Source: Pseudomonas sp. MIACH (lineage in GTDB: Bacteria > Pseudomonadota > Gammaproteobacteria > Pseudomonadales > Pseudomonadaceae). From it: a stretch of DNA of 64,000 bases. Position numbers and translations under genes: made by a program. The stretch lies in NCBI RefSeq assembly GCF_001269925.1, contig NZ_LHVO01000053.1:62001-126000 (forward strand), in the 5' to 3' direction. Within the stretch, counting starts at the first letter, position 1. Each line of letters begins with the position of its first letter. The notes under the pieces are model-generated. The model was given only the letters and a program-made list of their open reading frames with translations, did no database searches and was not told where the DNA came from. Below are positions 1-64,000 of this stretch, one piece after another.

Positions 1-42
1 GGGATTTTGCACTATGTGCTGCGGCAGTTGATCGCCTCTTAA
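1..42 (+). CDS. 3' end of a gene truncated by the window edge
   Basis: Frame 1 is open from base 1 to a TAA at 40-42 and encodes a 13-residue tail ending LRQLIAS. The reading is codon-like for a high-GC pseudomonad and ends shortly before a REP pair, as a real 3' end would. Thirteen residues are too few to name a family, and chance cannot be excluded. Confidence 0.35.
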   Translation, partial: GILHYVLRQLIAS

Positions 43-68
43 GGCGGTCTCAAAAGCAATGGAGATCT

Positions 69-161
69 AATGTGGGAGGGGGCTTGCTCCCGATGACGGT
101 ATGTCAGTCAAAACATCTGTGACTGATCCACCGCCATCGGGAGCAAGCCCCCTCCCACATT
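69..161. repeat. REP doublet (REPIN), GGGAGGGGGCTTGC family
   Basis: Two inverted copies of a roughly 27-bp unit (AATGTGGGAGGGGG... and its complement) lie at 69-95 and 135-161, separated by a 39-bp spacer. The same unit recurs at 16537, 33643 and, as partial copies, elsewhere in this window. It lies between the partial gene at the left edge and the 3' end of the lipid A hydroxylase gene, the usual extragenic position for such elements. Confidence 0.85.
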
Positions 162-184
162 TTGATCGCGTTTAACGCTTCAGA

Positions 185-1123
185 TCAGCCGAACAACCAC
201 TTCCACAACAGCACCAGCACCACCACCGCCAGCACCGGCCGTGCAATGCGGTAAGCCTTCGGATGCTTGCGCTTCCACTGCTTGACCACGCCGCTGAACT
301 TGTCGCTGAAGGTCTTGCTCCAGGCATACGCCTGGTTGATGCCGCCGACGCGCTCGTCGTCGAGGTTCTGCGGCGCGGTGGCGCGGCCCAGCTGCTTGCT
401 GACCCAGCGGTTGACGCGGGTCATCACGCGATTGCTCAGCGGGCGTTCGATGTCGCAGAACAGGATCACGCGGGTCTTCTCGGTTTCGTTCTTCACCCAG
501 TGCACGTAGGTTTCGTCGAACATCACGTCCTCACCGTCGCGCCAGGCATACACCTGACCGTCGACGAAGATGCGGCAGTCGTCGGAGTTCGGCGTAGACA
601 AGCCCAGGTGATAACGCAGGGAACCGGCAAACGGGTCACGGTGCGGGTTGAGGTGGCTGCCGCCCGGCAACAGCGCGAACATCGCGCCCTTGACGTTGGG
701 GATGCTGCTCACCAGCGCCACGGTTTTCGGGCACAGCGCCTCGGCCGATGGCAGGGGTTTGTCGTACCACTTGAGGTAGAAACGCTTCCAGCCCTTCTTG
801 AAGAACGAACCGAAACCGGCGTCGTTGTTCTTTTCGGCGGCGCGGATGTAACCCTCGTCGAACAGGTGCATGGCCTCTTCGCGGATCACCTCCCAGTTGT
901 CCTTGAGCACGTCCAGTTCCGGGAACTTGCTGCGGTCCAGGTATGGCTTGGACGGCACGGCCGAAAACAGGTACATCAAGGCGTTATAGGGGGCGAACAG
1001 CGCCGAATGGTTGACGAACTGACGCAACATCGGCAAACGGGCCTTGCCGCGCAGGTGCACATACAGCGTGCTGCCGATAAACAGCAACAACACCGACAGT
1101 TTGGCGGCCAAAGAAAAGGTCAT
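185..1123 (-). CDS. lpxO: Lipid A 2-hydroxylase LpxO-like (aspartyl/asparaginyl beta-hydroxylase family)
   Basis: A 312-residue Fe(II)/2-oxoglutarate dioxygenase of the type that 2-hydroxylates a secondary acyl chain of lipid A at the inner membrane. One hydrophobic segment lies at the N-terminus (about residues 4-20). The core has the HxD pair in SHLNPHRDPFAG, the late His of ETYVHWVKN and the RVILFCDIERP strand. A second hydrophobic stretch ends the protein (VLAVVVLVLLW), giving an anchor at each end. The ATG at 1123 is chosen over upstream in-frame starts because AGGAG sits about seven bases before it and the hydrophobic anchor begins there. It is transcribed alone, downstream of cysK. Exact acyl-chain specificity cannot be read from sequence. 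Confidence 0.85.
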   Translation of the reverse strand: MTFSLAAKLSVLLLFIGSTLYVHLRGKARLPMLRQFVNHSALFAPYNALMYLFSAVPSKPYLDRSKFPELDVLKDNWEVIREEAMHLFDEGYIRAAEKNNDAGFGSFFKKGWKRFYLKWYDKPLPSAEALCPKTVALVSSIPNVKGAMFALLPGGSHLNPHRDPFAGSLRYHLGLSTPNSDDCRIFVDGQVYAWRDGEDVMFDETYVHWVKNETEKTRVILFCDIERPLSNRVMTRVNRWVSKQLGRATAPQNLDDERVGGINQAYAWSKTFSDKFSGVVKQWKRKHPKAYRIARPVLAVVVLVLLWKWLFG

Positions 1124-1250
1124 GCAGCAACTCCTGGAAATAAGCGCCTGGCCAACAGCCTCCCGGCGACGGGAGACCAGACGTAACAGCCGGCCATGAT
1201 AAACAGTTGGGCCATTATGCAGAAGGCCCAGGCTGACCGGCTGACATAAA

Positions 1251-2225
1251 TCAAGCCTGGTTTTCTTGCTCGGTAAACAAATCGCTGAACAGCATGCTCG
1301 ACAGGTAGCGTTCACCGGAGTCCGGCAGGATCACCACGATGGTCTTGCCCTGCATTTCCGGCTTCTCGGCCAGGCGCACGGCCACGGCCATGGCGGCACC
1401 GCAGGAGATACCGCAGAGGATGCCCTCTTCCTGCATCAGGCGCAGGGCCATGGCCTTGGATTCCTCGTCGGTCACCAGTTCCACGCGGTCGACCATCGAC
1501 AGGTCAAGATTTTTCGGCACGAACCCGGCGCCAATCCCCTGGATCTTGTGGGGGCTGGGCTTGATCTCTGCACCGGCCAGGGCCTGGGTGATGACGGGCG
1601 AAACCATTGGCTCGACAGCCACCGACAGGATCGGCTTGCCCGCGATGTTCTTGATGTAGCGCGAGACACCGGTGATGGTGCCACCCGTACCCACGCCCGC
1701 CACCAGCACGTCCACGGCGCCATCGGTGTCGTTCCAGATTTCCGGACCGGTGGTTTTTTCATGGATGGCCGGGTTGGCCGGGTTTTCGAACTGGGCCGGC
1801 ATAAAGTAGGTGGCCGGGTCACTGGCAACGATTTCGCCGGCCTTGTCGATGGCACCCTTCATGCCCTTGGCCGGCTCGGTCAGGACCAGCTCGGCGCCCA
1901 GTGCCTTGAGCACCTTGCGGCGTTCGATGCTCATGGACGCCGGCATGGTCAGCAGCAACTTGTAGCCACGGGCGGCAGCGACGAACGCCAGGCCGATGCC
2001 GGTGTTGCCGGAAGTCGGCTCTACGATGGTCATGCCCGGCTTGAGTTTGCCGGTGCTTTCAGCGTCCCAGATCATGTTTGCGCCAATGCGGCACTTCACC
2101 GAGTAACCCGGGTTACGCCCTTCGATCTTGGCCAGGATGGTCACGCCACGGGGTGCGATACGGTTGATCTGAACCAGGGGCGTGTTTCCGATGGAGTGCG
2201 CGTTGTCTGCAAAAATGCGGCTCAT
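1251..2225 (-). CDS. cysK: Cysteine synthase A (O-acetylserine sulfhydrylase)
   Basis: A PLP-dependent enzyme that replaces the acetyl group of O-acetylserine with sulfide to make L-cysteine in the cytoplasm. At 324 residues it is the normal CysK length. The PLP lysine lies in GYSVKCRIG (about residue 44), the substrate loop is PTSGNTGIG, and the phosphate-binding glycine loop is [10 protein letters not shown]. The C-terminal [11 protein letters not shown] motif is typical of CysK. The gene stands alone, with lpxO about 130 bp downstream on the same strand and a DUF748 gene divergent. CysM is the alternative, but length and loop residues favour CysK. Confidence 0.95.
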
Positions 2226-2351
2226 GGCGGGTCCTATTAGGCGATTTTCAGGAAGGCCCCAAGGGTATGCCTCGTGTTGCCAAGCGTCCAGTCAGAGGAA
2301 CGTTGCGCGCATCCCGACAGTCCATCTCCTACCTGCAAGGAGAACTGCCCC

Positions 2352-3428
2352 ATGAAACGTCGCTACAGTTGGCCGCTATGGACCGTCGCCGGATTGGTGG
2401 TGGTGCTGGTGGCCGTGAGCATCGCGCTGCCTTATATGGTGCGCAATTACCTGAACGATAAGCTTGCCGACATGGGTGACTACCGTGGCGAAGTCGCCGA
2501 TGTGGACCTGGCCTTATGGCGCGGTGCTTACCGGATCAATGGCCTGCAAATCGTCAAGGTGGACGGCAAGGTGCCCGTGCCGTTCGTCAAGGCGCCCCTG
2601 ATCGAATTCGCCGTGAGCTGGCACTCGCTGTGGTACGACCACGCCGTGGTTGCCGAGGGGCATTTTGTCAGGCCTGAGGTCAATTTCGTCGACGGTGGCG
2701 CCAACAAGCAGGCATCCCAGACCGGTAAGGGCACCGACTGGCAGGAGCAACTGCGCAAGCTGTTGCCGATTACCCTCAATGAGGTCCGTATCGAAGAGGG
2801 CAAGATCGCCTTTCACAATTTCAGTTCCACCCCGCCGGTGAACATCAATGCGACGTCGGTGAACGCCAGTTTCTACAACCTCACCAACGTGGTGGACATC
2901 AAAGGCAAACGCGACGCGCGGTTTGAGGGCAAGGCCCTGCTGCAAGGGCAGGCGCCACTGGAAGCGACCGCCACCTTTGACCCGTTGAACAATTTCGAAG
3001 ACTTCGAATTCCGCTTCCGCGCCAAAGACCTGCAGCTCAAGCGCATGAATGACTTCGCCTCGGCCTATGGCAAGTTCGACTTCAAGGCCGGCACGGGGGA
3101 CGTGGTGATCGAAGCCCAGGCGCAAAAAGGCCAATTGACCGGGTACATCAAGCCACTGCTGCGCGATGTGGAGGTCTTCGACTGGAAGCAGGACGTCGAG
3201 AACAAGGACAAGAACATCTTCCGTTCGATCTGGGAGGCCGTGGTCGGCGCCAGCGAGACGGTGCTGAAAAACCAGTCCAAGAACCAGTTCGCTACCCGCG
3301 TGGAACTCAGTGGCAGCGTGCATCAGCAAAATGTCAGCGCGTTCTCCGCATTTTTGGCGATTTTACGCAATGGTTTTATCCAGGCGTTCAATGCGCGCTA
3401 TGAACAGCCCAAGCCCTCGGCGGATTGA
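2352..3428 (+). CDS. DUF748 / AsmA-like inner-membrane-anchored protein
   Basis: A 358-residue protein with one N-terminal transmembrane helix (about residues 7-27, WPLWTVAGLVVVLVAVSIALP) followed by a periplasmic beta-rich region. Its repeated V-D-L-A-L-W-R-G-A-Y-R-I type strands resemble AsmA and DUF748 proteins. Related proteins act in envelope homeostasis or lipid handling, but the role of this one is unknown. ATG 2352 is chosen because AAGGAGA precedes it at good spacing and the anchor begins there; an upstream in-frame ATG would add a non-hydrophobic leader. It is divergent from cysK and precedes the MoxR gene. Confidence 0.75.
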   Translation: MKRRYSWPLWTVAGLVVVLVAVSIALPYMVRNYLNDKLADMGDYRGEVADVDLALWRGAYRINGLQIVKVDGKVPVPFVKAPLIEFAVSWHSLWYDHAVVAEGHFVRPEVNFVDGGANKQASQTGKGTDWQEQLRKLLPITLNEVRIEEGKIAFHNFSSTPPVNINATSVNASFYNLTNVVDIKGKRDARFEGKALLQGQAPLEATATFDPLNNFEDFEFRFRAKDLQLKRMNDFASAYGKFDFKAGTGDVVIEAQAQKGQLTGYIKPLLRDVEVFDWKQDVENKDKNIFRSIWEAVVGASETVLKNQSKNQFATRVELSGSVHQQNVSAFSAFLAILRNGFIQAFNARYEQPKPSAD

Positions 3429-3527
3429 GCCGTGACCGGTCATTCAGAGACTGAATAACCCGTCTGCGTTCACAGTCGCCGGGGCCTCGCGGTATAGTCG
3501 GGCATTGATGAATTCGAGGAATGACCG

Positions 3528-4373
3528 ATGAAGTTCGAAGGCACCCAGGCCTACGTTGCCACCGATGACCTGAAACTGGCCGTCAACGCTGCCATCACCC
3601 TGGAGCGCCCGCTGCTGGTCAAGGGTGAGCCCGGCACCGGCAAGACCATGCTCGCCGAACAACTGGCCGAGTCCTTCGGCGCCAAGCTGATCACCTGGCA
3701 CATCAAGTCCACCACCAAGGCCCATCAGGGCCTGTACGAGTATGACGCGGTCAGCCGCCTGCGCGACTCGCAACTGGGCGTGGACAAGGTGCACGACGTG
3801 CGCAACTACCTGAAGAAGGGCAAGCTCTGGGAAGCGTTCGAGTCCGAGGAGCGGGTGATCCTGCTGATCGATGAAATCGACAAGGCTGACATCGAGTTCC
3901 CCAACGACCTGCTGCAAGAACTCGACAAGATGGAGTTCTACGTCTACGAAATCGACGAGACCATCAAGGCCAAGAAGCGCCCGATCATCATCATTACCTC
4001 CAACAACGAAAAAGAGCTGCCGGACGCGTTCCTGCGCCGCTGCTTCTTCCACTACATCGCCTTCCCCGACCGCACCACCCTGCAAAAAATCGTCGACGTG
4101 CACTACCCGGACATCAAGAAAGACCTGGTCAGCGAAGCGCTGGACGTGTTCTTCGATGTGCGCAAAGTGCCGGGCCTGAAGAAGAAACCGTCCACCTCCG
4201 AATTGGTCGACTGGCTCAAGCTGCTGATGGCCGACAATATCGGCGAAGCGGTGCTGCGCGAGCGCGACCCCACCAAGGCCATCCCGCCCCTGGCCGGTGC
4301 CTTGGTCAAGAACGAGCAAGACGTGCAGTTGCTGGAACGTCTGGCGTTCATGAGCCGTCGCGGTAATCGCTAA
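3528..4373 (+). CDS. MoxR-type AAA+ ATPase
   Basis: A 281-residue AAA+ ATPase of the MoxR group, which acts as a chaperone for metal-centre or complex maturation together with VWA-domain partners. Walker A is GEPGTGKT (residues 33-40), Walker B is ILLIDEIDKAD, sensor 1 is IIITSNNEKELPDA, and the arginine finger region is FLRRCFFH. The stop codon overlaps the start of the VWA gene by one base (TAATG), so the two are translationally coupled. GAGGA precedes the ATG. The client protein is not encoded nearby. Confidence 0.9.
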   Translation: MKFEGTQAYVATDDLKLAVNAAITLERPLLVKGEPGTGKTMLAEQLAESFGAKLITWHIKSTTKAHQGLYEYDAVSRLRDSQLGVDKVHDVRNYLKKGKLWEAFESEERVILLIDEIDKADIEFPNDLLQELDKMEFYVYEIDETIKAKKRPIIIITSNNEKELPDAFLRRCFFHYIAFPDRTTLQKIVDVHYPDIKKDLVSEALDVFFDVRKVPGLKKKPSTSELVDWLKLLMADNIGEAVLRERDPTKAIPPLAGALVKNEQDVQLLERLAFMSRRGNR

Positions 4374-5551
4374 TGTTGCTCAACCTGTTCAATGAAATGC
4401 GTGCCGCCAAGGTCCCGGTGTCGGTGCGCGAACTACTCGACCTGATCAACGCGCTGAAACAGCGCGTGACCTTCGCCGACATGGACGAGTTTTACTACTT
4501 GGCCCGGGCGATCCTGGTCAAGGACGAGCGGCATTTCGACAAGTTCGACCGCGCCTTCAGCGCCTATTTCAACGGCTTGGAAAAGCTCGACGACCACCTG
4601 CAGGCGCTGATCCCCGAAGACTGGCTGCGCAAGGAGTTCGAGCGCTCGCTGAGCGATGAAGAACGCGCGCAGATCCAGTCCCTGGGCGGCCTGGACAAGC
4701 TGATCGAGGAATTCAAAAAGCGCCTGGAAGAACAGAAAGAACGCCACGCCGGCGGCAACAAATGGATCGGCACCGGCGGTACCAGCCCGTTCGGCTCCGG
4801 CGGCTACAACCCGGAAGGCATTCGCGTCGGCGACGCCGGCAAGCGCCAGGGTAAGGCGGTGAAAGTCTGGGACCAGCGAGAGTACAAGAACCTCGATGAC
4901 CAGGTGGAACTGGGCACGCGCAATATCAAGATCGCCCTGCGCCGCCTGCGCAAGTTCGCCCGCCAGGGTGCGGCCGAAGAGTTGGACATCGACGGCACCA
5001 TCGACCACACCGCTCGCGATGCCGGGCTGCTGAATATCCAGATGCGCCCGGAACGGCGCAACACCATCAAGCTGCTGTTGTTGTTCGATATCGGCGGCTC
5101 GATGGACGCCCACGTGAAGATCTGCGAAGAACTGTTCTCGGCGTGCAAGACCGAGTTCAAGCACCTGGAGTACTTCTACTTCCACAACTTCGTGTACGAG
5201 TCGGTGTGGAAGAACAACCAGCGCCGCACCTCGGAGCGAACATCTACTCAGGACCTGCTGCACAAGTACGGCGCCGACTACAAAGTGATCTTTATCGGCG
5301 ATGCGTCGATGGCGCCGTATGAAATCACCCAGGCCGGCGGCAGCGTCGAGCACTGGAATGAAGAACCGGGCTATGTGTGGATGCAGCGCTTCATGGCCAA
5401 GTACAAGAAGCTGATCTGGATAAACCCGTATCCCAAGGATACGTGGGGCTATACCGCGTCGACGGGGATTGTGCGGGAGTTGGTGGAGGATCAGATGTAC
5501 CCGCTGACGCTGCGCGGGCTTGAGGAAGGGATGCGCTTCCTGTCCAAGTGA
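4373..5551 (+). CDS. VWA-domain protein (CoxE/YehP-like MoxR partner)
   Basis: A 392-residue protein with a charged helical N-terminus, a Gly-rich linker (about residues 125-150) and a C-terminal von Willebrand A domain. The MIDAS strand reads LLLFDIGGSMD, that is DxGxS rather than DxSxS, and downstream IFIGDASMAPYE supplies further metal-site residues. It is coupled by one-base overlap to the MoxR ATPase, so it very probably works with it as adaptor or substrate-binding partner. A perfect 12-bp stem hairpin follows the stop codon. Confidence 0.85.
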   Translation: MLLNLFNEMRAAKVPVSVRELLDLINALKQRVTFADMDEFYYLARAILVKDERHFDKFDRAFSAYFNGLEKLDDHLQALIPEDWLRKEFERSLSDEERAQIQSLGGLDKLIEEFKKRLEEQKERHAGGNKWIGTGGTSPFGSGGYNPEGIRVGDAGKRQGKAVKVWDQREYKNLDDQVELGTRNIKIALRRLRKFARQGAAEELDIDGTIDHTARDAGLLNIQMRPERRNTIKLLLLFDIGGSMDAHVKICEELFSACKTEFKHLEYFYFHNFVYESVWKNNQRRTSERTSTQDLLHKYGADYKVIFIGDASMAPYEITQAGGSVEHWNEEPGYVWMQRFMAKYKKLIWINPYPKDTWGYTASTGIVRELVEDQMYPLTLRGLEEGMRFLSK

Positions 5552-5558
5552 TGGCAGT

Positions 5559-5585
5559 CCTGTAGCCGATGGTATCGGCTACAGG
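5559..5585. terminator. Perfect hairpin between convergent genes
   Basis: CCTGTAGCCGAT at 5559-5570 pairs with ATCGGCTACAGG at 5574-5585 around a 3-base loop. It lies between the 3' ends of the VWA gene and the convergent EF-hand-like gene. There is no long U-tract, so its terminator role is inferred from position. Confidence 0.55.
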
Positions 5586-5590
5586 CACAC

Positions 5591-6133
5591 TCAGCAGTGC
5601 TCGCTGTCGATCCAGGCAAACTTGAGGAACAGCGCAGCGAACTGTTTGACCAGTTCCGAATCCTGACGGTCGACTACCCCATCATTGTTGACGTCCTGGT
5701 TGATCGAGACAGTGCTCCCCCGACCATTACCGTCGCTGTACACCGCCGCCGAATAGACAATGGTTTCATCTCGGGGCGCCCCTTCCCCTTGATGAAAGTG
5801 CAAGCGCACCGTGTCGGGAATCCCGTTGTTATCAAAGTCCCCGGCAAATACCTTCAGGTACTTGTCGAAGGGTTCGTCGAGGCTGAACCGTTCGAATGCC
5901 AGAAACAGCTGGGCAAACTCAAGGGCCATCTCCCGGTCCACGGTGTCGACAATACCGTCCTGATTGAGATCGTCCGCAATGACCCAGTCGAACTGGCCGT
6001 TTTCGGTGATATCGAACGCCGTCGCCCGGTGGACAAGCGCGCGGGCTTGGGAGTCGTCATAGAACTCCAGATAGACCACGTCGGGAATATCGTTATCGAA
6101 CACATCTTGGGCAAATATCTTCAAATAGCGCAT
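5591..6133 (-). CDS. Tandem-duplicated EF-hand/dockerin-like protein
   Basis: A 180-residue acidic protein made of two similar halves, each beginning YLKIFAQD or YLKVFAGD and ending in a hydrophobic FAQLFLAFERF or FAALFLKFAWI helix. Each half holds two calcium-type loops: FDNDIPD and DLNQDGIVD in the first, DFDNNGIPD and DVNNDGVVD in the second. These match the DxNxDGxxD pattern of EF-hand and dockerin loops. There is no signal peptide from the ATG at 6133, chosen because CAGGA lies before it and the first repeat starts there. It is conserved-hypothetical in type; calcium binding is predicted and the role unknown. Confidence 0.6.
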   Translation of the reverse strand: MRYLKIFAQDVFDNDIPDVVYLEFYDDSQARALVHRATAFDITENGQFDWVIADDLNQDGIVDTVDREMALEFAQLFLAFERFSLDEPFDKYLKVFAGDFDNNGIPDTVRLHFHQGEGAPRDETIVYSAAVYSDGNGRGSTVSINQDVNNDGVVDRQDSELVKQFAALFLKFAWIDSEHC

Positions 6134-6229
6134 GGCAAATCCTGAGTAGTGGATGGACCTATCAAGATTTTCATGACTGCACCCAAGCAGCGAAGACGAC
6201 AAACGCTGGCACTCCCGTAGGAGTTTTCT

Positions 6230-7141
6230 TTACGCGGTAAACCTGCGCAGATACGCCACATGCTGCCGATGCGCCGTTTCCTGCACCACCGGCGCCAACC
6301 TCACCGTCTCCCCCGGCAAACACTGCGCCAGCCGCGCCAGCGCCAATGGCGTCAACGCGCCCAGACGCGGATACCCGCCAATGGTCTGCCGATCATTGAG
6401 CAACACAATCGGCTGCCCATCCGGCGGCACCTGGATGCCCCCCAACGGGATCCCTTCGGAGATCAGCGACGGCCCTTGGTACTGCAACGGCGTACCGAGC
6501 AAGCGCATGCCCATGCGGTCGGCGCGACTGTCCAGGGCCCAGTCGGTGTTGAAGGCATCGAACAGGCTCTGGCCGCTGAACAGGCCAATTTGTGCGCCAA
6601 CAATCACATCCAATGCAGCTTTGGCAGGCAGGCTTGGATTGGCCAGCACTTTCATCGCTCCACCAGTACCGGAATAGGCCAACCGCCCGCCTTCAGCCAG
6701 GGCCTTGCCAAAGCCGTCCGGCCCGCCCAGTTCCTCGCGTACCACCGTGGCACAACTGCCCAGCACATCCGGCGCATCAAACCCGCCCGGCGCCGCCAGG
6801 TAAGCCCGCGCACCGCTGAACGGTTGGGTAAAGCGCAGGCGCTGGCCCTTTTGCAGGATAAAACTGCGCCCAGGGCTGATGGCGCGCTCGTCGATATACG
6901 CGCCCAAGTCCGCCCCGGCCAAGGCCAGCAGGCAATACTCCTCGGCCTGTACGGTAAAGCCGCCGAGGGTGATTTCCACCACCGGCGCGTCCAGCGCATT
7001 GCCCAGCAGCCAATTGGCCCAGGACATCGACACCCAATCCAGCGCGCCGCCCTGGGTTACGCCCAGGTGGCGCACGCCAAAACGACCGGCGTCCTGCAAC
7101 AGGCACAGCGGCGTGCTGGCCTCAATGATCAAGCGGCTCAT
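6230..7141 (-). CDS. pxpC: 5-oxoprolinase subunit PxpC (biotin-dependent carboxyltransferase-like)
   Basis: The 303-residue third subunit of the ATP-dependent PxpABC 5-oxoprolinase, which opens 5-oxo-L-proline to glutamate. It belongs to the KipA/urea-amidolyase C-terminal family, with the N-terminal DAGRFGVRHLGVTQGGALD segment and SEGIPLGGIQVPPDGQPI. Its start overlaps the pxpB stop by four bases (ATGA), the last of three coupled genes. The product presumably complexes with PxpB to handle the phosphorylated intermediate. Confidence 0.9.
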   Translation of the reverse strand: MSRLIIEASTPLCLLQDAGRFGVRHLGVTQGGALDWVSMSWANWLLGNALDAPVVEITLGGFTVQAEEYCLLALAGADLGAYIDERAISPGRSFILQKGQRLRFTQPFSGARAYLAAPGGFDAPDVLGSCATVVREELGGPDGFGKALAEGGRLAYSGTGGAMKVLANPSLPAKAALDVIVGAQIGLFSGQSLFDAFNTDWALDSRADRMGMRLLGTPLQYQGPSLISEGIPLGGIQVPPDGQPIVLLNDRQTIGGYPRLGALTPLALARLAQCLPGETVRLAPVVQETAHRQHVAYLRRFTA

Positions 7142-7842
7142 GCCTGCGCCTCCAACGGCGTGTCATCGCCACCCAGATGGATAAATTCAGCGTGGCTGAC
7201 TGACTCAAAGCGCACGGTGTCGCCAGGCTGCATCAGGCTGTAGCCGTCGCGCTCGCGATCAAACAGCTTGGCCGGCGTGCGGCCAATGAGGTTCCAGCCA
7301 CCGGGGGACACCACCGGGTAGGCAGCGGTTTGCCGCTCGGCGATGCCCACGCTGCCGGCCGCCACGCGTTTGCGCGGGGTGCTCAGGCGCGGCGTGGCGA
7401 GGATTTCATCCACCAACCCCATAAAGGCAAAACCGGGGGCGAAGCCGAGAGCGAACACCTGGTATTCGTGGGCACTGTGACGACGGATCACGTCGTCGAC
7501 GGCCAGGCCACTGCGCTGGGCGAGCAATGTCAGTTCAGGGCCGACACTCAGGTCGTACCACACCGGCAGCACATGGCACTGGCCGCTGCCCTGGGCCTGG
7601 GGCTGCAGATCGGTCAGCGCCTGGTCGATCAGTCCGCGTGCCTGCGCCGGGCTCAACATGGTGAGGTCGTAATGCACCATCAAGGTGGTGTAGGACGGCA
7701 CCAGATCCACCAAGGCTGCGCCAAAGCCGCTGCGCAAGCGCTGGGTGGCAGCGAGCATCCACGGCATATTGGCTTCGGCGATCACCTCAAACAGACGCAC
7801 CATCAGGCAGTCAATGGCCACCACTTCAATCCGTGCCTTCAT
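7138..7842 (-). CDS. pxpB: 5-oxoprolinase subunit PxpB (KipI-like)
   Basis: The 234-residue KipI-type subunit of 5-oxoprolinase. The family signature is visible in [16 protein letters not shown], in the [20 protein letters not shown] run and in [12 protein letters not shown]. It overlaps pxpA upstream and pxpC downstream by four bases each, so the three are cotranslated. In the known complex PxpB and PxpC complete the reaction started by PxpA. Confidence 0.9.
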
Positions 7843-8579
7843 GCTGGCTTCAATGCCTCGCGGATACGCTTTACGGCGGCGACCGAGCTGGCATTGTCGC
7901 CATGCACGCAGAGGGTATTGGCGCGCAATAGCAACGGGCTGCCATCGCTGGCGGTCAGGGGTTCGCCACGGGAAAGGGTCAAGGACTGTTGGACGATGAC
8001 CTCTGGATCATGGTGCACGGCACCCGGCAACTGGCGCGAAACCAGGTGGCCGTTGCTGTCGTACGCACGGTCGGCGAAAGCCTCGAACCACAGGATCACC
8101 CCGTACTCATCCCCCAATGCCTGGGCCGCGCTGTTGTCGCGGGTGGCCAGCAGCATCAGCGGCAGGTCGCCATAAGCAGCCACGGCCTGGATCACCGCCC
8201 GCAGTTGCACCGGGTTGGCCATCATGTCGTTGTACATCGCGCCGTGGGGTTTGACGTAACTGACACGTCCGCCCTGGGCACGGCAGATGCCATCCAGTGC
8301 GCCGATCTGGTAATGCAGCAGGTCCTGGATTTCCTGGGGTGTGTAGGCCATGGAACGGCGGCCGAAGCCTTGCAGGTCCTGATACGCCGGGTGGGCACCC
8401 ACCTGCACGCCGTGCTTGAGCGCCAGGCTGACGGTCTTGCGCATGATGCTCGGATCGCCGGCATGAAAGCCGCAAGCCAGGTTGGCGCAATCGATGAACG
8501 GCATGACCTCGGCATCCAGACCCATGGTCCAGTTGCCAAAGCTCTCGCCGATGTCGCAATTCAATAGCAGACGGCTCAC
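7839..8579 (-). CDS. pxpA: 5-oxoprolinase subunit PxpA (LamB/YcsF family)
   Basis: The 246-residue LamB/YcsF-family subunit and first gene of the operon. The start carries the family motif [12 protein letters not shown], followed by [12 protein letters not shown], a GAHPAYQD loop and [10 protein letters not shown]. Together with PxpB and PxpC it clears 5-oxoproline formed spontaneously from glutamine or glutamate. The 175-bp gap to the divergent LysR gene holds the promoters of both. No NRAMP or other transporter gene accompanies the operon here. Confidence 0.92.
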
Positions 8580-8754
8580 GCTGGTTGCTCCTGTAGGCTT
8601 TGTTTTTTTGTAGTGTGGGATTTTTTACGCAGAACTCGCAACTTGTCCTGACACCCCAACGGCGCTTATCGTGGAATGGCTCGATTTTTGGCGTTTGCCC
8701 GGTGCGGCGTCCAACTAATAAAAACCGATCCATGCATAAGAAAAAGTTGATCCC

Positions 8755-9669
8755 ATGAATTTGAAGTTCCTCGAAACCTTCGTCTGGGTGGCCAAGCTCA
8801 AGAGCTTCCGCCTGACCGCCGAGAAACTGTTCACCACCCAGGCCTCGATCTCCAGCCGCATCGCCGTGCTGGAAAGCGAGCTGGGGGTGAAGCTGTTTCT
8901 GCGTGACTCCCGGGGCGTGAGCCTGACCCCGGAAGGCTTGAAGGTGCTCGATTATGCCGAGCAGATGATGGTGACCATGCAGGGCCTGAAGCAGTCCTTG
9001 GAAACCACCAGCAGCAAGGTCGGGCGTATTCGGATCGGCGCGATGGACACGGTGATCCACACCTGGCTCAGCCCGTTGGTGGCGGAACTGATGGACCATT
9101 TCCCACGGGTGGAAATCGAATTGGTCGCCGATACCGCGCTTAACCTCAGCGATCAGCTGCAAAAAGGCTTTCTCGACCTGATCCTGCAAACCGACCTGCT
9201 GCGCCTGGAAACCGTGCGCAGCCTGGAACTGGCCAGCCACCCCATGGCCTGGATCGTCGCCAGCCAGTCGATCTACAACCGCGACTACGCCTCCCTCGCC
9301 GATCTGGCCCAGGAGCGCATCATCACCTACTCGAAAAACTCCCACCCGCACCAGGATGTACTCAGCCTGATGCAAGCCAACGGCGTGGCTGCACCGCGGA
9401 TGAACTGCGTGAACTCGGTGTCGGCCATCACCCGCTTGCTGCGCGATGGCTTCGGCATTGGCGCACTGCCGCCGGTGCTGGTCAGCGAAGAACTGGCACG
9501 CGGCGAATTGGTGATGTTGCCGATGGCGCAGAAACTGCCGAATCTGCAGGTGGTGGTGTCGTGGCGCGTGGGGGTGGAGTTGGTGGAGGAGATTGTCGGG
9601 CTGTGCCAGCAGGTCGTTGCCCGCTATGCCGAGGAAGTCGGCGAAGAGCGGATGCTGCTGCCCCCCTGA
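8755..9669 (+). CDS. LysR-family regulator divergent from pxpABC
   Basis: A 304-residue LysR regulator. The N-terminal winged HTH has TAEKLFTTQASISSRIAVLE as its recognition region, and the rest is a periplasmic-binding-protein-like effector domain. Divergent placement against pxpA suggests that it controls pxpABC, with 5-oxoproline or a related compound as effector. This is inference from position only. Confidence 0.88.
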   Translation: MNLKFLETFVWVAKLKSFRLTAEKLFTTQASISSRIAVLESELGVKLFLRDSRGVSLTPEGLKVLDYAEQMMVTMQGLKQSLETTSSKVGRIRIGAMDTVIHTWLSPLVAELMDHFPRVEIELVADTALNLSDQLQKGFLDLILQTDLLRLETVRSLELASHPMAWIVASQSIYNRDYASLADLAQERIITYSKNSHPHQDVLSLMQANGVAAPRMNCVNSVSAITRLLRDGFGIGALPPVLVSEELARGELVMLPMAQKLPNLQVVVSWRVGVELVEEIVGLCQQVVARYAEEVGEERMLLPP

Positions 9670-9703
9670 CGAAACTCGATTAAAACTGTGGGAGGGGCGG
9701 TCT

Positions 9704-10246
9704 TTAGAGACCTTTCAGGTCCCGCTCCTCAATCGGCCGGCTCTGGCGCAAGCGCTTGCCGCCCAGCACCACCCAGTCGATCAGGCGGAACAGGCACTCC
9801 AGGCCGAACGACAGCAGCATCGCCCCGCCCAGGCCCCAGCCCATTGCTTCGGGGGTGAGCAGGATTTGGTAGCTGTAGCCGTTCCAGGTCTCCAGGCGAA
9901 TATCCGGGTCGGCGGCCACCGCCACTTGCAGGGCGCGGATGTACCACGGCCCTTGCATGGCCTGGAATTGCTTGTCCAACGCCACCTGGCGGTCAAGCAT
10001 CGCGCCCAGGCTGTTGGCGTCGCTCTGGAACACCGGGTCATCGCTGGCGCGGTAATGCGCCACCAAGGCCTTCAAGTCACCGTTGAAGAACTGCCGCGCG
10101 GTGGTTTCAAACCCGCTCAGGCCGGTCTGCGCCTCGATCAGGTGGGCTTCGACGCGCTTGGCGTAGTCGTTGATAAACCCCGGCACTTGCACGCCGACCA
10201 ACAGGCCAATGGCAAACAGCACCAACCGCAGATAGCTCAGCAACAT
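9704..10246 (-). CDS. DUF2937-family membrane protein
   Basis: A 180-residue protein with an N-terminal transmembrane helix (LVLFAIGLLVGVQVPGF), a soluble middle and a C-terminal hydrophobic helix (GGAMLLSFGLECLFRLIDWV), a layout matching DUF2937 proteins. ATG 10246 is chosen because AAGGAT precedes it and the helix starts there. It begins 11 bp after the glutamine amidotransferase gene ends, so the two are likely cotranscribed. Function unknown. Confidence 0.65.
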   Translation of the reverse strand: MLLSYLRLVLFAIGLLVGVQVPGFINDYAKRVEAHLIEAQTGLSGFETTARQFFNGDLKALVAHYRASDDPVFQSDANSLGAMLDRQVALDKQFQAMQGPWYIRALQVAVAADPDIRLETWNGYSYQILLTPEAMGWGLGGAMLLSFGLECLFRLIDWVVLGGKRLRQSRPIEERDLKGL

Positions 10247-10257
10247 GGTCGATATCC

Positions 10258-11034
10258 TTACTCGGTAACGCCCTGGCTGACGCATTCACCGCGTCGCCAC
10301 AGGCTCCATTGGCCCGGTTCGTAGCGGGTCCAGTTTTCGTTGTCGGTCAACGGTTCGGTGGCAATCACCGTCACCACATCGTTGGGGGTGGTTTCGGCCT
10401 GAAAATCGACGATCACGTCGACGTCTTTCAGGCGCGCCGGGCCAAACGGTGCACGCCGGGTGATTTGCGCCAATTTGGTCGAGCAATAGCAAAACAGCCA
10501 GTCGCCATCGCTGAGCAGGCAGTTAAACACGCCTTTGCTGCGGTATTCGGCACAGGCGGCGATCAGGTCCGGCAGCATCTGTTCGATGTCCACCGGCTCG
10601 GGGAAGGCTTCGCGCACGCGGTTGAGCAAGTCGCAAAAGGCCGCTTCGCTGTCGGTATCGCCGACCGGACGGTAGAAGGTGGCGCGAGGGGTGAAGTCCG
10701 CCAGTTGGCCGTTGTGGGCGAAACACCAGTTGCGGCCCCACAGTTCGCGCACGAACGGGTGGGTGTTGGCCAGGCTCACCTTGCCGACGTTGGCCTGGCG
10801 GATATGCCCGATCACCACTTCACTCTTGATGGGATAACGCTGCACCAGCAGGGCAACTTCCGACTCGCTGCTCGCGGCCGGGTCCTGGAACAGGCGCAGG
10901 CCACGACCTTCGTAGAACGCGATGCCCCAACCGTCGCGGTGGGGACCGGTGCGCCCACCACGCTGCATCAGCCCGGTAAAGCTGAACACGATATCGGTGG
11001 GGACGTTGGCACTCATGCCCAATAATTCACACAT
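10258..11034 (-). CDS. Class II glutamine amidotransferase (YafJ-like)
   Basis: A 258-residue Ntn-type amidotransferase domain with no synthase domain attached. The catalytic Cys is residue 2 (MCELLGMS), exposed after removal of Met1. The GHIRQANVG and [11 protein letters not shown] motifs belong to the glutamine site. E. coli YafJ has the same stand-alone layout; the acceptor is unknown. It precedes the DUF2937 gene in a short minus-strand operon. Confidence 0.85.
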
Positions 11035-11064
11035 GCCAGGGCTCTCGCTGCAGGGCGGACAACG

Positions 11065-11523
11065 TTAAAGGCGCGGTTCGACCCGCATACCGCTCACCGG
11101 TGCAGGACGGCGGAAAGGCTCATCGTCTTCGTCCACAGGCTCGGCGGCCAAGGCGGCATCGGTGGCGGCCTTGCGCTCACGGCGGGCGTTGGCCGCGCGC
11201 TCGATGGGCCAGCGGATCAACACAAACACGATGTACACGCCAAAGGCGATCAGGGTGTACATGAACAAATCGGAAATGGCCCGCCAGGCGTTATTGCCGA
11301 CCTTGAGCACCAGGTCCAGGGCGGTGATGGCCACGGCCGGCGCGAACTGAGTCTTGACCGGATCGACGATGGTCGGGCTCAACAGCAGCACCGCCATCAG
11401 CAATTGCAGCGGCTCGCGCAGCCAGCGCCAGATCCAGCGGGTCATGCGCCACCACACCAACAGGCAGCCCAAAGCGGCGAAGGCGTATAGGCCCCAAGCG
11501 GTCAGATAGTCGTTCTCGGTCAT
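11065..11523 (-). CDS. Small multi-pass membrane protein
   Basis: A 152-residue protein with about three hydrophobic segments (WGLYAFAALGCLLVWW, LLMAVLLLSPTIV, LFMYTLIAFGVYIVFVLI) and a charged cytoplasmic tail rich in Arg, Ala and Glu. The start at 11523 or 11532 is uncertain, because neither ATG has a convincing ribosome-binding site. It is divergent from the oligopeptidase B gene and lies 30 bp upstream of the amidotransferase gene. Conserved-hypothetical in type; no function can be assigned. Confidence 0.65.
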   Translation of the reverse strand: MTENDYLTAWGLYAFAALGCLLVWWRMTRWIWRWLREPLQLLMAVLLLSPTIVDPVKTQFAPAVAITALDLVLKVGNNAWRAISDLFMYTLIAFGVYIVFVLIRWPIERAANARRERKAATDAALAAEPVDEDDEPFRRPAPVSGMRVEPRL

Positions 11524-11622
11524 GGTGTCCATGGCAAGGTAGGCAAACAGGCGGCTATGATAACGGCTTTTGCGTGTCGCGGCTGCAATGCCTGCCACCT
11601 TCCGCCAGACAGAGAGTGCTCC

Positions 11623-13665
11623 ATGCCTTCATCGACCGCCCCGATTGCCCGTAAAGCCCCAGGCCAGGACCCCTACGCCTGGCTGCAAGAGCGCGACAGT
11701 GTTGAAGTGCTTGATTACCTCAAGGCCGAAAACGCCTTTCAGGAAGCGCAACTCGCAGACCAGCAGGCCCTGCGCGAAACCCTGTTCGAGGAGATCAAGG
11801 GCCGCATTCTCGAAACCGACTTGTCCCTGCCCTCCCCCTGGGGTCCGTACCTGTATTACACGCGCACCACCGCCGGCGACGAATACGCCCGCCACTACCG
11901 CTGCCGCCGCCCGGCCGACGACAGCAACCAGGTGGACGACAGCAGCGAAGAGCTGTTGCTGGACCCGAACGTATTGGCCAACGGCGGCTTCTTTTCCCTC
12001 GGCGCGTTCAGCATCAGCCCCGACCACCAGCGTTTGGCCTACAGCCTCGACACCAGTGGCGAAGAGATCTACACCCTGTTCGTGAAGGAATTGGCCACCG
12101 ACAAAGTCAGCGAACTGGCATTCGAGAACTGCGACGGCAGCATGACCTGGGCCAATGACAGCCTGACACTGTTCTTCGGCGAGCTGGACGACACCCACCG
12201 TCCGCACAAGCTGTATCGCTACCGCCTGGATGGCACGGCGGCGCAGGAAGTGTTCCACGAGCCGGACGGACGTTTCTTCCTGCACTGCTACCGCTCCAGC
12301 TCCGAGCGCCAGCTGCTGTTGGCTTTGGGCAGCAAGACCACCAGCGAAATCTGGGCGCTGGACGCCAACCAGCCGCACCTGGACTTCACCTGCCTGGCAC
12401 CGCGGGTCGAGGACCATGAATACGATGTCGACCACGGCCAACTGAATGGCGCGTGGACTTGGTTTATCCGCAGCAACCGTGATGGCATCAACTACGCCCT
12501 GTTTGTGGCTACCGACATTGGCGACGTGCCGACCGAGGATGAGTGGCAGAACCTGATCCCCCACAGCGACGAGGTGATGCTCGACGGCGTCAGCCTGAAC
12601 GTCAGCGCCATGACCCTGAGCCTGCGCATCGGCGGCCTGCCGGTGATCGAAGTGCACCCCCAAGGCATGCCGGCCTATCGCGTGGAGTTACCCGACGCCG
12701 CCTACAGCCTCTACGTCCAGAACAGCCTGGAATTCGTCAGCGACAAGATCCGCCTGCGCTACGAAGCCCTGAACCGCCCGGCCCAGGTACGCCAGCTGGA
12801 ACTGGCCAGCGGCGCGCAGCAGGTGCTCAAGGAAACTCCGGTACTCGGCGTGTTCAATGCCGATGACTACGTCAGCCAGCGCCTGTGGGCTACGTCCGTC
12901 GATGGCACCCAGGTGCCGATCAGCCTGGTGGTCAAGCGCGACCAGCTCGGCAAACCGACGCCCCTGTACCTGTATGGCTACGGTGCTTACGGCCAAAGCC
13001 TCGACCCGTGGTTCTCCCACGCACGCCTGAGCCTGCTGGACCGTGGCGTGGCCTTCGCCATTGCGCACGTGCGCGGCGGTGGCGAACTGGGTGAAGCCTG
13101 GTATCGCAATGGCAAGCAGGAACACAAGCAGAACACTTTCAGCGACTTTATCGCCTGTGCCGAGCACCTGATCGCCGAAGGCCTGACCACCTCCAAGCAA
13201 CTGGCCATCAGCGGCGGCAGTGCCGGCGGCCTGTTGATCGGCGCGGTGCTCAACCAGCGTCCGGCGCTGTTCCAGGCAGCGATTGCCGAAGTGCCGTTTG
13301 TCGACGTGCTCAACACTATGCTCGACCCGGAATTGCCGCTGACCATCACCGAGTACGACGAGTGGGGCAACCCCGAAGAGCCCGAAGTGTATGAACGCAT
13401 CAAGGCCTACGCGCCGTACGAAAACGTCAGCGCCCAGGCCTACCCGGCCACGCTGGTGATCGCCGGCTACAACGACAGCCGTGTGCAGTACTGGGAAGCG
13501 GCCAAGTGGGTGGCCAAGTTGCGCGACACCAAGACGGACGACAACCTGCTGTTGCTCAAGACCGAACTGGGTGCCGGCCACGGCGGGATGAGCGGTCGCT
13601 ACCAGGGATTACGTGACGTAGCACTCGAATATGCATTTGTGTTCAAGGCGCTGGGGCTGATTTAA
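11623..13665 (+). CDS. ptrB: Oligopeptidase B (S9A serine peptidase)
   Basis: A 680-residue prolyl-oligopeptidase-family enzyme, the normal length for oligopeptidase B, which cleaves short peptides after Arg or Lys in the cytoplasm. It has an N-terminal beta-propeller region (about residues 70-400) and a C-terminal alpha/beta-hydrolase domain. The nucleophile Ser lies in SGGSAGGLL, the acid Asp in AGYNDSRVQYW and the His in LGAGHGGMSGR. ATG 11623 gives the canonical N-terminus running into GQDPYAWL. A near-perfect hairpin follows the gene. Confidence 0.92.
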   Translation: MPSSTAPIARKAPGQDPYAWLQERDSVEVLDYLKAENAFQEAQLADQQALRETLFEEIKGRILETDLSLPSPWGPYLYYTRTTAGDEYARHYRCRRPADDSNQVDDSSEELLLDPNVLANGGFFSLGAFSISPDHQRLAYSLDTSGEEIYTLFVKELATDKVSELAFENCDGSMTWANDSLTLFFGELDDTHRPHKLYRYRLDGTAAQEVFHEPDGRFFLHCYRSSSERQLLLALGSKTTSEIWALDANQPHLDFTCLAPRVEDHEYDVDHGQLNGAWTWFIRSNRDGINYALFVATDIGDVPTEDEWQNLIPHSDEVMLDGVSLNVSAMTLSLRIGGLPVIEVHPQGMPAYRVELPDAAYSLYVQNSLEFVSDKIRLRYEALNRPAQVRQLELASGAQQVLKETPVLGVFNADDYVSQRLWATSVDGTQVPISLVVKRDQLGKPTPLYLYGYGAYGQSLDPWFSHARLSLLDRGVAFAIAHVRGGGELGEAWYRNGKQEHKQNTFSDFIACAEHLIAEGLTTSKQLAISGGSAGGLLIGAVLNQRPALFQAAIAEVPFVDVLNTMLDPELPLTITEYDEWGNPEEPEVYERIKAYAPYENVSAQAYPATLVIAGYNDSRVQYWEAAKWVAKLRDTKTDDNLLLLKTELGAGHGGMSGRYQGLRDVALEYAFVFKALGLI

Positions 13666-13677
13666 GGAACTTAGCGG

Positions 13678-13705
13678 GGCGGCCCTGTCTGAACACAGGA
13701 CCGCC
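13678..13705. terminator. Hairpin after oligopeptidase B gene
   Basis: GGCGGCCCTGT (13678-13688) pairs with ACAGGACCGCC (13695-13705) with one mismatch and a 6-base loop, 12 bases past the stop codon. It lacks a U-run, so terminator activity is plausible but unproven. Confidence 0.45.
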
Positions 13706-13733
13706 TCCTGATTGATGGACCAAGATTGCAGCC

Positions 13734-14207
13734 ATGGCACTACCGACCCTGATGAATACCGAAATTCGCGACATGCTGATGGACTGCGGCCTGTTCGACC
13801 CGTTGTTGCCGGAAGATTTTCATGTGGCCGCAGGCTATTTCAATATCAGCAGCATTGCCGAGGGCGAGGTGATTTTCCTCGAGGGCGATGCCGGCACCTT
13901 CATGTGCATCATCCACAGCGGTCAGGTGGCGGTGCAGAAAACCAACCACACCGGCCAGCGCCTGACCATCGCCACCCTGCGCAGCGGCCGGGCCTTTGGT
14001 GAGATGGCGGTGCTTGACGGCGAGCGGCGCTCCGCCAGTTGCGTGGCCGCCAGTGACTGTGTGCTGTTGAACCTGGGCAAGGACGCGCTGGAAAAGATGC
14101 TCAATGAAACGCCGCGTGTGGCGGCAAAGATCATCCGCGCAATCGCCATCGCGTTGTCCAAGCGCCTGCGCATGGCCGATGGGCAATTACTCTCCCAACA
14201 GTTCTAG
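13734..14207 (+). CDS. Cyclic-nucleotide-binding-domain protein without HTH
   Basis: A 157-residue protein that is essentially one cNMP-binding domain. The phosphate-binding cassette reads RAFGEMAVLDGERRSASCVA, very close to the canonical FGExALL-x(n)-RxAxV pattern, and the C-helix follows. There is no DNA-binding domain, so it is a stand-alone sensor rather than a CRP-type regulator. A second in-frame ATG at 13752 is an alternative start. Its 3' end overlaps the convergent gene at 14204 by four bases. Confidence 0.8.
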   Translation: MALPTLMNTEIRDMLMDCGLFDPLLPEDFHVAAGYFNISSIAEGEVIFLEGDAGTFMCIIHSGQVAVQKTNHTGQRLTIATLRSGRAFGEMAVLDGERRSASCVAASDCVLLNLGKDALEKMLNETPRVAAKIIRAIAIALSKRLRMADGQLLSQQF

Positions 14208-14482
14208 CCGCCAGGCGTCTTTGGCTTACTGTCGTTCTGCTGCAGGCCGGGCACCGTCTGGTCCTTCGGCGGCGCTGGCAGCACGATGGGTGCCAGGGGT
14301 GGCGAGCCGTTGGTCTTGGGCACGACCGGTGGCGTGACTTGCGGGTAGAGCGTCGGCGTTGGAGTGCCCGGTGCGCCTGGGGTAGGTGCCGGCGCCACCG
14401 GTACGGTTTGCAACTCCTGAGCCTGCGCCGCACCCAATGCGAGCGCGCTCAACACAATGACCGTTAGAATGCTGCACTTCAT
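14204..14482 (-). CDS. Short secreted proline-rich protein
   Basis: A 92-residue protein with a Sec signal peptide (about residues 1-22, hydrophobic core ILTVIVLSALALGAAQA, cut after AQA). A low-complexity Pro/Thr/Val-rich mature part follows (PVAPAPTPGAPGTPTPT and so on). ATG 14482 is preceded by GGAG at seven bases; an in-frame ATG 12 bases upstream is less well placed. Probably periplasmic or envelope-associated. Function unknown. Confidence 0.6.
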   Translation of the reverse strand: MKCSILTVIVLSALALGAAQAQELQTVPVAPAPTPGAPGTPTPTLYPQVTPPVVPKTNGSPPLAPIVLPAPPKDQTVPGLQQNDSKPKTPGG

Positions 14483-14560
14483 CGATGGCTCCATGGCCTG
14501 ACCGGAATGTCGTAAGGCTACTCCCAACCGCGCAAGAATGCCCTTCCCAATGAGATTTCC

Positions 14561-15247
14561 ATGAAACGTTTCGTTCTGCTGGACACCACCCCGATCCCCG
14601 ACAACGGCGGTGCCTTGTGCCTGTTCGAATACGGTGAAGACTTTGTCATCAAGATCCAGGGCGGTGACGGCGGCCAGTTGATGAACACGCGCATGCACGG
14701 CTCCGAAGACGCACTCGCGGAAATCCCTTGCCGCAAGGTCGCGGGGCGGCCGGGTTCGCGGGTATTGATCGGCGGGTTGGGCATGGGCTTCACCTTGGCC
14801 TCGGCGCTCAAGCACCTGGGCAAGACCGCCGAAGTGGTGGTGGCGGAACTGGTGCCCGGTGTCGTGGAGTGGAACCGTGGGCCATTGGGGGAAAAGGCCG
14901 GCCGCCCACTGCTGGACCCGCGCACGGTGATCCGCATGGAAGACGTGGCCAAGGTGCTGCAGGCCGAGCCCCAGGGCTTTGACGCGATTATGCTCGACGT
15001 CGACAACGGTCCCGAAGGCCTTACGCAAAAGGCCAACAGCTGGCTCTATTCAGCCGGTGGCCTGGCCGCTTGCGCCAAGGCCTTGCGCCCCAAAGGCGTA
15101 CTGGCGGTATGGTCCGCCAGCGCCGACAAGCTGTTCAGCGACAAACTGCGCAAGGCCGGTTTCAAGGCCGAGGAAGTGCAGGTGTTTGCCCACGGCAACA
15201 AGGGCACCCGGCACACCATCTGGGTTGCGGAAAAGCTCAAGGGCTAA
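14561..15247 (+). CDS. Spermidine-synthase-like SAM-dependent methyltransferase-fold protein
   Basis: A 228-residue protein of the spermidine/spermine synthase superfamily. The nucleotide-binding motif is VLIGGLGMGFTLASAL, followed by VVVAELVPGVVEWNRG (acidic ribose-binding Glu) and FDAIMLDVDNGPEG. It lacks the longer N-terminal beta domain of true SpeE, and no polyamine genes are adjacent, so its substrate is uncertain. It is transcribed divergently from the proline-rich secreted protein. Confidence 0.7.
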   Translation: MKRFVLLDTTPIPDNGGALCLFEYGEDFVIKIQGGDGGQLMNTRMHGSEDALAEIPCRKVAGRPGSRVLIGGLGMGFTLASALKHLGKTAEVVVAELVPGVVEWNRGPLGEKAGRPLLDPRTVIRMEDVAKVLQAEPQGFDAIMLDVDNGPEGLTQKANSWLYSAGGLAACAKALRPKGVLAVWSASADKLFSDKLRKAGFKAEEVQVFAHGNKGTRHTIWVAEKLKG

Positions 15248-15266
15248 CCACTTCACCCCGCCTGTT

Positions 15267-15923
15267 TCACGCGAAGTGACACAGGCCGCGTACCTCCTGC
15301 TCGTTCAGCTCGCCTCGGCCTATATTTTTTTCCAAGGTAAAGCTTCCGTCTGCCATGACCTCAACGCCACTGGCGCCGGCAATGATGGTGGACACACCCG
15401 GAGTCTCCAATAACTCCAATAGGGGCTGACGTCCGCCGTGCTCTTGCTCCAGGCCCCTCCTCAATGCGGAATCCGTCTGAGCGTCCAGCCCTCCGACCCA
15501 AATCACCTTTGCGCCGCCGTCCAGGGATGGCTTGAGCGTATCGAAAAGCTTGTCGATATCCTCGGCATCCCGACAATGGCTCAGACTGCTCCCAGTCAGG
15601 TTCATCAACGTACGCATTTCGAAGGTGTTTCCATTCCAGTTCGAAAGCACTGCCAACGCCGAGGAGTAGGAGAGGTATTGTGTGGAGAGCGTCGAGTCGC
15701 CTCCATGGAGCGTCACAGAACGCCCCGTGTCGACCGAAACAGTTTTAGGTGGGGGCGACAGCGCTTTTTCCGATGATGCGCCGTGAACAGGCCGGAACAG
15801 GTCTCTCTCGCTATTGAGCGAGCTGAAGTCAATGGAACGTTTTGACGACGGGCGGTTGCCCTCGCTGGCAGGCATAGTCTGGCCTATTGGCAGCGTCGTG
15901 TTCGAAGGGGGGATAACGGGCAT
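15267..15923 (-). CDS. Hypothetical protein with Ser/Pro-rich N-terminus
   Basis: An unrecognised 218-residue protein. The first 70 or so residues are rich in Ser, Pro, Thr and Asn with no transmembrane segment or Sec signal. The remainder is mixed alpha/beta, with GAKVIWVGGLDAQTD and STIIAGASGVEVMADG. ATG 15923 is preceded by AAAGGT at six bases; a GTG codon lies just before it. A disordered polar N-terminus is a property of type III effectors, but nothing else here supports that. The region reads as less GC-rich than its neighbours. Confidence 0.5.
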   Translation of the reverse strand: MPVIPPSNTTLPIGQTMPASEGNRPSSKRSIDFSSLNSERDLFRPVHGASSEKALSPPPKTVSVDTGRSVTLHGGDSTLSTQYLSYSSALAVLSNWNGNTFEMRTLMNLTGSSLSHCRDAEDIDKLFDTLKPSLDGGAKVIWVGGLDAQTDSALRRGLEQEHGGRQPLLELLETPGVSTIIAGASGVEVMADGSFTLEKNIGRGELNEQEVRGLCHFA

Positions 15924-16136
15924 CACGTACCTTTACTATCTGCTGATCGGGGCGCTCGATACTACACAAAGTTTGAGTGCTGACGGCCGCGCTGGCGCAG
16001 GCATTGGTGTACCGATTGTTTCAGGGCAAAGCACAATCGTGAACTGCGCAGACGGTGCTTAAAAAGCCGCAGCCAATTGCACGGCCAACGGCTAGAATCA
16101 ACCACATCCGTGACCACCAAATAGCCAGGAGCCATG

Positions 16137-16511
16137 ATGAGCTCGACCAACCCGCCCTCCCACACCGCCAAGCTGGACCGCATCCTTGCCGATGCCCAGC
16201 GCGACCGGGAAATGGGCTACCGCGACAAAGCCCTGAAGATGTACCCCCACGTGTGCGGCCGCTGCGCCCGCGAATTCGCCGGCAAGCGCTTGAGTGAACT
16301 GACGGTACACCACCGTAACCACAATCATGATGACAATCCCCAGGATGGCTCGAACTGGGAGTTGCTGTGCCTGTACTGCCACGACAACGAACACTCGCGC
16401 TACACCGACCAGCAGTACTTCGGCGAAGGCTCCACCAGCAGCCCGACGATCGCCAAGGCCACGCATAACCCGTTTGCGGCGTTGGCGGGGCTGATGAAGA
16501 AAGACGACTGA
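16137..16511 (+). CDS. yajD: YajD-family HNH nuclease
   Basis: A 124-residue protein with an HNH fold. The first zinc pair is HVCGRCARE, the catalytic segment is LTVHHRNHNHDDNPQDGSNWELLC and the second zinc pair is CLYCHDNEH. This is the layout of E. coli YajD, whose biological role is not established. ATG 16137 is preferred over ATG 16134 because AGGAG stands five bases before it. A REP doublet follows the gene. Confidence 0.85.
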   Translation: MSSTNPPSHTAKLDRILADAQRDREMGYRDKALKMYPHVCGRCAREFAGKRLSELTVHHRNHNHDDNPQDGSNWELLCLYCHDNEHSRYTDQQYFGEGSTSSPTIAKATHNPFAALAGLMKKDD

Positions 16512-16536
16512 AGATTGTCGTCGCCTGTCATGGCCT

Positions 16537-16611
16537 CATCGGGAGCAAGCCCCCTCCCACATTTTGAGTTGTGAACACTTTCAAATGTGGGAGGGGGCTT
16601 GCTCCCGATAG
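16537..16611. repeat. REP doublet (REPIN), GGGAGGGGGCTTGC family
   Basis: Two inverted copies at 16537-16564 and 16583-16611 are separated by an 18-bp spacer. Their mutual orientation is opposite to that of the doublets at 69 and 33643, with the AATGTGGG ends facing inward. Confidence 0.85.
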
Positions 16612-16679
16612 CGTTAGCCCAAGCAATACATCACCTTCAAGCCGTATAATCGCCGTTTTTCTCCAAGGCACCCTTCCCC

Positions 16680-17147
16680 GTGGGCAATAAACGCTACAGC
16701 TGCATCGGTCTGTATAACCCCAAATCCCCCGAAAACGTTGGTTCGGTCATGCGTGCCGCCGGCTGCTACGGCGTGGCCTCGGTGTTCTACACCGGCGTGC
16801 GTTACGAGCGCGCGCGGGATTTCATCACCGACACCAAGAAGGTCCACCACGACATTCCGCTGATCGGCATCGATGACCTGAAGAAGATCCTGCCCCTGGG
16901 CTGCATCCCGGTCGCGGTGGAACTGGTGGAAGGCGCCCGTCCGCTGCCCGAATACACCCACCCCGACCGCGCGCTGTATATCTTCGGCCCTGAAGACGGG
17001 TCGCTGGATAAAGACATCCGCGATTGGTGCGAAGACGTCGTGTACATCCCGACCACTGGCTGCATGAACCTTGCTGCAACCGTCAACGTGGTGCTCTACG
17101 ACCGCCTGGCCAAGGGCAACAACACCCGCTCGGGCCCCAAGTACTGA
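16680..17147 (+). CDS. SpoU/TrmH-family RNA 2'-O-methyltransferase
   Basis: A 155-residue SPOUT methyltransferase, short like TrmL-type enzymes. The N-terminal IGLYNPKSPENVGSVMRAAG holds the catalytic Asn/Arg region, followed by LYIFGPEDGSL (motif 2) and IPTTGCMNLAATVNVVLYD (motif 3, forming the SAM knot). The start is a GTG at 16680, with AAGG about ten bases upstream; no ATG gives the full first strand. The RNA target is unknown. Confidence 0.85.
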   Translation: MGNKRYSCIGLYNPKSPENVGSVMRAAGCYGVASVFYTGVRYERARDFITDTKKVHHDIPLIGIDDLKKILPLGCIPVAVELVEGARPLPEYTHPDRALYIFGPEDGSLDKDIRDWCEDVVYIPTTGCMNLAATVNVVLYDRLAKGNNTRSGPKY

Positions 17148-17214
17148 TTTTTTGGGAACATCCGGCGCCTGCGCGCAGTCATCTGCAGACACTTGCCCTT
17201 GTTGGAGACAGATC

Positions 17215-17565
17215 ATGAGCGACAGCAAAACCTTGCGACCTATCATCGAACACACCCCCTACCAAACCCAGCCTACCCAGAACGTGCATGGCTGGGAACG
17301 CATCGGCTCAGTGGCCGGTGGCGTAATGATGGTGGGCAAAGGCCTGCGCCGTGGCGGGATTTTCGGCCTGATTCAGGTAGCGATCGGCGGTGTGGCACTG
17401 GCACGCGGCTTTACCGGGCACAGTGCGTTTAAAGACAAGCTGGAACAGGGCCGCCAGGAAATGAACAGCGTGCGCACGAAGATCGAGCGTGCCGGTGCAG
17501 AACTGAAAAACCTGAAGACCAAGGCGGAAGTGGCGGCTGAGAAAGCGGTTAAAACCACCGGTTAG
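17215..17565 (+). CDS. DUF2892-like small membrane protein with coiled-coil tail
   Basis: A 116-residue protein with a central hydrophobic hairpin (about residues 28-65: GSVAGGVMMVGKGLRRGG, then IFGLIQVAIGGVALARGF) resembling YgaP-type DUF2892 domains. A charged heptad-like C-terminal helix (residues 70-112) follows. GGAG precedes the ATG. It lies 67 bp after the methyltransferase gene. Function unknown. Confidence 0.65.
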   Translation: MSDSKTLRPIIEHTPYQTQPTQNVHGWERIGSVAGGVMMVGKGLRRGGIFGLIQVAIGGVALARGFTGHSAFKDKLEQGRQEMNSVRTKIERAGAELKNLKTKAEVAAEKAVKTTG

Positions 17566-17577
17566 ATTCAGCTTTTT

Positions 17578-17675
17578 GTAGGGGCGAGCTTGCTCGCGAA
17601 AAACTCACAGGCGCCGCGTTCATTCAGGAAGCACGCGTTATCGTTGACGTTTTTCGCGAGCAAGCTCGCTCCTAC
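17578..17675. repeat. REP doublet, GCGAGCTTGCTCGCG family
   Basis: Inverted units GTAGGGGCGAGCTTGCTCGC (from 17578) and its near complement ending at 17675 flank a 50-bp spacer. This family differs from the GGGAGGGGGCTTGC one. A partial copy of the latter follows at about 17685-17705. Confidence 0.8.
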
Positions 17676-17727
17676 ATGGCATTAGGGCAAGCCCCCTCCC
17701 ACCTTTTGTTTTGTGTATGGCGAGGGC

Positions 17728-18948
17728 TCAGCGCAGCAGCTTGCTGTCCAGTACCACCGACGATTCCCCAATGATGCTCTCGGCCAACTGCACAAACTCC
17801 GCCGTGGTGATGCTGTTGGCGCGCATCACCGCTTGCGCGAGGTCATCGAGGGAGCGTTTGTTGTGGGTTTTCACGCGGATCTCGCGGTCCAGCTCCTGCA
17901 ACACCACCACCGCCCGTGACACCGTCGCGCCGCTGACGTGTTCGCCGCGCAGGCTGTTCACGTCCTTGCCTTCCTTGGTCAACCGCGCCTGTATCGCCTG
18001 ATAGCGCTCATCGGTAACTCCGCCTGCACGGCGCAGCAGTTCGATGGCGTAATACTCGGCCAGCCCTTCGCTGATCCAGTCGCTGGTCTCGTGGTCGTTG
18101 AAGCGGCCAATCGCCTGCACCACTTCACGGATCAACGGGCTGCTGCCGTTTTCGCTGACCAGCGGCGTGCGGCTGTTGAGGTAGATCGAGTCGCGTGCCG
18201 AAAACGCGCCACGGCGCATCGGGTCGCTGGCGCCCACCACCAACAGCTTGGCCGGATGACGCGGGAATGCGGCTTCCACTTGAGGCCAGACAAACGTCAG
18301 CAGCGTCAGCACATCCATACGCCGCATGGCCTGGCCTTTGGGAGAGGCCACGGTGACTTCGGTTTCCCCCAGACGCACACGGCGGCTACCGAGGGTGCCG
18401 GCGAGCATCCAGCCGGTAGGCCGGTCGAAGAGGCGCGAGACGTTGTCGATGCGGAATTTGTTCTTGCCGATGCGCGGCCAGGCGGTTTCGATGCTTTTCC
18501 AGCCGGCCGGCAGTTCGAACACCAGGCGCGAAACCAGCTCAACACCGTCCTGCTGGTCGAGGCGCGCCGGGGGCACCAGGTCTTCGCCGCGAAACAGCGC
18601 CCAGCTCGGCGTCATCCGCGCTTCATAAATACCCGGCTTGCGCGCCTGGCCCAGGCGTACACGGTAGGTCAGGCTGGCCTTGCTGGCGCTGGGCTGCCAC
18701 AGGCCACGGTGCTCAGTGACGCTCCACTGGCCGTCGGCCTTGAAGTCGCTATAGTCCCCATCGCGCCCCAGGTCAAAGTTCAGGCTGCGCACCGCCGAGC
18801 CCTGGGAGAGGCTCACCCGCACCTCGGCCTGGTCGCTCTGGGGCAGCAGCTTGACGTGATAATCCAGGTCGACTTTCTTCGCGCACCACGCAGGCATGCT
18901 CAACGCCAGCAACACCAGGCTTGCCGCCAGCTTGGTTCCCGCCCTCAT
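17728..18948 (-). CDS. Secreted gluzincin-like protein lacking the HExxH motif
   Basis: A 406-residue protein with a Sec signal peptide (LAASLVLLALSMPAWCA). An Ig-like N-terminal beta region is followed by a C-terminal region resembling M61/M1 peptidases. In that region the helix expected to hold HExxH reads REVVQAIGRF. The downstream DWISEGLAEYYAIELL segment still matches the third-ligand helix pattern (xxEGxAEYY). It is therefore probably not a zinc peptidase and may be a scaffold or binding protein. ATG 18948 has AAGGAG five bases upstream; the GTG just before it is less likely. It lies 13 bp downstream of ycgN. Confidence 0.65.
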   Translation of the reverse strand: MRAGTKLAASLVLLALSMPAWCAKKVDLDYHVKLLPQSDQAEVRVSLSQGSAVRSLNFDLGRDGDYSDFKADGQWSVTEHRGLWQPSASKASLTYRVRLGQARKPGIYEARMTPSWALFRGEDLVPPARLDQQDGVELVSRLVFELPAGWKSIETAWPRIGKNKFRIDNVSRLFDRPTGWMLAGTLGSRRVRLGETEVTVASPKGQAMRRMDVLTLLTFVWPQVEAAFPRHPAKLLVVGASDPMRRGAFSARDSIYLNSRTPLVSENGSSPLIREVVQAIGRFNDHETSDWISEGLAEYYAIELLRRAGGVTDERYQAIQARLTKEGKDVNSLRGEHVSGATVSRAVVVLQELDREIRVKTHNKRSLDDLAQAVMRANSITTAEFVQLAESIIGESSVVLDSKLLR

Positions 18949-18961
18949 ACACACTCCTTGC

Positions 18962-19411
18962 TCAGCCCGCGCGGAAGATCAGGTAGTCCTCCCAGTCGTC
19001 CTCGGGCACGCTGCCTTCGCTGAGCATGCGCCCGGACTGGGAAATGCGTTCATGGTGCACCGCATCGCGGTCGCCGCAGACCAGGTGGTGCCACAGCGGC
19101 AGGTCCTTGCGCTCGCTGACCAGGCGGTAGCCGCAGGTGGGCGGCAGCCACTTGAACTGATCGGCCTGGCCGGGAGTGAGCTGGATGCAGTCGGGCACCG
19201 AGGCGCGGCGGTTGGGGTAGTCGGTGCACTGACAGGTCTTAAGGTCCAGCAGTTTGCAGGCGATGCGCGTGTAATAGACGCTGTTGTCGTCTTCGTCCTC
19301 AAGCTTTTGCAGGCAGCACAGGCCACAGCCGTCGCACAACGACTCCCATTCCTCCTGGTCGAGGTGTTCAAGGGTTTTGCGTATCCAGAAAGGTTCGACT
19401 TTGGCGGCCAT
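18962..19411 (-). CDS. ycgN: YcgN/UPF0260 cysteine-cluster protein
   Basis: A 149-residue UPF0260 protein. The conserved cysteines are grouped as [11 protein letters not shown] (residues 26-36), [11 protein letters not shown] and a later VPDC and PTCGYR, a pattern consistent with metal or Fe-S binding. Length matches the family. The role is unknown. It precedes the gluzincin-like gene on the minus strand and is divergent from the nitroreductase gene. Confidence 0.85.
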
Positions 19412-19564
19412 GGCTCTACATCAGTATCGGTAGGTGAAAAGGCCGCCAGTCTAGTGCCCAAGGCCCCTGGGGCCAAGCGCTTACGACTGCCGGTATGACA
19501 AGACTTGTCAGTCTAGCGGGCGCGCAGTAGCTTTGAGCGCCGAATTGACGATCAGGAGCTGCCC

Positions 19565-20149
19565 ATGACACGCGTTGCCGATTACCCGATCCACACCCAA
19601 TTCACCGAACGCTGGTCGCCCCGCGCCTTTACCGGCGAGAGCATCCCGCAGGAAACCTTGCTGAGCTTCTTCGAAGCCGCACGCTGGGCACCGTCGGCGT
19701 ACAACTCGCAGCCTTGGCGTTTTCTCTACGCACGCCGTGACACGCCGGATTGGGAGCGCTTCCTGGGCCTGCTGAATGAATTCAACCGTGGCTGGGCACA
19801 GCATGCGTCGGCCCTGGTGATCATCGCCTCGAAAACCGACTTCATCGCCCCCGGCGCCACGGAAGAAACCCCCGCCCTGTGGCACACCTTCGACACCGGC
19901 TCGGCCTGGGGCCACCTGGCGCTGCAAGCCAGCCTCAGCGGCTGGCACACCCACGGCATGGCCGGCTTTGATCAGGAGCTGACCCGCAAGGAGCTGAAGA
20001 TTCCAGAGGGTTATGCGCTGCATGCCGCCGTTGCGGTCGGCAAGCTGGGCGACAAATCGACCCTGCCCGAGTACCTGCAAGGCCGTGAAGTACCAAGCCC
20101 GCGCAAGCCGCTGAGCGAGCTGGTGTCAGAAGGTGATTTCAGCCTCTGA
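19565..20149 (+). CDS. Nitroreductase-family FMN oxidoreductase
   Basis: A 194-residue nitroreductase. It has the N-terminal ERWSPRAFTGE segment for FMN phosphate binding, AARWAPSAYNSQPWRFLYA (the family FMN signature), WGHLALQASLSGWHTHGM and the late GKLGDKS. The substrate is not predictable. It converges on the 2-hydroxyacid dehydrogenase gene across a strong hairpin. Confidence 0.88.
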   Translation: MTRVADYPIHTQFTERWSPRAFTGESIPQETLLSFFEAARWAPSAYNSQPWRFLYARRDTPDWERFLGLLNEFNRGWAQHASALVIIASKTDFIAPGATEETPALWHTFDTGSAWGHLALQASLSGWHTHGMAGFDQELTRKELKIPEGYALHAAVAVGKLGDKSTLPEYLQGREVPSPRKPLSELVSEGDFSL

Positions 20150-20164
20150 AACTGACGCAATCTT

Positions 20165-20202
20165 AAAATGTGGGAGGGGGGGATTGCCCCCTCCCACATT
20201 TT
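20165..20202. terminator. 16-bp perfect stem hairpin (REP-like), bidirectional terminator
   Basis: AAAATGTGGGAGGGGG (20165-20180) pairs with CCCCCTCCCACATTTT (20187-20202) around a 6-base loop. Both strands carry U-rich 3' flanks, and it sits between convergent stop codons. It shares sequence with the local REP family, so a REP copy may serve as the terminator. Confidence 0.75.
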
Positions 20203-20216
20203 CTTCCCGCGTCGGC

Positions 20217-21149
20217 TCAGTAACCGCGCTCGAAATCCACTTCCCCACGCAAGGCTTGCTTGGCTTTGTACGCGCGTAGGTTTTCCAGGAACAACTCCAC
20301 CATCATCGACGGCGAGGTCGGCGCGGAGCTGTGCCCGGTCAACAGCAGGCCCCAGGCGGTCCAGAACGGATGGCGTTGGGGCAACGGTTCCTGGCGGCAC
20401 ACGTCGATGACCGCGCCGGCCAGGTGCCCTTCTTTCAAAGCTTCGACCAGATCGGCATCCACCACTGCCACACCGCGCCCGACGTTGATGAACAAGCCAG
20501 TCGGCTTGAATTGCTTGAACAGCGCAGCGTCGTACAGGTCGTGGGTGTTGGGCGTGTTGGGCAGCAGGTTGATCACGTAGTCCACCTCCCCCACCAACCG
20601 GCCCAGTTGGTCGAGGCCGGCCACTTCGATAAACGGCGCTTGTTCCCGCGCGGTACTGGCAATGCCGTACAGCTTGACGCCAAACGGCACGAGGAACTCT
20701 GCCACGCTGCGGCCAATATCGCCGGTGCCCACGATCAATGCCTTGCGCCCCGCCAGGCTCTGGCCCGTGCGGCTGTCCCACTTGCGCTCGACCTGGCTGA
20801 CCAGTCGCGCCAGTACTTCGCGCTCGTGACCCAGCATGTAGGTGAGGACAAACTCGGCCATGACCTGGCCAAAAATACCGACGGCGCGGGTCAGGCGATA
20901 GTCGCGGGGCAAGCCTTCGGCCAGCAGCGGCGTAATGCCGGCCCAGGTCGATTGCAGCCACTGCGGCTGGTGGCCCTGGCGCAGCAAGGTGGCCAGCAAG
21001 TCCGGTTGGCCCAGCCAGACCGGGCAGTCGCCGGCCAGGCGCGACAGTTCGGCCGAGTCGCCGCTGGTGAGCACCTCAAGGTCCGGCGCCGCTTCATTGA
21101 GCAATTGGGCGTAAAGCGGGTGATCCTGTTCAGCAATCAGAACACGCAT
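20217..21149 (-). CDS. D-2-hydroxyacid dehydrogenase (GhrA-like)
   Basis: A 310-residue NAD(P)-dependent D-2-hydroxyacid dehydrogenase, probably acting on glyoxylate or hydroxypyruvate-type substrates. The Rossmann motif is ALIVGTGDIGRSVAEFL. The catalytic Arg lies in FINVGRGVAVVD, the Glu in VIDVCRQEPLP and the His in LLTGHSSAPT. It lies downstream of rnd and ycgL, a neighbourhood kept in Pseudomonas. Substrate assignment is tentative. Confidence 0.87.
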   Translation of the reverse strand: MRVLIAEQDHPLYAQLLNEAAPDLEVLTSGDSAELSRLAGDCPVWLGQPDLLATLLRQGHQPQWLQSTWAGITPLLAEGLPRDYRLTRAVGIFGQVMAEFVLTYMLGHEREVLARLVSQVERKWDSRTGQSLAGRKALIVGTGDIGRSVAEFLVPFGVKLYGIASTAREQAPFIEVAGLDQLGRLVGEVDYVINLLPNTPNTHDLYDAALFKQFKPTGLFINVGRGVAVVDADLVEALKEGHLAGAVIDVCRQEPLPQRHPFWTAWGLLLTGHSSAPTSPSMMVELFLENLRAYKAKQALRGEVDFERGY

Positions 21150-21256
21150 GGTTCAAACCTTTCAAAAACAGTGCAGACGGCCGCCCGCTTCCTTACGGCC
21201 ACCGCCCACTAATACGATTCCATTGAAACATGTGCCCCGGGCGGGGCACTGGTCGA

Positions 21257-21550
21257 TCACATCGGATCGTTGCGACGCAGCAGCTCTTCGGGCAAGTGCT
21301 CGATGTACTCGTCCTCGGCCGGCGGCATTTGCAGGTGATAGCCCTGCTTGTCGAGGTTTTCCAGCACGACAAGGATGTCCTCGCGCGACAGCTTGCGCTC
21401 GGGCGTCAGCACCATGTCGAAGGCGTGGTGCGGCTTGCCGAACGCAACCATCAACGGTTCCGGCACGCGCTCCAGTGCGTCGCTTTTGAGCACGTAGAGG
21501 TACATGCCGTCTTTTTTCAAGCTGCGATAGATGGAGCAAATACGTTTCAA
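21257..21550 (-). CDS. ycgL: YcgL-domain protein
   Basis: A 97-residue protein matching the YcgL family from end to end: [20 protein letters not shown] at the start and [15 protein letters not shown] in the middle. It overlaps the rnd stop codon by four bases, so it is translationally coupled to ribonuclease D. The coupling hints at a role in RNA metabolism, but its biochemical function is not established. Confidence 0.88.
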
Positions 21551-22680
21551 GGCTGTTCTCCGGCAGTGGCCAGGCTGTCGAGCAGCGCTTGGCCCATCAA
21601 CTCGCGGCGCCAGCCACGCAGCGAGTCTGGCAATTTATAAGGCCCATCGGGGTAACCACTTTTAACCAGGGCTTCGAGGGTTTTCTTGCGCAACATCAGT
21701 TCCGGCGCCATCTCCAGGCGTTCGGCGAACGTCTGGCCCAGGGCGCGCAGTTGCTTGATCAGCGTGGCGGCGTCCACCGGCAGCGGTTCAGCCACGGCCG
21801 GCGGCCACTGGTCCATGGACACGCTGCCGGCACGCTTGATCAGGTCCAGCAGGAACTGGCCATCCTGGCGCACGGTACGCGGGTGCATGTCTTCGATCTT
21901 GCCCAGGGCGACGAGGTTGTCCGGCTGGGATTTGGCCAGGGGCCACAGCGAGTGTTCGCGAATGATGCGATTGCGCGGCAGGTCGCGGGCGCGGGCCTGC
22001 TGCTCGCGCCAGGCGCACAGTTCACGCAAGACGGCGAGCTGCGCGCGGGACAGTTTCCAGGCCAGCTTGGCGTCGCGGTACACCTCGTACGGGTCGACTT
22101 CGCGGCGCAGGTTGGCGACCAGTTCGGCGCCATCTTCCAGGACCCAGGCGTATTTATCGTCAGACAGCTGCGGGCGCAGGCGAATGTAGACCTCGGCCAG
22201 GTGCACGGCGTCTTCGGCGGCGTAGCTCACCTGAGTCTCGGACAGTGGCCGCTGCAGCCAGTCCGAGCGGGTCTCGCCCTTGGGCAGTTCGATATCGAGC
22301 ACGGCTTGTACCAGGCGCGAGTAACCCATGGAGAAGCCAAGGTTCAGGTAAGCGGCAGCCAACTGGGTGTCGAACAACGGCACTGGCAGGCTGCCGGTCA
22401 GGCGTAGCAATACTTCCAGGTCTTCGCTGCAGGCGTGCACCACCTTGATCACCGCCGGGTTCTCCAGCAAGGCGGCCAGGGGTTGCCAGTTGTCGATGGT
22501 CAGGGGATCGATCAGATAAGCGCGTACGCCATCACCGATCTGGATCAGCCCGGCAATGGGATAAAAGGTGTCGACCCGCATGAATTCGGTGTCGAGGGCG
22601 ACGAATGGCAACTGCTGCCATTCGGCGCAATGCTGGCCGAGGCTATCGTTGTCGCAGATCCAGTGAATATCGATGGCCAC
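21547..22680 (-). CDS. rnd: Ribonuclease D
   Basis: A 377-residue 3'-5' exoribonuclease that trims tRNA precursors and other structured RNAs. DEDDy residues are visible: [12 protein letters not shown] (motif 1), [12 protein letters not shown] (motif 2) and [15 protein letters not shown] (motif 3). HRDC-like helical domains follow (from about residue 205). The start is the GTG at 22680, preceded by AGGGAGAG, because this gives the canonical AIDIHWI N-terminus. It is the first gene of the rnd-ycgL pair. Confidence 0.93.
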
Positions 22681-22802
22681 ACGGCTCTCCCTTGAAGAAT
22701 GGCGCGCAGTATATATCGCGAACGGGGCTAGCGAGCATCCGCAGTGCACAGGCAACCATGAAAACTCAGACAGGAGATGAAGAATAGTCCGACAAGCGGG
22801 AG

Positions 22803-23402
22803 TTATCCTTTCTTACGAAGAACGTAGACCCGCCACAGGCTGGAGCCCGGCACGAATTCCTGTTGATTCAAGACCTTGAATCCGGCTTGACGAAATTCCT
22901 CTTCCACGGCGGTACGCGACTGCACCGAGACAATCACCGTGTCGCGGCTGACCCGATGAAATTCGCGCAGCAACGCCATGCGCCCTTCGCTGTTGGGCAC
23001 ATGACGAAACAATTCCAGGCAGAAGATGCAGTCCACGGCATTCGCCGACAAGCCGATGGAAAACGCCGAACCCTGAAACGTCTTGACGCGCTTGAGCAAG
23101 GACGCCGGATGGTGGGTGCGGGCGTGGTCGAGCATGTCCTGGGAGTTGTCCGAGGCCAGGATCACGCGGTTGATGTGTTCGGCCAACACCGGCCAGAAGC
23201 GCCCCGAGCCACAGGCCAGATCGAGGATCAGCCCCGGCTCGCCAGCGACTTTCAGCGCATGCCGCACCAACCGGGCATCACGCCAGGAGGCCAGGCGCTG
23301 GCGCACGCCGGGCGGGCGCGTGTCACCGCAAACCCTCGCGTGCTCACGGTCGCAGCGCTCGGCGTATTCGATCTCGATGGAGGATGGAGGTTGTGGCGAC
23401 AT
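22803..23402 (-). CDS. Class I SAM-dependent methyltransferase
   Basis: A 199-residue methyltransferase with motif I LILDLACGSGRFWPVLAEH (about residues 58-76), ILASDNSQDMLDHAR as motif II and the VDCIFCLELFRHVPN post-motif. The substrate cannot be inferred. It stands about 120 bp downstream of the rnd start and 100 bp upstream of the glutamine synthetase-like 3' end, with no clear operon. Confidence 0.82.
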   Translation of the reverse strand: MSPQPPSSIEIEYAERCDREHARVCGDTRPPGVRQRLASWRDARLVRHALKVAGEPGLILDLACGSGRFWPVLAEHINRVILASDNSQDMLDHARTHHPASLLKRVKTFQGSAFSIGLSANAVDCIFCLELFRHVPNSEGRMALLREFHRVSRDTVIVSVQSRTAVEEEFRQAGFKVLNQQEFVPGSSLWRVYVLRKKG

Positions 23403-23503
23403 CGCAGGCTCATGTGACTGGAACGGGAGTGAACGACCTTGATTCGCAGCTTAACGACTGCAACGTGAAAAAAAGGTCGAAACCCTCGCCAGCATAAAAG
23501 CAC

Positions 23504-24874
23504 TCACGCCTGATGCAGATACCAACGCCAATCCTGCTCGCCTACTTCGCCCATGAACTGCCGGTACTCCGCACGCTTGACCGCCAGGTACACCCCCAGG
23601 AACTCAGGGCCGAACGCCTCCCGCGCCCAGCTTGAAGCCTCCAGCGCACGCAGGGTGGTGAGCCAGTCGGTGGGCAGTAATTCCTTGGCCTGGGCGTAGC
23701 CGTTGCCTTCCACCGGGGCGCCGGGGTCGCGTTGTTCGCGGATGCCACGGTGGATACCGGCGAGGATCGCGGCAGCGGCGAGGTACGGGTTGGCGTCGGC
23801 GCCGCAGATACGGTGTTCGATATGCCGCGAGTTGGCCGGCCCGCCTGGCACGCGCAGGCTGACGGTGCGATTGTCCACGCCCCAGGTGGCGGCCAGCGGC
23901 GCGTAGCTGTTGGTTTGGAAACGCCGATAAGAGTTGGCGTTGGGGCAGAACATCAGCAGTGAGTCGAGCAAGGTGCTGAGCATGCCGCCCACGGCGTGGC
24001 GCAGCAGTGGCGTGCCGTCGGCGGCTGCACTGGCGAACAGGTTGTTGCCCTCGGCGTCAGCCAGGCTGACGTGCATATGCATGCCCGTGCCCGCCAGGTC
24101 ATCGAAGGGCTTGGCCATAAAGCACGCTGCCATGCCGTGTTTATGCGCCACGCCCTTGACCAGACGCTTGTAGCGCACCGCTTCGTCCATCGCCTGCAGA
24201 GCATCGCTGCGGTGTTCCAGGGTGATTTCCACCTGGCCTGGGGCGTATTCGGAAATGGCCGTGCGCGCCGGAATGCCTTGCAGTTTGCAGGCGCTGTAAA
24301 GGTCGGCGAGAAACGGTTCGATCTGCTCCAGTTCGCGCAGGCCGTAGACCTGTGTCGAACGCGGGCGACCGCCGTCCGCGTCTCGCGCCGGTTGCGGGCG
24401 GCCATTGCTGTCGGGCTTCTGGTCGAGCAGGTAGAACTCCAACTCCGCCGCCATCACCGGGTAATAACCGTCGGCATTCAACCCTTCGATTACCTTGGCC
24501 AGCACATGCCGGGGGTCGGCCACGGTGGCGGGCAGGCCTTCGGTGGGGTGCATGCTGACTTGCACCGCCGCCGTCGGGATCAGCCGCCACGGCATGCGCT
24601 GCAGGCTGCCGCTGATCGGATAGGCGCGGCAGTCAATATCGCCCACCTCCCACACCAGCCCGGAATTTTCCACATCGTCGCCATTAATGGTCAGGCCGAG
24701 GATGGTGCTGGGCAGCGGTCGCCCGCATTCATACACCGCCAGCAATTCGTCGCGGTGCAGCAACTTGCCGCGCGGCACGCCGTTGTTGTCGAGGATAAAC
24801 AGCTCGAACATCTCGATGTCCGGGTGCTGTGCAAGGAAGGCGTGGGCTTCGTGCAGGCTGGCAAAAACACTCAT
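23504..24874 (-). CDS. Glutamine synthetase-family ligase (gamma-glutamylpolyamine synthetase type)
   Basis: A 456-residue GS-fold ligase, close to the length of PuuA/PauA-type enzymes that gamma-glutamylate amines for polyamine breakdown. Motifs include AAELEFYLLDQ (metal Glu), the GQVEITLEH strand, GTGMHMHVSLAD (ATP/metal), NSYRRFQTNSYAP and RHIEHRICGADANPYLAAAA. ATG 24874 begins the core; an in-frame start 51 bases upstream would add a leader with no family counterpart. No polyamine oxidase or transaminase genes are adjacent, so the amine substrate is unproven. Confidence 0.8.
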   Translation of the reverse strand: MSVFASLHEAHAFLAQHPDIEMFELFILDNNGVPRGKLLHRDELLAVYECGRPLPSTILGLTINGDDVENSGLVWEVGDIDCRAYPISGSLQRMPWRLIPTAAVQVSMHPTEGLPATVADPRHVLAKVIEGLNADGYYPVMAAELEFYLLDQKPDSNGRPQPARDADGGRPRSTQVYGLRELEQIEPFLADLYSACKLQGIPARTAISEYAPGQVEITLEHRSDALQAMDEAVRYKRLVKGVAHKHGMAACFMAKPFDDLAGTGMHMHVSLADAEGNNLFASAAADGTPLLRHAVGGMLSTLLDSLLMFCPNANSYRRFQTNSYAPLAATWGVDNRTVSLRVPGGPANSRHIEHRICGADANPYLAAAAILAGIHRGIREQRDPGAPVEGNGYAQAKELLPTDWLTTLRALEASSWAREAFGPEFLGVYLAVKRAEYRQFMGEVGEQDWRWYLHQA

Positions 24875-25220
24875 GGGGGGTTCTCGTACGTTTGTTTCAG
24901 GCAGGCGCGCACAAGCGTGCGTCATCCATGGAGAAAATCAGCGTAGGAGAAGGGAGTCTGGCGGGCGCGCGTGGCGGCAGTGAAACAGGGCCCAGAAGGC
25001 GAGCTCGGACGGCAATGTCGCAGGATGAGTGTCGAGGCAGCCGTCCATGGGTGAATCACAATGATGGAGATGCGCCAGCGTCACACGCCTGCATAGGTGT
25101 TTAAATTCAGGGTTGACGGAGTTTGGGTGCAACTTGGCTAAACATTTGCCGCCCCTTGCTACCTGGCCGTCCTGCTGGAAATAATGACCGCCCCCGAGCA
25201 TGCCCCAAGGACCCGATCGC
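24875..25220. other. Intergenic region between divergent genes, no gene seen
   Basis: The 346-bp space carries the promoters of the GS-like and PheC-like genes. A TTGACG hexamer at 25113-25118 with a weak downstream GGCTAA (17-bp gap) could drive the PheC-like gene. A minus-strand open frame here has no ribosome-binding site or recognisable domain and overlaps the start of the PheC-like gene, so it is not called. Confidence 0.4.
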
Positions 25221-25994
25221 ATGAAAACAACGATAACCCTGTGCGTACTGGCAAGCCTGGCCACCTCTGCCCTGGCCGACACCGCGCCCTCGCGTCTTGA
25301 CCAGGTGCTTGAGCGCGGCACCCTGAGCGTCTGCACCACCGGCGACTACAAGCCCTACACCTCGCTGCGCGCCGATGGCAGCTATGAAGGCATCGACATT
25401 GCCATGGCCGAATCCCTGGCCAAGAGCCTCAACGCCAAGATCCAATGGGTGCCCACCACCTGGAAAACCCTGATGCCGGACTTCCTCGCCCAGCGCTGCG
25501 ATATCGCCGTGGGCGGTATTTCGGTGTCGTTGGAGCGTCAGAAAAAAGCCTTCTTCAGCCAGTCCCTCGGGGTCGACGGCAAGATCCCGCTGGTGCGTTG
25601 CGCCGACGTCAAGCGCTACCAGACCGTGGAGCAGATCAACCAGCCCCAGGTGCGGGTGATCGAACCGGCAGGCGGCACCAACGAAATATTCGCGCGCGCC
25701 CACCTGGCCCAGGCGCAAATCCGCCTGCACGACAACGTGACCATCTTCGACGAACTGCTCGCCGGCAAGGCGGATGTGATGATCACCGACGCCAGCGAGG
25801 CGCGGTACCAGCAGAAACTCAAGCCGGGGCTGTGTGCGGTCAACCCGGAACGGCAGATGCAATACAGCGAAAAAGCCTTTTTGCTGCCCCGTGACGATGT
25901 GGCCTGGAAAAGCTATGTCGACCAGTGGTTGCACCTGAGCGTGGCCACCGGTGTCTATGACGGTATCGTCAGCCAATGGCTGGCGGCGCCTTGA
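25221..25994 (+). CDS. pheC: Periplasmic cyclohexadienyl dehydratase (PheC-like)
   Basis: A 257-residue secreted protein with a signal peptide (MKTTITLCVLASLATSALA). It has a periplasmic-binding-protein fold close to P. aeruginosa PheC, which dehydrates prephenate and arogenate. Family features are TTGDYKPYTSLR, DIAVGGISVSLERQKKAFFS, the GGTNEIFARAHL loop and MITDASEARYQ. The last keeps the Glu that in PheC acts in catalysis. An amino-acid ABC binding protein is the alternative, but no permease or ATPase gene is present. ATG 25221 matches the signal peptide. Confidence 0.75.
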   Translation: MKTTITLCVLASLATSALADTAPSRLDQVLERGTLSVCTTGDYKPYTSLRADGSYEGIDIAMAESLAKSLNAKIQWVPTTWKTLMPDFLAQRCDIAVGGISVSLERQKKAFFSQSLGVDGKIPLVRCADVKRYQTVEQINQPQVRVIEPAGGTNEIFARAHLAQAQIRLHDNVTIFDELLAGKADVMITDASEARYQQKLKPGLCAVNPERQMQYSEKAFLLPRDDVAWKSYVDQWLHLSVATGVYDGIVSQWLAAP

Positions 25995-26044
25995 GCCACA
26001 GCGGTCTACGCTGTGGTCACACCAATAATAATGAGGGACGGAAC

Positions 26045-26884
26045 ATGAAGGGATTGCTCCGCATCACCTGGCTGCTGCTGTTGTGTTTCAGCCAGGTGCA
26101 CGCCGCAACGACTCAGGATGAGGACGCCCAGGCGGCCAAGGCCTTGCTGGGAAAAGCCCTGGCCTATTACCAGACCAACGGTGACAAGGCCTTCGCGGCG
26201 TTCAGTCGCCAGGGCGAGTTTGTCGACCAGGACCGCTACGTATTCGTGGTCGATACCCAAGGCGTGTTGCTGGCCAGCGGCGGCCCCTCCTCCGCGCTGA
26301 TCGGCCGCGATGTGTCCGAGGTACTCGGGCCGGAGTTGCGCCAGTCATTCAAGGAGGCGCTCAAGGTGCCGGAAGGCCAGGGCATCCAGCAGGCCGACTA
26401 CCGCTGGCAGAATTGGAACGACGGCAAGGTCGAACATAAGCATGTGTTTTACCAGCGGGTCGGCGAACGCATCCTGGCCGTGGGTTATTACCTGCCGCGT
26501 GCCACCCCGGAACAGGCCCGCGCGCTGCGCAACAAGGCGGTGAACGCACTGCTCAAGGATGAAACCGGCACCCTCAAGGCCATCAACTCATTGCAAGGGG
26601 GATTCCTGCAGGATGACCTCTATGTGTTTGTGGTCGATCTGAACAGCAAACGCTACGTGGCCCACGGCACCACACTGCGGCTGATCAACACCGACTTCAG
26701 CAAGATCAAGGACCCCGACGGCAAGCCGGTGGGCGAGCCGATCCTCAAGCTGATGGCCGAGCAGGACCAGGGGGAATACAAGTACCGCTGGAAGAACCCG
26801 GTGACCGGCAAGGTCGAGAACAAACATGCGTATGTGCGCAAGGCCGGGCATTTCATGGTTGCGGTGGGGTACTACAGCCCTTGA
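26045..26884 (+). CDS. Secreted protein with two tandem Cache domains
   Basis: A 279-residue protein with a signal peptide (LLRITWLLLLCFSQVHA) and two similar Cache-type sensory units. Unit 1 (about residues 35-160) has RYVFVVDTQGVLLA and ends RILAVGYYLP. Unit 2 (about residues 170-279) has LYVFVVDLNSKRYVAHG and ends HFMVAVGYYSP. There is no transmembrane output domain, so it is a free periplasmic ligand-binding protein. The second unit stops at the C-terminus without a kinase or MCP domain, which is notable. It follows the pheC-like gene in the same direction. Confidence 0.7.
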   Translation: MKGLLRITWLLLLCFSQVHAATTQDEDAQAAKALLGKALAYYQTNGDKAFAAFSRQGEFVDQDRYVFVVDTQGVLLASGGPSSALIGRDVSEVLGPELRQSFKEALKVPEGQGIQQADYRWQNWNDGKVEHKHVFYQRVGERILAVGYYLPRATPEQARALRNKAVNALLKDETGTLKAINSLQGGFLQDDLYVFVVDLNSKRYVAHGTTLRLINTDFSKIKDPDGKPVGEPILKLMAEQDQGEYKYRWKNPVTGKVENKHAYVRKAGHFMVAVGYYSP

Positions 26885-26903
26885 TCTGAACTGGAATGCA
26901 TTC

Positions 26904-26953
26904 AAATGTGGGAGTTCCCCTGTGGCGAGCGGGGGCAAGCCCCCTCCCACATT
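26904..26953. repeat. Degenerate REP pair
   Basis: AAATGTGGGAG at 26904 and the complementary CCCCCTCCCACATT ending at 26953 enclose GTGGCGAGCGGGGGCAAG. Halves of two local REP families appear to be joined. It lies between convergent genes. Confidence 0.65.
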
Positions 26954-26971
26954 AGGTCTCTATTGTGTCAG

Positions 26972-28489
26972 TCAGCGGGTTTTGTCGTCTCGCCCGCGCA
27001 GCACGCGGTTGGGCATCGCGATCGCCGCCGCCAACCCCAGCAGCGAGATCGCCGCACTCACCATCAGCAAATGCCGGAACGTGTCCCCCAACTCCCCGCG
27101 CAGGGCGTTCTGCGCTGCGCCGGGGGCGGCGTTCAGGCCATCCAACAGCACGTTGCCAGAACTGCCCTCGGCCACCAGCGCACCGCTGGCCAGGTGGGCG
27201 AAGCTGGAGTCCTGCAACAGCGCCAGCAGCAACGCCGACATGCACGCCACCCCCACCGCCCCGCCCAAAGAGCGGAATAGGTTGGTGGTGCTGGTGGCGA
27301 CCCCGATGTCCCGTTGTTCCACCGAGTTCTGCGAGCCGACTAAAGAAGTGGGGAACTGCATACCGGCGGCAATCCCGCACAACAGCATGAATATGCCGGT
27401 CAGCAGCACATCCTGAGGCGCACTGTAGGCCATGCCCAGAATCGCCAGAGGGCTTAACAGCGCGCCGCTGAGGATCATCGGTTTGTAGCGCCCGGTCACC
27501 GAGGTCAGGCGCCCGGCGGAATAGGCGCCGATGGGCAGGCCGATTGCCAGGGGCAGCAAGTGCAAGGCGGCACTGTCGGCACCGCCGCCGGTCACTGTCT
27601 GAAAGCGCAGGGGCATCAGCACCGTCAGGGAAATCGCCTGGAAACTGGTGAAAAACACCGTGCACCAGCACAGCACCGCACTGCGATTGGCAAACAGATG
27701 CATCGGCAGCAACGGCTCGCGCGCCCGGCGCTCGTGCCAGACAAACAGCGTCAACGCCACCAGCGCGCAGGCCAACAGCCCCAGTACCTGGCTGTCACGC
27801 CAATGATGGCCCTGGCCGATTTCGGTAATGCCCAGTAGCAAGGCGGTCAGGCCGATGATCATCAGCACCGTGCCGAGGTAATCGATGATGGGCTTGCGTT
27901 GCGGCGCCGGCAGCCCCACCAGGGTGCGATGGGCCACGTACCAGGCGCCGGCGCCCAAGGGCAGGTTGATCAGGAACACCCAGCGCCACGACAGGTACTC
28001 GGTCATGTAGCCGCCCAAGACCGGCCCGGCCACGCTGGCCACCGCGTACATGCTGCTGAAATAGCCCTGATAGCGCCCGCGCTCACGGGGCGGGATGATG
28101 TCGCCGATGATCGCCTGGCTCACCGAGATCATCCCCCCGGCACCGATGCCCTGCAGCACCCGCGCCAGCACCAGTTGCTCCATGCTCTGGGCCATGCCGC
28201 AGAACAACGAAGCGACGGTAAACAGGCCCATGCCGATCAGCATCATCGGCCGCCGCCCGTAGAGGTCGCCGAGCTTGCCGTAGATCGGCACCGCTACCGT
28301 CATCGCCACCATATAGCCGGAGATCACCCAGGCCAGCAGGTTGACGTCGTGGAATTGCGCGGAGATGGCGGGCATGGACACGGCGACGATGGTTTGGTCC
28401 AAGGCACCGAGGAAGATCGCCATCATCAACGAGGCGAGAATACTGCGCACCGCGGGGAGCGGTGGCGCGGGCTGATTGAGCTGAGTCAC
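26972..28489 (-). CDS. MFS multidrug efflux transporter (DHA2, EmrB/QacA-like)
   Basis: A 505-residue carrier with about 14 hydrophobic segments, the DHA2 layout. Diagnostic features are the N-terminal LGALDQTIVAVSMPAIS, motif A (GKLGDLYGRRPMML) and motif C (GPVLGGYMTEYLSWRWVFLINLP), which marks proton/drug antiporters. No periplasmic adaptor or outer-membrane gene is adjacent. It lies downstream of pobA on the same strand with a 66-bp gap, perhaps partly cotranscribed. Substrate unknown. Confidence 0.88.
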   Translation of the reverse strand: MTQLNQPAPPLPAVRSILASLMMAIFLGALDQTIVAVSMPAISAQFHDVNLLAWVISGYMVAMTVAVPIYGKLGDLYGRRPMMLIGMGLFTVASLFCGMAQSMEQLVLARVLQGIGAGGMISVSQAIIGDIIPPRERGRYQGYFSSMYAVASVAGPVLGGYMTEYLSWRWVFLINLPLGAGAWYVAHRTLVGLPAPQRKPIIDYLGTVLMIIGLTALLLGITEIGQGHHWRDSQVLGLLACALVALTLFVWHERRAREPLLPMHLFANRSAVLCWCTVFFTSFQAISLTVLMPLRFQTVTGGGADSAALHLLPLAIGLPIGAYSAGRLTSVTGRYKPMILSGALLSPLAILGMAYSAPQDVLLTGIFMLLCGIAAGMQFPTSLVGSQNSVEQRDIGVATSTTNLFRSLGGAVGVACMSALLLALLQDSSFAHLASGALVAEGSSGNVLLDGLNAAPGAAQNALRGELGDTFRHLLMVSAAISLLGLAAAIAMPNRVLRGRDDKTR

Positions 28490-28555
28490 GGCAGAACCTT
28501 CGAGCAGGGCCTGCGGGAAAAGGCGGCCCGCAGGAATGCTCGATACGATAGCAGG

Positions 28556-29824
<1,269 letters not shown>

Positions 29825-29929
29825 TCACTTGAGTGAGCAGCATAAGAAGGTGAAAACTGAGACAAAGTCTGCGCTTTTTGCCAATTGGGGCGATTACCGC
29901 ACCACTCTTCTGAGTATCGGATAAAAACC

Positions 29930-30808
29930 ATGACCAAAACCGCGATTCCGGTCTTCAAGCTTTACGGGGAAAGCCAGCAATGGCCGACGCCCGATTTGTT
30001 GCACTGCGAAACCATTTCCCGACGCAGCCGGGAATACGAGTGGGAAATCCAACCCCACCGGCACGCGGATCTGTGCCAGTTGCTGTACGTGCACAAAGGC
30101 CAGGCGCAACTGGAGATCGAAGGCAAGCGCAGCACCCTCAGCGAAGCGACCTTGCAGGTGCTGCCGCCGCTGTGTGTGCATGGCTTTCGGTTTGCGCAAG
30201 ATGTGCAAGGTTACGTCGTGACCCTGGCGGCGCCGCTGGTCAGCCATCTGCAGGCGCAGTTGGGCGCGACGGTGGACGGTCTGCAGGCGCTGGGCAGTTA
30301 CCCGGCGGGCAAGGACAGCGACTACCTCAACAGCCTGTTCGCGCGGCTACAGGATGAATACGCCGATGAACAACCGGCCCGGGACATGATGATGCATGCC
30401 CTGGTCAGCGTGCTGCTGGTGTGGATCAGCCGCCAGGCCATTCAACTGCGCCATCCCCGTGCACCGCGCGGGCGCGAGTATTTTCGGCGCTTTACCCAAC
30501 TGGTCGAGCAGCATTACCGCGAGCATCCGAAGATTGAAGATTTGGCCCACAAGCTGGGGATCTCGGTCTCACACTTGAACGGGACGTGTCGGGAATTGGG
30601 CGGGCAACCGGCATTGCAGATCATGCATGACCGCCAGTTGCTGGAAGCCAAGCGCCTGCTGACTTATACCAGCATGACGATCAACGAGATGTCGCAGGTA
30701 TTGGGGTTTTCCGACCCGACCAACTTCTCTCGGTTGTTTCGCCGACGGGTCGGGTTTTCACCCAAGGCGTTTCGCGAGCAACTCAAGACCGAAACACCCC
30801 ACAACTAG
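29930..30808 (+). CDS. pobR: AraC-family regulator PobR
   Basis: A 292-residue AraC/XylS regulator divergent from pobA across a 180-bp promoter region. It has an N-terminal cupin domain (HRHADLCQLLYVHKGQA) and a C-terminal double HTH, with IEDLAHKLGISVSHLNGTCR as the first and INEMSQVLGFSDPTNFSRLFRR as the second. In pseudomonads PobR activates pobA when 4-hydroxybenzoate is present; the same is inferred here. ATG 29930 gives the canonical length. Confidence 0.9.
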   Translation: MTKTAIPVFKLYGESQQWPTPDLLHCETISRRSREYEWEIQPHRHADLCQLLYVHKGQAQLEIEGKRSTLSEATLQVLPPLCVHGFRFAQDVQGYVVTLAAPLVSHLQAQLGATVDGLQALGSYPAGKDSDYLNSLFARLQDEYADEQPARDMMMHALVSVLLVWISRQAIQLRHPRAPRGREYFRRFTQLVEQHYREHPKIEDLAHKLGISVSHLNGTCRELGGQPALQIMHDRQLLEAKRLLTYTSMTINEMSQVLGFSDPTNFSRLFRRRVGFSPKAFREQLKTETPHN

Positions 30809-30817
30809 CCGGCTGCT

Positions 30818-30846
30818 GCAGCTTCAGCGCAGAGCGCTGAAGCTGC
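30818..30846. terminator. 13-bp perfect inverted repeat at a gene 3' end
   Basis: GCAGCTTCAGCGC (30818-30830) pairs with GCGCTGAAGCTGC (30834-30846) around AGA. It follows pobR on the plus strand and contains the last codons and stop of the convergent small gene on the minus strand. There is no U-run, so terminator activity is inferred. Confidence 0.5.
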
Positions 30847-31000
30847 CGATGTGGGGCACGCATTGGTCCTGATGGCAACTGATCGCAAAGGTCGGCTGCA
30901 TCCGGGTCTGCTCCACGCGGTAGGCGGCGGTGCCATACAGGCCGGTCGCCAGGGCGCAGAGGAAAAAAATCATCAGGTATTTTCTGGTTTTAATGCTCAT
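30824..31000 (-). CDS. Small single-pass membrane protein
   Basis: A 58-residue reading frame with a basic start (MSIKTRKYL) and an N-terminal hydrophobic segment (MIFFLCALATGLYGTAA). A short exported tail follows, with two Cys residues (SCHQDQCVP) placed to form a disulfide. It runs convergent to pobR and ends inside a perfect hairpin. Codon usage is normal for the region. No family is recognised. Confidence 0.55.
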   Translation of the reverse strand: MSIKTRKYLMIFFLCALATGLYGTAAYRVEQTRMQPTFAISCHQDQCVPHIGSFSALR

Positions 31001-31100
31001 GGCACAGACCTCTGAGCGGATCTATTCGGTGCTGTTTAAAGCATAGGCCAGTCAGGGCGAGTTGCCATTATTGGACGACATTCAACACGTTTATGTCGGC

Positions 31101-32006
31101 TCAGAGCCCCACATCCCACGCGGGTGTTTCCGGAAACCTCAGCACCAGGAAATCCAGCAGGCTGCGCAACGCCGACGGCATGTGCTTGCGCGACGCATAC
31201 ACCGCGTAGATGTTCATCTGCCGGGGTTCTGCGGCGGGCAGCAGGCGCACCAGTTCACCGCGACGAATGTGATCGCCGGCCTGATAGCTGGGCAGCATCG
31301 CCACACCCGCGCCGGCCAACGTGACGCGCAACAGCGTACTGGCTTCGTTGGCGGTGATATTGCCGTGCACCGGCACCGACACGTGCTCGCCGTGTTCTTC
31401 GAAATGCCACAGGCTTTTGCCGAAGTACGAGTGGGTCAGGCAGTTGTGCCGGGCCAGGTCTTCGACTTTCTGCGGCGCCGGGTGCTCCAACAGGTACGCC
31501 GGGGTTGCGCACACCACGGAGCGACAAACCGTCAGGCGCCGGGCGATCAGATTCGGGTCCAGGTCGTTACTGGTGCGGATGGCCAGGTCGATGCGCTCGT
31601 CCACCAGGTTCACCGTGCGGTCGAGCATTTGCAGGTCAATGGTCACTAAGGGATAGCGCGTGACGTACTCGGCGATGGCCTCGGCCAATTGCGCCTGGCC
31701 GAACGAGGTGCTGACACTCAGGCGCAACAGGCCACGGGGCGCGTCATCGGGCTCGCTGACGGCGGCCTGCATATCGCCGCACAATTCCAGCAGTTGCCGA
31801 CACCGTGGCAGGGTTTCGCCACCGGCCGCCGTAAGACTGAGCTTGCGTGTGGTGCGGTGCAACAGGCGCGCGCCGACCCAGTCTTCCAACTCGGCCAGGT
31901 AACGCGACACTACTGGGCGCGACAGGTCCAGATGGTCGGCGGCAGCGGACTGGCTGCCCAGGTCCACCACCGTGACAAACACGCGCATTGCTTGAAGACG
32001 ATCCAT
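31101..32006 (-). CDS. LysR-family regulator
   Basis: A 301-residue LysR regulator of the CrgA/DhcR-like branch: MDRLQAMRVFVTVVDLGSQS at the start and AAADHLDLSRPVVSRYLAELE as the HTH. It is divergent from the MBL-fold and SDR-like genes across 107 bp, so those are its likely targets. The effector is unknown. Confidence 0.88.
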   Translation of the reverse strand: MDRLQAMRVFVTVVDLGSQSAAADHLDLSRPVVSRYLAELEDWVGARLLHRTTRKLSLTAAGGETLPRCRQLLELCGDMQAAVSEPDDAPRGLLRLSVSTSFGQAQLAEAIAEYVTRYPLVTIDLQMLDRTVNLVDERIDLAIRTSNDLDPNLIARRLTVCRSVVCATPAYLLEHPAPQKVEDLARHNCLTHSYFGKSLWHFEEHGEHVSVPVHGNITANEASTLLRVTLAGAGVAMLPSYQAGDHIRRGELVRLLPAAEPRQMNIYAVYASRKHMPSALRSLLDFLVLRFPETPAWDVGL

Positions 32007-32113
32007 GATTTGCCCGATTTCAGAAACAAACTATGTCCCAGCATCGCATTTTTAGTCTTGTTTAGTGCAACTAAGCTCTGTGCATCCTTTGAATCGACTG
32101 CTGGAGCTGCCCG

Positions 32114-32977
32114 ATGTTCTCAACCCTCAAGCGCTTGACCTTCACCGCTGCCTTGGCGTTCGCCGGCCATGCCGCAGCGGCTGACCTGACCCTCGACGTG
32201 TACAACCCAGGCGAGGCCGCGATCTTCCCGGTCAGCTCGGTGCTGGTCAGCGGCGCCAAAGACGCGATCCTGGTCGACGCCCAATTCGGCAAAGGCCAGG
32301 CCGAACAACTGGTGCAGAAGATCCGTGCCAGCGGCAAGCACCTGACCACCATCTACATCAGCCACGGCGACCCGGATTACTACTTCGGCCTCGACACCCT
32401 GACCGCCGCGTTCCCCGACGCCAAGGTGCTGGCGCCGCAACCGGTGGTCGACCATATCAACGCCACCGTGGCCGGCAAACTGGAGTTCTGGGGCCCGAAA
32501 ATGGGTGCAGACAAACCCGGCAAAACCATCGTGCCGCAGGTGCTGCAAGGCCACAGCCTGACCCTTGAAGGGCAGCAGTTGGAGGTGATCGGCCTGGACG
32601 GCCCGCAGCCGGACCGCAGCTTTGTGTGGATCCCGTCGATCAAGGCCGTGGTCGGGGGCGTCGTGGTCGCGCAAAACATCCACCTGTGGATGGCTGACAC
32701 CCAAAGCGCGCAATCCCATAAAGACTGGCTCGCCACCCTGCAACGCATCGAACAGCTGAAGCCACGCACGGTGATTCCGGGCCACTACCTGGGCACGCCA
32801 TCGCCGAAATCCGTGGCCTTTACTGCCGACTACATCAAGGCCTTCGACGTAGAAACCGCCAAGGCCAAGGACTCCGCCGCCCTGATCGCGGCGATGAAAA
32901 AGCGTTACCCCACCCTCGCCGACGAAAGCTCGCTGGAACTGAGCGCCAAAGTCGCCAAGGGCGAAATGAAGTGGTGA
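32114..32977 (+). CDS. Secreted MBL-fold hydrolase with altered metal motif
   Basis: A 287-residue protein with a signal peptide (about residues 1-22, ending GHAAAA) and a metallo-beta-lactamase fold. The metal motif, normally HxHxDH, reads SHGDPDYYFG: the first His and the Asp are kept, the second His is Asp and the last is Tyr. Later His residues (NIHLWM, VIPGHYLG) remain. Either metal binding is altered or this is a divergent subfamily. It begins a two-gene operon with the NAD(P)-binding protein gene and is divergent from a LysR gene. Confidence 0.7.
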   Translation: MFSTLKRLTFTAALAFAGHAAAADLTLDVYNPGEAAIFPVSSVLVSGAKDAILVDAQFGKGQAEQLVQKIRASGKHLTTIYISHGDPDYYFGLDTLTAAFPDAKVLAPQPVVDHINATVAGKLEFWGPKMGADKPGKTIVPQVLQGHSLTLEGQQLEVIGLDGPQPDRSFVWIPSIKAVVGGVVVAQNIHLWMADTQSAQSHKDWLATLQRIEQLKPRTVIPGHYLGTPSPKSVAFTADYIKAFDVETAKAKDSAALIAAMKKRYPTLADESSLELSAKVAKGEMKW

Positions 32978-33012
32978 ATGGCTTTTAAACCCTAACCGTA
33001 CTGGAGAACGTC

Positions 33013-33627
33013 ATGAGCAAGATCGCAATCATTGGAGCCACCGGCCGTGCCGGCAGCCAATTGCTGGAAGAAGCACTGCGTCGTGGGCATAGCGCGGTGG
33101 CTATCGCGCGTAACACCGACAAGCTGGCTGTACGCCCCGGCGTCACCGTCAAGCAGGTTGATGCACTGGATGCCAATGCCCTGGAACAAGCCATCAGCGG
33201 CAGCGATGTGGTGATCAGTGCGGCACATTTCGCCACCCTGCCCGCCAACGCCGTGATTGGCCCGGTGAAAAAAGCCGGAGTGAAACGCCTGCTGGTGGTC
33301 GGCGGTGCCGGTTCGTTGCTGCTGCCGGGTGGCGGACGCGTGATCGACAGCGAGGGCTTCCCGGCTGAATACAAAGCCGAAGCCAGTGCAGGGGCCGCGT
33401 TTCTCGATGTGCTGCGCCAGGAAAAGGAATTGGATTGGACGTTCCTGTCGCCGTCGGCCTTGTTCGATGGCACCGAACGCACCGGTAAATTCCGCCTGGG
33501 CCAGGATGATTTGCTGGTGAGCAGTGACGGTACCAGCTCGATCAGCTTTGCCGACTACGCCATCGCCATGATCGACGAAGTGGAAGCACCGAAACATTCC
33601 CGCCAGCGCTTCACCGTCGGCTACTGA
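33013..33627 (+). CDS. NAD(P)-binding atypical SDR (NmrA/YwnB-like)
   Basis: A 204-residue atypical short-chain dehydrogenase. The nucleotide motif IAIIGATGRAGSQLL starts at residue 4, and VISAAHFA and RLLVVGGAGSLLLPGG follow. There is no canonical YxxxK, as in NmrA/YwnB-type proteins that sense or reduce flavins and quinones. It lies 35 bp after the MBL-fold gene, in an apparent operon. A REP doublet follows. Confidence 0.8.
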   Translation: MSKIAIIGATGRAGSQLLEEALRRGHSAVAIARNTDKLAVRPGVTVKQVDALDANALEQAISGSDVVISAAHFATLPANAVIGPVKKAGVKRLLVVGGAGSLLLPGGGRVIDSEGFPAEYKAEASAGAAFLDVLRQEKELDWTFLSPSALFDGTERTGKFRLGQDDLLVSSDGTSSISFADYAIAMIDEVEAPKHSRQRFTVGY

Positions 33628-33642
33628 CCCAACGCGGTCAAG

Positions 33643-33737
33643 AAATGTGGGAGGGGGCTTGCTCCCGATAGCAGTGGTTCAGTTGGAGCCTCTTTGACTG
33701 ACACACCGCTATCGGGAGCAAGCCCCCTCCCACATTT
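33643..33737. repeat. REP doublet (REPIN), GGGAGGGGGCTTGC family
   Basis: Inverted units at 33643-33670 and 33709-33737 enclose a 38-bp spacer. They match the doublet at 69-161 in both unit sequence and orientation. It lies between convergent genes. Confidence 0.87.
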
Positions 33738-33750
33738 GGATCTTCAGCGC

Positions 33751-34623
33751 CTACGACTGCTGCGCCTGGCTCACTAACCAATCCATCAGCGCTTCAAGCC
33801 CTGCCGACGGCACCGTCCCCGGCGGATACACCAGGTAATAGCCCTTGCCCGTCGGCACCCGCAGTTCAAACGGCATCGCCAAGCGCCCCGCCTTCAGATC
33901 CTCGCCCATCAACGCACTGTCGCCCATCGCCACCCCGGAGCCCTGGGAGGCAACGTTCATCGCCAAATCCAACGTCTCGAAATGATGCCCCTGGCTCACA
34001 TTGCTCAACCGCGTATTCGCCGCCTTGAGCCACCGCGCCCAATCGCGCTCGTCCCGCGTGGGGTGCAGCAGCACCTGTTGCTGCAGGTCCGCCGGGGTGT
34101 GCAAACCGGCGAGCAGCGTGGGGGCGCAGACCGGGGTGAGTTGCTCATCGAACAAATGCCGCGCCTCGGCCGACTGCTCGGCAATGGGCGCATAGATCAC
34201 CGCTGCGTCGAATTGCTCGCGACGAAAATCCACGCTGTAGGCCACGGTGGTGGTGAGTTCCACCGGCACGTCCGGGCGTTCCTTTTGCCACTGCATCAAG
34301 CGCGGCAACAACCAGCGCATCACACAGGTGGATGCCTTGATTTGCAAGGTGTGGCGACGACTGCCGATCTGCTCCACCGCGTCACCGAGCAGGCCAAACA
34401 CCTGCTGCACCCGTTGCGACCACTCGCGACCTTCTTCAGTCAGGCTCAACCCCCGTGCCTGGCGCTGGAACAAGGCGTAGCCCAAATGGCTCTCCAACCC
34501 GGCGATCTGCCGGCTCACCGCGCCTTGGGTGATGTGCAGTTGCTCGGCGGCGCGGGTGAAGTTGCAGCACTGGGCCGTGACCCAGAAGGTATGCAACGCG
34601 GGCAGTGGCGGAAGGCGTTTCAT
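33751..34623 (-). CDS. LysR-family regulator (GcvA-like) beside the 2-ketoarginine decarboxylase-like gene
   Basis: A 290-residue GcvA-type LysR regulator: LPPLPALHTFWVTAQCCNFT at the N-terminus, then AAEQLHITQGAVSRQIAGLE as the HTH. It is divergent from the decarboxylase-aldehyde dehydrogenase operon across 111 bp and so probably controls it. ATG 34623 gives the standard GcvA-like start; an ATG 27 bases upstream is an alternative with no better ribosome-binding site. Confidence 0.85.
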   Translation of the reverse strand: MKRLPPLPALHTFWVTAQCCNFTRAAEQLHITQGAVSRQIAGLESHLGYALFQRQARGLSLTEEGREWSQRVQQVFGLLGDAVEQIGSRRHTLQIKASTCVMRWLLPRLMQWQKERPDVPVELTTTVAYSVDFRREQFDAAVIYAPIAEQSAEARHLFDEQLTPVCAPTLLAGLHTPADLQQQVLLHPTRDERDWARWLKAANTRLSNVSQGHHFETLDLAMNVASQGSGVAMGDSALMGEDLKAGRLAMPFELRVPTGKGYYLVYPPGTVPSAGLEALMDWLVSQAQQS

Positions 34624-34734
34624 AAGGTCGCAGCCATGACGTGAGGACATGGCTAGTATGACTTTTTATCGATTGTTGCCGCTACGGGCCAGCCGTTCCA
34701 ATACCGCCACGAATCCATAACAAGAGCGACACCT

Positions 34735-36360
34735 ATGGCGACCTGCGGCGAAGTATTGGTCAACCTCCTGGAAAGCTACGGGGTGGACCAGGTGTTTGGT
34801 ATTCCCGGCGTGCACACCGTGGAGCTGTATCGCGGCCTGGCCCGCTCGAGCATCCGCCACGTCACCCCGCGCCACGAACAGGGCGCCGGTTTTATGGCTG
34901 ACGGTTATGCGCGCACCAGCGGCAAGCCGGGCGTGTGTTTCATCATCACCGGCCCCGGCATGACCAATATCACCACCGCCATGGGCCAGGCCTATGCCGA
35001 CTCGATCCCGATGCTGGTGATTTCCAGCGTGCAATCGCGCAGCCAATTGGGCGGTGGGCGCGGCAAGCTGCATGAGCTGCCGAACCAGGGCGCGATGATG
35101 GCCGGCGTGGCGGCGTTCTCCCATACGTTGATGTCGGCAGCGGAGTTGCCCGCCGTGCTGGCGCGGGCGTTTGCGTTGTTCCAGGCCGGCAGGCCGCGCC
35201 CGGTGCATATCGAGATTCCGTTGGATGTGCTGGTGGAGAACGCCGATGCACTGCTCGGCAGTCAACCGGTCAGCGTCGCCCGTGCCGGTGCGGCACCGTC
35301 GGCGGTCAAGCAGATGAGCCAGTTGCTCGCCGCCGCCAAACGCCCGCTGATCCTGGCCGGTGGTGGCGCGATTGAGGCGGCCACCGAACTGACCCGCCTG
35401 GCCGAAACCCTCGGCGCGCCAGTGGCCCTGACCATCAATGCCAAGGGCATGCTGCCTTCCGATCATCCGCTGCTGATCGGCTCGACCCAGTCCCTGGTCG
35501 CTACCCGCGCGCTGGTGGCTGAGGCCGATGTGGTGCTGGCCATCGGCACCGAGCTGGCCGAGACCGACTACGACGTGACCTTCGCCGGTGGCTTCGAGAT
35601 ACCCGGTGCGCTGCTGCGCGTCGATATCGACCCCGACCAGACCGTGCGCAACTACCCGCCGCACCTCGCACTGGTGGCCGATGCGCAGATCGCCGCCGAT
35701 GCCTTGCTGGCCGAATTAAACCGCACGCCGCTACCCCCTCGTCACACCGACTGGGGCGCTCAGCGCGTCGCCCGTCTGTGGGCCGAACTGAGCCTCTCCT
35801 GGGACGCCGCCACCCGCGCGCAAACCCTGTTCCTCAACACGGTGCTGGAGACACTGCCGGGCGTCGTGCTGGTGGGCGATTCGACCCAACCGGTGTACAG
35901 CGGCAACCTGACCCTGAACCTCGACCAGCCGCGCCGCTGGTTCAACTCCTCCACCGGCTACGGCACCTTGGGCTACGCCCTGCCGGCCGCCATCGGCGCC
36001 TGGCTGGGCCGTGGCGATGGGCAGCCGGTGGTGTGTTTGATCGGCGACGGCGGGCTGCAATTCACCCTGCCGGAACTGGCCAGCGCGGTGGAAGCGCGCA
36101 CGCCGATCATCGTGCTGCTGTGGAATAACCAGGGGTATGAAGAGATCAAGAAATACATGCTCAACCGCGCCATCGAACCGGTCGGCGTGGACATCTACAC
36201 CCCGGACTTTATCGGCGTGGCCAAGGCCCTCGGCAGTGCTGCCGACAGCGCTCACAGCGTTGCACAGCTAAGCAACGCCTTGCGCGCCGCCGCCGATCGC
36301 CAGGGGCCGACGCTGATTGAGATCGACCAGAACCTATGGATGCAGGAGGTAGCGGTATGA
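34735..36360 (+). CDS. aruI: ThDP-dependent decarboxylase, AruI-like (5-guanidino-2-oxopentanoate decarboxylase)
   Basis: A 541-residue thiamine-diphosphate enzyme of the acetolactate-synthase superfamily. The N-terminal FGIPGVHTVELYRGL and RHEQGAGFMADGYAR resemble P. aeruginosa AruI, which decarboxylates 2-ketoarginine in the arginine transaminase pathway. The ThDP/Mg motif is IGDGGLQFTLPELASAVEA ending at LLWNNQGYEE. Its stop overlaps the aldehyde dehydrogenase start by four bases, fitting decarboxylation followed by aldehyde oxidation. No aruH transaminase gene is in the window, so a different 2-keto acid substrate is possible. Confidence 0.7.
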   Translation: MATCGEVLVNLLESYGVDQVFGIPGVHTVELYRGLARSSIRHVTPRHEQGAGFMADGYARTSGKPGVCFIITGPGMTNITTAMGQAYADSIPMLVISSVQSRSQLGGGRGKLHELPNQGAMMAGVAAFSHTLMSAAELPAVLARAFALFQAGRPRPVHIEIPLDVLVENADALLGSQPVSVARAGAAPSAVKQMSQLLAAAKRPLILAGGGAIEAATELTRLAETLGAPVALTINAKGMLPSDHPLLIGSTQSLVATRALVAEADVVLAIGTELAETDYDVTFAGGFEIPGALLRVDIDPDQTVRNYPPHLALVADAQIAADALLAELNRTPLPPRHTDWGAQRVARLWAELSLSWDAATRAQTLFLNTVLETLPGVVLVGDSTQPVYSGNLTLNLDQPRRWFNSSTGYGTLGYALPAAIGAWLGRGDGQPVVCLIGDGGLQFTLPELASAVEARTPIIVLLWNNQGYEEIKKYMLNRAIEPVGVDIYTPDFIGVAKALGSAADSAHSVAQLSNALRAAADRQGPTLIEIDQNLWMQEVAV

Positions 36361-37799
36361 GCGCAGTATTGAACGGTGTGTATATCGATGGCGCATGGCG
36401 TGCAGGCCACGACGTGCTGGAGGTGATCAACCCGGCCACCGAGGCGACTCTGGCGCGCATCAGCGTCGGCGATGCGCAGGCCGTGACCCAAGCCGTCGAT
36501 GCGGCCAGTGCGGCCTTTATCGATTGGTCGAAAAGTACCGGCCGTGATCGCGCCAGCCTGATGCGCAAAATCGCCCAAGGTGTCAGCGAGCAGCGCGAAC
36601 AGCTGATGCACCTGCAGTCGAGCAACAACGGCAAGCCACTCTTTGAAGCCGGCATCGATGTGGACGACGTGATCGCCACGTTCGAGTACTACGCCGGTAT
36701 CGCCGACGCCATGGACGCTGGTCAGGACCTGTCGGTGGCGCTGCCCAGCGATGACTTCAGTGCGCGCCTGCGCCGTGAGCCCTGCGGCGTGGTAGGGCTG
36801 ATCGTGCCGTGGAATTTCCCGATGGTCACCACCGCATGGAAACTCGCCCCGGCCCTCGCCGCCGGTTGCTGCGTGGTGCTCAAACCGTCGGAAGTCACGC
36901 CGTTGGCGGAGTTGCAGTTGGCGCAAATCATCGCTGACGCTGGCATCCCGGCGGGGGTGTTCAACCTGGTGTGCGGCACCGGGTTGGCCGTTGGCGCACC
37001 GTTGGCCGCAGACCGTCGCGTGGCGAAGATTTCCTTCACCGGCAGCAACGCCGTGGGGGTGCAGGTGATGCAACGCGCAGCGGAAACCATCAAGGGCGTA
37101 AGCCTGGAATTGGGTGGTAAATCTTCGCTGCTGGTACTCGCGGATGCCGACCTCGACCTGGCGGTGGAGCTGGCGTGTGGCGGTAGTTTTTTCAACGCCG
37201 GGCAAATGTGTTCCGCCACCAGCCGCGTGCTGGTGGCCGACAGCCTGGTGGATGAGTTCCTGCAGCGTTTGCAGGCACGGGCTGAAGGGATTCGCGTCGC
37301 CGACCCGTTTGCCGACGACGTGGAAATGGGCGCGCTGATCAACCGCGTGCAGTATCAGCGGGTGCTGGGGCATATCCAACGTGGCGTTGAGGCTGGCGCG
37401 CGATTGGTGTGTGGCGGTGAACGCCCGGCGAATCTGGCGAAGGGCTACTTCATTCGCCCGACGGTGTTTACCGACGTGCCGCTGGACAGTGCATTGTGGA
37501 ACGAAGAAATCTTCGGCCCGGTGCTGTGTGTACGACCTTTTGCCAGTGAGGACGAGGCCATCGCCCTGGCCAACGACAGCGATTTCGGCCTGGTGGCCAG
37601 CGTGGTCAGCCGTAGCGTCGAGACCACCGAGCGCGTGGCGAATGCCTTGCAGGCCGGGTTGGTGTGGATCAACGCACCGCAGGTGATCTTCCCGCAGACC
37701 GCATGGGGTGGTTACAAGCAGAGCAGTATCGGCCGCGAGCTGGGCCCGTGGGGGCTGGCGGCGTTTCAGGAGATCAAGCATGTGATCCGGTCTATCTGA
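36357..37799 (+). CDS. Aldehyde dehydrogenase, probably 4-guanidinobutyraldehyde or related
   Basis: A 480-residue NAD(P)-dependent aldehyde dehydrogenase. It has the VPWNFPMVT nucleotide region, the catalytic Glu in SLELGGKSSLLV and the catalytic Cys in FFNAGQMCSATSR, and a C-terminal NEEIFGPVL. Translational coupling (ATGA) to the AruI-like decarboxylase suggests that it oxidises the aldehyde made by that enzyme. A betaine-aldehyde dehydrogenase-like specificity cannot be excluded. Confidence 0.85.
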   Translation: MSAVLNGVYIDGAWRAGHDVLEVINPATEATLARISVGDAQAVTQAVDAASAAFIDWSKSTGRDRASLMRKIAQGVSEQREQLMHLQSSNNGKPLFEAGIDVDDVIATFEYYAGIADAMDAGQDLSVALPSDDFSARLRREPCGVVGLIVPWNFPMVTTAWKLAPALAAGCCVVLKPSEVTPLAELQLAQIIADAGIPAGVFNLVCGTGLAVGAPLAADRRVAKISFTGSNAVGVQVMQRAAETIKGVSLELGGKSSLLVLADADLDLAVELACGGSFFNAGQMCSATSRVLVADSLVDEFLQRLQARAEGIRVADPFADDVEMGALINRVQYQRVLGHIQRGVEAGARLVCGGERPANLAKGYFIRPTVFTDVPLDSALWNEEIFGPVLCVRPFASEDEAIALANDSDFGLVASVVSRSVETTERVANALQAGLVWINAPQVIFPQTAWGGYKQSSIGRELGPWGLAAFQEIKHVIRSI

Positions 37800-37812
37800 C
37801 GGCGCAGAACAA

Positions 37813-37842
37813 CTGTGGGAGGGGGCTTGCCCCGATAGCGGT
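37813..37842. repeat. Single REP unit
   Basis: One copy of the CTGTGGGAGGGGGCTTGC unit lies just after the aldehyde dehydrogenase gene, with no inverted partner nearby. Confidence 0.65.
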
Positions 37843-37944
37843 ATCTCCGTTAACTGCAATTTTTAGATAGCCCCTGCGACTTTCTCATTTGCCCCCCTCC
37901 CCCATGCGTGGCCTGATTCGCCCTTGTTCATTCAAGGCAGGCCC

Positions 37945-39132
37945 ATGGAAAACGTTCAGGCAAAACCCACCACCGCCGTATGGCTGATGATCAGCGTCGT
38001 GCTGGTCGCCCTTAACCTGCGGCCGTCAATGGCCGCCGTGGGGCCGTTGTTGTCGTCGATTCGCGGCGAGGTGCCGTTGAGTTTCAGCAGCGCGGCGTTG
38101 CTGACCATGTTGCCGGTCATGGCCATGGGCCTGGCGATGTTCTTTGGCATGGGCGTGGCCAAGCGTTTTGGCGAGCACCGCAGCATTTTGCTGTCACTGC
38201 TGGTGATTGGCGTGGCGACAGTGTCGCGGCTGTTCCTGGATTCGGCCCTGGAGTTGATCGTCAGCGCCATCGCCGCCGGTGTGGGTATCGCCATGATCCA
38301 GGCGCTGATGCCGGCCCTGATCAAGTCGCGGTTCAGTGACAACGTTTCGCTGTTCATGGGCCTCTACGTCACGGCCATCATGGGCGGCGCGGCGCTGGCG
38401 GCAGCGTTCTCGCCCTGGGTGCAGGTGCAGACCGGCAGTTGGCGCATCGGCCTGGCAATCTGGGCAGGCCTGGCGCTGCTGGCCCTGGTGTTCTGGTACG
38501 CCCAGCGCTCGGTATTGCCGCCCTTGCCCCAAGCCGCCGCCGGCCCTAAGGAGTCGTTTTTCGGCAACGGTCGCGCCTGGTTGCTGGCGATTTTTTTCGG
38601 CCTCGGTACTGCGTCCTACACCTGTGTACTCGCGTGGCTGGCGCCGTACTACGTGGAGCAAGGCTGGAGCGAACAGAATGCCGGTTTGTTGTTGGGTTTC
38701 CTGACCGCAATGGAGGTGGTGTCCGGCCTGGTCACGCCGGCCATCGCCAACCGTCGCCGGGATAAACGCGGGGTGGTGGCCGTGTTGCTGGTGCTGATCA
38801 TCCTTGGGTTCTGCGGCTTGATCCTCAGCCCGCAACACCTCAGCTTGCTGTGGCCGTGCCTGCTGGGCCTGGGTATCGGCGGGTTGTTCCCGATGAGCCT
38901 GATCCTGTCCCTCGACCACCTCGATAACCCGCGCCGCGCAGGGGCCCTGACCGCCTTTGTGCAGGGCATCGGCTACCTGATTGCCGGCCTGTCGCCGCTG
39001 ATCGCCGGGATGATCCGCGACCAACTGGGTAGCTTCGAATGGGCCTGGTGGTCCCTGACCGCGGTGATTGTGCTGATGCTGCTGATTGTCACGCGCTTCA
39101 ACCCAAGGCATTACGCGCAGCATATTCGCTGA
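37945..39132 (+). CDS. MFS transporter, CynX/NimT family
   Basis: A 395-residue 12-TMS carrier of the cyanate/nitroimidazole-type CP family. It has the N-terminal VVLVALNLRPSMAAVGPLLSSI and the central charged loop after about residue 190. ATG 37945 is preceded by AAGGCAGG; an in-frame ATG 21 bases upstream is less likely. No cyanase gene is present, so cyanate is not supported as a substrate. It lies 145 bp after the aldehyde dehydrogenase gene. Confidence 0.82.
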   Translation: MENVQAKPTTAVWLMISVVLVALNLRPSMAAVGPLLSSIRGEVPLSFSSAALLTMLPVMAMGLAMFFGMGVAKRFGEHRSILLSLLVIGVATVSRLFLDSALELIVSAIAAGVGIAMIQALMPALIKSRFSDNVSLFMGLYVTAIMGGAALAAAFSPWVQVQTGSWRIGLAIWAGLALLALVFWYAQRSVLPPLPQAAAGPKESFFGNGRAWLLAIFFGLGTASYTCVLAWLAPYYVEQGWSEQNAGLLLGFLTAMEVVSGLVTPAIANRRRDKRGVVAVLLVLIILGFCGLILSPQHLSLLWPCLLGLGIGGLFPMSLILSLDHLDNPRRAGALTAFVQGIGYLIAGLSPLIAGMIRDQLGSFEWAWWSLTAVIVLMLLIVTRFNPRHYAQHIR

Positions 39133-39269
39133 GGTCGCGTTACAAACAGTATTTGTCCCACACAAAACATAGAAGCGCCCTACAGCGCTTTCTATTGGCA
39201 CGCTCGTTCCGTTAAGCTTTCGCGCTGTCTTGTACTGACTTCGGTACATGGGGTTTACGGACGAAACCG

Positions 39270-40205
39270 ATGTTAAACAGTAACTTACTCAGAAAACTCG
39301 ATATGCAGGACTTGATGGTGTTTATCGCCGTCTATGACCAGAGCAGCGTGACCGAGGTGTCCGAAACCCTATTCGTCAGCCAGTCCACCGTGAGCTACAG
39401 CCTGAAGAAGCTGCGCACCAGTTTTGAAGACGAGCTGTTTATCAACACCCGCGCGGGCATGCGTCCTACGTACAAGGCCACCACCATGTACGCCCATGTG
39501 CAGAAGATCCTCGAAAGCATCAACCTGTGCCACGCCGGTGGCCAGGCCTTCGACCCCACGCAAAAGGCCGTGACGTTCAATGTGTGCGCGCCGGAGTACT
39601 TCGAACAACTGATCCTGCCGCGTCTGTTGAAGAATTTCGACCGGGCGGACCTGCCGGTAATCGTCAATGTGCAGAAGCTCGAAACCGAGATCCCCGCCGA
39701 CGACCTGCGCGAGGGCCGCCTGGACCTGGTGATTTGCTTCGGCCCGCACTTTCACCGTGCCCATAAAGACTTCAAGACCCAGATGCTGCTGGAGGACGAC
39801 CTGGTCTGCGTCTTCGATAAACGCTCGGCGCCCAGGGAGCCTGCCTTCAGCCTGCAATCGTTCGTCGAGCGACGCCACGTGTTCCCCACGCCATGGACGT
39901 CCGACACCAACATGATCGACGGCTGGCTGGCGCGCCAGTCCCACAAGCGCCAGGTGATCGCCCGGGCCAATAGCTACAGCGCAGCCCTGAAGATGATCAC
40001 CGGCACCGACTTCATCGTCACCCTGCCGCGCCGCGTGCAAAAACTGCTGGCGCCCGCGACGGTATTCGGCCACTGCGAGGCCCCCAACGGGTTGCCGGGG
40101 TTCACCCTGGATATGCAGTGGAATGAAAGCAGTGAACAGGACAGCGCCAATACCTGGTTTCGTGAGCAGGTGGTGAAGGTGTGTGCGGATCAGGGATTAC
40201 TCTAA
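39270..40205 (+). CDS. LysR-family regulator (NodD-like branch)
   Basis: A 311-residue LysR regulator with an N-terminal KLDMQDLMVFIAVYDQSSV and an EVSETLFVSQSTVSYSLKKL HTH. The GMRPTYKATTMY stretch is typical of NodD/NahR-like members. It follows the CynX-type transporter gene in the same direction; a regulatory link to it is possible but not shown. Confidence 0.85.
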   Translation: MLNSNLLRKLDMQDLMVFIAVYDQSSVTEVSETLFVSQSTVSYSLKKLRTSFEDELFINTRAGMRPTYKATTMYAHVQKILESINLCHAGGQAFDPTQKAVTFNVCAPEYFEQLILPRLLKNFDRADLPVIVNVQKLETEIPADDLREGRLDLVICFGPHFHRAHKDFKTQMLLEDDLVCVFDKRSAPREPAFSLQSFVERRHVFPTPWTSDTNMIDGWLARQSHKRQVIARANSYSAALKMITGTDFIVTLPRRVQKLLAPATVFGHCEAPNGLPGFTLDMQWNESSEQDSANTWFREQVVKVCADQGLL

Positions 40206-40271
40206 CGTCTGTGGCAAGGGAGGTCCCACTACCTCTTCGACGTAGCGCTGTCGCGCAGCAAACTGGGACAT

Positions 40272-40408
40272 CTGTGGCGAGCGGGCTTGTCCCGCGTTGG
40301 GGCGCGAAGCGCCCCTAATGAAGAAGAATGCGGTGTATCAGGCACTCCTCTGCGCCTGGTTCTGGGGCTGCTGCGCAGCCCAACGCGGGACAAGCCCGCT
40401 CGCCACAG
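40272..40408. repeat. Perfect 29-bp inverted repeat (second REP family)
   Basis: A 29-bp unit at 40272-40300 (beginning CTGTGGCGAGCGGGCTTG) recurs as an exact inverted copy at 40380-40408 around 79 bp. The spacer itself holds smaller hairpins (GGGGCGC...GCGCCCC). It fills most of the 290-bp gap between convergent genes, and nothing else is seen there. Confidence 0.8.
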
Positions 40409-40495
40409 GAGCGCGCTCGCCTGAAATGGCTTATGCGAGACTCAAGACTTTAGAGTGAAATTTTAAATTGCTCCCTCGCCACGATGGATGGCGTG

Positions 40496-40858
40496 TCAGC
40501 CAATCGCGACTTTGCTGTAGGAGTCGCGATCCATGTCGACCAGCAGGACGCTGAGCTGAACCTGTATATCCGCCGGCCAGTCGCCCAGGTCCTGCAATGC
40601 TGCCAGCAGGCTTTGCGACAATTGCTGCTTGACCTGCGGCGAACGCCCGCTGAGCAGCGACAGCTTCACCGCGATGAAACCGCGAGGGTTGAGGGAGGTG
40701 CCCACCTGAAAATGCTCAACCTTCACGGCGCGGCTTTTGATATCGAACTCGGAGCCGAATTGCCCGGACGCCATCAGCACGTTATTGAGCCGTAACAGGG
40801 TTTTCTCGACGGCCAGGTTTGTCAGGTTGGCGGTGTATTCCAGGTGCAGGTGTGGCAT
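40496..40858 (-). CDS. 5-carboxymethyl-2-hydroxymuconate isomerase
   Basis: A 120-residue tautomerase-fold protein matching CHMI (HpcD/HpaF) of the homoprotocatechuate meta-pathway. The catalytic Pro1 follows Met (MPHLHLEYTANL), with FDIKSRAVKVEHFQVG and FIAVKLSLLSGRSP typical of the family. ATG 40858 exposes this proline; upstream starts would bury it. No other hpa/hpc genes are present, so it is an orphan copy or acts on another enol acid. Confidence 0.8.
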   Translation of the reverse strand: MPHLHLEYTANLTNLAVEKTLLRLNNVLMASGQFGSEFDIKSRAVKVEHFQVGTSLNPRGFIAVKLSLLSGRSPQVKQQLSQSLLAALQDLGDWPADIQVQLSVLLVDMDRDSYSKVAIG

Positions 40859-40913
40859 GGATGACTCCGAGTCATTCGTAGGAAAGTTGTTAGATATAGC
40901 ACGGATAAAAGCC

Positions 40914-41837
40914 TCAGGCGTTGTTCGCCAGGCCCCGATCACTCATGAACGCTTCCAGCCGCGAACGCACCCAGCGTTCAGCCGGGTCGGTGTCCACATG
41001 GCTGAGCCAGACCATGGACAAATCCAACGTCGGCGTCTCGAACGGAAACGGCTCACAGAACAGGTTGCCCGACACCGCCATGGCTTCGGCGGTGTAGTCC
41101 GGCAGACTGGCGATCAGGTCGGTGCCGGCCAGCAACGCCGGCAACGCGCTGTATTGCGGCACCGACAACACCACATGGCGCTTGCGACCGATTTCCGCCA
41201 GCCACTCATCGGCAAACCCGGACACATTGGCGGTGTGGGACACCAGCACATGGGGGCGCGAGCAATATTCATCGAGGGTCAGCGGGGTGTCCGAGGCATC
41301 GGCGCGCAGCAGTCGCGGACGAATGTGGCGCAACAGCTTGCGCTTGGCATTGGCCGGCAGGCCACGGGTCTGGGTGATGCCAACCGTGATATCGCCGGAC
41401 GCCAGTAGATCAGGAATCCGCCAGTAGTCCACGTGCTGCACCACGAACACCACCTGCGGCGCTTCCTGGCGCAAGGCGCGCAGCAACGGTGGCAGCAGGC
41501 CGAACTCGACATCATCGGACAGGCCGATGCGAAAGGTCATGGTGCTGATGGACGGGTCGAAATCGTGGGTCAGGCTCAGGGCCGACGACAGTGAGTCCAG
41601 GGCCGGCGACAGGTGCTGGATGATTTCCTCGGCGCGCGCGGTGGGTTCCATGCGATGGCCGACGCGAATGAACAGTGGGTCATTGAACAAGGTGCGCAGG
41701 CGGTTGAGCGCCGAACTGATGGTCGGCTGGCCGAGAAACAGCTTCTCGGCCACCCGCGTCACATTGCGCTCGAGCATCAGTGCTTCGAAGACCACCATCA
41801 GGTTGATATCGGCCTTGCGTAATTCATTGCGATTCAT
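40914..41837 (-). CDS. LysR-family regulator (NodD/SyrM-like)
   Basis: A 307-residue LysR regulator with LRKADINLMVVFEALMLERNV and AEKLFLGQPTISSALNRL as the HTH. ATG 41837 follows GGGGCAGG; an in-frame start 21 bases upstream is an alternative. It lies between the CHMI gene and the last transporter of the BKACE operon, all on the minus strand. Either could be its target. Confidence 0.85.
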   Translation of the reverse strand: MNRNELRKADINLMVVFEALMLERNVTRVAEKLFLGQPTISSALNRLRTLFNDPLFIRVGHRMEPTARAEEIIQHLSPALDSLSSALSLTHDFDPSISTMTFRIGLSDDVEFGLLPPLLRALRQEAPQVVFVVQHVDYWRIPDLLASGDITVGITQTRGLPANAKRKLLRHIRPRLLRADASDTPLTLDEYCSRPHVLVSHTANVSGFADEWLAEIGRKRHVVLSVPQYSALPALLAGTDLIASLPDYTAEAMAVSGNLFCEPFPFETPTLDLSMVWLSHVDTDPAERWVRSRLEAFMSDRGLANNA

Positions 41838-41920
41838 CGGCGCCTGCCCCTTCCCCAAGACAAGCCGCAGTTTAGAAAGGCAATAGGGCCGCGTCTATGC
41901 CGGTGGACGCATGGGGTTGC

Positions 41921-43240
41921 CTATTTCGTCACCGGTTTCAGCACCCCGTGAGTGGCAGGTGCCGGCTCCTGGCCCTGACGCAAGCGCAACGCCGCCAGCG
42001 CGGCGACCACCAGCACCACGGTGATGACTTTCAAGCCGTTCATGGCATTGCCGGTGCTCATTTCAATTGCGCCCATCACCGAGGGGCCGACAAACCCACC
42101 CAACAGCCCGCAGGCATTGACGAAGCCCAAGCCACCCGCCAGCGCCACGCCTTTGAGGCGCGAGGCCGGGTACAGAAAAATGATCGACTGCACCACAAAG
42201 AACATCACCGCCGACAGGCAAAAGCCCAACAGGCTGAACACCGGCCCCGACACCGACGCAATGCCCAAGCCCAGCGCCATGGTCAATAACCCCGTGACCA
42301 ACAGTCGACGACAACGTCCGGGCGTGGTGGCAAAACGCGGGATCAGTACCGCACCGAGTGCCGCCGCGATCCACGGCAATGAGGTCAGCAAACCGACGCT
42401 CATGGTGCTCAGTTCGCCATACTTGCTGATGATGCTCGGCAGGAAAAAAATCACGGTGTAGACGGTGATCTGATGGCAAAAGTACACAAAGATCGCCAGC
42501 AGGATTTGCGGGGTCAGCCAGTTTTTCAACGCGTGACCGCCCTCCCCGGCACCTTCCTCGGTTTCCACAGCGATGCGCTGTTCGATGCCGCGTGCCTCTT
42601 CAGCCGTCAGCCACGGTGCCTTGCTCGGGCGGTCCGGCAACTTGCGCCATACCACCCAGGCAAACGCCACGGCCGGCAGGCCTTCGAGCAGGAACATCCA
42701 CTGCCAGCCGTGCCAGCCGAGCATACCGTCCATGCGCATCAAGGCCGCACCCACCGGGCCGCCGATGATGTTGGCAAAGCACACGCCAAGCAGGAAATAA
42801 CCGGTGGCCCGCGCCCGCTGTTCACGGTTGAACCAGTACGTCAGATAGAGCATGACGCCGGGAAACAAACCGGCCTCGGCGATGCCCAGCAGCAGGCGCA
42901 ATACGTAGAACGACGTCTCGCCCTGCACAAACGCCATGGCGGCCGAGATCAGGCCCCAGGTCACCATGATGCGGGCAATCCAGAACCGCGCGCCGACCTT
43001 ATGCATGATCAGGTTGCTGGGGATTTCCGACAGAGCATACGTGAGGAAAAACAGCCCGGCCCCCAGCCCGTAGGCCGCCGCGGAAATGCCCAGGTCGACG
43101 TCCAGGTGATGCTTGGCCAGGGCGATGTTGGTGCGGTCCAGAAAACTCAGGATGTAGGCGATGATCAGCAAGGGCATCAGCTTGGCGAACATCAGTGCGT
43201 TCAGCGCCTGCGGGTCGCGGGCCGAAGTGGCGGTAGTCAT
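41921..43240 (-). CDS. MFS transporter, anion:cation symporter (ACS) family
   Basis: A 439-residue 12-TMS carrier. The ACS signature is visible at the start (MPLLIIAYILSFLDRTNIALAKHH) and in RIMVTWGLISAAMAFVQG, matching carriers for organic anions such as tartrate, phthalate or sugar acids. It is the last gene of the GntR-SDR-BKACE-SMP30 operon and a candidate importer of its acidic substrate. A second carrier lies immediately upstream. Confidence 0.87.
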   Translation of the reverse strand: MTTATSARDPQALNALMFAKLMPLLIIAYILSFLDRTNIALAKHHLDVDLGISAAAYGLGAGLFFLTYALSEIPSNLIMHKVGARFWIARIMVTWGLISAAMAFVQGETSFYVLRLLLGIAEAGLFPGVMLYLTYWFNREQRARATGYFLLGVCFANIIGGPVGAALMRMDGMLGWHGWQWMFLLEGLPAVAFAWVVWRKLPDRPSKAPWLTAEEARGIEQRIAVETEEGAGEGGHALKNWLTPQILLAIFVYFCHQITVYTVIFFLPSIISKYGELSTMSVGLLTSLPWIAAALGAVLIPRFATTPGRCRRLLVTGLLTMALGLGIASVSGPVFSLLGFCLSAVMFFVVQSIIFLYPASRLKGVALAGGLGFVNACGLLGGFVGPSVMGAIEMSTGNAMNGLKVITVVLVVAALAALRLRQGQEPAPATHGVLKPVTK

Positions 43241-43296
43241 TGGGCAATTCCTCTTGGCGCCCCGCCAGCCTGGCTGGGGGGCGCATCACTGTTGTT

Positions 43297-44616
43297 CTAG
43301 GGTTCGAGTTGCACAACCAGGGCCTGCGGGCGATGGGAAAACAGTTGCAGCAGCGCGCCGCCCAGGGCGCAGCCGGCCATCACGAAGAAACACACGGTGT
43401 AGCCATGCAAGGTGGTCCAGCCGCCACCCATGGCAATCAGGCTGCCCATCAGTACCGGCGCCAGGCCGCCGCCGATAAACATCGCGGTGGTGATGATGCC
43501 GTTGGCGGTGGACGTCGCCGACGGCTCGGCCGAGTCGCAGGCCACCGCGTAGTAGATCGGCCACACCGCGTTGGCCACCAGGCCGAACAGCAGTTGCACG
43601 ACGATGATCAACGTCAGGGTATTGGCGAAGTAGAACGCGCCGACACTCGCCGCCATCCACAGCCCGCAGATGATCAGGGTGGTACGCCGGCCGATGATGT
43701 CCGACAGCGACGGCCACACCAATTGCCCGAGAATGCCGGTGAGGGTGAACACCACGCTCATCCCTGCCGACTCCGCCAGCGACAGCCCGGCGATGTTGTA
43801 GAGGTAGGCCGGCAACACGATGTTGACGCCCATGTACACCACTTGGGTGAGCATCGTATTGCCCGCCGTGAGGGCAATATTGCGGTTACGCAAGGTGGCG
43901 ACAAACGTGCGCCAGGCCTCGCCCTTCACGGTGCTGGCCGGGGCGTTGTCGGGTGGGGTCATGCCCTTGGCGGCGATGTCGACGTACAGCGCGGTAATGC
44001 GCTCGGCTGTGGAATAACGCGCCCAGAAGATCATCAGCGGCAGCGCCACCACGAAGGCGAAGAAGAACACGTAGCGCCAGTTGTCCTCGCCGAACACGGT
44101 GATGACAAAACTGGCGACGATGCCGCTGAGCATTGCGCCAATCGGGTAACCCGTGTGGTGCGCTCCCAAGGCAAACCCGCGACGCTCCACCGGCCACCAC
44201 TCGGCGGTGTTGCTCACGCCCACCGGCTCGCCCCAGCCGGCGCCGAGGTTGACGCCGACGCGCAGGGCGATAAAGGTCGCGAGGTTGCCGCTCAAGGCTT
44301 TGAAGCCGGACAGGAACGAGATCGCCGTGTAGCCGAGCACCAACGGCACCTGGAACCGTGCACGTTTCCAGCCGCCGTAGCGGTCGCTCCACATCGAACC
44401 GGGAATATCCAGCAGGGCCAGCGCGAGCATGACCACCGTGGCCACGGTGCCCCATTGGTCGGCGGATAAATCGAAATGCTTGGAGATGGTCGGCCCCAGG
44501 CGCAACACGATCTCACGGTCGTAGGCGTTGAGGATCCAGATCATCCAGCAGACCAGCAGCGATACCCAGGAATGCCGGTGAATGCTGCGCAGCGACGCTT
44601 TTTTTAAAGTTGCCAT
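43297..44616 (-). CDS. MFS transporter (second carrier of the operon)
   Basis: A 439-residue 12-TMS MFS protein of a different subfamily from its downstream neighbour. LLVCWMIWILNAYDREIVLRLGP lies at the first helix, and SLSDIIGRRTTLIICG marks the loop after helix 8. ATG 44616 is supported by GGAGAGG upstream. Placement after the lactonase gene with a 73-bp gap supports cotranscription. Having two unlike carriers suggests import of two forms of the substrate or an exchange. Confidence 0.85.
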   Translation of the reverse strand: MATLKKASLRSIHRHSWVSLLVCWMIWILNAYDREIVLRLGPTISKHFDLSADQWGTVATVVMLALALLDIPGSMWSDRYGGWKRARFQVPLVLGYTAISFLSGFKALSGNLATFIALRVGVNLGAGWGEPVGVSNTAEWWPVERRGFALGAHHTGYPIGAMLSGIVASFVITVFGEDNWRYVFFFAFVVALPLMIFWARYSTAERITALYVDIAAKGMTPPDNAPASTVKGEAWRTFVATLRNRNIALTAGNTMLTQVVYMGVNIVLPAYLYNIAGLSLAESAGMSVVFTLTGILGQLVWPSLSDIIGRRTTLIICGLWMAASVGAFYFANTLTLIIVVQLLFGLVANAVWPIYYAVACDSAEPSATSTANGIITTAMFIGGGLAPVLMGSLIAMGGGWTTLHGYTVCFFVMAGCALGGALLQLFSHRPQALVVQLEP

Positions 44617-44689
44617 GGGCCTCTCCAGGCGCGCGAGGGCGCGCACTGACACAAGGTTGCAAAGGAAGGTGCCTTGTTGAATCAACGCG

Positions 44690-45568
44690 CTAGCTGGCGA
44701 ATCGTCGCTCGGCTATTCCTTGCACGCCCAACCCGGTAATGGCGAACAGCGCGCCGCGCTGCTGGCCGTCGGCCGGAAAACGCGGCAGCGGCGGCTTGGC
44801 CATGGAGGTCACAAACAGGGTGTCCAGGTTTGGCCCGCCAAAGGTCAGGCTGGTGACCTTTTTTACCGGCATCTGGATGATGCGATCGACGTGGCCGTCC
44901 GGGGTGTAGCGCACCAGTTTCCCGGCGTAGACCAGCGCTTGCCACAGGCAACCTTCAGCGTCCACGGTGCAGCCGTCGGCCGCGCCGCCACTGGCGGTAT
45001 CGACCTTGGCGAAGGTGCGGCGGTTGCTCACGGCGCCGGTGGCGAGGTCGTAGTCATACGCCCAGATCTCGCCGGACCAGGTGTCGCAAAAGTAGAAGGT
45101 CTCCCCCGACGGGCTCCAGCACGGGCCGTTGGAGACGATGATGCCTTCGTCCAGGGTGTGCAGGCTCAAGTCGGCGTCGAGACGGTAGAGTTTGGCGCTG
45201 GCGCTGTCTTCCAGGGTGTCCATGGAGCCAAACACAAAGCGGCCCTGGCGGTCGACCTTGCCGTCGTTGAGGCGGTTGTTCGGCAGGTTCGGTTCCGGGT
45301 CCTGGATCAGCGCCAGTTCGCCGCTGGCGAGGTCCAGGGTGTGCACGCCGTTTTGCAGGGCGACGATGGCCGCCTCGCCGTTATGGCGCAGGGCCATGGA
45401 GCCGATCTTCTGGCCCACGTCCCAGGCACGTAGCTCGCGACCATCATCGGTGCAGCGCAGGATGCGGCCGTCGGCACTGTCGATCCAGTACAGCCGTTGT
45501 TGTTCGACGTCCCATACCGGGCCTTCGCCCAGGGTGGTCTTGACGTCCACAAGCACTTCGATACGCAT
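44690..45568 (-). CDS. SMP-30/gluconolactonase-like lactonase
   Basis: A 292-residue six-bladed beta-propeller hydrolase of the SMP-30/regucalcin family, which opens sugar-type lactones with a bound divalent metal. Metal-site motifs are TLGEGPVWD (Glu), LNDGKVDRQGRFVFGSMD (Asn), SNGPCWSPSG (Asn) and DTASGGAADGCTVDAEG (Asp). In this operon it probably hydrolyses a lactone before oxidation and BKACE cleavage. Confidence 0.87.
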   Translation of the reverse strand: MRIEVLVDVKTTLGEGPVWDVEQQRLYWIDSADGRILRCTDDGRELRAWDVGQKIGSMALRHNGEAAIVALQNGVHTLDLASGELALIQDPEPNLPNNRLNDGKVDRQGRFVFGSMDTLEDSASAKLYRLDADLSLHTLDEGIIVSNGPCWSPSGETFYFCDTWSGEIWAYDYDLATGAVSNRRTFAKVDTASGGAADGCTVDAEGCLWQALVYAGKLVRYTPDGHVDRIIQMPVKKVTSLTFGGPNLDTLFVTSMAKPPLPRFPADGQQRGALFAITGLGVQGIAERRFAS

Positions 45569-45632
45569 GGTGTGATCCCCTTATTGTTGTTGTGCGGGAT
45601 GCAGGCCGCGCGATTACGCGGCCTTTAGCTGG

Positions 45633-46565
45633 TTAGAAGTTGACGTGGTCACGCCCCTTGAGCCCGAGGATTTCCCGCGCTTCATCTGGCGTGGCGACAC
45701 GATGGCCGAGGGCTTCGATCACCGTACGAATGCGCCGCACCTGGTCGGCATTCGAGGCCGCCAGCTTGCCCGGGCCGTCCCACAATGAATCCTCCAGGCC
45801 GACACGGGCGTTACTGCCCATGGACAGGCCCATGGTCGCCAACGGAATTTGCCCACGCCCGGCACCGAGGATCGACCACACGTAGTCGTCGCCAAACAGG
45901 CGGTCGGCGGTACGACGCATGTGCGCCAGGTCTTCGGGGTGGCTGCCGATACCGCCACGCAGCCCAAACACTGACTGGATAAACAACGGCGGCTTGAGCA
46001 GGCCGCGTTCCAGGAAGTGCGCGGCGGTGTAGAGGTGGCCGATGTCGTAGCACTCGATTTCAAAGCGGGTGCGGTTCTCGGCGCAGGCATTGAGGATGTG
46101 GGTGATGTCGCGGAAGGTATTGCGGAAGATCCGGTCGTCACTCTCTTCCAGGTACGGACGCTCCCAGTCGTGCTTGAACTCGGTAAAGCGGTTAAGCATT
46201 TCGTACAGGCCGAAGTTCATCGAGCCCATGTTCAGCGAGGCCAGTTCCGGCTTGAACTGCATCACCGGTTGCAGGCGTTCTTCCACGCCCATCGTGGGTG
46301 CGCCGCCGGTGGTGATGTTGATCACCACGTCACTGGCGGCCTTGATGTGCGGCAGGAATTCGGCGAACAACGCCGGGTCCTGGCTGGGGCGGCCGTCAAT
46401 CGGGTCACGGGCATGCAGGTGAACAATGGCCGCGCCGGCTTCGGCGGCGCCAATGGCAGCGGCGGCAATTTCCTGGGCGGTGATAGGCAAATGCGGCGAC
46501 ATCGACGGCGTATGAATCGCACCGGTGACGGCGCAGGTAATAATGACGGGGCGTTTTTTGGACAT
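45633..46565 (-). CDS. Beta-keto acid cleavage enzyme (BKACE, DUF849 family)
   Basis: A 310-residue DUF849/BKACE enzyme. The family converts a beta-keto acid plus acetyl-CoA to acetoacetate and a new acyl-CoA. The zinc His pair is in AAIVHLHARDP, with NITTGGAPTMGVEERLQP and FEIECYDIGHLYTAAHF further on and LMGLSMG-like glycines near the end. The founding member cleaves 3-keto-5-aminohexanoate, but subfamilies have many substrates and this one cannot be fixed from sequence. It sits between the SDR and lactonase genes. Confidence 0.87.
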   Translation of the reverse strand: MSKKRPVIITCAVTGAIHTPSMSPHLPITAQEIAAAAIGAAEAGAAIVHLHARDPIDGRPSQDPALFAEFLPHIKAASDVVINITTGGAPTMGVEERLQPVMQFKPELASLNMGSMNFGLYEMLNRFTEFKHDWERPYLEESDDRIFRNTFRDITHILNACAENRTRFEIECYDIGHLYTAAHFLERGLLKPPLFIQSVFGLRGGIGSHPEDLAHMRRTADRLFGDDYVWSILGAGRGQIPLATMGLSMGSNARVGLEDSLWDGPGKLAASNADQVRRIRTVIEALGHRVATPDEAREILGLKGRDHVNF

Positions 46566-46632
46566 GACGATTCTCCGACTTTTATTCTTATGAAAAAAAT
46601 CCTGGGTCCAGCGCTGTGTGTTCTTCCGTGGC

Positions 46633-47421
46633 TTACAGGTACTCGACGTTTCCGTCGACGCTGATCGCTTGGCCGGTCACGTTGCGTGCGGCGGGCGAAC
46701 AGAGGAACAAGGCCATGGCCGCGACGTCTTCGGCGGTGACCATGCGCTTGAGGGAGATCTTGTTGAGGTATTCCTGGCGCATCTCGGCTTCGGGCACGCC
46801 GACCTGTTCGGCCCGGGCACGGATCACGCCGTCCATGCGCGGGCCTTCGACGATACCGGGCAGCAAGGCGTTGACGCGGATGTCGCTCTCACCCAGCTCC
46901 GACGCCAGGGATTTCATCAGGCCGACGATGGCCCACTTGGTCGCCGCATACGGCGTGCGCCAGGCGTAGCCGAGGCGTCCTGCCACCGAGGCGATATGCA
47001 GCAAGTGGCCGTGGGACGATTCTTTGAGCATCGGCACCGCGTGGTGGGCAAAGCGGTATTGCGCCGTCAGGTTGATATTGATGGTGGCTTGCCACTCGGC
47101 GTCGCTGATCGCATCGATACCACCGGTGGGCCCGGCGATCCCGGCGTTGTTGACCAGCACATCAAGGCCGCCGAAATGCTCGCGCTGTACCTTGAAGACC
47201 GCCTCGATCTGCGCGGCATCGCTGACGTCGGCACGGGTGGCGATGCTGCCCGGGTACTTGTCACGGAACGCCGCCAGGGCCGGTTCGCTCACATCACACA
47301 CATGCACCTGGGCGCCGGCTTCCAGATACGCCGCCGCCAACACCTCACCAATCCCGGCAGCCCCGCCGGAAATCAATACACGTAACCCAGGATAGGGCTG
47401 CAGCCGTTGTAGGACACTCAT
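46633..47421 (-). CDS. Short-chain dehydrogenase/reductase of the BKACE operon
   Basis: A 262-residue classical SDR with VLISGGAAGIGEVLA (cofactor glycines), LVNNAGIAGP, catalytic Ser in ASVAGRLG and the active-site YAATK. It is coupled by a four-base overlap (ATGA) to the GntR gene upstream and lies 67 bp before BKACE. It would supply the beta-keto acid from a hydroxy acid. It ends NVTGQAISVDGNVEYL, as usual for the family. Confidence 0.88.
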   Translation of the reverse strand: MSVLQRLQPYPGLRVLISGGAAGIGEVLAAAYLEAGAQVHVCDVSEPALAAFRDKYPGSIATRADVSDAAQIEAVFKVQREHFGGLDVLVNNAGIAGPTGGIDAISDAEWQATININLTAQYRFAHHAVPMLKESSHGHLLHIASVAGRLGYAWRTPYAATKWAIVGLMKSLASELGESDIRVNALLPGIVEGPRMDGVIRARAEQVGVPEAEMRQEYLNKISLKRMVTAEDVAAMALFLCSPAARNVTGQAISVDGNVEYL

Positions 47422-48140
47422 GCACGTTTACCTCCTGAAACAGACGACCGCGCACGGTCGCTCTTGACGAGCAGGCGCGCCAGGGAATCGGCGGCCTGCA
47501 TGATGTCATCGGTCACCGCCGCGCGGGCACCGGCGCCATCGCGGGCGGCCAGGGCTTCAACGATGCGCGTGTGCGCTTCCATCGAACGTTGCAGGTGAGC
47601 TTTATCCGGGGCAACCAAGGCAAAGCACGGGCCCATGTGCAGCCAGAAGTTTTCCACCGCAGCCATGGTCAATTCGGCCTGGGCCACCGCGTAGATGCGC
47701 CGGTGGAAAGCGAAGTTGGTCCACAGGTAGCGGGACACGTCGACTTCATCAGCGGCATGTTGCATCTGTTGGCACAGGTCGGTGATTTCGTCGAGGTCGG
47801 TTTTTTGCAGGAGCTGCACGGCTTTTTCCGCCAGTAACCCTTCGAGGGCGACCCGCGCATCACGAATTTCGCGCAGGCGTTCGACGGTCATCAGGCGTAC
47901 GCGCAGACGGGAGGTCTCGGTGACTTCAAAGGCGTTTTCGGCGCTGAGGCGTTGCAGCGCTTCACGCACCGGCATGGGGCTGGAGCCGAGCGCTTCGGCC
48001 AGGCCACGGATGGTGAGTTTCTGGCCGGGCTGGAAACGGCCACTCATCAAGGCTTCGCGGATCTGGCGATAGACCTGGTCTTGCAAGGTATCGCGGGAGA
48101 CCTGGCGCAGGGTGGGCAGGAGCAGCGGACCATCTGTCAT
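47418..48140 (-). CDS. GntR-family (FadR/FCD) regulator of the BKACE operon
   Basis: A 240-residue GntR regulator. The winged HTH includes LQDQVYRQIREALMSGRFQPG and TIRGLAEALGSSPMPVREALQRL. The C-terminal all-helical FCD domain (from about residue 85) has the metal-binding residues D...R and H typical of acid-sensing members. It is the first gene of the operon, with a 10-bp perfect palindrome 39 bp upstream of its start, so autoregulated repression is likely. Confidence 0.88.
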   Translation of the reverse strand: MTDGPLLLPTLRQVSRDTLQDQVYRQIREALMSGRFQPGQKLTIRGLAEALGSSPMPVREALQRLSAENAFEVTETSRLRVRLMTVERLREIRDARVALEGLLAEKAVQLLQKTDLDEITDLCQQMQHAADEVDVSRYLWTNFAFHRRIYAVAQAELTMAAVENFWLHMGPCFALVAPDKAHLQRSMEAHTRIVEALAARDGAGARAAVTDDIMQAADSLARLLVKSDRARSSVSGGKRA

Positions 48141-48178
48141 GAGTCAAAGCCTGTGTTGTCGTTCTTATGCCTCCAATA

Positions 48179-48188
48179 TGTGATCACA
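48179..48188. promoter_or_regulatory. Candidate GntR operator
   Basis: TGTGATCACA is a perfect palindrome just upstream of the GntR gene, in an AT-rich stretch (AATATGTGATCACAAATC). Size and position fit a self-repressing GntR/FCD regulator. Binding is inferred only. Confidence 0.45.
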
Positions 48189-48217
48189 AATCAAATATGT
48201 CAAATAATTTCCCGGCG

Positions 48218-48256
48218 AAAAAAAGGGAGCTGCCGAATCACCTATCGGCAACTCCC
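48218..48256 (-). terminator. Rho-independent terminator
   Basis: On the minus strand GGGAGTTGCCGA pairs with TCGGCAGCTCCC with one mismatch across an 8-base loop, followed by seven U residues. It ends transcription of the small gene at 48297-48443 before the GntR promoter. Confidence 0.8.
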
Positions 48257-48296
48257 ATTGGGGTCGCGCCTTGGCCAAACTTACCCTTGGGATGAA

Positions 48297-48443
48297 TCAG
48301 GGCTGCAAAGGGCGCTCCTGATCCCGCTCGGAAAGCTCCGTACCATCATCCGGATGTTTCCAGGTCTGGGGTTTTTCCTCTTCACGCTGCCGAGGGGGTT
48401 GTTCACGCTCCGGCTCATCCTGGCGCTGCTGTTCGTTGCCCAT
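48297..48443 (-). CDS. Small highly charged protein
   Basis: A 48-residue frame with a strong ribosome-binding site (GGGAGGTGACC just before ATG) and its own terminator 41 bp downstream. The product is very hydrophilic, rich in Glu, Gln, Arg and Pro (EREQPPRQREEEKP), with one Trp and no hydrophobic segment, so it is likely disordered. The combined start and stop signals argue that it is real. No function is known to me. Confidence 0.65.
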   Translation of the reverse strand: MGNEQQRQDEPEREQPPRQREEEKPQTWKHPDDGTELSERDQERPLQP

Positions 48444-48640
48444 GGTCACCTCCCATCCGTAAGAATTGGTCACACCTTTGCAGCATAGAACAGCACAGGA
48501 CTGTTAAGCGGCGCTCCGATTGATAGCTAACGCACATCAATCAATCTAAATTTGTCACTTTTCATTTCTAAATGTGTCAGCCACTATTCCAGGTCTTAAG
48601 CGAAACAAGCACGTTAAAAGAACGCTGGAGACACAAAACC

Positions 48641-49945
48641 ATGACTAGCCCTTCCCGGCCCGACTCTGCCAGCTCGAAAGTAGGCGCTGTATTGCGCGTT
48701 ACTTCGGGCAACTTCCTCGAACAGTTCGACTTCTTTCTGTTCGGCTTCTACGCCACCTATATTGCTGCCGCGTTCTTCCCCGCCGCTAATGAGTTTGCGT
48801 CATTAATGATGACCTTCGCCGTGTTCGGTGCGGGGTTCCTGATGCGGCCACTGGGCGCGATCATCCTGGGTGCTTACATCGATGACGTCGGTCGCCGCAA
48901 AGGGCTGATCGTGACGCTGTCGATCATGGCCAGCGGCACGCTGTTGATCGTGCTGGTGCCGGGTTATCACACCATTGGCCTGTGGGCGCCGCTGCTGGTG
49001 CTGCTGGGCCGCCTGTTGCAAGGCTTCTCGGCCGGCGCGGAACTGGGCGGTGTGTCGGTGTACCTGTCTGAAATGGCCACGCCAGGGCGCAAGGGTTTCT
49101 ACACCAGTTGGCAATCGGGCAGCCAACAGATCTCCATCGTAGTCGCCGCCGCGCTGGGCTATGGCTTGAACGTGTGGATGGAGCCGTCCGTGGTGGCCGA
49201 CTGGGGCTGGCGTATTCCGTTCGCCGTCGGTTGCGTGATCATCCCGTTCATCTTTGTGCTGCGTCGCAACCTGCAGGAAACCGAAGAGTTCGCCAACCGC
49301 AAGCATCGCCCGACCATGCGCGAAGTGCTGGCCACATTGGCGAAGAACTGGACCATGGTCATCGGCGGCATGCTGATGGTCGCGATGACCACCACCGCGT
49401 TCTACCTGATCACCGTGTACGCGCCGACGTTCGGCAAGACCGTGCTGCAACTGAGCACCTCCGACGCCCTGCTGGTGACCTTGCTGGTGGCGGTGTCGAA
49501 CTTTGTCTGGCTGCCGATCGGCGGCACCCTGAGCGACCGCTTCGGCCGCAAGCCGGTACTGATCGCCATGACCGCGCTGACGGTGCTCACGGCTTATCCG
49601 GCGCTGTCCTACGTGGTGAATGCACCCAGCTTCGCCCATATGCTGGAAACCCTGCTGTGGTTCTCGTTCCTGTACGGCATGTACAACGGTGCAATGATCC
49701 CGGCCCTCACCGAGATCATGCCAGTGGAAGTGCGCGTAGCGGGTTTCTCCCTGGCCTATAGCCTGGCAACCGCGATCTTCGGTGGTTTCACCCCGGCGAT
49801 CTCCACCTGGTTCATCCACATCACCGAAGACAAGGCGTCGCCGGCCTATTGGATGATGTTCGCAGCGCTGTGCGCGCTGTGTTCGACCCTGGCGCTGTAT
49901 CGTCGCGCCAACGCACGCGGGCAGGTCATGCAGGGGGCGGCGTGA
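48641..49945 (+). CDS. MFS tricarboxylate/H+ symporter (CitA/TcuC-like)
   Basis: A 434-residue MHS-family symporter. The start [21 protein letters not shown] and the [17 protein letters not shown] loop match citrate and tricarballylate carriers such as CitA and Tcu[22 protein letters not shown] is also typical. ATG 48641 begins the family core. It overlaps the next gene by one base (TGATG), so transport and periplasmic conversion are coupled. The substrate is a tricarboxylate, likely citrate or aconitate. Confidence 0.85.
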
Positions 49946-50703
49946 TGAAGTCTCTGCTCAAGACCCTGACGGCCCTGGCCCTCGGCGGACTGGCGCTGAC
50001 GGCCCAGGCCGAACAGCTCAAGGTGATGACCTCGGGTGGCTTCACTGCCGCTTATAAACTGCTGGGCCCGCAATACGCCCAGCACAGCGGCGACACCCTC
50101 GACACGATCCTCGGCCCGTCCATGGGCAAAGCGCCGGAAGCGATCCCCAACCGCCTGGCCCGAGGTGAGCACGCCGACGTGGTGATCATGGTCGGCTACG
50201 CCCTGGATGACTTGATCAAACAAGGCAAGGTCGACCCGGCGTCCCGCGTAGAACTGGCCGACTCACGTATCGGTATGGTGGTGAAACAAGGTGCGGCCAA
50301 ACCCGCGATCGGTACCGATGCCGAACTCAAGGCAGTGCTGAGCCAAGCCAAGTCCGTGGCGTATTCGGACAGCGCCAGCGGTGTGTATGTCGAGAAAGAG
50401 CTGTTCAAGAAGCTCGGCATGCCCGCCAAAGGCACCATGATCGAACGCCTGCCGGTGGCCGAACAGGTTGCCAAGGGCGATTACGAAGTGGGTTTGCAGC
50501 AGGTGGCGGAGTTGTTGCCGGTGCCGGGTGTGACCTACGTCGGCAAGATCCCGGAGGATGTGCAATCGGTGACGCGCTTTGCGGCGGGCATTCCGGTCAA
50601 CGCCGAACACCCTGAGCAGGCCAAGGCACTGTTGCAGTTCCTGGCCTCGCCCCAGGCACAACCGGTGGTGCAATCCACCGGCCTGGACTCAGTGTCACGC
50701 TGA
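49945..50703 (+). CDS. Periplasmic binding-protein-fold protein, probable aconitate isomerase
   Basis: A 252-residue protein with a signal peptide ([22 protein letters not shown]) and a ModA-like fold (VMTSGGFTAAYKLLGPQY, SVAYSDSASGVYVEKELF). No ABC permease or ATPase gene is present. Aconitate isomerase from a Pseudomonas isolate has this fold, and the partner here is a tricarboxylate carrier. Periplasmic trans- to cis-aconitate conversion followed by uptake is therefore the best hypothesis. A binding protein for the carrier is the alternative. Confidence 0.6.
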   Translation: MKSLLKTLTALALGGLALTAQAEQLKVMTSGGFTAAYKLLGPQYAQHSGDTLDTILGPSMGKAPEAIPNRLARGEHADVVIMVGYALDDLIKQGKVDPASRVELADSRIGMVVKQGAAKPAIGTDAELKAVLSQAKSVAYSDSASGVYVEKELFKKLGMPAKGTMIERLPVAEQVAKGDYEVGLQQVAELLPVPGVTYVGKIPEDVQSVTRFAAGIPVNAEHPEQAKALLQFLASPQAQPVVQSTGLDSVSR

Positions 50704-51597
50704 CCGAAACGGCATCTCCCGCACCAACCGCTCCAACTCCAGCGCCGCCGGCGGCAATGTCCGCCCGCGGCGCTTGATCAAGCCCACATTGCGCATCACC
50801 TGCGGCTCCACCAACGGCACACTGACCAAAATCGGGTGCTCCGAGGCGGGCATCGCAATCGACGGCACCATCGCCACCCCCAACCCTGCCTCCACCAGCC
50901 CGATCATGGTGGTCACATGGTGCGTCTCGCAGATACTCGGCTTTTTCACCCGCACCCCGCGCAAGGCCTGATCCAGCAGGAAGCGGTTGCCCGAAGTCTT
51001 GTCCACAGTGATGTATTCGTACTCATAGGCTTCGGCCCAGGTCACGGCGTCACGCTGGGCCAGTGGATGGTCACGGCGACAAGCCAGCACATAGCGCTCT
51101 TGCAGCAGCAACTCGAACTCCATCTCATCGGCCAGGCTGCCACTGAAGCTCACGCCGAAATCTGCCTCACCACTTTCCACCGCGTTACACACTTCACCGG
51201 CACTGGCATCCAGCACCCGTAGGCGAATCTTCGGATAGAGCTTGTGGAATTCGGAGATCACGTGGGGCATGAAGTAGTACGCGGTAGACGGCACGCAGGC
51301 GATGGTCACGTTACCCATGCGCGTGGACGCGACATTGCTGATGCCCATCAGGGCGACGTCGAGGTCGTCGAGTATGCGTTCGACCTGCGGCAGGAAGGCG
51401 CGGCCGACCATGGTCAGGCTGACGCGGCGGGTGGTGCGTTCGAACAGCTTTACGTCGAGGGCGGACTCAAGTTTTTCGATGCGCCGGCTGAGGGCCGGTT
51501 GCGAGATCCGGATGGCCTCGGCGGCGCCGCGAAAACTGCCCTTGTCTACCACGGCGCGAAAGGCTTGGAGGTCGTTGAGGTCGAAGTTGATGATCAC
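50695..51597 (-). CDS. LysR-family regulator of the tricarboxylate genes (TcuR-like)
   Basis: A 300-residue LysR regulator: FDLNDLQAFRAVVDKGSFRG at the N-terminus, then AEAIRISQPALSRRIEKLE as the HTH. It converges on the isomerase gene with a nine-base overlap of coding ends. In tricarballylate loci a LysR gene (tcuR) accompanies the transporter, so control of the adjacent carrier-isomerase pair is likely. Confidence 0.85.
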   Translation of the reverse strand: MIINFDLNDLQAFRAVVDKGSFRGAAEAIRISQPALSRRIEKLESALDVKLFERTTRRVSLTMVGRAFLPQVERILDDLDVALMGISNVASTRMGNVTIACVPSTAYYFMPHVISEFHKLYPKIRLRVLDASAGEVCNAVESGEADFGVSFSGSLADEMEFELLLQERYVLACRRDHPLAQRDAVTWAEAYEYEYITVDKTSGNRFLLDQALRGVRVKKPSICETHHVTTMIGLVEAGLGVAMVPSIAMPASEHPILVSVPLVEPQVMRNVGLIKRRGRTLPPAALELERLVREMPFRSA

Positions 51598-51806
51598 AAG
51601 GGCTGGCCAGTTGAGTCGGGATGGGCGGCATTATCGTCTGGCTGCCGAGTGCACGCTAATTAAACCCTGCCGCCAAACCCTACACAGGCCTGAAGCGCCC
51701 GCGTGATGCGGCTTGCGGCGATTGAACGAAAACCATCGAAACAATTCAAAACACTTCAATTTAGTATAAATTGCATGCCATTCCCAAGGCATTCAAGGAG
51801 ATCCCC

Positions 51807-52658
51807 GTGGCAACTCTGCAAGCTCATACCATCCAGGCACTGCACACCCATCGCCCCACCCTGCTTACCGAATGGGTTGCCAGCCTTGAGGCTTCGGGGG
51901 CCACGCGCAACGTCAAGGCCGAAGACACCCGGCAGCAGGCCAACGACTTCCTCAACCTGCTGATCGCGGCACTGCAGCAAGGCGGTTCGCAACAGGTCAA
52001 CCATGAAAACTGGGCAGAAACCCGGGTCTTCCTGGAAAAGCTCTCCCACAGCCGCGCCCTGATCGGCCAGGACTCGCAACAAACCGCCAGCTTTATCTTC
52101 GCCCTCAAGGGCCCGCTGTTCGCCCTGCTGCAGCGTGAATACGCCGAGCAACCGACACAGATGGCCGAACAGCTGTGGGAAATCTCCGAACTACTCGACG
52201 CGCTGGGCATGCACACCATCCGTACTTTCCAGAAATCCCGTGAGTCGGTGATCAAGCGCCAGCAGGAAGAGTTACTGGAACTGTCCACCCCCGTGGTCAA
52301 GCTGTGGGACGGCGTGCTGGCCCTGCCGATGATCGGCACCCTGGATTCGCAACGCACCCAGGTGGTCATGGAATCGCTGTTGCAGCGCATCGTCGACACC
52401 GGCTCGGAGATCGCCATCATCGACATCACCGGCGTGCCGACCGTGGACACCCTGGTCGCGCAGCACCTGTTGAAAACCGTCACCGCCATCCGCCTGATGG
52501 GCGCCGACTGCATCATCAGCGGCGTGCGTCCGCAAATCGCCCAGACCATCGTGCACCTGGGTCTCGACCTGCAAGGCGTGGTCACCAAGGCCAACCTGGC
52601 GGACGCCTTGGCGCTGGCCCTTAAACGCCTGGGCGTCACCATCAGCAAGGCTGTTTAA
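51807..52658 (+). CDS. rsbR: RsbR-type STAS protein (stressosome sensor)
   Basis: A 283-residue RsbR homologue with an N-terminal helical sensory domain (about residues 1-155) and a C-terminal STAS domain (from about residue 165). The STAS part keeps the RsbR signature IIDITGVPTVDT and GVRPQIAQTIVHLGLD, where B. subtilis RsbR is phosphorylated on Thr by RsbT. The start is the GTG at 51807, preceded by AAGGAG; the in-frame TTG upstream lacks one. It is the first gene of a six-gene operon. Confidence 0.85.
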   Translation: MATLQAHTIQALHTHRPTLLTEWVASLEASGATRNVKAEDTRQQANDFLNLLIAALQQGGSQQVNHENWAETRVFLEKLSHSRALIGQDSQQTASFIFALKGPLFALLQREYAEQPTQMAEQLWEISELLDALGMHTIRTFQKSRESVIKRQQEELLELSTPVVKLWDGVLALPMIGTLDSQRTQVVMESLLQRIVDTGSEIAIIDITGVPTVDTLVAQHLLKTVTAIRLMGADCIISGVRPQIAQTIVHLGLDLQGVVTKANLADALALALKRLGVTISKAV

Positions 52659-52660
52659 GC

Positions 52661-53023
52661 ATGGAACGCATCCCGATTTTGCAGATGGGCGAATTCCTGC
52701 TGGTGACGATTCAGGTCGACATGCACGACCAACTCGCGCTGACCTTGCAGGACGACCTGTCTGAACGCATCAGCCGGACCTCGGCGCGAGGCGTGTTGAT
52801 CGATATCTCGGCGCTGGACATGGTCGACTCGTTCATCGGCCGCATGATCGGCACCATTTCCGGCCTGTCGCGCATCATGGATGCCCAGACCGTACTGGTG
52901 GGCATGCAGCCGGCCGTGGCGATCACCCTGGTGGAGCTGGGCATGACCCTGCCGGGTGTGGCGACCGCGTTGAACGTCGAGCGCGGCATGAAACTGCTGC
53001 GCGACCGGGTAGACCACTCATGA
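52661..53023 (+). CDS. rsbS: RsbS-type STAS anti-anti-sigma scaffold protein
   Basis: A 120-residue single-STAS protein of the RsbS type. The predicted phospho-acceptor is Ser57 in SALDMVDSFIGRMIG, equivalent in context to the RsbS serine that RsbT phosphorylates. With RsbR it would build the stressosome shell that sequesters RsbT. It starts two bases after rsbR and overlaps rsbT by four bases. Confidence 0.88.
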   Translation: MERIPILQMGEFLLVTIQVDMHDQLALTLQDDLSERISRTSARGVLIDISALDMVDSFIGRMIGTISGLSRIMDAQTVLVGMQPAVAITLVELGMTLPGVATALNVERGMKLLRDRVDHS

Positions 53024-53424
53024 CCCAGGCCAGCAGCGGCACCCAACCGGTGCTCATCGAACAGGATGTGGTGCTGGCCCGACAATTGGTGCGCAAGCTC
53101 GCCCAGGAATGCGGCATGCGCCTGATCGATCTGACCAAGCTGGTCACCGCCGTCAGCGAGCTGGCGCGTAACACCGTGGTCTACGGCGGCGGCGGCCATA
53201 TGGACTGGGCCGTGGTCGAGAAAGACCACCGCCCCGGCCTGCGCCTGACCTTTCGCGATGAAGGCCCGGGCATCCCCGACCTCAAACTGGCGATGACCGA
53301 CGGCTGGACCTCCGGCAGCGGCCTGGGCCTGGGCCTGACCGGCGCCAAACGCCTGGTGCACGAGTTTGAACTGGACACCGCTCCCGGTAAGGGCACCCGC
53401 GTGACGATCACCCGATGGACGTGA
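53020..53424 (+). CDS. rsbT: RsbT-type serine kinase / switch protein
   Basis: A 134-residue GHKL ATPase of the RsbT type. The N-box is AVSELARNTVVYGGGG, G1 is FRDEGPGIPDL and G2 is GSGLGLGLTGAKRL. In Bacillus it phosphorylates RsbR and RsbS, leaves the stressosome, and activates the phosphatase RsbU. Here no RsbU N-terminal domain is apparent, so the output partner is uncertain. It overlaps both neighbours (4 and 10 bases). Confidence 0.88.
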   Translation: MTQASSGTQPVLIEQDVVLARQLVRKLAQECGMRLIDLTKLVTAVSELARNTVVYGGGGHMDWAVVEKDHRPGLRLTFRDEGPGIPDLKLAMTDGWTSGSGLGLGLTGAKRLVHEFELDTAPGKGTRVTITRWT

Positions 53425-54422
53425 ACATTCCCAGCGCCTTGACCGAGGTGCTGCTGATCGAAGATGTCAGCCAGGTCGGCCATGCCCGACGCACCGCGCA
53501 ACAGCTCGCCGAGCAATTGGGCTTTGACGAAACCGACGCCGGCCGCGTGGCGCTGGTGGCCACTGAGCTGGCCAGCAATATCCTCAAGCATGCCACCCAC
53601 GGCGAGTTGCACTTGCGCGCTACGGGCAATCAGGGCGTGGAGATGATCGCCGTGGACCGTGGCCAGGGGTTTGACCTGGACAGCTGCCTGGTGGACGGTT
53701 TTTCCACCGGCGGCACCCAGGGCATTGGCATGGGCGCCATCTCGCGCGTGGCCCAGGTGTTCGATGTGTACGCCGATCAACGCGGCACGGCGATGCTCGC
53801 CCGCCTGTATCCGCGCGCATCAGGCGCAAAGGACATTCGCTACGGCGTCAGCCAGCACTCCCTGCACCACGACCCGGCGTGCGGCGATGCCTGGCACCTG
53901 GCGATCGAGCCCAGCCGCTTCAGCGTGATGGTCGCCGACGGCCTGGGCCATGGCAGCGAGGCCGAACGGGCAGCGCACGCCGGTGAAGCGGTGTTTGCCG
54001 AGGACGCGTTCCTGGACCCGACCGTATTGTTCAACGACCTGCATATCGGCATGGGCGGTACCCGTGGCGCCGCCGTGGCCGTCGCCCAGTACGATGCCGC
54101 AGCCGACAGCCTGCGCTTCACGGGCGTGGGCAATATCGGCGCCAGCCTGATCGGCCCCGACAAGTCGCGCGGGCTGGCCTCGCACCCCGGCATCGTCGGC
54201 GTGCAGTTCCGCAAGGCGCAGCCCTTCGACTACGCTCAGGTGACCGGCCAACTGCTGGTCCTCTACAGCGATGGGCTGCAATCACGCTGGAACCTGGCCA
54301 ACTACCCTGGGCTTTCCCAACGCCATCCGGCCTTGATCGCCGCCATCCTGCACCGTGACTTCTGTCGCGGCCGGGATGACGTTACCGTCTTCGTGATTGC
54401 CCTGGAGGCCATTGATGGCTGA
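53415..54422 (+). CDS. Fusion of GHKL ATPase and SpoIIE/PP2C phosphatase (RsbX-like output)
   Basis: A 335-residue two-domain protein. Residues about 1-135 form a second GHKL ATPase-like domain (VATELASNILKHATHGEL, VDRGQGFDL, GTQGIGMGA). Residues about 140-335 form a SpoIIE/PP2C phosphatase with the metal Asp residues in FSVMVADGLGHG, TGVGNIGA, LVLYSDGL and CRGRDDVTVFVI. It can dephosphorylate STAS proteins and may act as RsbX. Its start overlaps rsbT and its end overlaps the next kinase gene. Confidence 0.82.
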   Translation: MDVNIPSALTEVLLIEDVSQVGHARRTAQQLAEQLGFDETDAGRVALVATELASNILKHATHGELHLRATGNQGVEMIAVDRGQGFDLDSCLVDGFSTGGTQGIGMGAISRVAQVFDVYADQRGTAMLARLYPRASGAKDIRYGVSQHSLHHDPACGDAWHLAIEPSRFSVMVADGLGHGSEAERAAHAGEAVFAEDAFLDPTVLFNDLHIGMGGTRGAAVAVAQYDAAADSLRFTGVGNIGASLIGPDKSRGLASHPGIVGVQFRKAQPFDYAQVTGQLLVLYSDGLQSRWNLANYPGLSQRHPALIAAILHRDFCRGRDDVTVFVIALEAIDG

Positions 54423-55278
54423 GACCACCGCTGCCCTCGCCGATGAAGTGCAACGCCTGCGCCAGGAGGCCGATGCGTTGCGCGCGGAGCTGGACGAAAC
54501 CAATCAGGGCGTATTGGCGCTGTATGCCGAGCTGGATACCCAGGCCGACCAACTGCGCCAGGCGTCGGACCTCAAAAGCCGCTTCCTGTCGTACATGAGC
54601 CATGAATTCCGCACGCCCCTGGGCTCGATCCTGAGCATCACCAGCCTGCTGGCCGATGAGCTCGATGGCCCGTTGAGTCCCGAGCAACACACCCAGGTGG
54701 GGTTTATCCGCAGCTCGGCGCGCGAGCTGCGTGAAATGGTCGACGACCTGCTGGACCTGGCCAAGATCGAGGCCGGGCGCATCACCATCTCGCCGGCCTG
54801 GTTCGACATGTTCGATTTGTTCTCGGCGTTGCGCGGGATGTTCCGGCCGATTGTCGATGCCTCCTCCATCGACCTGATCTTCGAAGAACCCATCGGCCTG
54901 CCCAAGCTCTACACCGACGACAAGAAGCTGGCGCAGATCCTGCGCAACTTCATCTCCAACGCGCTGAAGTTCACGGTACACGGCGAGGTGCGGGTATCGG
55001 CGCAACGGGTCGGTGAGCAGGAAATCCGCTTTGCCGTGCATGACACCGGCCTGGGCATTCCCGCCGAACTGCACAACAACCTGTTCGAAGACTTTTCCCA
55101 GATCGACTCACCGCTGCAAAAACGCCTGCGCGGCACCGGCCTCGGCCTGTCGCTGTGCAAGCGCTTTGCCGAGCTGCTTGGCGGCCGGGTCGGCGTAGAG
55201 AGTACTCCCGGCGTTGGCTCGATGTTTTTCGTGATCATTCCTCTTTCTATTGCTGGCGGGCCTGTCGATGAACCGTGA
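54415..55278 (+). CDS. Histidine kinase of the stressosome operon
   Basis: A 287-residue kinase with an N-terminal coiled coil (residues 8-52) instead of a sensory or transmembrane domain. HisKA has His63 in MSHEFRTPLGSIL, and the HATPase has QILRNFISNALKFT (N-box), DTGLGIPAE and GTGLGLSLCK. It has no receiver domain. ATG 54415 has GGAGG before it and overlaps the phosphatase stop. A cytoplasmic kinase placed here may read the stressosome state and pass phosphate to the hybrid kinase next door. Confidence 0.85.
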   Translation: MAETTAALADEVQRLRQEADALRAELDETNQGVLALYAELDTQADQLRQASDLKSRFLSYMSHEFRTPLGSILSITSLLADELDGPLSPEQHTQVGFIRSSARELREMVDDLLDLAKIEAGRITISPAWFDMFDLFSALRGMFRPIVDASSIDLIFEEPIGLPKLYTDDKKLAQILRNFISNALKFTVHGEVRVSAQRVGEQEIRFAVHDTGLGIPAELHNNLFEDFSQIDSPLQKRLRGTGLGLSLCKRFAELLGGRVGVESTPGVGSMFFVIIPLSIAGGPVDEP

Positions 55279-57217
55279 CATTCAACTGCTGATCGTCGAC
55301 GACAACGCCGCTACCCGCTACGCCCTGCGCCGGCGCCTGGAAAGCCATCACTACCTCGTGCTTGAGGCCGGCACCGGCCAGGAAGGCCTGGACCTGATCG
55401 CCAGCAAGAAGATCGACGGGCTGATCCTCGACGTCAACCTGCCGGACATGAGCGGCTTCGACATCGTGCGCGTGCTGCGCGCCAATCCGGTCACTGCCTT
55501 GCTGCCGGTGGTGCACGTATCGGCAGCGTCGATCGAGACCGGCGACATCATCACCGGCCTGGATGCCGGGGCCGATGCCTACCTGATCCACCCGGTCGAC
55601 CCCGATGTACTGTTGGCGACCCTGCGCACCTTGTTGCGCGTGCGTGACACTGAATACGCACTGCGCGAGAGCGAGGCGCGCTTTCGCGAGATTTTCTTCA
55701 ACATCAGCGCCCCGATTGCGGTGATGGACGCGCAGCTCAAGGTTCACGAATGCAACCACGCCTTCGCCCAGTTGATTCACGACAACCTCAACCCCGACGC
55801 CCTGCTGGAGTGCTTCGCCGCCGACCAACTCGCGGTGCTTCAGGAACTGTGCCTGCGCCTGGCCGCCGGTGAGCGCTGGAAAGGCACGTTGCAAATGAAG
55901 GTCGACGGTCAGTTGCGCGAGACCGAGTGGCAGATTTCACCCTATCGCAGCGCCGAATTGAGCCTGGTGTTTGTCGAGGATGTCACCGAACACCGCCACC
56001 GCGAACGGCATCAGCAGGCCGAACTGGCCAACGCCACCAACCGGCTGGCCCACACCGAGGCGCAGCTGTTGCAGGCGCAGAAAATGGATGCCCTGGGCAA
56101 ACTCACCGGCGGCATCGCCCATGACTTCAACAACCTGCTGACCGGGATCATCACCAGCCTGGAGCTGATCAAGAAACGCATCGACACCCAGCGCACCGAC
56201 AAAGTCATGGGCTACGCCGATGCGGCGTTGAGTTCAGCCCTGAGTGCCGCCGGTCTGATCAACCGCCTGCTCGCCTTCGCCCGCCAGCAGCCGCTGGATA
56301 CGCGGCCGATCGACATCAATGCCCATGTGCGCTCGCTGGAAGAGCTGCTGGTGCGCACTATCGGTGAACATGTCGCGCTGAAACTCGAACTGACCAACAA
56401 CTCGGCCGTGGCCATGGTTGATCCGATCCAGCTGGAAAGCGCCGTGCTGAACCTGGTGATCAACGCCCGCGACGCGCTGCCCAAAGGCGGCAATATCTGG
56501 GTGACCACCTACCTGGCCTACTCCAACGGCAACCTCAAACTGGAAAACGGCCCCTACGTCGCCCTGTCGGTGCGCGATAACGGCGTGGGCATCGAGCACA
56601 GCGTCATCGACAAGGTGTTCGATCCGTTTTTCACCACCAAGCCCGTCGGCCAGGGTACCGGGCTGGGCCTGTCGACCATCTACGGGTTTGCCCGCCAGTC
56701 CGGCGGCGATGCACAGATCCGCAGCGTGCCCCGACAGGGCACCGAGGTGACCATCATGCTCCCCGCCGCAAGCGGCCCCGCCAGCACGACGGTCAAGCCC
56801 CTGGCAGAACCCGGCCACAGCCACGGCGAACATGTGCTGATCGTCGAAGACATGCCTTCGGTGCGCAGCTTCGTGGCCGAGGTGCTGATCGACGCCGGCT
56901 ACCGCTGCAGCCTGGCCGCCGATGGCGACGAAGCCATCGCCAGCTTGCGCAACGACCCGAGCATCGACCTGCTGCTGACCGATGTCGGCCTGCCCTACAT
57001 GACCGGGCGCGAACTGGCCGATGTCGTACGTGAAATGCACCCTGCACTGCCGATTCTGTTCATGACGGGCTACGCGGAAAACGCGGCGAATCGCCAGAGC
57101 TTCCTCGGCGAAGGCATGGACCTGATTTACAAGCCGTTTCATATCGATGAGTTGCTGGCGAAGATCCGTCGCGGACTGGAATTAACGCCGCCCCCGACCA
57201 CCCTGGCGCACGAGTGA
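55268..57217 (+). CDS. Hybrid kinase REC-PAS-HisKA-HATPase-REC
   Basis: A 649-residue protein. The N-terminal REC (1-125) has phospho-Asp55 in GLILDVNLPDMSG, but its usual Lys is His in DAYLIHPVDPD. PAS lies at about 132-240, HisKA has His285 in GGIAHDFNNLLTG, the HATPase has VLNLVINARDALP and GTGLGLSTIYGF, and the C-terminal REC has LLLTDVGLPYMTG and IYKPFHIDEL. It ends the operon without a DNA-binding protein, so its output partner is elsewhere. It overlaps the previous gene by 11 bases. Confidence 0.88.
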   Translation: MNRDIQLLIVDDNAATRYALRRRLESHHYLVLEAGTGQEGLDLIASKKIDGLILDVNLPDMSGFDIVRVLRANPVTALLPVVHVSAASIETGDIITGLDAGADAYLIHPVDPDVLLATLRTLLRVRDTEYALRESEARFREIFFNISAPIAVMDAQLKVHECNHAFAQLIHDNLNPDALLECFAADQLAVLQELCLRLAAGERWKGTLQMKVDGQLRETEWQISPYRSAELSLVFVEDVTEHRHRERHQQAELANATNRLAHTEAQLLQAQKMDALGKLTGGIAHDFNNLLTGIITSLELIKKRIDTQRTDKVMGYADAALSSALSAAGLINRLLAFARQQPLDTRPIDINAHVRSLEELLVRTIGEHVALKLELTNNSAVAMVDPIQLESAVLNLVINARDALPKGGNIWVTTYLAYSNGNLKLENGPYVALSVRDNGVGIEHSVIDKVFDPFFTTKPVGQGTGLGLSTIYGFARQSGGDAQIRSVPRQGTEVTIMLPAASGPASTTVKPLAEPGHSHGEHVLIVEDMPSVRSFVAEVLIDAGYRCSLAADGDEAIASLRNDPSIDLLLTDVGLPYMTGRELADVVREMHPALPILFMTGYAENAANRQSFLGEGMDLIYKPFHIDELLAKIRRGLELTPPPTTLAHE

Positions 57218-57218
57218 G

Positions 57219-58844
57219 TTACAGCTGAAACCGCGCCACCGCCTCGTTCAGCGAGACGGCCAATTGCGCCAGTTCACGGCTTGAGCCATTGATCTGTCCG
57301 GCCCCGGAAGAGGACTGTGCGGACAGGTCGCGAATATTGACGATATTGCGATCGACTTCCTTGGCCACCTGGGCCTGCTCCTCGGCGGCGCTCGCGATGA
57401 CCAGGTTGCGCTGGTGAATCTGGTCGATGGAGTCGGTGATCTGGCTCAACGCACCGCCCGCGCCCTCAGCCAAGGCCAGGGTGTCGGTGGCACGCTGGGT
57501 ACTCGACTGCATCGAGGTCAACGCTTCGTTGGATCCCGTGCGCATCGCGGTCACCATCTGGTCGATTTCCAGGGTCGATTGTTGAGTGCGATGGGCCAGG
57601 GCGCGGACTTCATCAGCCACCACCGCAAAGCCGCGCCCGGACTCACCGGCGCGCGCCGCCTCAATCGCGGCGTTGAGCGCCAGCAGGTTGGTCTGCTCGG
57701 CGATGGAGCGAATCACGTCGAGTACCTTGCCGATGTCCCGCGATTGCTCGGCGAGGTTCTGCACCAGGGTCGAGGTTTCGCCGATGTTGGTGCTCAGGGC
57801 TTGAATGGCGCTGACCGTTTCACCCACACGGTGCTGGCCTTCGCGCGCGGTTTCATTGGAAAGACGCGTGGACTCGGAGGTGGACACCGCATTGCGCGCC
57901 ACCTCATCCGCCGCCGAGGTCATCTCGTTGACAGCGGTAGCGGCCTGCTCGATTTCAGCGGTCTGCTTTTGCAGGCTGCGGCTGCTCTGGTCAGTGATGC
58001 CGTTCAGGTCAGTGGCCGATGACGCCATCTGCCCCGCCGACTGACGAATCAGTTGCAACGTCCCGCGCAGGTTGGCCTGCATGGTCTTGAGTGCCACCAG
58101 CAGGCGAGTCACTTCGTCATTGCCGCTCACGTCTACCGTCTGGGTCAGGTCGCCCTCGGCCACGTTTTCGGCGGCCCGCACCGCATGGCTCAGCGGGCCG
58201 ACAATGCTGCGCGTGAGCAACCAGGCCAGCAGCACGGTGCTCAACCCCGCAACGATCACAAAGCCGAACACCATGGTGCGCGAGCGGCCGTACTGCGACT
58301 CGGCCGTCTGGCCCTGTTGGTTGATCTGGGCGTTGTAATAGTCGGCCAGGGCATTGAGCTGGGCACCGGAGCCATCGACCACGGTTTTCATATCCACCAG
58401 CAACAACTTGTTGAGCTCGGCGCCCTGCTGCTTGTCGGCAAGGCTGAACGACTGCGCCAGCCCCTGCTGGTATTGGCGCAGCGAGACCTGGAATTGGTCA
58501 TAAAGCGTGCGTACTTCGGGGGTGTCGATCACCGCATCGAGGTCAGCCAGCCGTTTGGCCAGGTCCTGGCTGCGGGTGTCCATCTGGCTACGGTATTGCG
58601 GGATGCTCGCCGGATTCGGGTCCAGCGCCATGCGTAGAGAGATCGTACGAATGCGCAACATGATTTCGCGAATGTCCGCCACCAGCCGCATCTTCGGCAC
58701 CAGCCCACTTTCCACCTGCACCGCACTCGCGCGGATGCTTGCCATGTTCGAGAGCGCAAAAAAACCCAGCAGGGCCACGAGCAAAGCAATCAAGGCAAAA
58801 CCCAGACCCGCACGGCGGGCGATGGACAGGCTGCGAAGGGACAT
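57219..58844 (-). CDS. Methyl-accepting chemotaxis protein
   Basis: A 541-residue MCP. A first transmembrane helix lies at about residues 12-32 ([21 protein letters not shown]), followed by a four-helix-bundle periplasmic sensor. A second helix ([19 protein letters not shown], about 190-210) precedes HAMP. The signalling tip [39 protein letters not shown] is cut here for description only: it is the canonical MA hairpin. The ligand is unknown. A FliA-type promoter lies 45 bp upstream of its start, and it ends one base from the hybrid kinase gene. Confidence 0.9.
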
Positions 58845-58888
58845 TAGGGGGGACTCTCTTATTGGGGGATACGATGTCGTACGAGAGT

Positions 58889-58915
58889 GTTTCGGCCGTG
58901 TGGATAAAGACTTGA
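58889..58915 (-). promoter_or_regulatory. FliA (sigma-28) promoter for the MCP gene
   Basis: On the minus strand TCAAGTCT (58915-58908) is followed by an 11-base spacer and GCCGAAAC (58896-58889). The flagellar sigma-28 consensus is TAAAGTTT-N11-GCCGATAA, matching at spacing and most positions. The MCP start codon is 45 bp downstream, so the gene belongs to the flagellar/chemotaxis regulon. Confidence 0.75.
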
Positions 58916-59086
58916 GGGGCGTACACCCAATCAGCGGCTGATCTTATTCCCGCCATTGGCCGCCAGAATCGTGTTTATGAAGTGCTGAATGGAAAACGAG
59001 CGCTGACCTTGCCAATGATTTGGAAGCTGCATGAGATGTTTGGTATTCCAGCAGAAAGCCTGATCAAGCCAGTAAGGCATGCTTGA
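58916..59086 (+). pseudogene. HigA-like antitoxin remnant (5' end lost)
   Basis: A frame open from 58916 (after a TGA at 58913-58915) to the TGA at 59084 encodes a stretch with [23 protein letters not shown] and LPMIWKLHEMFGIPAESLI. It matches the HTH-to-C-terminal half of HigA/YgjM-type XRE antitoxins. No ATG, GTG or ribosome-binding site precedes the HTH, so the protein cannot be made whole. Its first codons overlap the MCP promoter. It is a decayed fragment of a toxin-antitoxin locus, with no toxin seen beside it. Confidence 0.65.
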
Positions 59087-59180
59087 AGACGGAATACGGT
59101 TGGTTGTGCCTGCTGGAAACAACCACTACGGCCCTGTTTGCTGCTCGGAATGAGTAGCTTGCCCTCAAATCTCAGAAACG

Positions 59181-59217
59181 AAAAAGCCCCGTAGCTTATT
59201 CAGCTACGGGGCTTTTT
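59181..59217. terminator. Strong bidirectional terminator (3' of former tRNA-Ser)
   Basis: AAAAAGCCCCGTAGCT (59181-59196) pairs perfectly with AGCTACGGGGCTTTTT (59202-59217) around a 5-base loop, giving U-tracts on both strands. On the minus strand it lies just after the tRNA 3'-end remnant, as expected of a tRNA terminator. Confidence 0.9.
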
Positions 59218-59225
59218 CTATGTAA

Positions 59226-59241
59226 TGGCGGAGAGATAGGG
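59226..59241 (-). other. Attachment-site core: 3' end of tRNA-Ser(CGA)
   Basis: TGGCGGAGAGATAGGG is the reverse complement of CCCTATCTCTCCGCCA. I recognise that as the 3' end, including encoded CCA, of the Pseudomonas serine tRNA with anticodon CGA. The match then stops abruptly, so the rest of the tRNA is missing here. With an integrase 104 bp away, this is best read as one end of an element inserted in tRNA-Ser. The complete gene would be at the far end beyond the window. Confidence 0.6.
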
Positions 59242-59303
59242 AGGCTCCACACAACGGTAAAAACGCCAGCAACCATTGAATTATGGGGCTTTCACGGCCG
59301 TTT

Positions 59304-59325
59304 TACGTACAATAAATACGTACAA
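59304..59325. promoter_or_regulatory. Two TACGTACAA direct repeats upstream of the integrase gene
   Basis: TACGTACAA occurs at 59304-59312 and 59317-59325, 13 bp apart start to start, in the integrase leader. Each includes the palindrome TACGTA. They could be an operator or arm-type binding sites of the recombinase; neither is shown. Confidence 0.4.
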
Positions 59326-59344
59326 ACGATCACTGGTACATCAA

Positions 59345-60826
59345 ATGGCAAACAACTTAGAACTCCAAGGGGGCACCTACCACGTCAGGCTAGCCGTCCC
59401 CGTAGACGTACAAAAAGCATTCGGCGGACGTCGTGTGCTTTCTCAAACACTCATGACAGGCGTGCATCAAGAAGCACTGGATCGCAGACTTCCCATTCTT
59501 GCCGCTTGGAAAGCTCAAATCAAAATTGCACGCGAAGGCAAACCACTGCCCGAAGGCTGGCAGGACAATCTAGTTTCAGGACTGCTTGAACTGGACTCCC
59601 TGAAGCGGAACCGAAAACTCGACATCATCGGTGAACCTACAGCCCCATTGGCCGTCAGCGAATCAGAAGTCGAAGCGTTTAAGGCAGAGAATCCAGGGTT
59701 TGTCGCACTTCTTGAAAGAGTCATCGACCATGAATGGGACAACGGTGTAGAAGGCGAGTTACGCATCCAAGAAGGATTGCATCGAGCATTCAAAAAAACG
59801 ATTCAAAACGAGTTCGCCTCGATGCACCGTCTGTCCTCGGACGAGCACAAAGAATTGGCAGGGCTGATCAATAACCCGAAGTCATACACACCCAAATCCC
59901 CCATTACCAAAGCAAGGCTGGCAACGTTCCGAACCTTTCGAGAAAACCGAAATATCGCCGCCAAAACGATTGATCAGCAACAGTCAAAATTAGAAAAGCT
60001 GTCGGCATACCTCACGCAAACAGGTAAACCGCTGGACTTCGATGCGATTTCGTCGTGGTTGGATTCAATCAATTTGGCGAGTAAGACCCTGACGCAATAC
60101 CTGCTGGCGGGGAATGTCTTCTGGAAATGGGCAATGAAGCATGACGCTCGTTGGCGGATCGACTACAAGGACAGAGCCAACCCATTTGAAGAGCACGATC
60201 TGCCGAAAGTGAGAGGCAGGGACAAGGTAGACGCGCAACGCAAAGACTTCACCTTGGATGACCTTACAAAGCTACACGCGGCAGCGGTTTCAGAAGGACT
60301 ACAGGCCCTAGCGGACCTGATCCTACTTGGAACCTTCACAGGGGCCCGTATCGAAGAACTGTGCCAACTGAAGAAAGACAACGTGATCACCATGGATAAC
60401 GTTCTTAGCTTCGATATTACTGACAGCAAGACCAAAGCTGGAATCCGGGTCGTCCCAGTCCACCCAGGCATCATCGATCTTGTGAAACGACTGATCAACG
60501 ATTCGACTGATGAATACCTTATCGTTACCAAGAGCCGTAGCAAGTATGGGATCCGATCAGACCCCATGGTGAAGGCTTTTGGCAGGTTGAAGACAGCACA
60601 GGGATTTGGGTCGGATCGTGTTTTTCACTCCATCCGAAAGACCGTTATTACACAGCTTGTTAGGGCGAACGTACAAGGCACTTTGATTGCTGAACTTGTA
60701 GGTCATGAAACCGGGTTGGTTACGTTTGACGTGTACAGCCAAGGGGCGACAATCGCACAAAAACTCGATGCAATATCGAAGCTTCCCCCGTTAAGCAAGC
60801 TTGAATCTGCTCGCATCGGTACGTAG
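59345..60826 (+). CDS. Tyrosine recombinase (integrase)
   Basis: A 493-residue phage/island-type integrase. The N-terminal arm-binding and SAM-like core region precedes the catalytic domain (from about residue 310). The active site comprises Arg in GTFTGARIEELCQL, Lys in DSKTKAGIR, HSIRK (His-x-x-Arg box), the His of LVGHETG and the Tyr of FDVYSQG. All six catalytic positions look intact, so it is probably active. ATG 59345 is preferred; a TTG further upstream would extend it. It lies immediately right of the tRNA-Ser att core. Confidence 0.9.
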   Translation: MANNLELQGGTYHVRLAVPVDVQKAFGGRRVLSQTLMTGVHQEALDRRLPILAAWKAQIKIAREGKPLPEGWQDNLVSGLLELDSLKRNRKLDIIGEPTAPLAVSESEVEAFKAENPGFVALLERVIDHEWDNGVEGELRIQEGLHRAFKKTIQNEFASMHRLSSDEHKELAGLINNPKSYTPKSPITKARLATFRTFRENRNIAAKTIDQQQSKLEKLSAYLTQTGKPLDFDAISSWLDSINLASKTLTQYLLAGNVFWKWAMKHDARWRIDYKDRANPFEEHDLPKVRGRDKVDAQRKDFTLDDLTKLHAAAVSEGLQALADLILLGTFTGARIEELCQLKKDNVITMDNVLSFDITDSKTKAGIRVVPVHPGIIDLVKRLINDSTDEYLIVTKSRSKYGIRSDPMVKAFGRLKTAQGFGSDRVFHSIRKTVITQLVRANVQGTLIAELVGHETGLVTFDVYSQGATIAQKLDAISKLPPLSKLESARIGT

Positions 60827-60927
60827 CTGGCACAGCTAACCCCATACTGGGACCCATGGGCCTTTAGGCAGAATATAGGGTGGTATCAAAACACCCTCGC
60901 CTGCCCCCCCTAGCCCTATCGGCGATC

Positions 60928-60946
60928 TGTTCCCAATTTGGTAACA
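60928..60946. promoter_or_regulatory. Operator 1 of the toxin-antitoxin operon
   Basis: TGTTCCCAATTTGGTAACA is a 19-bp inverted repeat (8-bp arms, one mismatch, 3-bp spacer). It ends five bases before the -35 box at 60952. Its left arm is identical to that of operator 2, whose centre is 52 bp downstream. Confidence 0.65.
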
Positions 60947-60951
60947 CCTTC

Positions 60952-60980
60952 TTGACATTCAAATCTGACGAAGGTAGCTT
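60952..60980 (+). promoter_or_regulatory. Sigma-70-type promoter of the toxin operon
   Basis: TTGACA (60952-60957, perfect -35) and TAGCTT (60975-60980, weak -10) are separated by 17 bp. Operator 1 lies just upstream and operator 2 overlaps the end of the -10 box, an arrangement suited to tight autorepression. Confidence 0.6.
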
Positions 60981-60998
60981 GTTCCCAAAATGGGAACA
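60980..60998. promoter_or_regulatory. Operator 2 of the toxin-antitoxin operon
   Basis: TGTTCCCAAAATGGGAACA is a perfect 8-bp inverted repeat with a 3-bp spacer. It covers the probable transcription start and stops 11 bases before the toxin ATG. Confidence 0.7.
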
Positions 60999-61009
60999 CG
61001 GCCAGATTT

Positions 61010-61273
61010 ATGAAGCTGCTAGGTACAAAGAAGTTGGCCTCGCTCAAAGGGGAAAGCGTCCTGATTGACCGCTGGGTTTCGAGCTGGGTGAGTGAAGTGA
61101 CCCACGCGAGCTGGAAGCACGCTGACGATGTCACTGAGCAATTCCCCGCAGCCACAGTCGGGGATGGCGCACTTTATTCATTCTCGATTGAACAAACAGG
61201 CATTGAAGTTTGGTTGAAAATTGCTTTTGCACAAGGAATCGCAATTATCACAGAGTTAAGTAGAAAACCATGA
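61010..61273 (+). CDS. HigB-family toxin-like protein
   Basis: An 87-residue protein resembling HigB-type RNA-cleaving toxins: RWVSSWVSEVTHASWKHADDV followed by FPAATVGDGALYSFSIE and VWLKIAFAQGIAIITE. Typical members end with a THxEYD-like segment; this one stops at TELSRKP, so the C-terminus is shorter. It is the first gene of the operon and overlaps the XRE-peptidase gene by four bases, in the toxin-first order usual for higBA. No clear ribosome-binding site is seen. Toxicity is inferred. Confidence 0.65.
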   Translation: MKLLGTKKLASLKGESVLIDRWVSSWVSEVTHASWKHADDVTEQFPAATVGDGALYSFSIEQTGIEVWLKIAFAQGIAIITELSRKP

Positions 61274-62481
61274 TTACGACTACAGCAAAAATTATCAAAA
61301 CAGAACAGCAATACTTTGAATACTTCGATAAAGTTCAGTATTTGATAAACAAGCTCCCTGATCTTGGCACGGAAGAAAGTGAGACACTAGAGTTACTATC
61401 GGTACTCATTGAAAACTATGAACTTCAAAAATATCCGGTAGAACCGCCCGACCCGATTGACGCTATATTATTCAGAATGGCAGAGAAAGGATTACGGCAA
61501 ACTGACTTGGTTCCGTATTTTGGCACACGCAGCCGTGTTTCCGAAATACTTGCCCGCAAGCGACCATTGACTGTGCCTATGATTCGCGCCCTTTCTATAG
61601 GTTTGGGCATTTCTGCTGAAGTTCTGATTGGTCTTGACCAAATTGAAGTTAAGATTGACAACAAAATAATTGACTGGTCAAAGTTCCCGATCAAGGAAAT
61701 GATTACACGAGGATGGATTAGAACGGCAACTGAGAAATCCAAACAAGCTGCTGAAGACATAGTCAAAAGCTTCATTGCGAGTGCTGGATTACAAACTGAA
61801 AATGCGGCATTTAGACGAACCTTGTCCGGGGACGCATTAACACAAACCACAACGTACACACTACATGCATGGCTAGCGCGTGTAATCCAAAAGTCCAGAG
61901 AAGAAACTTCTGAGAAGCCTGAATACGACAGCAATTCAGTTAACGAAAACCTAATAAAAAAGATCGTCAGTCTTAGCGTTAATGATGACGGACCAAAGCT
62001 TGCAATCGACTTAATCAAAAGCATAGGAATTTCAGTTGTGATAGAACCACAACTGAAAGGGACAATGTTGGACGGCGCCGCATTAATGGATACCGATGGA
62101 ACCCCCATTATTGCGTTAACCTTGCGAAATGACCGGCTCGACAATTTCTGGTTTACATTGGTTCATGAGCTTGCTCATATATGGAAACATATAAAAACCC
62201 CAGACGAAGTAATTCTTGATGACTTGGAACACTCATCTGACGACAGACGTGAAGCAGAAGCCAACAGGATAGCTCGTGATTCCTTCATACCTAGATCACA
62301 ATGGAAAAGTTCTGGGGCGTATGTATCACCGAGCAAAGAAAGCATTTTTGCATTATCCAAAGAACTTAAAATTCACCCTTCAATAATTGCTGGGCGATTG
62401 CGCAAGGAAACAGGAAACTACAATCAATTCACCGATCTCGTCGGCCATGGCGAAGTTCGAAAACACTTTGAAACCACATAG
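61270..62481 (+). CDS. HigA-like XRE domain fused to ImmA/IrrE metallopeptidase
   Basis: A 403-residue two-part protein. The XRE domain (about residues 60-120) has KGLRQTDLVPYFGTRSRVSEIL, RPLTVPMIRALSIGLGIS and AEVLIG, close to HigA antitoxins. The C-terminal ImmA/IrrE (DUF955) zinc peptidase has HELAH at about residues 299-303 and a Glu-bearing REAEANRIARDSFIP helix. Such peptidases cleave repressors in DNA-damage or mobile-element responses. Joined to an antitoxin-type DNA-binding domain, it may both repress the operon and release it on a signal. It lies between the toxin and Beta-protein genes. Confidence 0.82.
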   Translation: MITTTAKIIKTEQQYFEYFDKVQYLINKLPDLGTEESETLELLSVLIENYELQKYPVEPPDPIDAILFRMAEKGLRQTDLVPYFGTRSRVSEILARKRPLTVPMIRALSIGLGISAEVLIGLDQIEVKIDNKIIDWSKFPIKEMITRGWIRTATEKSKQAAEDIVKSFIASAGLQTENAAFRRTLSGDALTQTTTYTLHAWLARVIQKSREETSEKPEYDSNSVNENLIKKIVSLSVNDDGPKLAIDLIKSIGISVVIEPQLKGTMLDGAALMDTDGTPIIALTLRNDRLDNFWFTLVHELAHIWKHIKTPDEVILDDLEHSSDDRREAEANRIARDSFIPRSQWKSSGAYVSPSKESIFALSKELKIHPSIIAGRLRKETGNYNQFTDLVGHGEVRKHFETT

Positions 62482-62491
62482 GCGTACCGAT

Positions 62492-63625
62492 ATGAACCAG
62501 CACTACTATCCGGTTGTACGAGCAAAGCAAGGCGAATTTGATGCTTTTAAAAACATGCCGAATACAGTGCTGAATCGGTGTACACCAATTTTGGAAATCC
62601 CCAAGATCTCCGCAAAAGAATATGAGGTAGCCGCTAGAAAATCTGATACGCCATATGAATACTGGATGGACAACAAAGCAAAAAAAATAGCCGCAGTATT
62701 CAAGGGTAAATCAATAATCGTTGATGCATCCCAATGGCCAGTTAGCTTTACGACTGAAGGCGGCAGTCAGGTTCTAGGGCACATGTCATCCCTTCTCTCA
62801 TCACTGGGTGTGATAGTCAATCCGGTAGTAGGCTACGCACGCTGGGATGACGCGCAATATCGTCAAGACATCAAAAACATGACATTGAAACCTGGCGAAA
62901 ACTTCTGCATTCGTCTTGACGAAATCGCACTTGAAGACATGGCGGACGTTGAGCATTTTGAAAGCATAGTTGAAGATATATGTATCACAATCGGAGTAGA
63001 AGCCTCCGATATCAAAGTCGTGGTAGATATTGGAGATGTCACAAAACTTCCAATATCTGAAATCACGGAAATAATGGATGATTCATACTCAACATTGATT
63101 AGCCTTGGATTTGAAACCATAATCATTACCGCAAGCTCAATTCCTGATTCTATTGAAAAAGCGGTGAAAGAACGTGATTCATCAGACACTATGGTTCGTA
63201 AAGAAATGCTCGCCTGGAAAGGATTCGTTTCTGCAAACCCCAATGCGAACTTGAGCTTTGGTGATTACGGCATTAGGAATCCTCGCTCATCGGACATTAT
63301 TGCTCCCGATATGAATGTTAAAATCCGTTATACGATTGAAAATGGATTCTTTATTGCACGTGGACATTCAGTCCGCGGAATTGATGGTTACGGCCAAAGC
63401 CAGAAATTGTCCAAAGTCATTGTGGACTCTAAGCACTACTTAGGTTCAAGCTTTAGCTGGGGTGACAAAAAAATATTAGATTGTAGCAAAGGATTATTTG
63501 TTGGTAATTCCACAGGTTGGATTGCCATTGACACAAACCATCACGTGAGCGCAGTTACTGCAGAGATTTTCGAGTTCGCAACCACAATTGCCGCCCAAAC
63601 TTCCAAATCAGGAACTTCCGTTTAG
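62492..63625 (+). CDS. Beta-family protein (T4-Beta-protein-like)
   Basis: A 377-residue protein of the type annotated as Beta protein, first defined in phages. Features are the start YYPVVRAKQGEFDAFKNM, CTPILEIPKI, PVVGYARWDD, a Glu/Asp-rich middle with FCIRLDEIALEDM and the GDYGIRNPRSSDI motif. No enzymatic motif or membrane segment is evident. It follows the XRE-peptidase gene by 10 bp, so it belongs to the same operon and may be its effector or toxin. ATG 62492 gives the family N-terminus. Confidence 0.7.
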   Translation: MNQHYYPVVRAKQGEFDAFKNMPNTVLNRCTPILEIPKISAKEYEVAARKSDTPYEYWMDNKAKKIAAVFKGKSIIVDASQWPVSFTTEGGSQVLGHMSSLLSSLGVIVNPVVGYARWDDAQYRQDIKNMTLKPGENFCIRLDEIALEDMADVEHFESIVEDICITIGVEASDIKVVVDIGDVTKLPISEITEIMDDSYSTLISLGFETIIITASSIPDSIEKAVKERDSSDTMVRKEMLAWKGFVSANPNANLSFGDYGIRNPRSSDIIAPDMNVKIRYTIENGFFIARGHSVRGIDGYGQSQKLSKVIVDSKHYLGSSFSWGDKKILDCSKGLFVGNSTGWIAIDTNHHVSAVTAEIFEFATTIAAQTSKSGTSV

Positions 63626-63646
63626 TATTTCTTATGATATAAATGA

Positions 63647-63678
63647 GCGGATCTTTGCTGTCAAAGCCAAAGATCCGC
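63647..63678. terminator. Hairpin after the Beta-protein gene
   Basis: GCGGATCTTTG (63647-63657) pairs perfectly with CAAAGATCCGC (63668-63678) around a 10-base loop, 21 bases past the stop codon. No U-run follows. Confidence 0.5.
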
Positions 63679-63769
63679 AAAGTATCTTTACCACCTATAC
63701 TTTCGCACCAAAAGCAGCCACTCCATAATTAACATAGTGTGGCTATCTAATCGTCGGCGCATACATTTT

Positions 63770-63997
63770 TCAGAGCTTACTCTCTGACTGGAGGTATTGA
63801 ACGGTTGCTCGTAGAGAGTCTTCAATCGCCCGCATACAAGTTACGCAAAAATTCTGTGGCCCATAACCAGGATGAGGTGGTTCAGACCTACGTACTATTT
63901 CATTCGGCAAGTACAACCTATCACCTGTTATCGCCAACATAATAGAATACTTTCCCGGCTTGCCGCACGAATAACAAGTCTCAACTGAATCCGACAT
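63770..63997 (-). CDS. Small zinc-ribbon-like protein (start near window edge)
   Basis: A 75-residue frame with two Cys pairs, ETCYSCGKPG near the start and QNFCVTCMRA near residue 50, spaced to form a four-Cys zinc ribbon. A basic/helical tail follows (IEDSLRATVQYLQSES). The ATG at 63997 is three bases from the window end, so the true start may lie outside. It converges on the Beta-protein gene and belongs to the element cargo. No function is recognised. Confidence 0.6.
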   Translation of the reverse strand: MSDSVETCYSCGKPGKYSIMLAITGDRLYLPNEIVRRSEPPHPGYGPQNFCVTCMRAIEDSLRATVQYLQSESKL

Positions 63998-64000
63998 ACA

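Follow-up and report, generated by a model that had tools for sequence, protein, structure and literature searches.

Described systems for 2-deoxyribonate catabolism

A described system for the utilization of 2-deoxyribonate, an oxidation product of the DNA sugar, is that of Pseudomonas simiae WCS417, a laboratory strain associated with plant roots, where an operon of six genes (PS417_07240-07265) encodes, in this order, a GntR regulator, an SDR, a beta-keto-acid cleavage enzyme (BKACE), a lactonase and two MFS carriers (Price et al. 2019, PMC6365646). Mutants in the SDR or the BKACE gene lose growth on deoxyribonate, the SDR oxidizes deoxyribonate in vitro, and the genes of the operon are induced on this compound; a glycerate kinase is also required (Price et al. 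2019, PMC6365646). The same study noted that oxidative damage to DNA may yield 2-deoxyribonolactone, predicted an operator at positions -47 to -40 relative to gntR, and left open the reason for the presence of two carriers (Price et al. 2019, PMC6365646).

The operon of Pseudomonas sp. MIACH

The analyzed stretch of the Pseudomonas sp. MIACH genome (64,000 nucleotides, hereafter the window) contains six genes in the arrangement gntR-SDR-BKACE-lactonase-MFS-MFS, all in one direction (Table 1). This observation agrees in full with the original prediction, both in the coordinates of the six open reading frames, all on the minus strand, and in the families assigned by Pfam. The SDR and gntR reading frames share 4 bases and the gaps between the other genes measure 56-70 bases, so that a single operon is likely. 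For MFS_A, the ATG at 44619 was taken as the start codon, the listed open reading frame extending to 44685 from a TTG. There was no Rfam match in the region 39000-52000 and no tRNA gene in the window.

Table 1. Features of the operon and its upstream region in the window. Percentages are protein identities to the orthologues in locus L010 of P. simiae CCUG 50988.
Feature	Coordinates	Strand	Remarks
GntR/FCD regulator	47418..48140	-	Pfam GntR + FCD; orthologue of PS417_07240; 98%
SDR, deoxyribonate dehydrogenase by orthology to PS417_07245	46633..47421	-	Pfam adh_short_C2; 98%
BKACE, ketodeoxyribonate cleavage enzyme by orthology to PS417_07250	45633..46565	-	PF05853; 97%
SMP-30/gluconolactonase-type (SMP-30/SGL) lactonase, orthologue of PS417_07255	44690..45568	-	PF08450, 274 bits; 94%
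MFS_A, putative deoxyribonolactone importer	43297..44619	-	MFS_1; 99%; co-occurs with the lactonase
MFS_B, DgoT-like, putative deoxyribonate importer	41921..43240	-	MFS_1; 96%
Operator palindrome GTGATCAC	48180..48187	.	Positions -47 to -40 relative to the gntR start (48140)
Sigma-70-like promoter TTGACA-17-CATATT	48175..48203	-	Operator within the spacer

Gene set, gene order and the place of the operator are common to the window and the WCS417 operon, and all six proteins have close orthologues in P. simiae CCUG 50988, the reference for the identities in Table 1, which is a strain other than the WCS417 of the experimental work. The grouping is beyond chance, since the block recurs among the 80 BKACE loci compared: it is complete and in the same order in 13, lacks the lactonase and MFS_A in 12, lacks MFS_B in 8 and is cut by a contig end after the lactonase in 1, while the other 46 contain no block of this kind at an identity of at least 60%. 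The palindrome GTGATCAC lies in the window exactly at the predicted place, and all 34 related loci have it upstream of gntR; the promoter-operator layout is the same in the window and in 32 of these 34. GntR would control the operon through this palindrome, presumably as a repressor.

The partner genes of the P. simiae pathway are also encoded in the window genome, with identities to the P. simiae genome of 95% for SdaR, 89% for glycerate kinase, and 92% each for the iorB-like subunit (with an RRRFLA motif) and the cytochrome c of the deoxyribose dehydrogenase. Unlike the P. simiae genome examined (CCUG 50988), in which deoC has no match, the window genome possesses deoC, together with a PfkB-type sugar kinase and a FucP-like carrier; because deoC and the sugar kinase are there as well, the operon is not the only possible deoxyribose route of this genome. 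Among the 31 Pseudomonas genomes with a BKACE of the window type, deoC is present in 18.

We are thus highly confident that the window operon is a P. simiae-type operon for the catabolism of 2-deoxy-D-ribonate and 2-deoxyribonolactone. Orthology, gene order, operator and the presence of the partner genes all agree with P. simiae, and by homology this strain probably degrades deoxyribonate in the same manner. This kind of operon was already described in 2019, and the "unknown substrate" of the original prediction does not hold, given the match to the published operon. The gene set had further been set apart from the known BKACE routes, of which only those for carnitine and lysine were named; the deoxyribonate route has exactly this set. 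The outline of the route itself, namely uptake of a lactone or an acid, lactone hydrolysis, oxidation to a beta-keto acid and cleavage by BKACE to acetoacetate, does stand, having been proposed for the same genes by Price et al. (2019, PMC6365646).

In the pathway as it would operate here, the two MFS carriers would import deoxyribonate and its lactone, the SMP-30 lactonase would convert the lactone to 2-deoxyribonate, and the SDR would oxidize the latter to 2-deoxy-3-ketoribonate, from which BKACE would transfer the acetyl end to acetyl-CoA, yielding acetoacetate and D-glyceryl-CoA. Hydrolysis of glyceryl-CoA would then give D-glycerate, to be converted to 2-phosphoglycerate by the glycerate kinase encoded elsewhere in the genome. 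The keto group is presumptively placed, and the cleavage step that yields glyceryl-CoA is likewise presumptive, being a proposal without direct evidence in the source paper (Price et al. 2019, PMC6365646).

Co-occurrence of the lactonase and MFS_A

The lactonase and MFS_A are both present in 24 of the 31 Pseudomonas genomes and both absent from the remaining 7, and the presence of MFS_B varies independently of this pair. These genomes are not independent, and Fisher's test on the 24/0/0/7 distribution was set aside as ignoring relatedness. On a tree of GntR, SDR and BKACE (35 rows, quick method, SH-aLRT only, with 15 of 32 inner branches open), the lactonase and MFS_A each undergo 8 changes, and the contrasts on supported branches, 5 in number, all go in the same direction (5/5, sign test p = 0.0625). 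The locus whose contig ends after the lactonase (L036) was excluded from the change counts; MFS_A was counted as present where it is split over two frames (L035 and G213) or contains one stop (G180 and G193), as was the MFS_B of G133, the match to which starts only at residue 105. A class-wide search for the lactonase returned 1 of 369 genomes besides that of the window. The shared presence and absence, comparative evidence that is new here, suggests that MFS_A and the lactonase function together as a pair. An association of the lactonase and MFS_A with the periplasmic deoxyribose dehydrogenase is unsupported: an iorB orthologue (at least 84% identity) is encoded by 16 of the 24 lactonase-bearing genomes and by 2 of the 7 that lack the lactonase (Fisher p = 0.10, relatedness ignored).

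The closest solved structure to MFS_B is DgoT, in which E133 is the proton-carrying Glu and R47 meets the carboxyl of the substrate. The DgoT residues D46, R47, R126 and E133 are all present in 27 of 27 MFS_B proteins; in MFS_A, the first three are kept in 22 of 22 and the position of E133 is occupied by Ala, likewise in 22 of 22. MFS_B scores 269 bits against the D-galactonate transporter model TIGR00893, under the cut-off of 395, and is therefore called DgoT-like rather than a member of that family.

From these patterns, a separable lactone module can be tentatively proposed, in which MFS_A would import uncharged 2-deoxyribonolactone for the cytoplasmic lactonase and MFS_B would be a DgoT-like proton symporter of the deoxyribonate anion. 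There is about an even chance that instead both carriers transport the acid, with two affinities or as a complex, and that MFS_A was lost with the lactonase merely by adjacency. In P. simiae, the important genes on deoxyribonate include both carriers (Price et al. 2019, PMC6365646), which disfavors a strict division between lactone and acid; MFS_A also retains R47, a single deletion can take adjacent genes, as in the footprint of locus L013, and the supported contrasts are just the five given above. Simple adjacency, however, fits poorly with the losses, because MFS_A adjoins both the lactonase and MFS_B, and yet loss of the lactonase alone, of MFS_A alone or of MFS_A with MFS_B is seen in 0 of 34 informative rows. 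Moreover, in Klebsiella the lactonase sits between the two carriers, and the carrier whose published fitness (Price et al. 2019, PMC6365646) matches the mild phenotype of the lactonase is, by gene order, MFS_A.

Alternative substrates and the BKACE subtype

A different main substrate, with deoxyribonate merely one of those accepted, appears improbable. Such a substrate would be another lactone with its 3-hydroxy acid; a six-carbon 2-deoxyaldonate is one example, and 3,4-dihydroxybutyrate with the corresponding lactone is a second. The natural substrate was indeed argued rather than measured (Price et al. 2019, PMC6365646), and a BKACE with 61% identity accepts several beta-keto acids in vitro. 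However, the nearly identical P. simiae genes are both required for growth and induced on deoxyribonate, the requirement for glycerate kinase in P. simiae fits a five-carbon substrate, an orthologous pair of SdaR and glycerate kinase is present in the window genome, and 2-deoxyglucose gave no growth in the five bacteria tested. A further hint at another compound comes from the NCBIfam model NF053538, "3,5-dioxohexanoate:acetyl-CoA acetone transferase", against which the window BKACE scores 539 bits (cut-off 430); the P. simiae orthologue scores 540 bits and receives the same name, which accordingly does not discriminate the substrate and was rejected as evidence for it.

The window BKACE is a clear member of its family (PF05853, 370 bits, cut-off 24.8), and an alignment shows that it keeps E171 and R254, both discussed as catalytic in BKACE15. 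The original prediction had set the operon apart from the lysine and carnitine routes, and this separation is upheld. Although genome pipelines label its relatives "3-keto-5-aminohexanoate cleavage protein", an operon for 3-keto-5-aminohexanoate or dehydrocarnitine is improbable to the point of being negligible, since the enzyme scores 246 bits against the corresponding model NF052387 (cut-off 382), has Ile17 aligned with the Glu of 2y7d that we take to be the amine-binding residue of the 3-keto-5-aminohexanoate cleavage enzyme, and differs from the dehydrocarnitine-type BKACE of the same genome. The latter (L095:5236-6123) has 41% identity to the window BKACE (alignment A1) and adjoins an L-carnitine dehydrogenase gene, with a solute-binding protein and AraC-type regulators nearby, these being assigned by reading the open reading frames; the window operon contains no carnitine dehydrogenase gene.

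Related loci in Klebsiella and rhizobia

In Klebsiella, where deoxyribonate oxidation proceeds by an acyl-CoA version (locus L101; K. michiganensis M5al in the published work), orthologues of the lactonase (71%), MFS_A (68%) and MFS_B (55%) are combined with a CoA synthetase, a CoA transferase, a FabG-type dehydrogenase and a thiolase instead of SDR and BKACE. The BKACE-lactonase clusters of Agrobacterium (L103), Rhizobium (L105) and Phyllobacterium (L102) are related to the window through BKACE (60-65%), SDR (50-51%) and lactonase (70-73%), but the MFS pair is replaced by a sugar-type ABC transporter and an additional 3-hydroxyacyl-CoA dehydrogenase is encoded. The Agrobacterium and Rhizobium clusters also encode a glycerate kinase and, beside it, a HIBCH-family protein that is a candidate glyceryl-CoA hydrolase. 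Among 104 loci, the HIBCH-family gene was found in the Agrobacterium locus itself and as a 33% match in L067, with no others, and among L101-L116 it occurs in these two rhizobial clusters (2 of 16), which are closely related and so count as one observation. P. simiae has two HIBCH-family proteins of full length, which may be redundant hydrolases for glyceryl-CoA. The remaining plasmid loci are in part other BKACE operons.

Implications

The pathway being known in the same genus, the discovery value of the operon as such is small. The annotation names "3-keto-5-aminohexanoate cleavage protein" and "3,5-dioxohexanoate:acetyl-CoA acetone transferase" nevertheless conceal a route for an oxidized DNA sugar, and the assignment is corrected here. 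The pairing of carrier and lactonase makes the question of the two carriers cheaply testable by genetics. If the lactone module is real, it would explain the presence of two carriers in one operon, and 2-deoxyribonolactone would be a food in itself, kept by some Pseudomonas and dropped several times by others.

Identity and substrate of the operon

On the minus strand, the ORF listing recovers the six genes of the original prediction at the same coordinates, and Pfam search assigns them to the same families: a GntR regulator, an SDR, a beta-keto-acid cleavage enzyme (BKACE), a lactonase and two MFS carriers, MFS_A (after the lactonase) and MFS_B (the last gene, DgoT-like). The gntR and SDR genes overlap by 4 bases and the remaining intergenic gaps are 56-70 bases; the six genes are likely one transcript. 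The closest loci in the named collection all belong to Pseudomonas (P. yamanorum and others; BKACE 97-99% identical). The gene order is the same as in the putative operon of P. simiae WCS417 (gntR PS417_07240, SDR 07245, BKACE 07250, lactonase 07255, MFS 07260 and 07265; PMC6365646, excerpts), and the proteins are 98 (GntR), 98 (SDR), 97 (BKACE), 94 (lactonase), 99 (MFS_A) and 96% (MFS_B) identical to those of P. simiae CCUG 50988 (L010).

The substrate, which had been considered unknown, is already known for such an operon in P. simiae, namely deoxyribonate (PMC6365646). The purified P. simiae SDR converts deoxyribonate to a ketodeoxyribonate, the keto position of which was not determined, and the proposed route yields acetoacetate and D-glyceryl-CoA, then glycerate and 2-phosphoglycerate (PMC6365646). 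The chemistry initially proposed, oxidation to a beta-keto acid that is cleaved to acetoacetate, matches this route in outline.

The BKACE of the window scores 539 bits with NF053538 (cut-off 430; 540 bits for the P. simiae orthologue) and falls below the cut-offs of NF052387 (3-keto-5-aminohexanoate; 246 bits vs 382) and NF053568 (3-oxoadipate; 177 bits vs 350). Ile17 stands in place of a Glu of 2y7d, taken here as the residue of KCE that binds the amine. E171 and R254, for which a catalytic role is discussed in BKACE15 (PMC11961710), are found at the same positions. The second BKACE of the genome (L095) adjoins an L-carnitine dehydrogenase gene (NF005471, 662 bits, cut-off 414). In five other genomes, an MFS_B relative (61-62%) lies immediately after a second BKACE type (72-73% identical), with no adjoining lactonase; one of these genomes, G248, also carries the full operon.

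Coordinates of the operon genes and associated features
Feature	Location	Strand	Remarks
gntR	47418-48140	minus	
SDR	46633-47421	minus	
BKACE	45633-46565	minus	
Lactonase	44690-45568	minus	
MFS_A	43297-44619	minus	
MFS_B	41921-43240	minus	
Sigma-70-like promoter	48203-48175	minus	TTGACA-17-CATATT; 0.4 expected in shuffles
Terminator-like hairpin	48256-48225		upstream of the promoter
Charged 48-codon ORF	48297-48443	minus	
TcuC-like carrier and ModA-like binding protein (SBP_bac_11)	48572-50703	plus	divergent pair
LysR gene	50695-51597		after the divergent pair
124-aa protein, 5-carboxymethyl-2-hydroxymuconate isomerase family	40496-40870	minus	PF02962, 56 bits
LysR gene	40914-41858		adjoins the PF02962 gene
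Second BKACE type with MFS_B relative	G278:C1:3378711		
Second BKACE type with MFS_B relative	G063:C1:3129617		
Second BKACE type with MFS_B relative	G248:C34:49780		
Second BKACE type with MFS_B relative	G102:C53:107662		
Second BKACE type with MFS_B relative	G276:C1:2471927		
HIBCH-family gene, Agrobacterium pQ15_94_2	L103:13708-14790		NF004127 (3-hydroxyisobutyryl-CoA hydrolase model), 426 bits, cut-off 274
HIBCH-family gene, Rhizobium pRlX3	L105:19793-20857		
Lar genes, Rhizobium	L105:14419-18456		
BKACE and F420 genes, Croceicoccus marinus pCME4A9I	L110:9992-17264		

Regulation and flanking genes

The operator predicted in PMC6365646 (GTGATCAC, -47 to -40 of gntR) is found in the window at 48180-48187, exactly -47 to -40 of gntR, and upstream of gntR in 34/34 related loci (L003-L036). 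The 64 kb contain two copies of the octamer, against 1.15 expected by chance, so that its weight lies in its place, not in its mere presence. In the window and 32 of the 34 loci, it is located inside the 17-base promoter spacer and extends to the first base of the -10 box; the exceptions are L034 (13-base spacer) and L036 (no -35 match). This place suits a repressor, and we infer repression by GntR; PMC6365646 likens the motif to the sites of an activator, AkgR. The gntR gene is among those that matter in P. simiae (PMC6365646); as it heads the operon, its mutants may have polar effects.

The strongly charged 48-codon ORF, 73-85% conserved in 12 loci (L003-L013, L017), precedes a terminator-like hairpin. 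The TcuC-like carrier (757 bits with the tricarballylate/proton symporter model, cut-off 445), the ModA-like protein and the LysR gene flank the operon in 12 loci. The PF02962 protein stands alone, adjoining a LysR gene.

Partner genes

The genome encodes an iorB-like subunit with an RRRFLA motif, preceded by an iorA-like frame and followed by a cytochrome c; the iorB and cytochrome c products are each 92% identical to the P. simiae genome copies, and SdaR and glycerate kinase 95% and 89%, respectively. Unlike the P. simiae genome, it contains deoC, accompanied by a kinase of the PfkB type, which scores 340 bits with the ribokinase model (cut-off 300), by a FucP-like carrier and, judged by reading the ORF, by a DeoR-like regulator. 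Given this gene set, there may be two deoxyribose routes, as in the Paraburkholderia of PMC6365646.

In PMC9007349 the enzyme that hydrolyses glyceryl-CoA is given as unknown; a full-text literature search for such a hydrolase otherwise found only natural-product work. In BKACE-lactonase clusters of Agrobacterium and Rhizobium plasmids, an HIBCH-family gene follows the glycerate kinase gene and is a candidate for this hydrolase of the deoxyribonate route. Two full-length family members are encoded in the genome under study and two in that of P. simiae, which would fit the redundancy suspected in PMC6365646. In the Rhizobium cluster, the stretch between the lactonase part and the glycerate kinase holds genes with the annotations LarA (a nickel-dependent racemase family), LarC, adenine nucleotide alpha hydrolase and LarB; this set may provide a racemase acting on glycerate, the end product. 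In Croceicoccus marinus, a BKACE gene is followed by genes for coenzyme F420 synthesis and F420-type oxidoreductases.

The two carriers

A BKACE match at E 1e-80 is present in 53 of 298 Pseudomonas genomes and reaches at least 87% identity in 31 of these. The lactonase is present in 24 of the 31, and MFS_A, adjoining the BKACE locus, in the same 24; the other seven lack both, and all seven have MFS_B next to BKACE. All three genes occur in 18 genomes, and lactonase with MFS_A but no MFS_B in six. At the thresholds used, MFS_A without lactonase was found in none of the 298 genomes, and a 66-67% lactonase relative without MFS_A in three.

On a tree of 35 rows, the named loci and the window (14 full, 12 with MFS_B only, eight with lactonase and MFS_A only, one cut), lactonase and MFS_A each change eight times and MFS_B three times; on the starred branches, the former two agree in 5/5 contrasts (sign p 0.0625). 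The junctions retain ~34-39 lactonase codons followed by the final 65 bases of MFS_A (L013, P. costantinii), ~11 codons in frame into MFS_B (L012), two to three codons in frame into MFS_B (L014), or a longer, worn remnant (L015). Because the break points differ, these loci are most simply explained by several separate deletions of the lactonase-MFS_A pair, with MFS_B always spared; single cases may instead reflect one older deletion with subsequent wear. Outside Pseudomonas, the Caballeronia insecticola locus (L115) consists of GntR-SDR-BKACE-MFS_B (MFS_B 67%), with neither a lactonase nor an MFS_A match.

A Klebsiella locus (L101, CP125156) shows the gene set and order implied by the K. michiganensis locus tags in PMC6365646; of its two carriers, the one preceding the lactonase is orthologous to MFS_B (55%) and the one following it to MFS_A (68%). 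By this order, RS23715 would be MFS_B, RS23720 the lactonase and RS23725 MFS_A. So assigned, the published fitness values on deoxyribonate (RS23715 -4.0; RS23720 -1.3 and -1.1; RS23725 -1.4; PMC6365646) suggest that Klebsiella MFS_A behaves like the lactonase and that MFS_B would be the main carrier on the acid; the authors caution that polarity could account for the lactonase phenotype. CP125156.1, 5.4 Mb and circular, is listed as a Klebsiella plasmid in PLSDB; so large a replicon is probably chromosomal.

Among solved structures, DgoT is closest to MFS_B; it depends on D46 and E133 for the proton-coupled uptake of galactonate, and its R47 contacts the carboxyl of the substrate (PMC6532931, PMC11649914). 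D46, R47 and R126 are conserved in 27/27 MFS_B and 22/22 MFS_A; E133 is Glu in all 27 MFS_B and Ala in all 22 MFS_A, a column less sure for MFS_A at ~20% identity between the families. This is consistent with MFS_B being an anion-proton symporter and MFS_A being coupled in another way. Two observations speak against a split in which MFS_A would import the lactone and MFS_B the acid: MFS_A retains R47, and in P. simiae the genes that matter on deoxyribonate include both carriers (PMC6365646). In solution the lactone and the acid convert into each other (PMC6365646), and any difference between the carriers may thereby be blurred. In the literature collection searched, the carrier locus tags of P. 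simiae and Klebsiella occurred in PMC6365646 alone, and no published answer on the carriers turned up. With the substrate of the operon already known, the new element is a modest hypothesis on its two carriers.
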